Source: a virus. From it: a DNA stretch of 30,465 nt. Below are positions 1-30,465 of this stretch, in pieces. The stretch is taken from IMG/VR virus record IMGVR_UViG_3300005367_000212, positions 1 through 30,465 of that record. One strand, written 5' to 3'. Position numbers and translations under genes: made by a program. The first letter of the stretch is position 1; each line of letters starts with the position of its first letter. The notes beneath the pieces are model-generated. The model was not told where the DNA came from. It was given only the letters and a program-made list of their open reading frames with translations, and did not search any database.

Positions 1-1209
1 ATCGGCTCCATGCCCGGCAAGATCATCCAGTCGATGAAGAAGGCCAAGTCGACCAACGCCTTCTTCCTGCTGGACGAGATCGACAAGATGGGCAGCGACT
101 ATCGCGGCGACCCGTCCTCGGCCCTGCTCGAGGTGCTGGACCCGGCGCAGAACTCCACCTTCGCCGACCACTATCTGGAGGTGGACTACGACCTGTCGCC
201 GGTGATGTTCGTCACCACGGCCAACAGCCTCAACATGCCCCAGCCCCTGCTGGACCGCATGGAGATCATCCGCATCCCTGGCTACACCGAGGACGAGAAG
301 GTGGAGATCGCCAAGCGGCACGTCTTGCCGAAGCAGACGCGGGATCACGGCCTGAAGCCGGAAGAGTTCATCGTTCCGGACAAGTCGATCCGCGACCTGA
401 TCCGCTACTACACGCGCGAGGCCGGCGTCCGCTCGCTGGAGCGGGAGCTGGGCAACCTGGCGCGCAAGACGGTGCGAGACCTTGGCCGTGAAGGCGTCGC
501 CTCGATCACCATCGACGACGAGCGGCTGGCCAAGTACGCGGGCGTCCGCAAGTACCGTTACGGCGAGACCGACACGGAAGACCAGGTCGGCATCATCACC
601 GGCCTCGCCTACACTGAGTTCGGCGGCGACATCCTGACCATCGAAGCGGTCAAAATGCCGGGCAAGGGCCGAATGACGGTGACCGGCAACCTGAAGGACG
701 TGATGAAGGAGTCCATCTCGGCGGCGAATTCCTTCGTTCGCAGCCGCGCGACGAAGTTCGGCATCGAGCCGCCGGTCTTCGAGCGCACGGACGTCCACAT
801 CCACGTGCCGGACGGCGCCACGCCCAAGGACGGCCCTTCGGCCGGCGCCGCCATGGCCACCGCCATCGTCTCGGTGCTGACCGGGATCGCGATCCGCAAG
901 GATCTCGCCATGACCGGCGAGGTCACTCTTCGCGGCCGGGTGACCGCCATCGGCGGCCTGAAGGAGAAGCTGCTCGCGGCCCTCCGCTCAGGCGTGAAGA
1001 CGGTGCTGATCCCGACCGAGAACGAGAAGGACCTGGCGGACATCCCGTCCAACGTGAAGGACGAGCTGGAGATCATTCCGGTCTCGACTATGGACGAGGT
1101 GCTCGCCGAGGCGCTGGTGCGGCAGCCCACGGCGATCGAATGGTCCGAAGCGAACCAGCCGGCGCCGGTGCCGGTCGATGACGAGCCGGAGTCGGTGATC
1201 ACCCACTGA
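1..1209 (+). CDS. lon: Lon ATP-dependent protease, C-terminal part
   Basis: This is the C-terminal 402 residues of the cytosolic AAA+ serine protease Lon, which unfolds and degrades misfolded and regulatory proteins. The reading frame is already open at base 1, so the N-terminal substrate-binding domain and Walker A lie upstream of the window. Visible are Walker B ([11 protein letters not shown]), the sensor region (FVTTANS), the second AAA subdomain, and the protease domain with the catalytic serine in PKDGPSAG (about residue 280 of the fragment) and the catalytic lysine in GGLKEK about 43 residues later. That is the spacing of the Ser-Lys dyad of Lon. The tail after IEWSE is short and Pro/Glu-rich. 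The gene ends 25 bases before a strong terminator. Confidence 0.98.
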
Positions 1210-1234
1210 TCCGGCGGATCCATCTGAGCTTGTG

Positions 1235-1271
1235 GAGCGGCGCGGAGGCTACCTCCGCGCCGCTCTCGTTT
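1235..1271 (+). terminator. Intrinsic terminator of lon
   Basis: A perfect 14-bp stem (1235-1248 with 1252-1265) with a 3-base loop is followed by TCGTTT. It sits 26 bases after the lon stop codon. Its tail overlaps the -35 of the next promoter. Confidence 0.9.
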
Positions 1272-1297
1272 GACGGCCGCTCAGGCTTGGACATAAT
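1270..1297 (+). promoter_or_regulatory. Putative promoter of hup
   Basis: TTGACG (1270-1275) and CATAAT (1292-1297) are separated by 16 bases, a good sigma-70-type match. It lies between the lon terminator and the HU gene. A 7-bp hairpin (1298-1304 with 1310-1316) falls at the expected transcription start, so the 5' leader would begin with a stem. Inferred from sequence only. Confidence 0.6.
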
Positions 1298-1363
1298 CCC
1301 CCGCTCAAGGCGGGGGCACGCCCGACATTCAAGGCAATGACCGATGGGTGGGAGACGACGCAG

Positions 1364-1639
1364 ATGACCAAGTCGGAGCTGGTTGCGGCGATCGCGAACC
1401 GGGCCGGGCTCAACAGGGCGCAGGCGAAGGAAGCGTTGGAGGCGTTCATCGCCTCGGTGGCGCACTCGCTCAAAGCCGATAAGGAGGTGCGCCTGCCGGG
1501 CTTCGGCAGCTTCGTGCCGGTCAAGCGCCCAGCCGGCGCCGCCCGCAATCCGCGCACCGGCGAGACCGTCGCCCGCCCGGCCAGCCGCACCTGCCGCTTC
1601 CGCGCGGGCGAGGCGCTGAAGAACGCACTGAACGCCTGA
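1364..1639 (+). CDS. hup: HU family DNA-binding protein
   Basis: This 91-residue histone-like protein bends and compacts DNA as a dimer. The start at 1364 (MTKSELVAAIA) gives the usual HU length and is preceded by GGGAG. An upstream in-frame ATG at 1337 would add nine residues that HU proteins do not have. Typical signatures are LNRAQAKEALEAF in the helical dimerisation part, VRLPGFGSF in the beta region, and ARNPRTGE at the tip of the DNA-gripping arm. The order lon-hup is common in alphaproteobacteria. The family is certain; the paralogue (hupA or hupB) cannot be told. Confidence 0.95.
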   Translation: MTKSELVAAIANRAGLNRAQAKEALEAFIASVAHSLKADKEVRLPGFGSFVPVKRPAGAARNPRTGETVARPASRTCRFRAGEALKNALNA

Positions 1640-1699
1640 GCCAGCCTGCCGGCTCCAATCCTATTTCAGTTTGCCAAGGCAGGCCCGCGCCGGTAAGCA

Positions 1700-1815
1700 C
1701 CGGGCGTTCGGGGAGTAGCCGTTCGCAAGACAGCGAAGCCCGCGTCAACAGACTTGCTCTTCGGGGCATGGCGCGGCGGCGGGCCTTCTCAAGGCCCGGA
1801 TTGGCGAGACCGACG
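1700..1815 (+). promoter_or_regulatory. yybP-ykoY-type manganese riboswitch
   Basis: The leader of the GDT1-family gene carries the conserved blocks of this aptamer: GGGGAGTAGCC (1710-1720), GTCAACA (about 1744-1750) and GGCGAGACC (1803-1811), in the expected order and spacing, with internal hairpins between them. The family binds Mn2+ and typically controls Mn2+ exporters and TMEM165/GDT1-like genes, which is exactly the gene downstream. The 75 bases between the aptamer and the start codon are GC-rich with inverted segments (about 1815-1860) that could form the expression platform. Exact ends are approximate. Confidence 0.8.
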
Positions 1816-1886
1816 ATCGGGTCATCGCGCGGCGGGCCGGCGCGGGGGCCGGTCGTCGTGTGTTCGCCTGGCCCCGAGAGCGTTTC

Positions 1887-2462
1887 ATGATCTTCGAATC
1901 CCTTCTGGTCTCGACCGGCGTCGTTGCGGTGGCCGAGATCGGCGACAAGACCCAGCTGCTGGCGATCGTGCTGGCGGCCAAGTTCCGCAGGCCGGCGCCG
2001 ATCATCCTCGGCATCCTGGCCGCCACCTTGCTCAATCACGCCGCCGCGGCGGCGCTCGGCTATCTGGTCGCCCAGTGGCTGAGCGGCCGGACCTTCCAGA
2101 TCCTGGTGGGCGCGGCGTTCATCGCCATGGCCGCCTGGGCGCTCATCCCGGACAAGGACGACGACGGCGCGGCCAACCGCTCGCGCGGGGGTGTCTTTTT
2201 GACGACGCTGGTGTCCTTCTTCCTGGTAGAGATCGGCGACAAGACCCAGATCGCCACCTCGCTCCTAGCGGCGCGGTTCCACGAGATCGCCATGGTCGCG
2301 GCGGGCACCACGCTGGGCATGATGATCGCCAACGTGCCGGCCGTGCTGCTGGGCGAAGCGGCCACGAAGGTGGTTCCGTTGCACGTCGTCCGCATCGTGG
2401 CGGCCGCAATCTTCGCCCTGATCGGCGCGTGGGTGCTGCTGGCCGCCTTCGGGGTGGTCTGA
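1887..2462 (+). CDS. TMEM165/GDT1 family cation (Mn2+) transporter
   Basis: This 191-residue inner-membrane protein has two homologous halves, each with the family motif E-x-G-D-K-T: EIGDKT at about residues 17-22 and again at about 115-120. About six hydrophobic helices are visible, with a charged loop (PDKDDDGAANRSR) between the halves. Family members exchange Mn2+ or Ca2+ for protons, and bacterial ones export Mn2+. The start at 1887 (MIFESLL) is preferred over an in-frame start at 1860, because the helix with the first motif begins immediately and the extra residues (FAWPRERF) look like leader sequence. The Mn2+-type riboswitch upstream supports a role in Mn2+ efflux. Confidence 0.9.
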   Translation: MIFESLLVSTGVVAVAEIGDKTQLLAIVLAAKFRRPAPIILGILAATLLNHAAAAALGYLVAQWLSGRTFQILVGAAFIAMAAWALIPDKDDDGAANRSRGGVFLTTLVSFFLVEIGDKTQIATSLLAARFHEIAMVAAGTTLGMMIANVPAVLLGEAATKVVPLHVVRIVAAAIFALIGAWVLLAAFGVV

Positions 2463-2474
2463 GGCGAGGCGGGC

Positions 2475-2503
2475 CTGACCAAGGCGGAAATTTCCGCTAG
2501 AAG
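2475..2503 (+). promoter_or_regulatory. Putative promoter of tRNA-Val
   Basis: CTGACC (2475-2480) and GCTAGAAG (2496-2503), 15 bases apart, resemble the Caulobacter housekeeping promoter form (TTGACG, GCTANAWC). A perfect 14-bp palindrome, GCGGAAATTTCCGC (2484-2497), fills the spacer and touches the -10. The tRNA begins 9 bases after the -10. Confidence 0.5.
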
Positions 2504-2511
2504 GCTCGCGC

Positions 2512-2588
2512 GGGCGGCTAGCTCAGCTGGTCAGAGCACCTGGTTTACACCCAGGGGGTCGGGAGTTCGAACCTCTCGCCGCCCACCA
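2512..2588 (+). tRNA. tRNA-Val (anticodon TAC)
   Basis: A full cloverleaf of 77 bases includes an encoded CCA end. The acceptor stem is GGGCGGC (2512-2518) with GCCGCCC (2578-2584) and discriminator A. The D arm is GCTCAGCTGGTCAGAGC. The anticodon stem CCTGG/CCAGG has loop TTTACAC, giving anticodon TAC for valine. The T arm is GGGAG TTCGAAC CTCTC. A weak GC hairpin follows near 2612-2632 but is not a convincing terminator. The gene is intact, so it is not the attachment site of the prophage. Confidence 0.97.
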
Positions 2589-2654
2589 CGCTCAACCGTC
2601 GGAAACCTCAGCCGCGTTTGAACAGCGGCTTCGGGAGCGACGCCGCCCAGACCC

Positions 2655-3386
2655 TCATGCCCGTCGGCGCACCCGCAGATAGACCTCGCTGTTCAGCCAG
2701 TCGGGCAGCACGGGGAAGGGGCTGCCGGTTCGGCGCTCCAGGACCAGGCGTGCGGCGATCGCCCTGAACAGCGGCCTGTGGTCGAAGCCGGCGTGATGCG
2801 GGAAGTAGGCGCGGCCGGGGCTGATCTCGGTGGTCGGCCGCCGCCGCGGCGGTTGGCCGACGAGCGAGCGGGCCACCACCTGGGGACGGGCGTCGAAGTC
2901 GCCGGGACGGCGCCAGGCGCGGAACAGGCCTTTGGCCAGCGCCGGCGGGCCCACCTCAATCGGCACGCCGATCACGGCCTGGGCTCCGGGTCGCAGGATG
3001 CGGGCGATCTCCTCGATCGCGCGCGAGGTCTCCGCCGGCGGCAGGTGCTCGAACACCTCGGTGCAGAAGACGAGGTCCGCCGACCCGCTCGACAGGGCGG
3101 CCTCGTCGCGGACCACTTGGGCCTGCGGCGTGCCGGCGAGCAGGACGCGCGCCTCCGACGCCAGGTGCGGAGAAGGCTCGAAGCAGATGATGCGCGCGCG
3201 GGGCCAGTACTCCGCGGCGAACTGGCAGAGCGCGCCGTCTCCGCCGCCGTAATCGACGATCACGCGCGGCGCGAGATGCCGCGCCATCGCCAGCGCGTGG
3301 GCCAGCCGGCGCCCATGCACAACCCGCTTGAGCGGGCTGGGATCGTCGCGCGTCAACGCGGCATAGTTGGGGCCGATAACGTTCAA
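2655..3386 (-). CDS. Class I SAM-dependent methyltransferase
   Basis: This 243-residue cytosolic protein has a Rossmann-type methyltransferase fold. Motif I is VIVDYGGGDGAL (about residues 42-53), the acidic residue at the end of strand 2 is in CFEPS, and the strand-4 region is LVFCTEVFEHLPP (about 105-117), as in Methyltransf_11/23 proteins. The C-terminal third is Arg/Pro-rich and may hold the substrate-specific part. The substrate is not predictable. The open frame starts with TTG at 3386, and the first in-frame ATG (in the region LAHALAMARHL) would cut into the fold, so the TTG is kept with moderate trust. It is transcribed divergently from the epimerase-like gene at 3469 across an 82-base spacer. 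Confidence 0.85.
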   Translation of the reverse strand: MNVIGPNYAALTRDDPSPLKRVVHGRRLAHALAMARHLAPRVIVDYGGGDGALCQFAAEYWPRARIICFEPSPHLASEARVLLAGTPQAQVVRDEAALSSGSADLVFCTEVFEHLPPAETSRAIEEIARILRPGAQAVIGVPIEVGPPALAKGLFRAWRRPGDFDARPQVVARSLVGQPPRRRPTTEISPGRAYFPHHAGFDHRPLFRAIAARLVLERRTGSPFPVLPDWLNSEVYLRVRRRA

Positions 3387-3468
3387 GCCGCCCGCCCTAG
3401 CGTAAGGTTGTAGCGAGTCACTGGGCCATATAGATCGGCCCTCGGAGGCGAGGGCAAGCCGAAAGCCG

Positions 3469-4353
3469 ATGACTATCCACCGTCCTCGTGAGCCGATTCT
3501 GGTGCTGGGAGCCAGCAGCCTTGTCGGGCGTCATGTTCTGCCCCGTTTGGGCGAAATTCGGGCTGTCACGGCGGCTTTGAGCCGGAGCGACCGGGGCGAA
3601 GCGGTGGACGATGTTCGCTGGATTCGCGGCGATCTGGATGATCCGGAGCGAATCGCCTGGCCCTATTCGGAGACCCTGCTCAGCCTTTCCCCAATCTGGC
3701 TGCTGCCTCGGGCCCTGCCGGGGCTGGCGGCCGCGGGCGTGCGCCGGGTGGTCGCCTTCTCCTCGACGAGCGTGCGCGGCAAGGCGAATTCCTCCGATCG
3801 TGCGGAACGCATGGTGGCGGCGAGGCTCGCCGACGCCGAGGAGGGCGTCAGGCGCTTCTGCGAAGCCGAGGGACTGGCCTGGACCATCCTGCGTCCGACC
3901 CTGATCTATTGCGAGGGCCACGACGGCAACGTCACCCGCCTGGCGCGGCTCGTCGAACGCTACCGCGTGATCCCTCTGGCGGGAGCCGGGCAGGGGAAAC
4001 GCCAGCCGGTGCACGCCGCGGACCTGGCCTGGGCGGCCCTGGCCGCGGCGGTCTCGCCGCTCACGCCGGGGCGCGCCTACGATCTGCCGGGCGGCGAGAC
4101 CCTGACCTACCGGCAGATGGTGGAGCGGATCTTCCTGGGGCTGGACCGCACGCCGCGGATCGTCTGCGCCCCCACGGCCGTCTGGCGGCTGGCGTTCCGC
4201 CTGGCGCGCGGCCGGCTGCCGGGGGCCACCGAGGCGATGGGCGAGCGGATGACGAAGGATCTCACCTTCGACGGCGAGCCCGCCGCGCGCGACTTCGGCT
4301 GGGCGCCGCGCGCCTTCAAGCCGGTCTTTCCGCACGTCGAACAGGGCGGTTAG
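3469..4353 (+). CDS. NAD(P)-binding epimerase/NmrA-like protein
   Basis: This 294-residue protein of the extended short-chain dehydrogenase superfamily has the N-terminal nucleotide-binding glycine motif GASSLVG (about residues 14-20), an acidic site after strand 3 (RGDLDD), the region VVAFSSTSV where the active-site serine/threonine usually lies, and WTILRPTLIY followed by the substrate-binding half. The usual YxxxK is not obvious: the corresponding stretch reads SSDRAERMVA. It may therefore be a redox sensor, a binding protein or a divergent epimerase/reductase rather than a standard enzyme. It is flanked by two methyltransferase genes on the other strand, and its stop is 9 bases from the end of the TylF-like gene. 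Confidence 0.85.
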   Translation: MTIHRPREPILVLGASSLVGRHVLPRLGEIRAVTAALSRSDRGEAVDDVRWIRGDLDDPERIAWPYSETLLSLSPIWLLPRALPGLAAAGVRRVVAFSSTSVRGKANSSDRAERMVAARLADAEEGVRRFCEAEGLAWTILRPTLIYCEGHDGNVTRLARLVERYRVIPLAGAGQGKRQPVHAADLAWAALAAAVSPLTPGRAYDLPGGETLTYRQMVERIFLGLDRTPRIVCAPTAVWRLAFRLARGRLPGATEAMGERMTKDLTFDGEPAARDFGWAPRAFKPVFPHVEQGG

Positions 4354-4362
4354 AGCGCGGCC

Positions 4363-5109
4363 TCACCAGATCACGACGCCCTGTCCGGTTGGGCTTTCGA
4401 GGATCGGAACGCCGCGTTCCTTGAACCAGGCCATGTCGGCGAGGTGCTGAGCGGCGTAGGGCAACTGGCCGAAGTCGTCGAGGATGATCACTGCGCCCGG
4501 AACCAGCCGCGGTTCCAGCGCATCGAGCGCCGCGATCTCGGCGGCGGAATGATTCATGTCGATATGCGCGAACGCGACCTTCTCAGGCACGCCCCGGGCG
4601 AAGCTGTCGGGGACCGGACCGCGGATCACCCTAACGTTCGTATCCGGGGCGAATCGCCTGCGCACCTCTTCGTAGAGGTCCGGCCCGTGCCGCGGCATCG
4701 CATGGTGCGGCATGTCCGTCGTGTGTTCGAAGAGGTCGTAGAGGAACACCTCGCGATCCTTCAGATCGACGGCGTCGAGCACGATGCGCATCGAGGTTCC
4801 GGCGTAGCAGCCGCACTCGACGAAGCCGCCCTCCCGCCGGCGCGCCTGGCGCGCGGCCCAGACCAGGACCGCCGTGCGCCAGATGATGCCGCGTTCGAAC
4901 GGCTCCACGGCGTGGCGATCCCAGGCGGTCGCGAACGCCTCGTCGTCCAGGAAGCCGAGGTTGCGGCCCCAGACGACCAGGGAGTCGCCCGACAGGACGC
5001 CGAGTTGGTCCGGTAGGGCGGCGAACAGCTCGCCCAGCGCCTGGAAGAAGCGCGGGCGGTCGGCGATCCGCCAATGATAGCTTGTGGTTCTGAAGCTTTT
5101 CCCGGGCAT
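4363..5109 (-). CDS. TylF/MycF-like SAM methyltransferase
   Basis: This 248-residue protein resembles the macrocin O-methyltransferase (TylF) family, which methylates sugar or other small-molecule hydroxyls. The SAM-binding motif is FVECGCYAGTSM (about residues 97-108). The family-typical block FAHIDMNHSAAEI followed by GAVIILDDFG (about 182-215) holds the acidic metal ligands. The start ATG at 5109 has GGAG upstream. This is the last host gene before the prophage, about 110 bases from the tRNA-Asp fragment, and may belong with the neighbouring methyltransferase and epimerase in sugar modification. The substrate is unknown. Confidence 0.85.
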   Translation of the reverse strand: MPGKSFRTTSYHWRIADRPRFFQALGELFAALPDQLGVLSGDSLVVWGRNLGFLDDEAFATAWDRHAVEPFERGIIWRTAVLVWAARQARRREGGFVECGCYAGTSMRIVLDAVDLKDREVFLYDLFEHTTDMPHHAMPRHGPDLYEEVRRRFAPDTNVRVIRGPVPDSFARGVPEKVAFAHIDMNHSAAEIAALDALEPRLVPGAVIILDDFGQLPYAAQHLADMAWFKERGVPILESPTGQGVVIW

Positions 5110-5222
5110 GACGGCTCCGCCGTTAGCAGTTTGCGCCGAGCCCGTCCCGCTCGATGGAGGGAATTCGCAGCCTGGCCGCCGGCCTGAACGACCGCTGGCG
5201 ACGCCGACTTGTGCATGAGAAG

Positions 5223-5278
5223 TGGCGCGAGTGACGGGGCTCGAACCCGCGACCTCCGGCGTGACAGGCCGGGTGCTC
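5223..5278 (-). other. attL: 3' fragment of tRNA-Asp(GTC)
   Basis: Read on the minus strand, this is the 3' part of a tRNA: anticodon stem CCGGC/GCCGG with loop CTGTCAC (anticodon GTC, Asp), T arm GCGGG TTCGAGC CCCGT, acceptor strand CACTCGC, discriminator G and CCA (5225-5223). The D loop and the 5' acceptor strand are missing: beyond about 5278 the sequence is unrelated. A phage that integrates into a tRNA restores the gene at one junction and leaves the 3' piece at the other. By orientation, the intact tRNA-Asp should be at the right junction, outside the window. The exact core cannot be set without that copy. Confidence 0.85.
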
Positions 5279-5291
5279 CTGTAAGTAAATC

Positions 5292-5362
5292 AAGGGCCGT
5301 TCCAAGAAACTCGCCCCAAATGGCCCTTTGAAACTCTTGGGCTTTTCGGGGCGAGTTGGAAC
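5292..5362. repeat. Interlocked inverted repeats next to attL
   Basis: Three inverted pairs overlap each other. AAGGGCC (5292-5298) matches GGCCCTT (5322-5328). GTTCCAA-gaa-ACTCGCCCC (5299-5317) matches GGGGCGAGTTGGAAC (5348-5362) apart from a 3-base insert. CCAAGA (5302-5307) matches TCTTGG (5335-5340). GAAACTC also occurs twice in direct orientation (5306, 5330). The position between the tRNA fragment and the first phage gene fits arm-type integrase/excisionase sites. A transcription end for the leftward operon is the alternative. Confidence 0.6.
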
Positions 5363-5370
5363 GCGCTGGC

Positions 5371-5619
5371 CTAGGAGGTCAGCTCCTTGACCGTCCACAT
5401 GACCGACTCCTCGAGCGCGGTGAAACCGAGGGAGCGGTAGCGCCCTGGCTTCACCTGGTCGAACAGCGCCTCGAGCTCGGCCGCCTTGGTTTTGATCGCG
5501 TCGTGCAGAGCCTTTTCGGCGTCGGTGAGGGCTCGATAGCGGGGCCGGAAGCGCGACACGGGTTCATCTACCTGGTCGGACTGGCGGCCGTCGGGCGGGC
5601 CTTCGTACACGTGGCTCAC
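5371..5619 (-). CDS. Acb2/Tad1-type small hairpin protein (candidate anti-CBASS/anti-Thoeris)
   Basis: This 82-residue protein has an unstructured N-terminus (to about residue 26), then two predicted helices: YRALTDAEKALHDAIK-type (28-55) and a C-terminal helix RYRSLGFTALEESVMWTVKELT (60-81). The patterns YRxLxxxE and LEEsVMWxvK at the end are what I know from the Acb2/Tad1 hairpin family, phage proteins that sequester cyclic nucleotide signals of CBASS or gcADPR of Thoeris. The likely start is GTG at 5619, whose GTGA overlaps the stop of tad2, giving translational coupling; a longer open frame upstream is only a shadow of tad2. Recognition is by pattern on a very short domain, and the ligand-binding residues have not been verified. 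Confidence 0.65.
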   Translation of the reverse strand: MSHVYEGPPDGRQSDQVDEPVSRFRPRYRALTDAEKALHDAIKTKAAELEALFDQVKPGRYRSLGFTALEESVMWTVKELTS

Positions 5620-5873
5620 GGCAGGACCTCCCAATCCTCGTCGAGCACGTCGCTCTGCGAGGCCAGCCATGGGACAACGTCCCCCTGCGCGGTCTTCATG
5701 GCGATGTACGCTCGATAGGGGACCATCTCGCCGAATTCGGCCCGGGCGGCGTCGGTCTGCGCGGCATAGCTGTTCGCGGGCACGTAGTAGAGCCACATGC
5801 CCTTGCCGTTCCAGCCGGCCCGGGTCACGCGAGCGCCGCTCTTCAGCGCCCGCACAGCATCTCCAAAATCCAT
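5616..5873 (-). CDS. tad2: Tad2 family (DUF2829) Thoeris anti-defence protein
   Basis: This 85-residue protein matches the DUF2829 pattern along its whole length: MDFGDAVRALKSGARVTRAGWNGKGM at the N-terminus (residues 1-26), the central PYRAYIAMKTAQGDVVPWL (about 52-70), and the family ending ASQSDVLDEDWEV (71-83). Tad2 proteins form small oligomers that bind and sequester glycocyclic ADP-ribose signals made by Thoeris TIR proteins, and some also bind cyclic dinucleotides. The start ATG at 5873 has AAGGAG four bases upstream, but this site lies in the 3' arm of a perfect palindrome (5880-5901). The gene overlaps the downstream Acb2/Tad1-like gene by GTGA. Family assignment is strong; activity and ligand are inferred. 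Confidence 0.88.
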   Translation of the reverse strand: MDFGDAVRALKSGARVTRAGWNGKGMWLYYVPANSYAAQTDAARAEFGEMVPYRAYIAMKTAQGDVVPWLASQSDVLDEDWEVLP

Positions 5874-5879
5874 GGGTCT

Positions 5880-5901
5880 CCTTCCCCGCCGGCGGGGAAG
5901 G
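5880..5901 (-). promoter_or_regulatory. Perfect 22-bp palindrome over the tad2 ribosome binding site
   Basis: CCTTCCCCGCC is followed directly by its inverse complement. In the leftward transcript the 3' arm contains GGGGAAGG, part of the tad2 Shine-Dalgarno site, so a folded hairpin would hide it. There is no U-tract, so it is not a standard terminator. GCTACC stands immediately upstream on the minus strand and could be a -10. A similar leader precedes the gene at 16302. Confidence 0.65.
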
Positions 5902-5908
5902 TAGCACG

Positions 5909-6184
5909 TCAGCCGGCGGCGTGCGGACGCGGAGGCAGGGCGCCGCGGGTGATGCCGGAACCCGGAACATTCACGAGGCGCTCGCGTCCGGCCAGGCTGA
6001 TGCGCCAGCGCCGCGCCTTCTGACCGACCATCCAGCTCGGTTGGTAAGTTTCGATCCAGCCCTTGCGCCTTAGCGCGCGTCGAACCGGACCGTCAGGCAT
6101 GCGGAACTGACCGTTCCAACGATCCTGGTTGTGCAGCTCGAGGAGCTTGGCCAGCAGAGTGGCCTCAGGGACGGCCTTAGCCAT
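5909..6184 (-). CDS. Small phage protein, possibly winged-helix
   Basis: A 91-residue protein of unknown function. It is basic, with a helix-rich N-terminus (LLAKLLELHN), then RMPDGPVRRALRRKGWIETYQPSW and a WRISLAGRERL segment, which reads like a compact winged-helix domain with a beta wing. It starts at ATG 6184, overlapping the end of the integrase by 8 bases (ATGGCTAA). Such a small basic protein beside an integrase could be an excisionase or a regulator; this is inference from size and position only. It ends 35 bases before tad2, the widest gap in the leftward operon. Confidence 0.7.
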   Translation of the reverse strand: MAKAVPEATLLAKLLELHNQDRWNGQFRMPDGPVRRALRRKGWIETYQPSWMVGQKARRWRISLAGRERLVNVPGSGITRGALPPRPHAAG

Positions 6185-7388
6185 TCCGTAGCCTCATCAC
6201 CTCGCCGGCGAGCTTGACCCGCCCCAGCGCGCGTTTCTGGGCCACCTCGCGGGCTTTGGCGACGGTGGGAGGGGTGTAGGTCTCCTCGAGGAAGCGGCTG
6301 TCGGCCAGGCCGTTGGCGAGGAGCTCGCCCATGGTCTTCCGGTCCGCGCCGGCGGCGTCGGCCTCGACGTTGGCGCTGCGGCGGATGTCGAGCAGCTGGC
6401 GCTCGTCGTCGGGCAGCAGGATCCCGCGCACGAACCGGAAGTCTTTCGCGAAGAGGTCCTTGGTCTTGTAGGCGACGGCCTGCGGCGGCCGACCGCCGCG
6501 ATCGCTGCGATCGGCGCGGGTGCGGAAGATCGGCGTGTCGTCGGCCTCGGCGCGGTCCTGGCGGGCGATGTAGGCCGCGAGCGCCTGGCCGAGCTCGTCG
6601 GAGATGGCGGCGAAGGCCTCGGCCTGGGTCTTGGTTCGCCGGCGGTGGACGTAGAAGCCCTCGCAGTCGCGCTTCAGCTGCGAGGGGCGCAGCGTGCGGA
6701 CGTCGACCGGCGAGAACATGGTCTGCCAGAGCGTCTCGATCGCGAGGCCCATCCCTTCAAAGCCGGCGATCGCCGCCACGGCCGCGAGGTCCTCGATCTC
6801 GGCGCCCAGCCAGATGGCGCTACGGCCCGCCGGCTGCGGGTTGGCGAGCTTGTCGGCCGGGGAGGCGTAGCCGAGCCGCAACCGCACGACGGCGTCGGCG
6901 AGGAGGATCTTCAGCGCCTTGATGGCGCGCCAGCGCTCACGCGGTGAGATTGTCGCCACCAGGTCAGCGTTGAACTGCTCGCAGAGCTCGGTCGTGATCC
7001 TGGTGATCACGGTCCGGGAGAGGGTGGGGCCGATCGGCTGGCCCTTGTCGTCGGCCGGCCGCCACGCGTCGATGTAGCGCCAGCCGCGCTCGTAATCCTC
7101 GCGCGTGCGGACGCTCTTCTTCGACCACCAGGTGGACGGCTTCAGCTTGGATCCGCGCAGCCGGTCCCAATAGGCGCCGAAGGTGCCGGCCGGGTAGTGG
7201 GTGACCTGGCCGCGCTCGCCCTGGGCTTTCTGCCATGCCGCGTAGAGCTTCAGCGCCTCGGCCTGGGCGGCGGGCCCGTCGGGTCCGAGCGGCTTCGGGA
7301 GGAATCCGAGCTCCCGCATCTCCTTGGTCGGTTGCCAGAAGAGATTCCCGCGCTTCTTGACGGTGTAGCGGAGCTTCGCGCTCGTCAC
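6177..7388 (-). CDS. int: Tyrosine recombinase, phage integrase
   Basis: A 403-residue site-specific recombinase placed beside the split tRNA-Asp, so presumably the enzyme that integrated the phage. Residues 1-120 look like the arm-binding/DUF-type N-terminus (KKRGNLFWQPT), followed by a core-binding region (about 120-180) and a divergent catalytic domain. The likely nucleophile is Tyr371 (FLEETYTPP), with Arg337 (DIRRS) and Lys253 (RRRTK) recognisable. The first catalytic arginine expected in TGxRxxE is not seen: the stretch reads TMFSPVDVRTL, with Ser226 at that place and Arg231 five residues on. The HxxR histidine is replaced by Asp. The start is GTG at 7388, overlapping the previous stop (GTGA). 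Confidence 0.88.
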   Translation of the reverse strand: MTSAKLRYTVKKRGNLFWQPTKEMRELGFLPKPLGPDGPAAQAEALKLYAAWQKAQGERGQVTHYPAGTFGAYWDRLRGSKLKPSTWWSKKSVRTREDYERGWRYIDAWRPADDKGQPIGPTLSRTVITRITTELCEQFNADLVATISPRERWRAIKALKILLADAVVRLRLGYASPADKLANPQPAGRSAIWLGAEIEDLAAVAAIAGFEGMGLAIETLWQTMFSPVDVRTLRPSQLKRDCEGFYVHRRRTKTQAEAFAAISDELGQALAAYIARQDRAEADDTPIFRTRADRSDRGGRPPQAVAYKTKDLFAKDFRFVRGILLPDDERQLLDIRRSANVEADAAGADRKTMGELLANGLADSRFLEETYTPPTVAKAREVAQKRALGRVKLAGEVMRLRNG

Positions 7389-7582
7389 TCGCCGAAGGCC
7401 TCCCGCATCCGCTGCTCGGCATCCTGGGCGGCATCAAGGGCCTGATTGGCGGCGATCGGCAAGATCCGCAGCGCGCCGTTGTGGATCTCGACGGAGAAGC
7501 TGCCCGGCGGCAGGCCGGCCTTGACCGCGGCGCGGATCGCGCGGGTGACGTCGTGCTGCTTGAAGGCGGCGCGGCGGGTCAT
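7385..7582 (-). CDS. Small conserved phage protein
   Basis: A 65-residue protein of unknown function. The N-terminal half looks like a short basic helix-turn-helix-type stretch (AAFKQHDVTRAIRAAVKAG), followed by a two-stranded beta element (FSVEIHNGALRILP) and a C-terminal helix. Proteins of this form commonly stand directly upstream of integrase genes in alphaproteobacterial prophages. Its stop overlaps the integrase GTG and its ATG overlaps the previous stop, both by 4 bases. Confidence 0.75.
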   Translation of the reverse strand: MTRRAAFKQHDVTRAIRAAVKAGLPPGSFSVEIHNGALRILPIAANQALDAAQDAEQRMREAFGE

Positions 7583-7728
7583 GTCCGCCCCGCGGATTCC
7601 TGCTTGCGGGCGAGCTCGGCGATGGCGATGGCGAGCGCCCGGCGCTGCTCGCGCAAGCTCACGGCGCGCGCGCCGATGAGGTTGTCGCGCATGCGGATCA
7701 GTACGGCGAGGGCGTGGGTGTTGGTCAT
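7579..7728 (-). CDS. Very small phage protein
   Basis: A 49-residue, mostly helical protein (MTNTHALAVLIRMRD to RKQESAGRT) of unknown function. The start is set by the ATGA overlap with the stop of the gene at 7725; a longer open frame to 7944 only mirrors that gene. It continues the coupled chain of the leftward operon. Confidence 0.65.
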   Translation of the reverse strand: MTNTHALAVLIRMRDNLIGARAVSLREQRRALAIAIAELARKQESAGRT

Positions 7729-8201
7729 TTCGGCCCCTCGAGCATGAGACGGGGCGGCCCGCCGACGCGATAGTGCTCCTCGATCTGCGGCTTCATCCTC
7801 TCGCCGACCGTGGATCCGTCGGAAAGCACCATGAAGGCCATGAACTCGTCCTCGAGCGTGGTGATGCCGACCGCCACGGCCTCGAGCTTGGCGCGGATCA
7901 CCAGGAGGAGCGCGCGCCACAGCGAGCGGCATTCCTGCTCCCACATCTTCTCGGGAACGCCGGTGGCGCGGCGGAAGGTGCTGGAGCCCTGTTTGTAGGT
8001 CTGGAAGTCGGCCCGATCGGGCGGCGGCAGGGTGAGCGCGAAGCGGTAGTGCCGGCCCTGCAGGCGGAAGGCGATCTTCGCGTCCGTCCCGTCGATCGAG
8101 TAGCCGAATGCGTCCGCGCCGTACTTGGTGAGCACGTGCTCGATCTCCGCCCGGGTCTTGTCGACCGCGACGTCCGTCGTCTTGGCGTACTTGCCGCTCA
8201 T
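7725..8201 (-). CDS. Conserved phage protein of unknown function
   Basis: A 158-residue protein. It begins MSGKYAKTTDV and contains an alpha/beta region: AEIEHVLTKYGADAFGYSIDG, then KIAFRLQGRHYRFALTLPPP, followed by a helix WEQECRSLWRALLLVIRAKLEAV and the acidic TTLEDEFMAFMVLSDG. The order KIAF..Y.F.L.LP and W.ALLLVIKAKLEAV is familiar from small proteins of unknown role in alphaproteobacterial phages and gene clusters for early functions. The start at 8201 is chosen because its ATGA overlaps the preceding stop; an upstream ATG at 8219 is less likely. Confidence 0.78.
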   Translation of the reverse strand: MSGKYAKTTDVAVDKTRAEIEHVLTKYGADAFGYSIDGTDAKIAFRLQGRHYRFALTLPPPDRADFQTYKQGSSTFRRATGVPEKMWEQECRSLWRALLLVIRAKLEAVAVGITTLEDEFMAFMVLSDGSTVGERMKPQIEEHYRVGGPPRLMLEGPK

Positions 8202-8428
8202 CGGGCGCGCGCCCCCCATTCGGCCGCGTGCTCCGGGCAGAGGTCTTTATCCGGCGCTGGAACGTGGGTGCAGCGCGCGCAGAGCGGGCGATCGCAGGTG
8301 CCGGATTTCTTGGTCGGGACTTTCCAGTCGCAGAGCTTGGTCGCCCGGGCGCCGCACGCGCAGCGTTGGGTGGGCGTGCAGACGATCGCGCCGATTCCGT
8401 CGGGACGTCTCACGTGCGTGCAGGGCAT
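8198..8428 (-). CDS. Cysteine-rich putative zinc-binding phage protein
   Basis: A 76-residue protein with nine cysteines arranged as CTHV, C, CAC, C, then CDRPLCARCTH and CPEHAAEW. The last block (CxxxxCxxC...CxxH) resembles a zinc ribbon or treble clef binding one or two metal ions. The function is unknown; DNA or protein binding is the usual inference. It overlaps the gene before it by one base (TGATG) and the one after by four. Confidence 0.75.
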   Translation of the reverse strand: MPCTHVRRPDGIGAIVCTPTQRCACGARATKLCDWKVPTKKSGTCDRPLCARCTHVPAPDKDLCPEHAAEWGARAR

Positions 8429-8736
8429 CAGGCGCCGAGCTCCTGTTGCAGGCGAACGACGTGGCCGAGCGTCAACTTATCGGTCGGAAGCTCACGCGCT
8501 TGCCATGCCTGCAGCGCTGCCAGCTTCAACGTCTGCTCGCGCGACCAGGTGACGAAAGCGCGCCAGCCGTCCCGCTCCGCGGGCGGAGCGCTCCACACGC
8601 GGCCGAGCTCGTCGTCGTGGCCCTGCAGGGCGATCTTGGTGGTGGTCGGAACGACGCGTTGGCACGAGTTGCAGAGCGCCTGGCCGGCGCCCGGCGTACG
8701 CCCGCAGCCAGGCGTGTAGCAGACGAAGCCCTTCAC
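8428..8736 (-). CDS. Small phage protein with N-terminal zinc finger
   Basis: A 102-residue protein with an N-terminal CYTPGC and LCNSC (residues 6-24), a four-cysteine metal site, then a helix-rich acidic/basic remainder ending LTLGHVVRLQQELGA. The function is unknown. The start is GTG at 8736, overlapping the previous stop as GTGA; the longer open frame upstream mirrors the preceding gene. Two consecutive genes thus encode small metal-binding proteins. Confidence 0.7.
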   Translation of the reverse strand: MKGFVCYTPGCGRTPGAGQALCNSCQRVVPTTTKIALQGHDDELGRVWSAPPAERDGWRAFVTWSREQTLKLAALQAWQARELPTDKLTLGHVVRLQQELGA

Positions 8737-9083
8737 GCGCCGATCCCAATCGTGAAGCGCTGCCTGAGCAGCTCCGCGCCTAGGGCGTGACCCGGGGTGC
8801 GATGGGGGACAGGGATCCCCTTGCGCCGCAGGCCTGTGATCGCGGCGGAGGCGGCCTTCTTCGACATGCGCAGCTCGCCAGCGATCTCGGGGAAGGTGCA
8901 ACCGGCGCTATAGAGGCTGAGGATCCGCCGCTCGTAGGGCGTGATCTTGCGGCCGCCGCCGATCGCGCCGGCGACGTCCTCGATCGTGCGCCCGGCGCTC
9001 TCCGCGATCTCCTCGACGCTGTCGCCGGCATGGAAGCATTCGCGGGCCCATGCGAGCTCGTCGGCGTCCCACAGCTTAGCCAT
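8733..9083 (-). CDS. Helix-turn-helix phage regulator
   Basis: A 116-residue protein with two predicted helix-turn-helix units. The first is LWDADELAWARECFHAGDSVEEIAESAGRTIEDV (about residues 4-40) and resembles GcrA-type and SANT-like HTH segments. The second is ERRILSLYSAGCTFPEIAGELRMSKKAASAAITGLRRKG (about 52-90), a sigma-factor-region-4-like HTH. It likely binds DNA; the target is unknown. The start at ATG 9083 overlaps the end of the previous gene by 8 bases (ATGGCTAA). Confidence 0.75.
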   Translation of the reverse strand: MAKLWDADELAWARECFHAGDSVEEIAESAGRTIEDVAGAIGGGRKITPYERRILSLYSAGCTFPEIAGELRMSKKAASAAITGLRRKGIPVPHRTPGHALGAELLRQRFTIGIGA

Positions 9084-9714
9084 TCGGGGCCTCGAAAACG
9101 CTGATCGCCTCTTCCACGCCCGGGACAAACGGGATCAGGACCGCCGCCGGCGGATCTTCCGGGGGCGGGATCTGGTCGACCTGCCGGGCGAGCTCAAGCG
9201 CCTGGTCGTGCCGGCGGGCGAGGTCCTCGGCGCAGCGGCGCATGGCGGCCAGGACGCGCTTCAGCTCGTCTTTCGTCGCGCTGCTGTGCTCGACCACGGG
9301 GACGAGCGCCTCCACCAGGTCGACGAGCAGGGCGTCGGCGTGGCGCTCGCGCGCGATCGCCGCCTGGGCGCCGCGCGCCTCGGCGAGCAGGGTGGCGTCG
9401 GTGGGGACGTGGGCGACGCGGTGCGACCAGGCGCGGCGCTGCAGCTGGTACTCGAACGCCTGCTGCTCGGCCGGGGTCAGGTGGTCGGCGTCGGGCAGGC
9501 GCTTGTTGGGCCATTCGTCGAGCCTGTCGGCCTGCTGCAAGGCGCTTTCGACCAGCGCGGCCGGTACGCCCCGCTTGGCGGCCAGAGCCGCCCAGGCGCG
9601 CACTGCAGGGCCCGCATTGGGGTCGCGGCCGCGGATGAAGAACCACGGCTCGCCGGGCTCCAGCTGGGTGAAGCGGGCTAGGCGGTCGTAGTCGGCGCGT
9701 CCGGAGTCAGCCAT
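9076..9714 (-). CDS. Phage protein of unknown function
   Basis: A 212-residue, largely helical protein. The N-terminus (YDRLARFTQLEPGEPWFFIRGRDP) is followed by Ala-rich helices, a central EQQAFEYQLQRRAWSHRVAHVP, and a long helix 115-180 that could form a coiled coil (KDELKRVLAAMRRCAEDLARRHDQALELARQ in part). The C-terminus is proline-rich. I do not recognise a family. It overlaps both neighbours by 8 bases. Confidence 0.75.
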   Translation of the reverse strand: MADSGRADYDRLARFTQLEPGEPWFFIRGRDPNAGPAVRAWAALAAKRGVPAALVESALQQADRLDEWPNKRLPDADHLTPAEQQAFEYQLQRRAWSHRVAHVPTDATLLAEARGAQAAIARERHADALLVDLVEALVPVVEHSSATKDELKRVLAAMRRCAEDLARRHDQALELARQVDQIPPPEDPPAAVLIPFVPGVEEAISVFEAPNG

Positions 9715-9832
9715 GGCCGGCCGCCACGCTGAAGGTGCGGACGGTCCAGGCGACCAGGAAGATCACCATCCAGACGACGGAGGCGGCGACGAGGAGCAGG
9801 CGGGGGTTGGAGAAGGCGGGGGGCTGGCGCAT
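9707..9832 (-). CDS. 41-residue single-pass membrane protein
   Basis: Encoded between 9832 and 9707: a short basic N-terminus (MRQPPAFSNPR), one hydrophobic segment (about residues 11-30, LLLVAASVVWMVIFLVAW) and a short tail. It fits exactly between its neighbours, with its ATG in TGATG with the previous stop and its TGA in ATGGCTGA with the next start, which is strong support for a real gene. The function is unknown; a micro-protein acting at the inner membrane is the simple reading. Confidence 0.7.
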   Translation of the reverse strand: MRQPPAFSNPRLLLVAASVVWMVIFLVAWTVRTFSVAAGHG

Positions 9833-10194
9833 CAGTGGCCCCGCGCTGCCGAACTTGGCGCCGTGACCATCACCCCGCCTTCGCCGGCGAGGGAGCGCAG
9901 GGTAGCGTCGAACGCGGACGTCGCGATGCGCCAGAAGGAGTCGCGGATCCCTTCCATCTCGGCCTCGGTGCTGATCAGCGCAATCGTGGTCCCAAGCGCC
10001 AAGGCGTAGGCCTTGATGATCAAATAGGGGTCGAGGCCCTGGTACCTGAGCGGTGCGCTGGCCGCCTGCAGGGTCCCACCCAGCAACAATTCTATCGGGG
10101 TGCCCGGCGGCGCCGTGCTGCTGGCGACATGGAAAAGGCGCTCGGCGGCGTGGCCGAGCTCGTCATTCGGGTCGGTAATCCGCTTAGTGGACAT
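9832..10194 (-). CDS. Phage protein of unknown function
   Basis: A 120-residue protein (MSTKRITDPNDELGHAAERLF to APSSAARGH), mostly helical, with a hydrophobic middle (YLIIKAYALALGTTIALIS) that could be a membrane segment or a buried helix. The start ATG at 10194 has GAGG seven bases upstream. An in-frame TTG at 10206 that overlaps the previous stop is the alternative. No family is recognised. Confidence 0.68.
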   Translation of the reverse strand: MSTKRITDPNDELGHAAERLFHVASSTAPPGTPIELLLGGTLQAASAPLRYQGLDPYLIIKAYALALGTTIALISTEAEMEGIRDSFWRIATSAFDATLRSLAGEGGVMVTAPSSAARGH

Positions 10195-10202
10195 GGCGCG
10201 CC

Positions 10203-10445
10203 TCAAATGATCAGCCGGAGGGGGATGGCGGCGACGTCCGGCCTGGCGGGCACGGTTTCGAGCAGCTCGGCCGCGTAACGGGCGTGGGTCTCGAGCGGCG
10301 CGCTGTTCGGCACGGCGACCCGGACGATGAAGCAGTGGACGAGGGTCCCCTGCTCGTCCTCGCCCTGCCAGATGCGGGCGGAGACGAGGCCGTCGGCGGC
10401 GTTCAGCTGGACGATGCGGTCGGTGGGCTCGATGGTGAGCTTCAT
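10203..10445 (-). CDS. Small phage protein, beta-rich
   Basis: An 80-residue protein of unknown function: MKLTIEPTDRIVQLN..GLVSARIWQG..GTLVHCFIVRVAV followed by a helix (THARYAAELLETV) and the end PLRLII. The alternating strands followed by a helix are typical of small phage early proteins. The start at 10445 has GGAG upstream. Confidence 0.75.
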   Translation of the reverse strand: MKLTIEPTDRIVQLNAADGLVSARIWQGEDEQGTLVHCFIVRVAVPNSAPLETHARYAAELLETVPARPDVAAIPLRLII

Positions 10446-10457
10446 GGGGGCTCCAGG

Positions 10458-10553
10458 TCAGCGGGCGAGAAGGGCGAGCACCAGGCGCGCGAAAATCCCG
10501 CGCCGGCGGCGGGGCAGTTCGGCGACTTCGAAGGCGAGCAGGCGCAGCGGCAT
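10458..10553 (-). CDS. 31-residue basic micro-protein
   Basis: It reads from ATG 10553 to TGA 10458: MPLRLLAFEVAELPRRRRGIF plus a hydrophobic end (ARLVLALLAR). The ATG overlaps the previous stop as TGATG, and the next gene starts 12 bases after its stop with a GGAG site, so it fits the operon pattern. It has no known family. The Arg cluster with a hydrophobic tail could associate with membrane. Confidence 0.5.
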   Translation of the reverse strand: MPLRLLAFEVAELPRRRRGIFARLVLALLAR

Positions 10554-10759
10554 CAACGGGGCGCCAGGATGGCCAGCGCCGCCAGCACGCCGGCGAGCGG
10601 GGAGAGCATGATGACGAACTCCAGCACGCCCGGCGGGATGCGCGGCTTGCGCGGGGCGAGCGGCTTCGCCGGCAGGAAGTCGGCGTAGAGCGGCGGGCGC
10701 CGCCTGGGCGTGGACGCCGGCGGCGCCGCGCGGGGCAGCTCGGGCGCGGGCTCAGGCAT
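10553..10759 (-). CDS. Proline-rich protein with C-terminal membrane segment
   Basis: A 68-residue protein. Residues 1-42 are Pro/Arg-rich (MPEPAPELPRAAPPAS...), and residues 44-66 form one hydrophobic helix (VLEFVIMLSPLAGVLAALAIL) at the C-terminus, so a tail-anchored or bitopic membrane protein. Its ATG overlaps the end of the preceding gene by 8 bases (ATGCCTGA). The function is unknown. Confidence 0.65.
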   Translation of the reverse strand: MPEPAPELPRAAPPASTPRRRPPLYADFLPAKPLAPRKPRIPPGVLEFVIMLSPLAGVLAALAILAPR

Positions 10760-10973
10760 CGGGCCGCCGTCCGAGCCGATAGCGGATCTCCTGCGCCAGA
10801 TCGCGCAGCTCGCGCCGAGCGTCATCGCCAAGGTCAAGGCTGAACCGGAGGCCGAGCCCGTCGGCGATGGCGCGGGCCAGGCGCTCGTTCGGCGGGAAGG
10901 CCTCGTTCCGCTCGCGAAGCTGGGCCAGCCTGCGTTTCGCGTCGGAGCTGCTGCTGGGAAAGCTGCTAGCCAC
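10752..10973 (-). CDS. Small helical phage protein
   Basis: A 73-residue, highly charged helical protein (AKRRLAQLRERNEAF, ELRDLAQEIRYRLGRR) with a Ser-rich start. It starts with GTG at 10973, which shares 8 bases with the end of the previous gene (GTGGCTAG). The function is unknown. Confidence 0.65.
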   Translation of the reverse strand: MASSFPSSSSDAKRRLAQLRERNEAFPPNERLARAIADGLGLRFSLDLGDDARRELRDLAQEIRYRLGRRPDA

Positions 10974-11226
10974 GGCGCGCCTCCGAGGGCTTGCGGGCTT
11001 CGGCGACGCCGGCGGGCGTGAGGAAGTAGCGCATGCGGCGGCCGCCGCCAGGATCGCGGATCCGCAGCATCTCCATGCGCTGCAGGAGTGGAGCGTTGGT
11101 GGCGTTGAAGCCCGGGATCCGATGCGCCTCGAGCGCGGCCTCGGCCGTGGTCGCGCCGGCGTTCCAGAGTGCGCGCAGCTCGGCGCGCTGGGCCGGGGTG
11201 AGCTTGTACATGGGCGGGGAGGTCAT
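10966..11226 (-). CDS. Putative winged-helix phage protein
   Basis: An 86-residue protein: KLTPAQRAELRALWNAGATTAEAALEAHRIP, then NATNAPLLQRMEMLRIRDPGGGRRMRYFLTPAGVAEA. The helix, second helix and short beta wing ending in FLTPAG are the pattern of a winged-helix DNA-binding or replication accessory protein. The ATG at 11226 overlaps the stop of the GcrA-like gene (ATGA). The role is not known. Confidence 0.68.
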   Translation of the reverse strand: MTSPPMYKLTPAQRAELRALWNAGATTAEAALEAHRIPGFNATNAPLLQRMEMLRIRDPGGGRRMRYFLTPAGVAEARKPSEARRG

Positions 11227-11747
11227 GCGTACCTCCGGACCGAGCGGACGAGCTCGTCGGTGTCGACCTTCCGCGCCGAATAGACGAGAGCGCGGTGCGC
11301 TTCGCAGTACTTGCCGCGATGGATTCTCGCGCAGCAGGACCAGAACTCGCCGCCGGGCCCCGCCAGCGGCCAGGCGCATTGCCCCGCCCCGCGGTCCGTC
11401 CAAGGCCGCGCGGTCGCGAGCAGGCCCGATGCGGTTCGCGGTGCGGGTGGATCGACGACGGGCGGCGGCGGGGCGAGGCCGATCGGCGGCGGCGCCTTGG
11501 GCATCGGCGTGCGTGGCGCGATCGAGCGGGGCTTTCTGATGCGCGGCGCGCGATAGGCTGCGGCTGGGAGGTCACGCTGCAGACCGTGGCGGTGCATGAA
11601 GCCGATGACCGCGTTGCGGGTGAACCTCCGCGCGGCCGTGGAGATGCTGTTGGCGATCTCCGTCGCCGAACGACCTTCCTTCCACATCTTGATCGCCGCG
11701 GCGGCGACGTCGTCGGGCCAGGCTGGACGGAGGTCGGTGGCCGACAT
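11223..11747 (-). CDS. GcrA-like cell-cycle regulator (phage copy)
   Basis: A 174-residue protein of the GcrA family. The N-terminal HTH (residues about 9-57) has AWPDDVAAAAIKMWKEGRSATEIAN and RNAVIGFMHRHGL, the family hallmark. A proline-rich linker (65-105) is followed by a C-terminal Cys/His block (QCAWPLAGPGG, SCCARIHRGKYCEAH; residues 123-151). In Caulobacter, GcrA binds the housekeeping sigma factor and activates promoters with CcrM-methylated GANTC sites. A phage copy could redirect host transcription or recognise methylated phage promoters. It is longer in the linker than I would expect for a host GcrA. It lies in the leftward early operon, overlapping both neighbours. Confidence 0.82.
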   Translation of the reverse strand: MSATDLRPAWPDDVAAAAIKMWKEGRSATEIANSISTAARRFTRNAVIGFMHRHGLQRDLPAAAYRAPRIRKPRSIAPRTPMPKAPPPIGLAPPPPVVDPPAPRTASGLLATARPWTDRGAGQCAWPLAGPGGEFWSCCARIHRGKYCEAHRALVYSARKVDTDELVRSVRRYA

Positions 11748-11983
11748 CAGTGGATCCCCTTCGCCCGCCGGGCGGCGATGAACAGCGCGCCCTCTAGCGA
11801 GGCGGCGCCGCCGACGTCGCGGCGGTGCTCGAGCACCCGGTAGGGGCGCGGATTGCGCAGGCCCTTCGCCTGGAAGGGCTTGAAGGCGACCCGCACCCGA
11901 TCGGGCAGGGCGGCGTTGGCGCGGCGCAGCTGCTCGGAGAAGGTCGGCGGCGTCGGCGCGCCGGGCTGGCGGAAGAGGGTCAC
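11747..11983 (-). CDS. Small phage protein
   Basis: A 78-residue protein (TLFRQPGAPTPPTFSEQLRRAN to IAARRAKGIH) of unknown function. The middle (DRVRVAFKPFQAKGLRNPRPYRVLEHRRDV) is basic and beta-like. The start is GTG at 11983, overlapping the previous stop (GTGA); the long open frame upstream is antisense noise of the neighbouring genes. Confidence 0.65.
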   Translation of the reverse strand: MTLFRQPGAPTPPTFSEQLRRANAALPDRVRVAFKPFQAKGLRNPRPYRVLEHRRDVGGAASLEGALFIAARRAKGIH

Positions 11984-12336
11984 GGCCGCGCGGCCTTCTG
12001 CGCGACGTGGGTCCAGAAGCTCCCGCTGGGCCCGGCCGTGACGCACTTGCTGCAGGCGAGCAGGGCGTTGCCTTCCAGCGTTTCGTCGAGCCCGAAGATG
12101 GTCGCGCCCGGCGGAGCCGTATCCCAGGTGAAAGCCGCCAGAGCTTCCATCGCGCCGGCGAGAACTGGCAGCGCCGCCTGGTGGCGCGCATGCTCGATCG
12201 CGGCGGGCTCGGCGCTGGGCGCAGCGGGGTCGGCCGCCCAGGCGGCGCCGAACTTGTTGAACAGCAGCTGCAGGACCTCGGCTCGCACGGCCTCGGCCAG
12301 CTCCAGCGCGGCCCCGGTGGCGACGAACGCGGCCAC
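11980..12336 (-). CDS. Phage protein of unknown function
   Basis: A 118-residue, Ala-rich helical protein with a single CSKC-type pair near the end (LLACSKCVTAGPSGSFWTHVAQ). It is negatively charged in the N-terminal half. It starts with GTG at 12336, three bases after the preceding stop. No family is recognised. Confidence 0.68.
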   Translation of the reverse strand: MAAFVATGAALELAEAVRAEVLQLLFNKFGAAWAADPAAPSAEPAAIEHARHQAALPVLAGAMEALAAFTWDTAPPGATIFGLDETLEGNALLACSKCVTAGPSGSFWTHVAQKAARP

Positions 12337-12339
12337 GGC

Positions 12340-12576
12340 TCAGGCCTCGACCTTGGAGAGGGCCACCCGGGTCGCGCCGGCGGCGCGGTCGTACTCGGCA
12401 GCCAGGGCGTACCGGTCCTCGAATGGCTGCTCGTCGCTGGCGGCGGCCAGATAGGCGTCGCGGGCGGCGAGGAGCTTTTTCGCCGCGTCGAACAGCTCGC
12501 GGCATGCGTCCGGCGCGATCGGGGTCAGCCGCCGGCGCGCGCGGCCCTCGAACTGGTTCTTAGGCGTGGGAGCCAT
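12340..12576 (-). CDS. Small phage protein, helical
   Basis: A 78-residue protein with a basic N-terminus (KNQFEGRARRRLTP) and two helices (CRELFDAAKKLLAARDAYLAAAS and EDRYALAAEYDRAAGATRVAL). The start at 12576 is supported by AGGGGAGG about eight bases upstream. The function is unknown. Confidence 0.7.
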   Translation of the reverse strand: MAPTPKNQFEGRARRRLTPIAPDACRELFDAAKKLLAARDAYLAAASDEQPFEDRYALAAEYDRAAGATRVALSKVEA

Positions 12577-12579
12577 GGT

Positions 12580-12849
12580 TCAGACCTCCCCTAGGGCGGA
12601 GAGGTAGAGGTCGAGGATCGCCTCCTCCTCCATGCGCTTGGCCCGGTCCTGCTTCCGGAGCCGGACGATCTTGCGCAGGGCCTTCACGTCGAAGCCGGCG
12701 CCCTTCGCCTCGGCGAAGACCTCCTTGATGTGCTCGGAGATTTCGGCCTTCTCAGCCTCGAGGCGCTCGACGCGCTCGACGATGGATTTCAGCAGGCCCT
12801 GCGCCGTCTGGTTCAGGATGTCCGGATGAGTGGATGCGTCGTCGGCCAT
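12580..12849 (-). CDS. gapR: GapR family (DUF2312) DNA-binding protein
   Basis: An 89-residue protein, the same length as Caulobacter GapR. It has the long N-terminal helix LLKSIVERVERLEAEKAEISEHIKEVF (about residues 19-45) followed by EAKGAGFDVKALRKIVRLRKQD and the ending EEEAILDLYLSALGE. These are the signature blocks of DUF2312. GapR forms tetramers that clamp overtwisted AT-rich DNA ahead of polymerases and helps topoisomerases. A phage copy in the early operon could aid phage replication or displace the host protein. The start at 12849 follows the previous stop by one base. Confidence 0.92.
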   Translation of the reverse strand: MADDASTHPDILNQTAQGLLKSIVERVERLEAEKAEISEHIKEVFAEAKGAGFDVKALRKIVRLRKQDRAKRMEEEAILDLYLSALGEV

Positions 12850-12850
12850 G

Positions 12851-13051
12851 TCAGGCGGCCTCGGGCGCGAGCGCGATGGACTCGGCCAGGAGGAACCGCT
12901 CGCGGTTCTTGTCGATCGCGATGATGCCCCGGCGGTCGAGCTCGATGGCGTCGATATTTGCGATGCGGATATCCGCACCGGTGTCATCGACTCCGCGGAT
13001 CGTGATGCGGCCCCCCGATCGGCGGGCCGTCCAGCTGTAGATCATGTCCAT
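12851..13051 (-). CDS. First gene of the leftward operon, small beta-rich protein
   Basis: A 66-residue protein (MDMIYSWTARRSGGRITIRG to ESIALAPEAA) made of short strands (RITIRGVDDTG, IRIANIDAIELD, GIIAIDKNRERFLL) and resembling small phage beta-barrel proteins. The start at 13051 has GGGGAG at the right distance; an in-frame ATG at 13078 lies before that site and is rejected. This is the promoter-proximal gene of the operon, about 110 bases after the expected transcription start. Confidence 0.72.
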   Translation of the reverse strand: MDMIYSWTARRSGGRITIRGVDDTGADIRIANIDAIELDRRGIIAIDKNRERFLLAESIALAPEAA

Positions 13052-13068
13052 GGCGGACTCCCCTGGTT

Positions 13069-13163
13069 GGGCGTCCACCTCGAGGCGGCCCTAAAGGCCT
13101 GGCGGTGAAGTCGGGGGGAGCCTTCTGACGAGGGTCATGCGGGCCGGCCCGAGGTGGACGCCC
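13069..13163 (-). promoter_or_regulatory. Stem-loop leader of the leftward operon
   Basis: A perfect 14-bp inverted repeat, CGAGGTGGACGCCC (13150-13163) with GGGCGTCCACCTCG (13069-13082), encloses 67 bases containing smaller hairpins (GGCCGGCC; GGCC-CTAAA-GGCC). With the -10 at 13167-13172, the transcript would start at about 13160, inside the 5' arm. The 3' arm ends 6-7 bases before the ribosome site of the first gene. The structure could stabilise the RNA or act on RNA polymerase in cis. Confidence 0.6.
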
Positions 13164-13165
13164 GA

Positions 13166-13188
13166 ATGGTTTGGGAAAACCAAACCAT
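13166..13188. promoter_or_regulatory. Operator O1 of the lysogeny switch
   Basis: A 23-bp inverted repeat with perfect 9-bp arms (ATGGTTTGG, CCAAACCAT) around a 5-base centre (GAAAA). The core is GTTTGG-N5-CCAAAC. It overlaps the spacer and -10 of PL, so a bound repressor would block RNA polymerase. Confidence 0.75.
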
Positions 13189-13195
13189 CAGTCAA
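13167..13195 (-). promoter_or_regulatory. Leftward early promoter (PL)
   Basis: On the minus strand, TTGACT (13195-13190) is followed by 17 bases and AAACCA (13172-13167). The spacer and -10 are covered by operator O1. It reads into the early operon. The -10 is poor by E. coli standards, but the same arrangement recurs at the rightward promoter. Confidence 0.6.
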
Positions 13196-13203
13196 GCGAA
13201 AAA

Positions 13204-13220
13204 GTTTGGAACATCCAAAC
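13204..13220. promoter_or_regulatory. Operator O2 of the lysogeny switch
   Basis: GTTTGG-AACAT-CCAAAC, with the same 6-bp arms and 5-base centre as O1, centred 35 bp from O1 and about 9 bp upstream of the PL -35. It could support cooperative binding. Confidence 0.72.
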
Positions 13221-13282
13221 GCGGCAATTCGACACCGCAAACTAAACGGGAACTTTCTGCAAACTGCGCCTTAGGGATGTGG

Positions 13283-13603
13283 TTAGCGGCCGACGCCCCG
13301 GCGCGGCTTTGGGGCGGCGGGGGCGGGGTGGCTGGCGCTCTGTTCGGCCACGATCTGCGCGGCCATCTCTCGCAATCCGCGAAGGGCGATCGCCTCGGCG
13401 GGCTTCATGAGCAATTCGTAAGGCTCGATTCCCAGCCAGGCGGAGACCTCATTCACGGTCTCCCGCCGGTATTCCTGGCGGCTGTGCCATACATGGTTGG
13501 CCTTGGACTTGTTCCAGCCGAGCTCGTTGGTGAGGGCGGCCTGCTTCTTTTCGAAGTGGGCCATCCACTCCTGAAGGTGCCAGTCGGGAGCGGCATCGAG
13601 CAT
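13283..13603 (-). CDS. Helix-turn-helix phage regulator (candidate repressor)
   Basis: A 106-residue protein with an HTH in the first half: WMAHFEKKQAALTNELGWNKSKANHVWHSRQEYRRETVNEVSAWLGIEPYELLM (about residues 13-66), an Xre/Cro-type fold with the recognition helix in NKSKANHVW. It is followed by a helix and a Pro/Ala-rich basic tail. This form is common in alphaproteobacterial prophage switch regions. The start at 13603 has no clear ribosome site, so a leaderless or weakly translated message is possible. It is transcribed divergently from the Xre gene at 13701. Which of the two HTH proteins binds the GTTTGG-N5-CCAAAC sites cannot be told from sequence. Confidence 0.78.
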   Translation of the reverse strand: MLDAAPDWHLQEWMAHFEKKQAALTNELGWNKSKANHVWHSRQEYRRETVNEVSAWLGIEPYELLMKPAEAIALRGLREMAAQIVAEQSASHPAPAAPKPRRGVGR

Positions 13604-13700
13604 GTTTGCATTTTGTGAACCCCCCGACGCCCTGTCGTTCCGGGTTTCCGAAACCAGGTGCCTTGACTCCAAGTTTTGAATAACCAAACTCTGCGCCGGT
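13604..13700. promoter_or_regulatory. Divergent switch region with promoter PR and operator O3
   Basis: The rightward promoter PR is TTGACT (13663-13668), 17 bases, then AAACTC (13686-13691). Operator O3, GTTTTG-AATAA-CCAAAC (13673-13689, one mismatch), lies four bases after the -35 element, the same offset as O1 in PL. Transcription would start at about 13698, almost at the ATG of the Xre gene, which has no ribosome site, so the message may be leaderless. A GANTC site (GACTC, 13665-13669) overlaps the -35. A second palindrome, GGTTTC-C-GAAACC (13643-13655), lies upstream, towards the leftward HTH gene. Confidence 0.6.
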
Positions 13701-13931
13701 ATGGGCGCTTTAGAAGCTTTTCGCCGCAAGCGTGGCTGGACGCAGGAGGAGCTCGCCAGAAAGGTGGGGCTCAAGTCCAAGGGCTACATCAGCGCGATCG
13801 AGACGGGCCTCGCGCCCTGTTCGTTCAGCCTGGCCGCCAAGCTCGAGGCGCTCTCCGAAGGCGAGCTGAAAGCATCCGAGCTTCGCCCGGTCGAGATCTC
13901 GGGGATCGCGACGGCCGAGGCTCGCCCCTGA
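13701..13931 (+). CDS. Xre-family regulator (Cro/CI type)
   Basis: A 76-residue protein that is almost entirely an Xre helix-turn-helix domain: LEAFRRKRGWTQEELARKVGLKSKGYISAIETG (about residues 4-36) and the following helices SFSLAAKLEALSEGEL. There is no C-terminal oligomerisation or peptidase domain, so it is closer to Cro or a short repressor than to a LexA-like CI. It is expressed from PR under O3. It ends 10 bases from the convergent gene at 13941. Confidence 0.85.
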   Translation: MGALEAFRRKRGWTQEELARKVGLKSKGYISAIETGLAPCSFSLAAKLEALSEGELKASELRPVEISGIATAEARP

Positions 13932-13940
13932 ATGCCCCCG

Positions 13941-14555
13941 TCAGCGGAGCCAGAGGGCGTAAGCCGCCAGTCCCAGGGCAATGAGCGCGCCGGCGCTCGC
14001 CCACCAGGCGCGGTCCTTGGCCCGCTGCATAGCGCCGTTGAGCTCCTCAATCCGTGCGGAGAGGCTGATGCGGTCGTTCTCGACGCCGGCGACGCGGTGG
14101 CCGAGCTGCTCGAGGTCGACGGCGCCGGGTTGGAGGGTCTCGAGGTCCTCGACCCGCCGGGCCAGCTCGTGAAGGTTCCGCAGGATGGGGGCCGGGGTCT
14201 CCGCGGTCCAGGTGGCGGCGTAGTCCACCCGGGCGAGGCGCTCTCCAAGAGACGCGACCTCCTCCCGAAGCGGCGCGATGGGATCGTCCGCCAGGCTCGC
14301 CCTCGCCAATGCCCGGCGCAGCACGCGAGCGAAGCGGGCCCGGCTCTTCCCGCGGAGCTCGTCGGCGCCGCGGCCGATCGTGAAGCGGCCGCCGATGAAC
14401 CCCACCCGGGGCGCGTCCTCGGCCGTGGGATCTGGAGCGGCGCCGAGCTCCTCCGCCCAGCGGCGCGCGAGCTCCGGGCCCACGGTGGCCGCGAAGAGCG
14501 CGCACGCCTGCTCGAGCAAGGCCAGGCGCGCCCGCAGCTCGTCGATCTCCGCCAT
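13941..14555 (-). CDS. Coiled-coil protein with C-terminal membrane anchor
   Basis: A 204-residue protein. The N-terminal helix (ELRARLALLEQACALFAATV) is followed by a domain with GFIGGRFTIGRGADELRGKSRARFARVLRRALARA (about 50-90), then helical segments with heptad character (REEVASLGERLARVD; VEDLETLQPGAVDLEQLGHRVAGVENDRISLSARIEEL in part). The end is one hydrophobic helix, WWASAGALIALGLAAYALWLR (about 184-204). Topology: cytoplasmic protein anchored by its C-terminus. It is placed apart from the early operon, convergent with the Xre gene, so it may be expressed in the lysogen. The function is unknown; superinfection exclusion or defence is a guess from position. Confidence 0.75.
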   Translation of the reverse strand: MAEIDELRARLALLEQACALFAATVGPELARRWAEELGAAPDPTAEDAPRVGFIGGRFTIGRGADELRGKSRARFARVLRRALARASLADDPIAPLREEVASLGERLARVDYAATWTAETPAPILRNLHELARRVEDLETLQPGAVDLEQLGHRVAGVENDRISLSARIEELNGAMQRAKDRAWWASAGALIALGLAAYALWLR

Positions 14556-14909
14556 CTCCCCCTCTCCGTGAGCTCCACCACCCTCACGGGAGCACGCCCG
14601 GTCGAGTCGCAGAAGCGGCTCGGCCGGGCCTCTGTCGCCCCGACCGTCCCATCCCGCGCGTGGGCCGGCGTTACTCTGCCTGGCCGGCGCGGCAATGACG
14701 TCGGCCAGGCGATCTTCACGACCTTCTCGGGACCGTAGCGATGCGGCGGGGGCGGCGGCACGGCTGCGCTCCCGCTCCGACCGATCGTCGGCGCGCTAAC
14801 GTGTTCCTGATTCGTCCCATTTCTCGCCGCGGCCGCCTCGACGCGGCTTGGCTGAGGAAGCTCCTCGCCCGCCTGGCCAGGGACCGCGAGCGACCGCCCC
14901 GCGCGTCGG
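14556..14909 (+). other. Stretch without a confident gene; two weak small frames
   Basis: Two consecutive rightward frames fill this part: GTG 14572 to TAG 14738 (55 codons, beginning SSTTLTGARPVESQKRL) and ATG 14741 to TGA 14932 (63 residues, strongly Arg-rich). They are only 2 bases apart, as in an operon, but have no clear ribosome sites and no recognised family. A divergent promoter for the gene at 13941 should also lie near 14556-14600. Confidence 0.3.
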
Positions 14910-15266
14910 GTGCGAGTGCCTGCACCTGCTGATCCCACATCGCCGGCCGAGTGCGAGCCCGATCCCTCGGCCGGCTTCGTCCTGACGCATCCGGCGACGG
15001 CCGCACGGCTACCTGTTTCGCCCATCCGGGCGGGCAGGGGCGGTGCGCCGGCGCGGGCGCACATGCCTCCCGCTGCGGCCCTGCCGCAGCGGCCGCAGGC
15101 GTTTGCGCCGCGCGCATCTGCGATGCCCTCGCCGAACATGGAACGTTCGGTGAACGGCTTCGTGCGGCCGGTCTGCCGGATTCAACCCGCGAGGGAGGAA
15201 TCCGCGATGACGTTCGCGCTGCCCGCGAAGATCGCACCCGCATGCCTCAATGGAGGCGCGCGTTGA
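14910..15266 (+). CDS. Weak Pro/Ala-rich frame, possibly a short leader peptide
   Basis: The frame from GTG 14910 has GC-rich third positions but a low-complexity Pro/Ala-rich product, so it may be non-coding. Its end is more convincing: ATG 15207, preceded by GAGGGAGG at a good distance, would give a 19-residue peptide (TFALPAKIAPACLNGGAR) whose TGA overlaps the TTG start of the replication-type gene. That arrangement suggests a leader peptide that delivers ribosomes to the next start. Confidence 0.3.
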   Translation: MRVPAPADPTSPAECEPDPSAGFVLTHPATAARLPVSPIRAGRGGAPARAHMPPAAALPQRPQAFAPRASAMPSPNMERSVNGFVRPVCRIQPAREESAMTFALPAKIAPACLNGGAR

Positions 15267-15937
15267 CCGCTTCTGCTCAAATCTGGCCGCCGCACGTCGG
15301 CGGCCGCACGCACCAGCCGGTGCGGCGCAACTCCGTCCCGTTCGAGTGGGGCGAGCGCTTCTTCCGCCCACTCAGCAAGGCGACGGTCACCCTGATCATG
15401 AGGGGGGCCGAGCGGCTGGCGATCCGCTCCATGCGAAGCCGGGGGAAGGGGCGGCTGAAGCGCCTGCACGCCGGCGAGCTCACCCTGCAGGACCTGCACA
15501 TCCTGGAGGCGCTGCTGTTCAAGTTCCTGGACTGGCGGACGGGGCGGTGCGCGCCGACCTACGGCGACCTGGCGGAGGTCACCGGCCACGCCCGCAACAC
15601 CATAGCCGGCGCGATCCGGCGGCTGGCCAAGGTGGGGATCCTGGAGCGCATGCGCCGGTTCCGGTTGGCCCCCGACGCCGGCGACGGCAAGGGTCCGCAG
15701 GTCCACCAGGCGCCCAACGCCTACCGCTTCGACCTGCCGAAAGGCCTGCGGGCTCTCCTGGGCCTGGGCGCCGAAAGCAGGCCCATCCCCCTCGACGCGG
15801 AGGCCGCGCTGCAGGCGCGGCGATCAACAGTCGTGGAACACGCCTTCCAGGACTTGTCGCTCTCGGGAAAAAGCTCGCTCGAGGCTCAGCTCGGCCGCTG
15901 GGCCGAGGCGATCCAACAGCGCGAGTCCAGAAAGTAG
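15263..15937 (+). CDS. Helix-turn-helix protein, replication-initiator-like
   Basis: A 224-residue protein. After a basic N-terminus comes LTLQDLHILEALLFKFLDWRTGRCAPTYGDLAEVTGHARNTIAGAIRRLAKVGILERMRRF (about residues 73-135), a winged helix of the type found in phage/plasmid replication proteins (HTH_36-like), followed by a wing and NAYRFDLPKGLRALL. Related proteins are often labelled replication protein A or helix-turn-helix replication protein. The TTG at 15263 is preferred for its TGGAGG site and TTGA overlap with the preceding frame; ATG 15242 is the alternative. The gene-poor stretch with stem-loops after it could be its target or origin. The role is inferred. Confidence 0.7.
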   Translation: MTASAQIWPPHVGGRTHQPVRRNSVPFEWGERFFRPLSKATVTLIMRGAERLAIRSMRSRGKGRLKRLHAGELTLQDLHILEALLFKFLDWRTGRCAPTYGDLAEVTGHARNTIAGAIRRLAKVGILERMRRFRLAPDAGDGKGPQVHQAPNAYRFDLPKGLRALLGLGAESRPIPLDAEAALQARRSTVVEHAFQDLSLSGKSSLEAQLGRWAEAIQQRESRK

Positions 15938-16301
15938 TGTGACTCCCCGGCCCTGATTTCCTTCAACGAGGCAGCATGAGCGGAGCGGTCCTACCGGACC
16001 GCAAGTTGATCCAGACTCCGGGCGCTAAGGCGCCCCCATGGCGACAGGAACTGTCGGAGGCTCCACGGGGCCTCCGTTGTCATGTCCGCCTTAGCGCCCG
16101 CGCCAAGCGGCCCCCGGAGCGGGCTTGCCTGGACCTCCGCAGCCAACCATCACGCGGAGCGGCGTCGGTCAGGCCCAAGGGCTTCCCGAGGGGGAAGCGG
16201 CGAGATTTTCGCGGGCTGGAGGATCTGGTGGTGGAGCGGAGAACGGGTATGGCGCCCATTCCGGCGGCCGCTATCCTCGCCGGCGGCGGGGAAGGAGATC
16301 C
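15938..16301 (+). promoter_or_regulatory. Gene-poor region with successive hairpins and GANTC sites
   Basis: It holds a 7-bp hairpin GCGGTCC-TACC-GGACCGC (15985-16002), the large element at 16019-16100, a hairpin GCTTCCC/GGGAAGC near 16182-16200, and GANTC sites at 15941 and 16014, with another at 15923 just before. The end (16276-16301) is a leader with GCTATC and GGCGGGGAAGGAG. Frames at 15976-16323 and 16082-16315 cross it but have no ribosome sites and odd composition (Trp/Arg-rich). It may be an origin, a leader or a small-RNA locus. Confidence 0.5.
16019..16100 (+). ncRNA. Large stem-loop element (candidate structured RNA)
   Basis: A perfect 14-bp stem, CGGGCGCTAAGGCG (16019-16032) with CGCCTTAGCGCCCG (16087-16100), encloses a second pairing (CATG-GC-GACA, 16037-16046, with TGTCATG, 16078-16084) and a 9-bp hairpin with loop CACG (CGGAGGCTC, 16055-16063; GGGCCTCCG, 16068-16076). 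The nested, gap-free layout is more than expected by chance. The strand of any RNA is unknown, and a DNA-level role is possible. Confidence 0.5.
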
Positions 16302-16616
16302 ATGGACACCTATGAGACGATGACGCCGGCGCTGACGCGCGGCGGAGCCGGCGGTTCAGGCCACGGCGTGAACGCCCCGTCCCAGGAATCCGCGCAAGGC
16401 TTGGCGGAGCGCCTGGTGGGCGAGGCGCGGGAACTCGTCGAGATGCTGGCTGAGATCGACCGCCGAACTTTCGGCGCCGCGCCGCCGACCGGCATGTCTA
16501 AGGTCGACGTGAACGAGTCTCGCGGCGTCGCGCCGGTCGTGGCGTCCCTGCACAATCTCCGCGGCCAGCTGGTCGAGGCTCGGAACCGCGCGGTGAAGCT
16601 GCTCGAGGGGCTCTAG
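16302..16616 (+). CDS. Small helical phage protein
   Basis: A 104-residue protein with a Gly/Thr-rich start (about residues 1-25), a coiled-coil-like helix SAQGLAERLVGEARELVEMLAEID (about 28-52), a loop with FGAAPPTG, and a second helix VASLHNLRGQLVEARNRAVKLLEG. The function is unknown. The start ATG at 16302 has GAAGGAG at ideal distance, in a leader that resembles the one of tad2. The stop shares CTAG with the convergent gene at 16613. Confidence 0.75.
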   Translation: MDTYETMTPALTRGGAGGSGHGVNAPSQESAQGLAERLVGEARELVEMLAEIDRRTFGAAPPTGMSKVDVNESRGVAPVVASLHNLRGQLVEARNRAVKLLEGL

Positions 16617-16993
16617 CCCGCCGCGGCCGCCGGCCCGTCACCCGCGACGCGGGGCCCAAGGATCCGAAGCAGATCCGTGACGGGCACCGGCCGGCGCACG
16701 CCGCCGATCGGATCGACCACCCAGATCAGGTGGCGGCTGGATGAGGCCAGGTCGAAGAAGGCGTCGGTGCGCTCGCCCTCCACCTCCGACCAGGTGCGCA
16801 TGACCACCTCGGCCAGCTCGTCGACGTCGGAGCGCGGAAACCGCTGCAGCAGGGTGGCGCACGCGAGGTCGAGCAGGGCGGGCAGGCGATCGGGCGCCAC
16901 GGGATCGCGCTCGAGCATGAACTGGCGCGCCGCCTGCTCGAGGGTGGTGCGTTGCTGGGCGAGCCTGGCCAGCTGGCGACGGCGGAACAGCAT
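16613..16993 (-). CDS. Phage protein of unknown function
   Basis: A 126-residue protein: basic helix at the start (LFRRRQLARLAQQRTTLEQAARQF), then a helical region and a beta-like end RHLIWVVDPIGGVRRPVPVTDLLRILGPRV. It is the only leftward gene of clear coding quality between 14.6 and 18.5 kb and is convergent with 16302. Its promoter would lie in 16994-17067, back to back with the rightward promoter at 17068. No family is recognised. Confidence 0.68.
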   Translation of the reverse strand: MLFRRRQLARLAQQRTTLEQAARQFMLERDPVAPDRLPALLDLACATLLQRFPRSDVDELAEVVMRTWSEVEGERTDAFFDLASSSRHLIWVVDPIGGVRRPVPVTDLLRILGPRVAGDGPAAAAG

Positions 16994-17067
16994 GGCGACA
17001 GATTCCCCGAAGATGAGCGCCGCGTCACCCTGCGTCTTCGCACCGCTGTAGTCGATTTACGGCAAGT

Positions 17068-17096
17068 TTGCGGCAACCTTGGGCGTGGTTTACCTT
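17068..17096 (+). promoter_or_regulatory. Putative rightward promoter
   Basis: TTGCGG (17068-17073), 17 bases, TACCTT (17091-17096). It is the best promoter-like pair in this gap and reads into the gene at 17154. GGCAA occurs twice around the -35 (17061, 17072), a possible activator or repressor half-site. Confidence 0.45.
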
Positions 17097-17153
17097 GGGT
17101 CGGGGACTTTCGGGGTTATTTCGGGCGCGTATTCGCCCGGAACGGGGGCGTTC

Positions 17154-17852
17154 ATGGCGAAGAGCAGGGGCCGTGCCGGTCCCTCGGATCCGCAGTCGAT
17201 CCTTGCGCGGAGGGTGGCCAACCTCGGCGCCGAGCGCCATCTCGATGTCCGGGATCCCGCGAATTGGGGCGTGTCGGTGAGCAACCTCACCGCGCTGCCG
17301 AGCGCGGCCGACGTCGAGGTGACTGTCAACGACCGCAGCGAGGTGCTCGCGGCCAGGCGCAGCGACCCCTACGACCTGCTGCACGCCGCGGGCGGCCTCT
17401 CCGACGATCAGCACCGCGCCTCGAGGCGGCTGTTCCGCGACATGGCGCTCGCCGCCGGCCTCCCGCTCGAGAGGGCGTTCGAGCTGCCGATCCTGGAGAA
17501 GATCGATTTCGGCCGCGGCGACGCCGGCGCGCCCACTCAGGCGGCGATCGACGCGTCAAAGCGGGTGAAGTCGGCGATGCTCGGGATCGGCCCCGTCCAC
17601 GCCCAGCTGCTGCGCGCGCTCAACGAATCGATGATCGCGGGCGAGATCCGGCCCTGGCGGGCGATCGTCCAGCGCGTCACCGGCGAGACGCACACCAACG
17701 TTCACGGCGCCATGGTGCGGCAGGCCTGCGAGGGCCTGGTGGTGGTGTACCGCGGGATCGACGAGCGGCGGCGCGCGGCCGCGGCGGAAGGGCAGCCGGC
17801 GCAGATGCGGCCGTTCAGCGCGTTCGGGCCGCCGGCGTCGCCGGAAACTTGA
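17154..17852 (+). CDS. Phage protein of unknown function
   Basis: A 232-residue protein beginning MAKSRGRAGPSDPQSILARRVANLGAE (only part given), with a beta stretch (SAADVEVTVNDRSEVLAARRSDPYDLL) and a largely helical second half, including LHAAGGLSDDQHRASRRLFRDMALAAG and ESMIAGEIRPWRAIVQRVTGETHTNVHGAMVRQACEGL (about 160-200). The last block resembles the DUF6456/antirepressor-like HTH segments of alphaproteobacterial phage proteins, so DNA binding is possible. ATG 17154 is preferred over the in-frame 17079, which would start before the likely transcription start. A terminator follows. Confidence 0.72.
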   Translation: MAKSRGRAGPSDPQSILARRVANLGAERHLDVRDPANWGVSVSNLTALPSAADVEVTVNDRSEVLAARRSDPYDLLHAAGGLSDDQHRASRRLFRDMALAAGLPLERAFELPILEKIDFGRGDAGAPTQAAIDASKRVKSAMLGIGPVHAQLLRALNESMIAGEIRPWRAIVQRVTGETHTNVHGAMVRQACEGLVVVYRGIDERRRAAAAEGQPAQMRPFSAFGPPASPET

Positions 17853-17914
17853 CGTTAGTAGCTACGGGCGCACAAGCTCTCCCTCACACTGCGTGTGCTG
17901 TAAGCGTTCTGAAG

Positions 17915-17945
17915 AAGCCCGGGCCCAAACCCGGGCTTTTTCTTT
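17915..17945 (+). terminator. Intrinsic terminator
   Basis: AAGCCCGGG (17915-17923) pairs with CCCGGGCTT (17930-17938) over a 6-base loop, followed by TTTCTTT. It ends the transcript of the gene at 17154. A small CACAC-TGC-GTGTG hairpin stands just before it. Confidence 0.92.
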
Positions 17946-17991
17946 GCCGCCACGCCCGAGACTGACGTCTCCGACCTGCAGGATCAGCCAT

Positions 17992-18234
17992 GTGACGAGC
18001 GCCGACATACTGTCGTTCGAGCGCGGCTGTAGAATCCTGCGCGGCGTCGACGTGGAAGCCGACCGCAAGGCGCGGATCCGCGCGCTGTGGGTGGAAGCCC
18101 GCCGGCGCGCCTACAACGGCCTGGTCTACGAAAGCGACGTCGCGATGTTCGGCCTCGAGGCCCTGAAGGCCGAGATGGGCGCGTACCTGATCAGGCGCGA
18201 GCTGCAGATCCTGCGGCATGCGCCGGCGGCGTGA
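17992..18234 (+). CDS. Small conserved phage protein
   Basis: An 80-residue helical protein: TSADILSFERGCRILRGVDVEADRKARIRALWVEARRRAYNGL, then VAMFGLEALKAEMGAYLIRRELQILRH. The start is GTG at 17992, after AGGA; the longer frame from 17893 runs across the terminator and is rejected. Its role is unknown; charged helices suggest a nucleic-acid or protein-binding accessory factor. Confidence 0.7.
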   Translation: MTSADILSFERGCRILRGVDVEADRKARIRALWVEARRRAYNGLVYESDVAMFGLEALKAEMGAYLIRRELQILRHAPAA

Positions 18235-18300
18235 TGTGTAAGCAAAGGCTGCGCTTTGTATGCACGTCCGGCCGACCTGTGAACAAAGGCTGCCTTTTCT
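18235..18300 (+). repeat. Two similar mini-hairpins in tandem
   Basis: TGTGTAAGCAAAGGCTGCGCTTTGT (18235-18259) and TGTGAACAAAGGCTGCCTTTTCT (18278-18300) are imperfect direct repeats. Each folds: CAAAG/CTTTG (18243-18258), and AAAGG-CTG-CCTTT (18285-18297) followed by T. The second looks like a short terminator. Confidence 0.5.
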
Positions 18301-18303
18301 AAC

Positions 18304-18516
18304 ATGACTGACCTGGCCCGGATCCGCGACGCCGCCCGGGTGGCGGCGAACGCGGCGCATCCGACGGACGTCTTCGTGACGAAAACCGGATTCCGCGTGA
18401 TGGCCCGCAACGGCCACGTCTCGAACGGCCGAACGGTCACCTTTCAGCAGCTCGAGCTCGCGCCGCTGAACCCGCTCGTCGAGGCGATCGCGGCCGTCAA
18501 CCGGGCGGTGAGCTAG
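18304..18516 (+). CDS. Small phage protein
   Basis: A 70-residue protein: a helix (LARIRDAARVAANAAH), then strands (DVFVTKTGFRVMARNGHVSNGRTVTF) and a C-terminal helix (NPLVEAIAAVNRAVS). The function is unknown. The ATG at 18304 lies only a few bases after the second mini-hairpin, without a clear ribosome site. Its stop and that of the small gene on the other strand share CTAG. Confidence 0.65.
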   Translation: MTDLARIRDAARVAANAAHPTDVFVTKTGFRVMARNGHVSNGRTVTFQQLELAPLNPLVEAIAAVNRAVS

Positions 18517-18683
18517 TCCGCGTCGCGGTACCACTGGCCGTCGTTGTCGTCGCGCCAGTAACCGACCAGGTCGTCGACGAATATGGGCGAGGGCCGCGGT
18601 CGCGGGTCGGATCGGTCCAACGTCGACCTGACGGGAAGGGCCGCCAATTCCTGCGGGGTCATGTCTTTCGGACGCTTCTCCAT
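18513..18683 (-). CDS. Small leftward phage protein (56 residues)
   Basis: It reads ATG 18683 to TAG 18513: MEKRPKDMTPQELAALPVRS, a Pro/Arg-rich middle and an acidic aromatic end (VDDLVGYWRDDNDGQWYRDAD). Codon third positions are GC-rich as in real genes, and the stop abuts the convergent gene. There is no good ribosome site. The function is unknown. It is divergent from the recombinase at 18829 across a repeat-rich spacer. Confidence 0.5.
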   Translation of the reverse strand: MEKRPKDMTPQELAALPVRSTLDRSDPRPRPSPIFVDDLVGYWRDDNDGQWYRDAD

Positions 18684-18828
18684 CCGGGAAGCCTAAGGGC
18701 GTTCCTAGCTTCCGAGAAGGGTAGTTTTCGGAAGTCAGCGGAAGCAAGCATTCCGCCATAAACCGCTGAAAACCGACGATTAACGGCGCGCCGGTGGGCG
18801 AGCCACGGAAGCATTTGGAAGAATCCCT
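18684..18828. repeat. Intergenic region with repeated CGGAAG motifs
   Basis: Inverted pairs CTTCCGAGAA (18709-18718) with TTTTCGGAAG (18725-18734, one mismatch) and GCGGAA (18738-18743) with TTCCGC (18751-18756), plus further copies ACGGAAGC (about 18805) and TTGGAAG (about 18815). The stretch lies between a small leftward gene and the second recombinase. It may hold recombinase-binding or operator sites and the divergent promoters. Confidence 0.5.
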
Positions 18829-19800
18829 GTGGCTGACATCGCGCTTCCCGCGGTCGCCGGCCGCACAGACCTGATCCAGCTGGGCGAAAGCCTCCGCGCT
18901 TACGCGGACGCCGGCGTTTCCGCCGGGACGCGGCGCTCTTACGAGAGCTCCTGGCGCACGTTCGCCAGCTGGTGCGCCAGCGTCGGCGTCGAGCCTCTCT
19001 CGGCGGAGGCGAGTCACCTCGCTTTGTTTGTCACAGCCCGCGCGCCGCACACGGCCGTCGCGACGCTGGCGCGCGATCTCGCGGCGATCGCCTGGGCCTT
19101 CAGGGCCGCAGGGATTTCGCCGCCGGCGCATCCGGACCTGGATCGCGTCATGCAGGGGATCCGGCGCACGCACGGGCGGCCGCCGCGGAAGAAGAGGGCG
19201 CTGGTTGTCGAGGATCTTCGCCGCGTTCTCGCGAAGCTTCCGGACGGCCTGGCCGGCAAGCGCGATCGGGCTCTGCTTCTGGTTGGATTCGCTGGCGCGC
19301 TCCGACGTTCGGAGCTGGCCGCGTTGGCGATAGGCGGTGCGAATTCGTACCCAATTCGGGCCGATTTCGTGCCTCACGGCCTGGAAATCCATATCGCTCG
19401 CGCCAAGGGCGATCAGGAGGGGAGGGGCGCGATCGTCGCCATCCCCTACGGCAAACGTATTTGCGCGGTGGCCGCGCTGCAGGCGTGGCTCGATGCGGCG
19501 GAGATCCGCTCCGGCCCCATCTTCAGGGCGGTCGATCGGCATGGGCGTGTGAGTTCGGCGGCGATCTCGGATCGGGCGATCGCCGACGTCGTGAAGGCCG
19601 CTGCGAAACGGGTGGGCTTGGATCCGGCGATGTTCGCCGGTCACTCGCTGCGCAGCGGCCTGCTCACGAGCGCGGCCGAGAAGGGCGCGGCGCCCGACGT
19701 GCTGCAGGGCCACGCCCGGCACGCCAAGTTCGACACGACGCGCGGCTACATCCAGGCCGGCGACCGGTTCCGGCGCAACGCCGCGGGGAAGGTGCTTTGA
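18829..19800 (+). CDS. Second tyrosine recombinase with complete active site
   Basis: A 323-residue XerC/phage-integrase-like protein. The N-terminal SAM-like core-binding domain (residues about 12-120: TRRSYESSWRTFASWC...) is followed by the catalytic domain with Arg159 (GALRRSEL), Lys193 (ARAKGD), His272-x-x-Arg275 (GHSLRSG), His295 (QGHARH) and Tyr307 (TTRGYI), so all catalytic residues are present. The start is GTG at 18829. Unlike the integrase at the left end it lies among rightward middle genes, as first member of a coupled group (19797, 19984, 20148). It might resolve multimers, process replicating DNA or invert a segment. The N-terminus is uncertain because no strong ribosome site is visible. 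Confidence 0.9.
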   Translation: MADIALPAVAGRTDLIQLGESLRAYADAGVSAGTRRSYESSWRTFASWCASVGVEPLSAEASHLALFVTARAPHTAVATLARDLAAIAWAFRAAGISPPAHPDLDRVMQGIRRTHGRPPRKKRALVVEDLRRVLAKLPDGLAGKRDRALLLVGFAGALRRSELAALAIGGANSYPIRADFVPHGLEIHIARAKGDQEGRGAIVAIPYGKRICAVAALQAWLDAAEIRSGPIFRAVDRHGRVSSAAISDRAIADVVKAAAKRVGLDPAMFAGHSLRSGLLTSAAEKGAAPDVLQGHARHAKFDTTRGYIQAGDRFRRNAAGKVL

Positions 19801-19997
19801 AGGCGCTCCCTGACGAGCTCGACGAACTGGCCGACCTGGTCAACGCCATGACGATCGTCCGGATCGATCCGGAGCGCTTCCACGTGCAGCGCGACCAACT
19901 GGCCAAGCGGCTCCGCCGCCTGGCGGAGCGAGAACGCGGCCGGGCCCGGAATGGCGGCCGGCCGACCACAACCTGGAGACCTGATGCGCGCATCTGA
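19797..19997 (+). CDS. Small charged phage protein
   Basis: A 66-residue protein starting at a TTG that overlaps the recombinase stop (TTGA), with GGGGAAGG upstream. Helical and charged: LPDELDELADLVNAMTIVRI, then ERFHVQRDQLAKRLRRLAERERGR and a basic tail. The function is unknown; coupling to the recombinase suggests a partner or accessory factor. Confidence 0.6.
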   Translation: MKALPDELDELADLVNAMTIVRIDPERFHVQRDQLAKRLRRLAERERGRARNGGRPTTTWRPDARI

Positions 19998-20151
19998 AGC
20001 CAAGCCGGCGACAGAGGACCTGGTCGAGCGCGCGATCGCGCGCATGGTCGAGGAAAGCGGCATGCCTGAGCACGTCGTCCGCAAGATGGTCGAGATGGAA
20101 GCTGCCCGCTCGCCGGCGTCGCTGCCGTTCCTGGCTGGAGCGCCGGCGTGA
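19984..20151 (+). CDS. Very small phage protein
   Basis: A 55-residue protein: MRASEAKPATEDLVERAIAR, then two short helices (MVEESGMPEHVVRKMVEMEAARS) and an Ala/Pro-rich end. The start ATG at 19984 has GGAG upstream and overlaps the preceding gene by 14 bases; its stop overlaps the next start (GTGA). The function is unknown. Confidence 0.62.
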   Translation: MRASEAKPATEDLVERAIARMVEESGMPEHVVRKMVEMEAARSPASLPFLAGAPA

Positions 20152-20783
20152 GCGAGCTTCCGCCTGGCCAGGTCGAACACGCCGGCCAGGTCTTCATGCG
20201 CGGCCCGAAGGGCGAACTCGTCCCGCTCGAGGTGGTGAAGCCTCAGCATCGTCTTCAGGATGAAGCCGTCCGCGCGCTGTTCGTGAAGGCGCGCGCGGCG
20301 GCCGAGCAGCTCGCGGCGTTCAAGGCCGGGGCGTTCGAGGACATCGACGCCCTGCTGCGGCTGCTGGATGAGCAGTACAAGGCCAAGGTCGGCGGCGAGA
20401 AGGGCAACATCTCGCTGTTCAGCTACGACGCCCTGCAGCGCATCCAGGTGCAGGTCTCGGACATCATCAAGTTCGGGCCCGAGCTGCAGACGGCCAAGGC
20501 GCTCCTCGAGGAGTGCACGGCCGACTGGCTCGAGGGGAGCCGTGCGGAGCTGCGCGTGCTCGTCATGGGCGCGTTCAAGACCGACAAGGAAGGCGAGGTC
20601 AGCCCGGGCGCGCTGCTCGGCCTGCGCCGCTATGAGATCAGCGACGAGCGCTGGAAGCGCGCGATGGAGGCGATTTCCGACTCCATCCAGGTGATTGGGA
20701 CGAAGCGCTACATCCGCTTCTCCTTCCGCGATGGACCCAAGGCGCCATGGCAGAACGTCTCACTCGACATCGCCACGGCCTGA
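20148..20783 (+). CDS. DUF3164 family phage protein
   Basis: A 211-residue protein matching DUF3164, a family common in Mu-like phages near replication/transposition genes. Signature parts are GGEKGNISLFSYDALQRIQV (about residues 82-101), then DIIKFGPELQTAKALLEECTADW, MGAFKTDKEGEVSPGALLGLRRY and the ending YIRFSFRDG...NVSLDIATA. The biochemical role is not established; it is thought to act with early DNA metabolism. It starts with GTG at 20148, overlapping the previous stop, and closes the recombinase group. Confidence 0.85.
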   Translation: MSELPPGQVEHAGQVFMRGPKGELVPLEVVKPQHRLQDEAVRALFVKARAAAEQLAAFKAGAFEDIDALLRLLDEQYKAKVGGEKGNISLFSYDALQRIQVQVSDIIKFGPELQTAKALLEECTADWLEGSRAELRVLVMGAFKTDKEGEVSPGALLGLRRYEISDERWKRAMEAISDSIQVIGTKRYIRFSFRDGPKAPWQNVSLDIATA

Positions 20784-20787
20784 GCGG

Positions 20788-20817
20788 GATTCACACCGAC
20801 TCTTCCGTGCGTTAACC
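20788..20817 (+). promoter_or_regulatory. Putative promoter with two GANTC sites
   Basis: TTCACA (20790-20795), 16 bases, TTAACC (20812-20817). GATTC (20788-20792) overlaps the -35 and GACTC (20798-20802) lies in the spacer. In Caulobacter, GcrA activates promoters with methylated GANTC near the -10/-35. The leader then reads TCGGCGGGGAATAGGGAA before the ATG at 20845. It would start the virion transcript. Confidence 0.45.
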
Positions 20818-20844
20818 TTCTTCTCGGCGGGGAATAGGGAACGG

Positions 20845-21075
20845 ATGATCCAAGGGATCGAGTCCGCGATCGCGGACATGCTGGCCGACGCCAGCGCCGA
20901 CCAGGTGCACGCGCTCGCATTGCAGGCCGGAGTCGAGGACTTCGTCATCGAGGACGCCATCGCCGCGGCCAGGGCCGTGGTGCGGCTGTTCCCATCGAAA
21001 CCGCCGGCGGAGGCGGTCAGGTACTTCAAACTCCCGGACAACATCCGGCACGCCGGCGCGCTTCGGGCCGCCTAA
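20845..21075 (+). CDS. Small acidic phage protein
   Basis: A 76-residue acidic helical protein (MIQGIESAIADMLADASADQ..ALQAGVEDFVIEDAIAAARAVVRLF) with a basic C-terminal strand (AVRYFKLPDNIRHAG). The function is unknown. It is the first gene after the GANTC-containing promoter, so probably the first of the late operon. Confidence 0.68.
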   Translation: MIQGIESAIADMLADASADQVHALALQAGVEDFVIEDAIAAARAVVRLFPSKPPAEAVRYFKLPDNIRHAGALRAA

Positions 21076-21103
21076 GCCTCACCACACCCTTAGGAGAACG
21101 CTC

Positions 21104-21511
21104 ATGTCCACCGTGGGCCAGAAGATCACGCGCGGCGGTCTGAACCGCTGCGCCATCGTCGTTCCGATCGCGGTCACGGCCGTCGCGAACACCGACATCC
21201 CCTTCCAGCTGCCGGCGGGCGTTCGGGACGTGACGTTCCGCACGAAGACGGTCACCGCCTTCGGCGCGGTCACCGACGCCCAGCTGTCGATCGGCTCGGC
21301 CGCCGGCGGCGCTCAGTACGTCGCCGCCGTCTCGGTCAAGGCGGCCGGTCAGGTCGCCCACACTCTCGTGGGCGCGGGCATGGCCGACCTGGACACGGTG
21401 CCGGGCGCGCCTGGCTCGATGACCACCTTCTACGCCCGCGTGGCGCAGTCGGGCGGCAACTCGGCCGTCGGCGCCGCGTCGCTCGTCGTCGAGTACTCGG
21501 TCCAGAACTGA
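21104..21511 (+). CDS. Putative virion decoration/surface protein
   Basis: A 135-residue, Val/Ala/Gly-rich, beta-strand protein (CAIVVPIAVTAVANTDIPFQL, VRDVTFRTKTVTAFGAV, SLVVEYSVQN) without hydrophobic helices. A compact beta sandwich of this size just before terminase is often a head decoration or fibre protein. This is inference from composition and position. AGGAGA stands seven bases before the ATG. Confidence 0.6.
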   Translation: MSTVGQKITRGGLNRCAIVVPIAVTAVANTDIPFQLPAGVRDVTFRTKTVTAFGAVTDAQLSIGSAAGGAQYVAAVSVKAAGQVAHTLVGAGMADLDTVPGAPGSMTTFYARVAQSGGNSAVGAASLVVEYSVQN

Positions 21512-21513
21512 CG

Positions 21514-21849
21514 ATGCGCGAAGCCGCTGTTACGCAGCCCTCGGGCTCTTACCCGGGCTACGCAAATTTCACCCGCCTCGATGATGGATCGGTCCGCCTG
21601 ACCGTTCGCGCCGCGCCAACCCAAGTCGATGGCGTTAACATCTGCGGCTACCAGGAGCACCGGGGCATGCTGGGTCGCTGCTACCCGGGCGACGCGACCT
21701 GCAACAACTACTGCAACATGGCGCCGGAGCGCGGGCCCATGGCCGACGCGCCCTTGCCATGCAGCTACGCGCGCGTCGGTGACGCCGCCTCGCTCGTGCT
21801 TACCTCGGCCGAGTTTGAAGAGCTCCGCAAAGCGGCGGCCGATATCTGA
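21514..21849 (+). CDS. Phage protein with cysteine-rich middle
   Basis: A 111-residue protein. The first half is beta-like (YANFTRLDDGSVRLTVRAAP); the middle has CGYQEHRGMLGRCYPGDATCNNYCNMAPE and a further CSY, five cysteines in about 40 residues, suggesting a bound metal or disulfides. It ends with a helix (SAEFEELRKAAAD). It starts 2 bases after the preceding stop. No family is recognised. Confidence 0.68.
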   Translation: MREAAVTQPSGSYPGYANFTRLDDGSVRLTVRAAPTQVDGVNICGYQEHRGMLGRCYPGDATCNNYCNMAPERGPMADAPLPCSYARVGDAASLVLTSAEFEELRKAAADI

Positions 21850-21852
21850 TCC

Positions 21853-22623
21853 ATGCCGCCCCTTCCGAACGGCCGGCATGAGCTGTTCGCGCTCGAGCTC
21901 GCTCAGGGGAAGACGGCGGACGAGGCGTATCAACTCGCCGGCTACAAGCCCAATCGCGGCAACGCCGCCCGCCTGAAAGCAGATGAAAGCATCTCCGGCC
22001 GGGTCGCCGAGCTGCAGCGCGCCGCGGCCGCGCAGACCGAGGCGACGATCGCCGGCGTGCTCTCCGAGCTGTGGGCGATCGGCATGGCCGACGCCAACGA
22101 CCTGGTGGAGTACCGCCGCGGCTGCTGCCGGTACTGCTGGGGCAAGGGCCATCGCTGGCAAGAGACGCAGGGCGAGCGCGATCGGCGCGAGCGTGAGTAT
22201 CTCCGCGCGGTGCGCGACGCCGGTGACGATGAGGAAAAGCAGGCCGAAGTCGGCGAGTGGAGCGAGCGCGGCGGCGTAGGTTACGACGCCCGCCGTGGTC
22301 CGCATCCGGACTGTCCGGAGTGCTTTGGTCTCGGCCATGGCGAGGTGTTCGTAAAGGACACGCGCCACCTGGCGCCAGCCGCGCGCAGCCTGTTCGGCGG
22401 CGTGAAGGTGACCAAGGACGGCATCGAAGTGCGGATGCACGACAAGGTCTCGGCGCTGACGAAGGTCGGCCAACACCTCGGCATGTTCCCGAAGTCGGTG
22501 AAGGTCGGGAACGAAGACGGCAAGCCATTCGAGACGGAGACGGTGATCCGGTGGGCGATGGAGGGCGAGGAAACGCGCCGGGATCCGTCGCAGGACGACC
22601 TGAGCGAGGACTCCGAACCGTAA
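21853..22623 (+). CDS. terS: Terminase small subunit with zinc-finger insertion
   Basis: A 256-residue DNA-recognition subunit of the packaging motor. The N-terminus has the small-terminase HTH (NGRHELFALELAQGKTADEAYQLAGYKPNRGNAARL, about residues 6-41). The middle carries two CxxCxGxG repeats, CRYCWGKGH (92-100) and CPECFGLGH (154-162), like DnaJ-type zinc fingers. The end (KVSALTKVGQHLGMF) is typical of family members that contact the large subunit. The gene lies directly upstream of the large terminase, whose frame it overlaps. The target packaging site is not identified. Confidence 0.87.
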   Translation: MPPLPNGRHELFALELAQGKTADEAYQLAGYKPNRGNAARLKADESISGRVAELQRAAAAQTEATIAGVLSELWAIGMADANDLVEYRRGCCRYCWGKGHRWQETQGERDRREREYLRAVRDAGDDEEKQAEVGEWSERGGVGYDARRGPHPDCPECFGLGHGEVFVKDTRHLAPAARSLFGGVKVTKDGIEVRMHDKVSALTKVGQHLGMFPKSVKVGNEDGKPFETETVIRWAMEGEETRRDPSQDDLSEDSEP

Positions 22624-23870
22624 TCATCCCCTACCGGCCGCGCCGGGTTTGGCTGCCGTACCATGAAAGCCAGGCGCGCTGGCGCGTCGTGGTGGCCCAT
22701 CGCCGGGCTGGGAAGACTGTTGCGGCGCTGAATGGGCTCATCCGCTCGGCGCTGACGTGCCCGCTGCCGGATCCGCGCTGCGCCTACGTCGCGCCCTACC
22801 TGAAGCAGGCGAAAGGCGTCGCCTGGGACTATCTGAAGTATTACGCGGGCGTTGTTCCGGGTGTTGAGTTCAACGAAGCCGAGCTTCGTGCTGACTTCCC
22901 GAATAACGGCCGCATTCGACTGTTCGGCGCGGACAATCCGGACGCGCTGCGCGGCCTCTACTTCGACGACGTCGATTGCGACGAGTTCGGCGATTGGGAT
23001 CCGCGAGCGTGGACGGAGGTGATCCGGCCGGCGCTGTCGGATCGCAAGGGCAGAGCGACTTTCACGGGCACGCCGCGGGGCAAGAACACCTTCTACGATC
23101 TGCGCCAGAAGGCCGCCGGCGGCGCGCCTGGTTGGGCGCTGTGGGAGTTGAGGGCTTCGGCAACGGGCCTGCTCGGCGCGGACGAACTCGCGGACGCGAG
23201 GGACGGCATGAGCGAGGCGGAGTTCCGGCGCGAGTACGAGTGCGACTTCAACGCCGCGATCGAGGGCGCCTTCTACGCCCGCGAGATGAACGCCGCGGAG
23301 GCGGACAAGCGGATCGGCCGCGTGCCGATCGATCCGATCCTCAAGGTGGACACCTGGTGGGATCTCGGCATCGACGACGCCACGGCCGTCTGGTTCACGC
23401 AGGAAGTCGGCCAGGAAAAGCGGATCGTCGATTACCTCGAGGTGTCGGGCGAAGGCCTGCCGCAGATCGTGAAGCGCCTCGAGGCGAAGGATTACCGCTA
23501 CGGCCGCCACGTGCTGCCGCATGACGCCGAGGCCCGCGAGCTCGGGACCGGGGTCAGCCGGGTGGAGACGCTGAAGCGGCTTGGCCTGAGGGACATCTAC
23601 ATCGTGCCGGCTCAAGAGGTCGCCGACGGCATCAACGCGGTGCGCCTGATGCTGGCGCGCTGCTGGTTCGACGCCGAGCGGTGCGCGCGCGGAATCGAAG
23701 CGATGAAGCAGTACCGCCGGGAGTGGGACGGCAAGCGCCAGGTCTGGCGGGAGCGCCCGCTGCACGACTGGACGAGCCACGCCGCCGACGCCTTCCGCTA
23801 CGGCGCGCTGGCCCGGGCGCCGGTTCGCTCGAGCTCCAAGCTCGCCATGCCCAACCTAGGGATCGTCTGA
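22551..23870 (+). CDS. terL: Terminase large subunit
   Basis: ATPase/nuclease that pumps DNA into the capsid. Walker A is AHRRAGKT, Walker B lies in LYFDDVDCDEFGDW, the coupling motif is FTGTPRGKNTF, and the nuclease domain holds TWWDLGIDDATAVW and the C-terminal HDWTSHAADAFRYGA. All are standard for large terminases of this group. The start is odd: homologous proteins begin near VIIPYRPR (about 22620), but no ATG, GTG or TTG stands there in frame. The nearest is GTG 22551, inside the small subunit, giving 439 residues and a 73-base overlap. The true start may be that GTG or a rare codon. Confidence 0.93.
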   Translation: MGDGGRGNAPGSVAGRPERGLRTVIIPYRPRRVWLPYHESQARWRVVVAHRRAGKTVAALNGLIRSALTCPLPDPRCAYVAPYLKQAKGVAWDYLKYYAGVVPGVEFNEAELRADFPNNGRIRLFGADNPDALRGLYFDDVDCDEFGDWDPRAWTEVIRPALSDRKGRATFTGTPRGKNTFYDLRQKAAGGAPGWALWELRASATGLLGADELADARDGMSEAEFRREYECDFNAAIEGAFYAREMNAAEADKRIGRVPIDPILKVDTWWDLGIDDATAVWFTQEVGQEKRIVDYLEVSGEGLPQIVKRLEAKDYRYGRHVLPHDAEARELGTGVSRVETLKRLGLRDIYIVPAQEVADGINAVRLMLARCWFDAERCARGIEAMKQYRREWDGKRQVWRERPLHDWTSHAADAFRYGALARAPVRSSSKLAMPNLGIV

Positions 23871-25991
23871 TTGTACGAGCTCGACGACACTGACGCCGAC
23901 GGCGAGGCCTCGGCGGCGCCGGAGGCTGGGCCCAAGCTCAAGTACTCCGACGCCGACCTGCTGCGCCTGGTCGACGACGAGTGCCAGCGCTCGGTCGGAT
24001 TCGGCGATGGCGACACGGGCGAGCTGCAGCGCGTCCGGATCAAGGCTCAGGAGTATCGGCAGGGCAAGATCAACGACCTGCCGGTGATGAGGGGCCGCTC
24101 GCAGGCGGTCGATACGACCTTGGGCGAGGCCGTCGATACGGTCATGCCCGACGTCATGGAGGTGTTCTTCGGCGGGGATGACGTCGTCACCTTCCAGCCG
24201 AACGGGCCGCAGGACGAGGGCCAGGCGGCCGAGGAGACCGATGCGGTCACCCACGTCGTCTTCCAGGCGAACGAGGCCTTCCGCGCCTTCCACGACGCCA
24301 TTCAGGACGCGCTCCTGAACCGGGTCGGCCTGTTCCACTGGTGGTGGGACGAGGGCGACGAGACCATCGGCGAGTTCGAGGCTGGCGGGCCGGCCGAGGC
24401 CGCGGCCGTCGGCATGCTCGTCCAGCAACAGCGGCCCTGGGCGAAGGTCGAAACCGAAGAAGGCGACGGCGGAGCGATCACGCTCAAGCTCAGCGAGCGC
24501 CGCGGCCGCGTCTGCATCAAGGCGGTGCCTTCAGAGGACTTCACCGTCGCTCAGGACACGATCTCGCTGCGTGACGGGACCTATTGCGCGCTGCGCGAGC
24601 GGGTGCGGATCCAGGAGCTGATCCAGCGGGGGATTGATCCTGCTCTCGCGCGCGGCCTGCCGGACGCGAGCCCTGACCTGGACGAGGTCGCTCAGGTCCG
24701 CAACGAGTCCGGCGAGGACGATCGCGCCGGCGGCGCGGGCGTCGATGACCTGCGGATGGTGGAGATCCGCACCCATTACCTGCGGCTCGACGCCGATGGT
24801 GATGGCGAGCTCGAAATCTGGCGGATCGACACGGACGCCGAGCAGAAGGTGCTCCTGCAGAAGGAGCAGGTCAGCCAGGTGCCGTTCGGCGCGCTGACGC
24901 CCTACCTCAACGCCCATCGGTTCTACGGCGACGGCCTGGCCGACAAGCTGTTCGAGGTCATGCGCATCAAGACGGTGCTGCTGCGCATGATGCTGGATTC
25001 GGGGTTCTTCGCGCTCAACCAGCGCATGGAAGTGGCCGAGGAGAGGGCCAGCGAGTTCACGATCTCCGACCTTTTGAACAACGCGCCGAACGTGCCGGTG
25101 CGATCGCGCACGGGAGATGCGGTTCGGCCCCTGCAGGCTGGCCAGCTGGGCTTCGACGTCTTCTCGGCGATGGAGTTCATGAGCGTAGTGGCCGAGCAGC
25201 GCTCGGGCGTGGTGCGCAATGCTCAGGGCCTAAACCCTGACACCCTGCACGATACGGCGAAGGGCGCCATGGCGCTGATCACCGCCGCCCAGAAGCGGGT
25301 GCGGATGATCTGCCGGGTGTTCGCCGAGACCGGCGTGAAGGATCTCTTCCTCGGCGTGCATCAGATGATGCGCGAGTACTCCTCGCCCGATCATGCGCCC
25401 GAGCAGATGAAGGTCGCGCGCCAGTGGCGCGAGGTGCGGCCGGCGGAGTGGGCCCAGCGCGCGGCCGTGACGGTGCACGTCGGTGTCGGCTCTGGCGGCA
25501 AGGAACGCGAGGAGCAGCAGCAGAATGGCGCGCTCGAGCTAACCCGCAGCGTGGTCGAGCTGCAGGGCGGCGTCGAGGGGCCGTTCGTCACGGCGCAGAA
25601 CCTCTACAATCGCCTGAAGGCCTACAGCCGCGCGATCGGCGAGCGCGACGCTGACCAGTACTGGAGCGATCCGACCCAGGCGCCGCCGGCGGCCGCGCAG
25701 AAGCCCGATCCGGAGATGGCCAAGGCTCAGGCCGAGCTGCAGCTGAAGCAGCAGGAATCGGCCGCGCAGCTGCAGGTCGAACAGCAGCGGATGCAGAACG
25801 ATATGGCGCTCGCGCGGGCCAAGCTCGCCGGCGAGCTGCAGCTGAAGCGCGAGGAGATGCGGCAGAAGCTGCAGCTGCAGCGCGAACAGGCCGCTCAGGA
25901 GCTCGAGATGCGTCGGCAGATCGCGCTCGTCCAGGCCGCCAACCCGCCGCACAGCGTCGACCAGGTGCACGTCGGGGGCGAGGCGGGATGA
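23871..25991 (+). CDS. Portal protein (podovirus-type)
   Basis: A 706-residue head-vertex protein that forms the DNA entry ring. It follows the large terminase stop directly, beginning with TTG at 23871. The N-terminal part has EYRQGKINDLPVMRGRSQAVDTTLGEAVDTVMPDVMEVFFGGDDVVTF, typical of the large portals of P22/SU10-like phages. The stem region contains KTVLLRMMLDSGFFALNQRMEV, and NPDTLHDTAKGAMALITAAQKRVRMICRVFAETGVKDLF is well conserved in form. The last 90 residues are a Gln/Glu/Lys-rich coiled coil. No clip or crown details can be assigned. Confidence 0.88.
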   Translation: MYELDDTDADGEASAAPEAGPKLKYSDADLLRLVDDECQRSVGFGDGDTGELQRVRIKAQEYRQGKINDLPVMRGRSQAVDTTLGEAVDTVMPDVMEVFFGGDDVVTFQPNGPQDEGQAAEETDAVTHVVFQANEAFRAFHDAIQDALLNRVGLFHWWWDEGDETIGEFEAGGPAEAAAVGMLVQQQRPWAKVETEEGDGGAITLKLSERRGRVCIKAVPSEDFTVAQDTISLRDGTYCALRERVRIQELIQRGIDPALARGLPDASPDLDEVAQVRNESGEDDRAGGAGVDDLRMVEIRTHYLRLDADGDGELEIWRIDTDAEQKVLLQKEQVSQVPFGALTPYLNAHRFYGDGLADKLFEVMRIKTVLLRMMLDSGFFALNQRMEVAEERASEFTISDLLNNAPNVPVRSRTGDAVRPLQAGQLGFDVFSAMEFMSVVAEQRSGVVRNAQGLNPDTLHDTAKGAMALITAAQKRVRMICRVFAETGVKDLFLGVHQMMREYSSPDHAPEQMKVARQWREVRPAEWAQRAAVTVHVGVGSGGKEREEQQQNGALELTRSVVELQGGVEGPFVTAQNLYNRLKAYSRAIGERDADQYWSDPTQAPPAAAQKPDPEMAKAQAELQLKQQESAAQLQVEQQRMQNDMALARAKLAGELQLKREEMRQKLQLQREQAAQELEMRRQIALVQAANPPHSVDQVHVGGEAG

Positions 25992-26182
25992 AGGCTTGCG
26001 ACGACGACTGCTGGTGCGAGCCCTCCCTGTTCTCGGGCTCACTCTACGACCTGCGCGACGCCGACGATCCGCCGCCTCGGCTGGCGGGCATGCGCTCGGT
26101 CAGCCGAGCCGCCGCGAAGGCGCTGCACCAGGATGCACCAAAACGCACCATGCGCCGGCCGGCGGGATTCCTGCCCCGATGA
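25988..26182 (+). CDS. Small phage protein
   Basis: A 64-residue protein: a Cys/Asp-rich start (MKACDDDCWCEPSLFSGSLYD) and a basic end. The ATG overlaps the portal stop (ATGA) and its own stop overlaps the next ATG, as expected for a real operon member. The function is unknown. Confidence 0.65.
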   Translation: MKACDDDCWCEPSLFSGSLYDLRDADDPPPRLAGMRSVSRAAAKALHQDAPKRTMRRPAGFLPR

Positions 26183-26388
26183 AGTGGTTCGTGGTCCGCT
26201 ACGAAGGCGGCGAGTTCGAATACATCTCGCTGCGCCGCCTTAGATATTTGAGGCAGCACGTCGTCGCGTTCGGCGCCCAAAAGGGCCACCGGCGGGTGAC
26301 CTTCTATCCGGCGCGACGTGGACGTCCGGGCCTCGGCTTCTACGTCCACGACTTGCGTGAACTGCACGGGGAGTGGCGAGCGGCATGA
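26179..26388 (+). CDS. Small basic phage protein
   Basis: A 69-residue beta-rich, basic protein (MKWFVVRYEGGEFEYISLRRLRYLRQHVVAFGAQKGHRRVTFYPARRG...). The function is unknown. ATGA overlaps join it to both neighbours; the longer frame from 25996 is a shadow. Confidence 0.65.
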   Translation: MKWFVVRYEGGEFEYISLRRLRYLRQHVVAFGAQKGHRRVTFYPARRGRPGLGFYVHDLRELHGEWRAA

Positions 26389-26669
26389 GCGAGCGCGATC
26401 TGTCCCGTGACGCGGCGCGCGGCGCCCGGGCCCGGGCCGAGCTCGAGGAGACGGCGGCGGCGTTCGATGCGGTGCGCGCGGCCATCGTGAAGAACCTGGC
26501 CGAGACGCCGATCGGCGCGGACGCCAAGATCCTGAAGCTGCACATGAGCCTGCAGAACCTGGCGGCCGTGCGCGAAGCCCTGAACCGCGTGATCGCCGCT
26601 GGCGCGCACGCCAACGCCACCCGCGAGGCTGAGGACGCGATCGCCGTCTTCGGTCTGACGCGGCCTTAG
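26385..26669 (+). CDS. Helical phage protein
   Basis: A 94-residue protein of two to three helices (AARGARARAELEETAAAFDAVRAAIVKNLAETP; AKILKLHMSLQNLAAVREALNRVIAAG). Proteins of this form often stand between portal and scaffold genes in alphaproteobacterial phages. The role is unknown. The start at 26385 overlaps the previous stop. Confidence 0.68.
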   Translation: MSERDLSRDAARGARARAELEETAAAFDAVRAAIVKNLAETPIGADAKILKLHMSLQNLAAVREALNRVIAAGAHANATREAEDAIAVFGLTRP

Positions 26670-26701
26670 AGCTTTCCCGACAACCACTCCCGAAGGCATC
26701 C

Positions 26702-27841
26702 ATGACCGAAAAGACCTCGCTCCTCGCGAGCGCCGCCGCGCGCGCCATCGTTGGCGCGCCGATGGGTGCGCAGCTGATGCTGCGCGGGCCTCAGGTGACG
26801 TTCGCGCCTCTGGAGGAGGGCGGCTCGAGCGGCGGCCTCTCGATCGAGGCCGCGGTCGCGCACCTCAATGAGCAGGATGGCGACGACGCAGGCGCGGGCG
26901 ATGAAGACGCCGGCGACTCCGCCGGCGGGGGCGAACAGGATCAATCCGGCGCGGCCAGCGCCGATGATGACGCCGGTGACGGGGCCGAAAACCCCGATCC
27001 GGACGAGGCCGACGCCGGCGACGGCGACGGCGAAGCGGAGGAGCTGGACCCCGCGGCCGTCGCGCCGGCGGAGGCTCCGAAGTACTGGTCACAGGAGGCC
27101 AAGGCGCGTTTCGCGCAGCTCCCGCCCGAACTGCAGGCCGTCGTGCTTCAGCAGGAGGGGCCGAGAGAAGCGGCGACGGCCAAGGCGAAGGCTGACGCTC
27201 AGCAGGTCCGCGAGAAGGCGGACAAGGACATCGCGGACGCTCAGAAGCTGGCGACGGGGCTCACCGAGTTCCTGCCGCAGGCGATCGAAACGTTCCGGTC
27301 CCGTTGGGGTGACAAGGAGCCCGATTGGGTCGCCTACGCTCAGGAGCATGGGGCCGACAGAATGTCGGTGGCCAAGGCTCGATTCGAGCAGCAGCGCGAC
27401 CTTCTCACCCGCACCGCTCAGGCGGCTCAGGAAGCGGGCGCCGTGGCTCACAGGGCGTTCCTCGAGCAGGAGAGCGTCAAGCTCGCCGAGCTCGCGCCGG
27501 ATCTCGCCGACCCGAAGGAAGGGCCCGCCCGCCGTCGTGCGGTCGGCCAGTACCTGGTCGATTCCGGGATCCCGCAGGATGCGCTCGCCAACATCAGCGC
27601 CGCTGAACTGACCCTCGCCCACAAGGCGATGCTCTGGGACCAGGCTCAGGCGAAGGCCAAGACTCCGACCCCGAAACCCGCTCTGGGCAAGCCGGCCGCC
27701 AAACCCGCGCTCACGCGCGGCGGCGCCGCGGCGGGCCCGGTCGATCCCAAAGCCAGGCAGGCCCAGAAGGCGAAGAACCGCTTCGCGCAGACCCGCTCGA
27801 TCGCGGACGCCGCGGCCTACCTCGATTCCATAGGAGACTGA
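26702..27841 (+). CDS. Scaffold-like capsid assembly protein
   Basis: A 379-residue protein directly before the capsid gene. Residues about 57-118 are extremely acidic (Asp/Glu/Gly/Ala), and residues 125-300 are helical with heptad-like stretches (AKAKADAQQVREKADKDIADAQKL, RFEQQRDLLTRTAQAAQEAG). The last 60 residues are Ala/Pro/Lys-rich with a basic end (KARQAQKAKNRFAQTRSI), the usual site where scaffolds bind the capsid. This layout is typical of podovirus scaffolding proteins, though no family motif is seen. The stop is three bases from the capsid start. Confidence 0.78.
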   Translation: MTEKTSLLASAAARAIVGAPMGAQLMLRGPQVTFAPLEEGGSSGGLSIEAAVAHLNEQDGDDAGAGDEDAGDSAGGGEQDQSGAASADDDAGDGAENPDPDEADAGDGDGEAEELDPAAVAPAEAPKYWSQEAKARFAQLPPELQAVVLQQEGPREAATAKAKADAQQVREKADKDIADAQKLATGLTEFLPQAIETFRSRWGDKEPDWVAYAQEHGADRMSVAKARFEQQRDLLTRTAQAAQEAGAVAHRAFLEQESVKLAELAPDLADPKEGPARRRAVGQYLVDSGIPQDALANISAAELTLAHKAMLWDQAQAKAKTPTPKPALGKPAAKPALTRGGAAAGPVDPKARQAQKAKNRFAQTRSIADAAAYLDSIGD

Positions 27842-27844
27842 GCC

Positions 27845-28801
27845 ATGGCGGCTCTGACGAACCTCGCCTCCACCCAAATGGTCGGCAACCGCGAGGACCT
27901 CGAGGACACCATCTACCGCGTCGCTCCGGAAAAGACGCCGTTCATCTCGGCGATCCAGAAGAAGAAGGCCACGGCCCGCTATCACGAGTGGCAGACCGAG
28001 ACCCTCGCCACCCCGGACCCGACGAACGCGGCGCTGGAAGGCGATGAAATCGCCACCCTGGACGCGCCGAACAACACCGCCCGGATCGGCAACTACGCTC
28101 AGATCTTCCGCAAGACCCTGGGCGTTTCCCGGACCCAGGAGGTGGTCGACAAGGCCGGCCGCAAGTCCGAGGTCAACCGCCAGAAGGTGATTAAGGGCAT
28201 CGAGATTCGCCGGGACATGGAGGCGCGCTTCATCGGCAACTACGCCTCCAACAACGAGACGGGCGGCACGCCGCGCCGCTCGGCCGGGATCCTGGCCTAT
28301 CTCACCTCGAACGTGTCTCGCGGCGCGTCTGGCGCGAACGGCGGCTTCTCGGCCGGTGTCGTGGCGGCCGCCACCAACGGCACGCAGCGCACCTTCACCG
28401 AGGCGCTGATGAAGACCGCCTGGGCGACCGCGTTCAACAACGGCGCGAGCCCGTCGGTGGCCTTCATGGGCGCGACCACGAAGCAGACCTTCTCCGGCTT
28501 TACCGGCATCGCCGACAGCCGGCGCGAGGTGAAGGGGCGTGAGCAGGCCGTGATCGTCGGCGCCGCGGACGTCTACGTCGGCGACTTCGGCGAGATCACC
28601 GCCGTGCCGCACGCCTACGGCCTGACCCGCGACTTCGTGGTCATCGACCCGGAATATGCGGCCGTGGCGACCCTCGACGGCTTCTCGACCGATGACCTGG
28701 CCAAGACCGGGGACACCGCGGCGAAGAAGCTGTTGGTCCACGAAGCCGGCCTCGAGTGCCAGAACGAAAAGGCCCACTTCGTCGTCGCCGACCTGAGCTA
28801 G
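27845..28801 (+). CDS. Major capsid protein, DUF5309/SU10 type
   Basis: A 318-residue HK97-fold capsid protein of the SU10/DUF5309 group. The N-terminus has NREDLEDTIYRVAPEKTPFISAIQKKKATARYHEWQTETLA (about residues 15-55), followed by ALEGDEIATLDAPNNTARIGNYAQIFRKTLGVSRTQEVVDKAG, then EIRRDMEARFIGNYAS and the C-terminal VYVGDFGEITAVPHAYGLTRDFVVIDPEYAAVATLDGF. These are the family's usual blocks. There is no prohead-protease cleavage sequence that I recognise. A terminator follows, so capsid transcripts may be controlled separately from the next genes. Confidence 0.92.
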   Translation: MAALTNLASTQMVGNREDLEDTIYRVAPEKTPFISAIQKKKATARYHEWQTETLATPDPTNAALEGDEIATLDAPNNTARIGNYAQIFRKTLGVSRTQEVVDKAGRKSEVNRQKVIKGIEIRRDMEARFIGNYASNNETGGTPRRSAGILAYLTSNVSRGASGANGGFSAGVVAAATNGTQRTFTEALMKTAWATAFNNGASPSVAFMGATTKQTFSGFTGIADSRREVKGREQAVIVGAADVYVGDFGEITAVPHAYGLTRDFVVIDPEYAAVATLDGFSTDDLAKTGDTAAKKLLVHEAGLECQNEKAHFVVADLS

Positions 28802-28843
28802 GCCGGCGGCTCCGTCATCTGACGGATCCCTTCCCCACCAACT

Positions 28844-28878
28844 GACGGGCGGTCCTCAGCGGCCGCCCGTCGCCTTTT
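28844..28878 (+). terminator. Terminator after the capsid gene
   Basis: GACGGGCGG (28844-28852) pairs with CCGCCCGTC (28863-28871) over a 10-base loop, followed by GCCTTTTG. A small palindrome, CCGTCA-TC-TGACGG (28812-28825), precedes it. It probably attenuates rather than stops the late transcript, as structural genes follow. Confidence 0.75.
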
Positions 28879-28889
28879 GAGGGCATGCC

Positions 28890-29204
28890 TTGAGCAAGAC
28901 CGATCCCAACGCGCCCGAGGGCGCGGACACCGCCACCGAGACCGCTTCCGCCGCCGACGCGGCCGCCCTGCAGGGCTCTGCCGCCGCCGACCTGGTCGAA
29001 CCCGCCCAAAACGGTGCGGGCCTCGCCAGCTACCGTGTCCTGCGCAAGGGCGAAGGCAAGGTGTTCACCGGCGAGCACGGATTCAACGAGAATGGCCAGC
29101 CCGTCGCCCTGACCTTCCCGCCTGGCGCGATCGTGCACGGCGCCCCACTCCGGACCGCGCTCGAGCTCGAGGACCGCGGCTTCGTCGAGGTCGTTGATGG
29201 CTGA
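28890..29204 (+). CDS. Small virion-region protein
   Basis: A 104-residue protein: acidic Ala/Thr-rich N-terminus (1-45), then a compact beta domain (YRVLRKGEGKVFTGEHGFNENGQPVALTFPPGAIVHGAPL) and a helix ALELEDRGFVEVVDG. The start is TTG at 28890 with GAGGG upstream. Its position between capsid and adaptor suggests a head-completion role. Function not recognised. Confidence 0.68.
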   Translation: MSKTDPNAPEGADTATETASAADAAALQGSAAADLVEPAQNGAGLASYRVLRKGEGKVFTGEHGFNENGQPVALTFPPGAIVHGAPLRTALELEDRGFVEVVDG

Positions 29205-29553
29205 TTGGGAAGTGCTCGTCCCGGCGGACTTCGCCGGCGACGTCGTGCACTACAGCAAGCCCTCGGACGACGGGGGCTTGATCATCCAATCGGTGCAGAA
29301 CGCGGCGCCGATCATTGAGCGCAACAAGGCGCTGCGCTCGCAAAACGACGGCTACAACGGCGACCGCACCATGCGCCGGGTCGCGACCATCCCCGCGATC
29401 GTGCGCATCAAGATCATGCAGGAGGAGGGTTGGGATCCCTGGAAGCCGCACCTCTACCCGAAGCAGATGGCGCGCTTCCTGAACGATCCTGATTACGCCT
29501 ACCTGCGCACCGCGGACGGCCGGATCGGCGTCTCGAACGGGAAGATCCGCTGA
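29197..29553 (+). CDS. Conserved virion-region protein
   Basis: A 118-residue protein: MADWEVLVPADFAGDVVHYS, then a helix with IIERNKALRSQNDGYNGDRTMRRVATIPAIVRIKIMQEEGWDPW and a basic end (YPKQMARFLNDPDYAYLRTADGRIGVS). This arrangement is common between capsid and adaptor genes of SU10-like phages, where its role is not established. The start ATG at 29197 overlaps the previous gene by 8 bases (ATGGCTGA). Confidence 0.78.
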   Translation: MADWEVLVPADFAGDVVHYSKPSDDGGLIIQSVQNAAPIIERNKALRSQNDGYNGDRTMRRVATIPAIVRIKIMQEEGWDPWKPHLYPKQMARFLNDPDYAYLRTADGRIGVSNGKIR

Positions 29554-30176
29554 TGGCGTTCTCGACCTTCGCCGAGCTGAAGGCGGCGGTGGCGACCTGG
29601 ATCAAGCGCTCCGACCTGACCGCGATCATCCCCGACTTCATCAAGTTGGCGGAGGCGCGGATCAACCGCGAGCTGCGCACCCGCAACATGGTGACCAGGT
29701 CGCAGAACGCGGCTGTAGATTCCGAATTCGTGGCGCTGCCGGCCGACTTCGGCGCGGCGCGATCGCTGCGCCTGGCGGCCAGTCCCTACACGGTCCTGCA
29801 GCAGCTGACGCCGGAAGCGATGGCCGACCTGGTGGCGCAGCGCCCCAGCGGGACCTTGCAGGCCTTCTCGATCGTTGGCGGAGAGTTGTGGTTCGTGCCC
29901 GCCCCGGCGACGGCGGTGACGGTGCTCCTGACCTACTACGCCAAGGTCCCGGCGCTCTCGGACGCCGCGCCCAGCAACTGGCTGCTCGCCAGCCATCCCG
30001 ACGTCTACCTCTGGGGCGCGCTCCTCGAGGCGACGGTCTACCTCGAGGATGAGGAGCAGGCGTCGACCTATCAGGGGCGCTTCGCGGCCGCGATCGAGGA
30101 GATCCGCGCCAACAGCGTGATGGACAGCCTGTCGGCCAGGCCGTCGCCCGTCGCCGGAACCGGCGCCGTCGTCTGA
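29553..30176 (+). CDS. Head-tail adaptor protein (SU10/P22 type)
   Basis: A 207-residue protein that joins the portal to the short tail. Family-typical parts are STFAELKAAVATWIKRSDLTAIIPDFIKLAEARINRELRTR (residues about 4-44), LPADFGAARSLRL, FSIVGGELWFVPAP, TVLLTYYAKVPALSD, and NWLLASHPDVYLWGALLEATVYLEDEEQASTYQGRFAAAIEEI at the C-terminus. The ATG shares one base with the preceding TGA. It supports a podovirus-like virion. Confidence 0.87.
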   Translation: MAFSTFAELKAAVATWIKRSDLTAIIPDFIKLAEARINRELRTRNMVTRSQNAAVDSEFVALPADFGAARSLRLAASPYTVLQQLTPEAMADLVAQRPSGTLQAFSIVGGELWFVPAPATAVTVLLTYYAKVPALSDAAPSNWLLASHPDVYLWGALLEATVYLEDEEQASTYQGRFAAAIEEIRANSVMDSLSARPSPVAGTGAVV

Positions 30177-30184
30177 ACCACAGA

Positions 30185-30200
30185 GCCGCCTGCAGGCGGC
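30185..30200. repeat. 16-bp palindrome before the last gene
   Basis: GCCGCCTGCAGGCGGC is a perfect palindrome 8 bases after the adaptor stop and followed by CGGGGAACACCACC and the next ATG. It could be a short hairpin that separates the two genes or an operator. Confidence 0.5.
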
Positions 30201-30214
30201 CGGGGAACACCACC

Positions 30215-30454
30215 ATGCACGAACCGACCTTCGACGACTCCACCCGCCGGTGGAGCGAGCCCGAGCTCGTGGAGACCACCCGCGGCCTTTGGCCGGCGTC
30301 TGGCCTCGAGCGGACCGTCGTCGAGCACGAGGACGAGAACGAGTGGGGCTCGGCGGTGGAGTACCGCCTGGCGGGCGAGCTCGTGAAGCGCTCGGTGCGC
30401 CTGCACCTCAAGAAGGCCAGCGTCGCCTCGGGCGTCGCGGCCGGAACCCCCTGA
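30215..30454 (+). CDS. Small virion-region protein
   Basis: A 79-residue protein with a Glu/Arg-rich first half (MHEPTFDDSTRRWSEPELVETTRG) and a beta-strand to helix end (EYRLAGELVKRSVRLHLKKASV). Function unknown. Complete within the window; it starts 38 bases after the adaptor stop. Confidence 0.62.
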   Translation: MHEPTFDDSTRRWSEPELVETTRGLWPASGLERTVVEHEDENEWGSAVEYRLAGELVKRSVRLHLKKASVASGVAAGTP

Positions 30455-30465
30455 CAAGAAGGAAC

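Follow-up and report, generated by a model that had tools for sequence, protein, structure and literature searches.

Overlapping Tad2-like and Acb2-like genes beside a prophage attachment site, a probable two-sponge counter-defence cassette

At the left end of a prophage in a Caulobacter-like bacterium, a gene for a Tad2-like protein overlaps one for an Acb2-like protein. We propose, with a probability of roughly 70%, that they act as a counter-defence cassette of two sponges whose ligands complement each other; here these would probably be His-ADPR and CBASS cyclic nucleotides. The proposal is based on the family membership of both proteins, the gene overlap, the position beside the att site, the retention of pocket residues and the recurrence of the pair with swapped partners. 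The window analysed, 30,465 bases in length, is the whole of the IMG/VR record.

A preliminary description of this DNA, made from the sequence, had placed a pair of open reading frames coupled by GTGA at 5371-5873, beside attL. Both frames were found on the minus strand (Table 1), and translational coupling through the overlap is likely. As 4-nt overlaps are ordinary in phage genes, it is the identity of the neighbour rather than the overlap that stands above chance. The attachment site was also confirmed: its 50 nt, about 100 bp from the acb2 stop codon, match intact Caulobacteraceae tRNA-Asp genes exactly or almost exactly, and phage sequence takes the place of the tRNA's 5′ part. An intact tRNA would be expected at the other prophage end, with attR beyond the 30,465-base record. 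Rfam returned no match for the truncated tRNA or the hairpins.

The tad2 and acb2 genes end a leftward gene run, near the head of which lies a helix-turn-helix gene, an arrangement also seen in lambda-like temperate phages. The genes for terminase, portal and major capsid protein run rightward. A search of IMG/VR for relatives of the integrase-like protein beside the att site found none. A second, clear tyrosine recombinase is encoded mid-phage, apart from that gene. The palindrome upstream of tad2 (z −1.97; one copy in the window) overlaps the AAGGAG ribosome-binding site of the gene in part and, speculatively, might tune its translation. Past acb2, the strong stem-loop is possibly an end-of-operon terminator lacking a U run; scans near the pair found no classical terminator and no promoter-like site.

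Table 1 Features of the locus and selected genes of the prophage
Feature	Position	Strand	Remarks
attL, 3′ 50 nt of tRNA-Asp(gtc)	5223-5272	minus	tRNA comparison
Strong stem-loop past acb2 stop	5308-5357 (arms 5308-5326 / 5339-5357)	minus	z −4.3; possible terminator
acb2-like gene (Acb2/Tad1 hairpin)	5371-5619	minus	GTG start, 82 aa
GTGA overlap, 4 nt	5616-5619	minus	tad2 stop shared with acb2 start; from the sequence
tad2-like gene	5616-5873	minus	ATG start, 85 aa
Perfect 22-nt palindrome CCTTCCCCGCCGGCGGGGAAGG	5880-5901	minus	directly before tad2 ATG
ORF91, no assigned function	5909-6184	minus	next upstream gene, same leftward run
Divergent putative tyrosine recombinase (integrase)	6177-7388	minus	403 aa; weak phrog_216 integrase match (0.024); beside att
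Helix-turn-helix gene	13701-13931	plus	
Second tyrosine recombinase	18829-19800	plus	PF00589 37 bits; phrog_1 2e-18

The assignment of the first protein to DUF2829/Tad2 held up well, with a score of 93 bits against PF11195 (cut-off 25, E = 1.7e-26, profile positions 1-73). Among solved proteins, phmmer ranked ModTad2 (8v3e/9eib; 1.7e-27) ahead of SptTad2 (4.9e-15) and SPO1 Tad2 (1.3e-14), and the identity to ModTad2 is about 50% over the full length, with no gaps. The AlphaFold model (pLDDT 96.7) is predicted to have the Tad2 fold: the best Foldseek match was ModTad2 with hisADPR (9eib, E = 2e-11), and 24 Tad2 chains were matched at E < 0.001. The loops that form the Tad2 pocket (PMC12043709), here GWNGKG and W69..D75..D80, are invariant or nearly so; R18, G20-W21-N22-G23, W69, D75 and D80 are invariant across 61 homologues.

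The motifs YRxLxxxE and LEExVMW, on which the second protein had been placed in the Acb2/Tad1 hairpin family, are present as YRALTDAE and LEESVMW, and residues 28-78 match PF24729 with 57.1 bits (cut-off 27, E = 2.1e-15). Neither phmmer nor a profile search gave a PDB match, so the assignment to Acb2 rests on Pfam, hhalign and the pocket residues. Comparison by hhalign of the clade profile with T4-type Acb2 (probability 95.5%, E = 1.4e-8) pairs Y28, K43 and T67 with Y8, K23 and T68 of T4 Acb2 at the same spacing, and these residues are conserved in 47/47, 46/47 and 46/47 aligned clade members, respectively. In the PaMx33-type protein, the conserved lysine makes contact with the phosphate of the ligand. 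In T4 Acb2, the Y8A mutant is binding-deficient and T68M binds more weakly (PMC12657230). Loss of ligand-pocket residues was looked for in both proteins of the window, and the residues are kept in both.

The AlphaFold model of the 82-residue protein (pLDDT 86.6) is a two-helix hairpin (33-53/60-81) with both helices at high confidence, where Acb2 has a short N-terminal helix and two long antiparallel ones; residues 1-30 are extended in the model (pLDDT 58-79). The top Foldseek match was Acb2 (8h2x), with a probability of 0.98 but an E-value of only 0.4 because helical hairpins are common, and VIA-align gave mixed folds, all with Z < 8, with Acb2 among the rows. The N-terminal beta-sheet domain of Tad1 is absent. 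As modelled, the protein is Acb2-like and not Tad1-like, and only the first half of the earlier family name can be kept. PADLOC and NCBIfam returned nothing for the pair. The window protein belongs to a well-marked alphaproteobacterial Acb2 clade, for which about 90 loci were fetched; its alignment (A3) has 45 relatives at 63-88% identity plus an outlier, L035, at 30%. Members occur in phages and in genomes, among others of Caulobacteraceae, Acetobacteraceae and Bradyrhizobium. The clade shares a conserved N-terminal extension of 30 residues, unlike the short helix of Acb2.

The preliminary description knew of no operon described with exactly this composition in Caulobacterales phages. The Tad2/Acb2 pairing is not peculiar to this prophage and recurs in many unrelated phages. 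By fetching IMG/VR loci with either protein and confirming them with the Pfam models in whole records and representative partners, we identified 24 distinct Tad2/PF24729-type pairs on one strand and no more than 300 nt apart. Both gene orders occur, and many of the pairs overlap or are separated by a few bases. In records longer than 15 kb that hold both genes, the two lie within 300 nt of each other in 15 of 21 cases, where random placement expects 0.7 (P about 1e-18, a statistic that counts related records as independent and includes a second Tad2 scan seeded with a paired locus); about three more of the 21 have both genes within 5 kb. A pair is also present in the cultured Mycobacterium phage MalagasyRose, whose Tad2 (gp4) overlaps by 1 nt the 195-residue gp5, with a hairpin domain scoring 79 bits. 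Curiosium gp5, which adjoins the Tad2 of that phage, was considered as a hairpin partner and rejected, as it is not a hairpin protein.

The hairpin partners vary. Grouped by eye, within what a loose BLAST threshold links in one network, they are of the alphaproteobacterial 82-residue type (the window, L150/L153), the T4 type (L021), an FNPSGD type (L028, L036, L249, L250, L270 and others), an RHQYR type (L258, L261, L265, L279), a Gram-positive YHPP/YHAP type (L060, and L035 with one gene between) and yet another kind (L312). The Tad2 closest to that of the window by identity (76%) is in L021 (IMGVR_UViG_3300037466_000534), where it overlaps a T4-type Acb2 (PF24729, 74 bits) by 4 nt; a similar Tad2 is joined to another Acb2 subfamily, and partners have therefore been swapped. 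The best Tad2 tree requires 16 changes of the paired state, and at least 4 of these are forced by well-supported branches. Fusions of the two genes were absent from 209 Tad2 open reading frames. Cellular genomes held both families at low frequency over the cut-offs (PF24729 in 6/385 and PF11195 in 2/385 genomes of the class; 7/299 and 2/299 in the family), none of them adjacent, and the T4-type Acb2 genes of Brevundimonas, Caulobacter, Rhizobium and Rhodobacter phages have no Tad2 within 2 kb. Our search found no published description of a Tad2-Acb2 pair; a 2025 sponge-diversity preprint and a 2026 sponge paper lie outside that search, and priority is uncertain.

Both proteins could be sponges that act independently and share nothing but a variable slot for accessory genes, in which case their joining would have no selective value. 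The window pair does occupy an integrase-att slot typical of accessory genes, 115 of 138 unique Tad2s have no Acb2 neighbour, and none of 48 further records from the Acb2 clade to which the window belongs holds a Tad2, the pairing there being known, besides the window, only from L150/L153. However, 15 of the 21 long records against about three with a wider spacing up to 5 kb represents tighter clustering than a common accessory region would give, and the partner family is repeatedly the same while its subfamily and the gene order vary. We regard this alternative as possible but rather doubtful. A broader proposal, which we make tentatively and at slightly less than even odds, is that operons of Tad2 and a hairpin protein are repeatedly assembled, broken and re-assembled, with selection on the joint range for ADPR-type signals and cyclic oligonucleotides rather than on either protein, so that the partner predicts the mix of Thoeris, CBASS and Panoptes in the hosts. 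When the decoy nucleotide of Panoptes is removed by Acb2, by Tad1 or, to a slight extent, by SptTad2, Panoptes kills the cell (PMC12657218, PMC12657230). As this makes sponges costly, partner swapping could be favoured.

With regard to ligands, MoTad2 blocks type II Thoeris by binding His-ADPR, and SPO1 Tad2 blocks type I through gcADPR (PMC13299392). A tree built from 138 unique Tad2 domains and three PDB sequences placed ModTad2 inside the 27-row clade of the window protein (SH-aLRT 93, moderate support since alignment columns are few), with SPO1 and SptTad2 outside. Being closest to ModTad2, the window protein is likelier to act on His-ADPR and type II Thoeris than on gcADPR and type I, and His-ADPR is its most likely ligand. 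The suggestion of a dual anti-signalling unit is thus retained for its family assignments and coupling, but its emphasis on gcADPR is not. The pair may, as also suggested, be expressed in the lysogen; no promoter-like site was found nearby, and both genes stand last in the leftward run. Tad2 proteins such as SptTad2 carry a longer insertion that binds cyclic dinucleotides; the window Tad2 lacks it, and pairing with a cyclic-nucleotide sponge would therefore make sense. The 82-residue protein probably binds CBASS cyclic nucleotides, given its conserved residues.

Alternatively, the Tad2-like protein may bind gcADPR or cADPR isomers (type I Thoeris), or the Acb2-like protein cADPR, so that both would target Thoeris. 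SPO1 Tad2 and HgmTad2 have been solved with gcADPR/cADPR isomers (PMC12043709), and an Acb2 homologue has been solved with 3′cADPR (9ptq), making a Thoeris ligand conceivable for the 82-residue protein too. The window Tad2 is nevertheless much closer to ModTad2, which binds His-ADPR, than to SPO1 or SptTad2, and we consider this alternative rather unlikely. That the 82-residue protein is a small structural or assembly factor which merely has the hairpin and is no sponge seems very improbable: a relative in Sinorhizobium phage Aussie (L212, 3980-4216) does sit between head-tail adaptor and stopper genes, and the N-terminal extension does differ from Acb2, but the Tyr, Lys and Thr that bind cyclic dinucleotides are retained at the same spacing, in the window the gene lies well away from the head genes at 22-30 kb, and head-gene position is no argument because Rhodobacter phage RcWaterboi (L379) also carries a T4-type Acb2 among its head genes.

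For the two-sponge cassette, the scheme we infer as to ligands, oligomers, expression and benefit to the phage is as follows. On infection or induction, early leftward transcription would pass through the integrase gene, ORF91, tad2 and acb2, and ribosomes re-initiating at the GTGA overlap would translate acb2. The Tad2-like protein, whose relatives are tetrameric, would bind an ADP-ribose-type signal, most likely His-ADPR, that Thoeris TIR proteins make; the Acb2-like protein, whose relatives are hexameric, would bind the cyclic di- and possibly trinucleotides made by a CBASS CD-NTase. Together, the sponges would keep the abortive-infection effectors of Thoeris and CBASS off. Both kinds of target exist in the host family, as Caulobacteraceae genomes encode ThsB_TIR (81/219, mostly large TIR proteins rather than typical ThsB) and SMODS CD-NTases (24/219).

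Other Tad2 neighbourhoods were noted in the survey. In Alcaligenes phage QDWS595 (L369, 1165-1755), a Tad2 domain is fused behind a PF13876 (N4 gp49/Sf6 gene 66) domain, and in Acidovorax phage AP1 (L361) a gene-66 protein follows the Tad2 gene; the sponge Acb4 is N4 gp48, which, going by the gene numbers, is next to gp49. A cluster that may serve counter-defence is present in Rhodobacter phage RcXuper (L363, 1429-3004), where an RNA ligase and a MazG-like pyrophosphohydrolase come after a Tad2-like gene. The Tad2-like gene of Aeromonas phage Ahp1_CNU-2021 (L366, 1468-3189) immediately precedes a nicotinamide phosphoribosyltransferase of NAD+ salvage, which suggests a joint unit for anti-Thoeris activity and NAD+ repair.

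Single sponge proteins cover several signals. A recurrent sponge pair, if true, would mean that phages also broaden signal coverage by combining sponges, and would give a discovery rule, namely to search beside tad2 or acb2 for new counter-defence genes. Natural partner swaps separate ligand range from phage background, and a two-sponge pair can be tested in MalagasyRose, a cultured phage of M. smegmatis. The overlooked alphaproteobacterial Acb2 clade carries a prediction for CBASS, and the ModTad2-like clade one for type II Thoeris.

Among known systems, ModTad2, the anti-Thoeris 2 protein of a Myroides odoratus prophage (8v3e, 9eib), shares the PF11195 family and the predicted fold with the window Tad2, but comes from another host phylum, and we found no Acb2 partner described for it. 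Acb2 (T4 Vs.4, 7uq2; p26, 8h2j) has the PF24729 hairpin and the Tyr, Lys and Thr that contact cyclic dinucleotides in common with the 82-residue protein, which differs in its lack of direct phmmer similarity, its conserved N-terminal extension, modelled as extended rather than as a helix, and its shorter inter-helix loop. Tad1 (CbTad1) shares the hairpin model and gives a weak Foldseek match, whereas the window protein is about 40 residues shorter and lacks the N-terminal beta-sheet domain. The pair in L021 has the gene order and 4-nt overlap of the window, but its second gene is of the T4 type, not the alphaproteobacterial 82-residue type. In the NARP1-RyDEP operon and the Dap1-Dap2 pair, too, counter-defence genes of phages stand in tandem and work jointly (PMC13232231, PMC13083879); their products are enzymes or Lon antagonists, whereas the window pair encodes two putative signal sponges.
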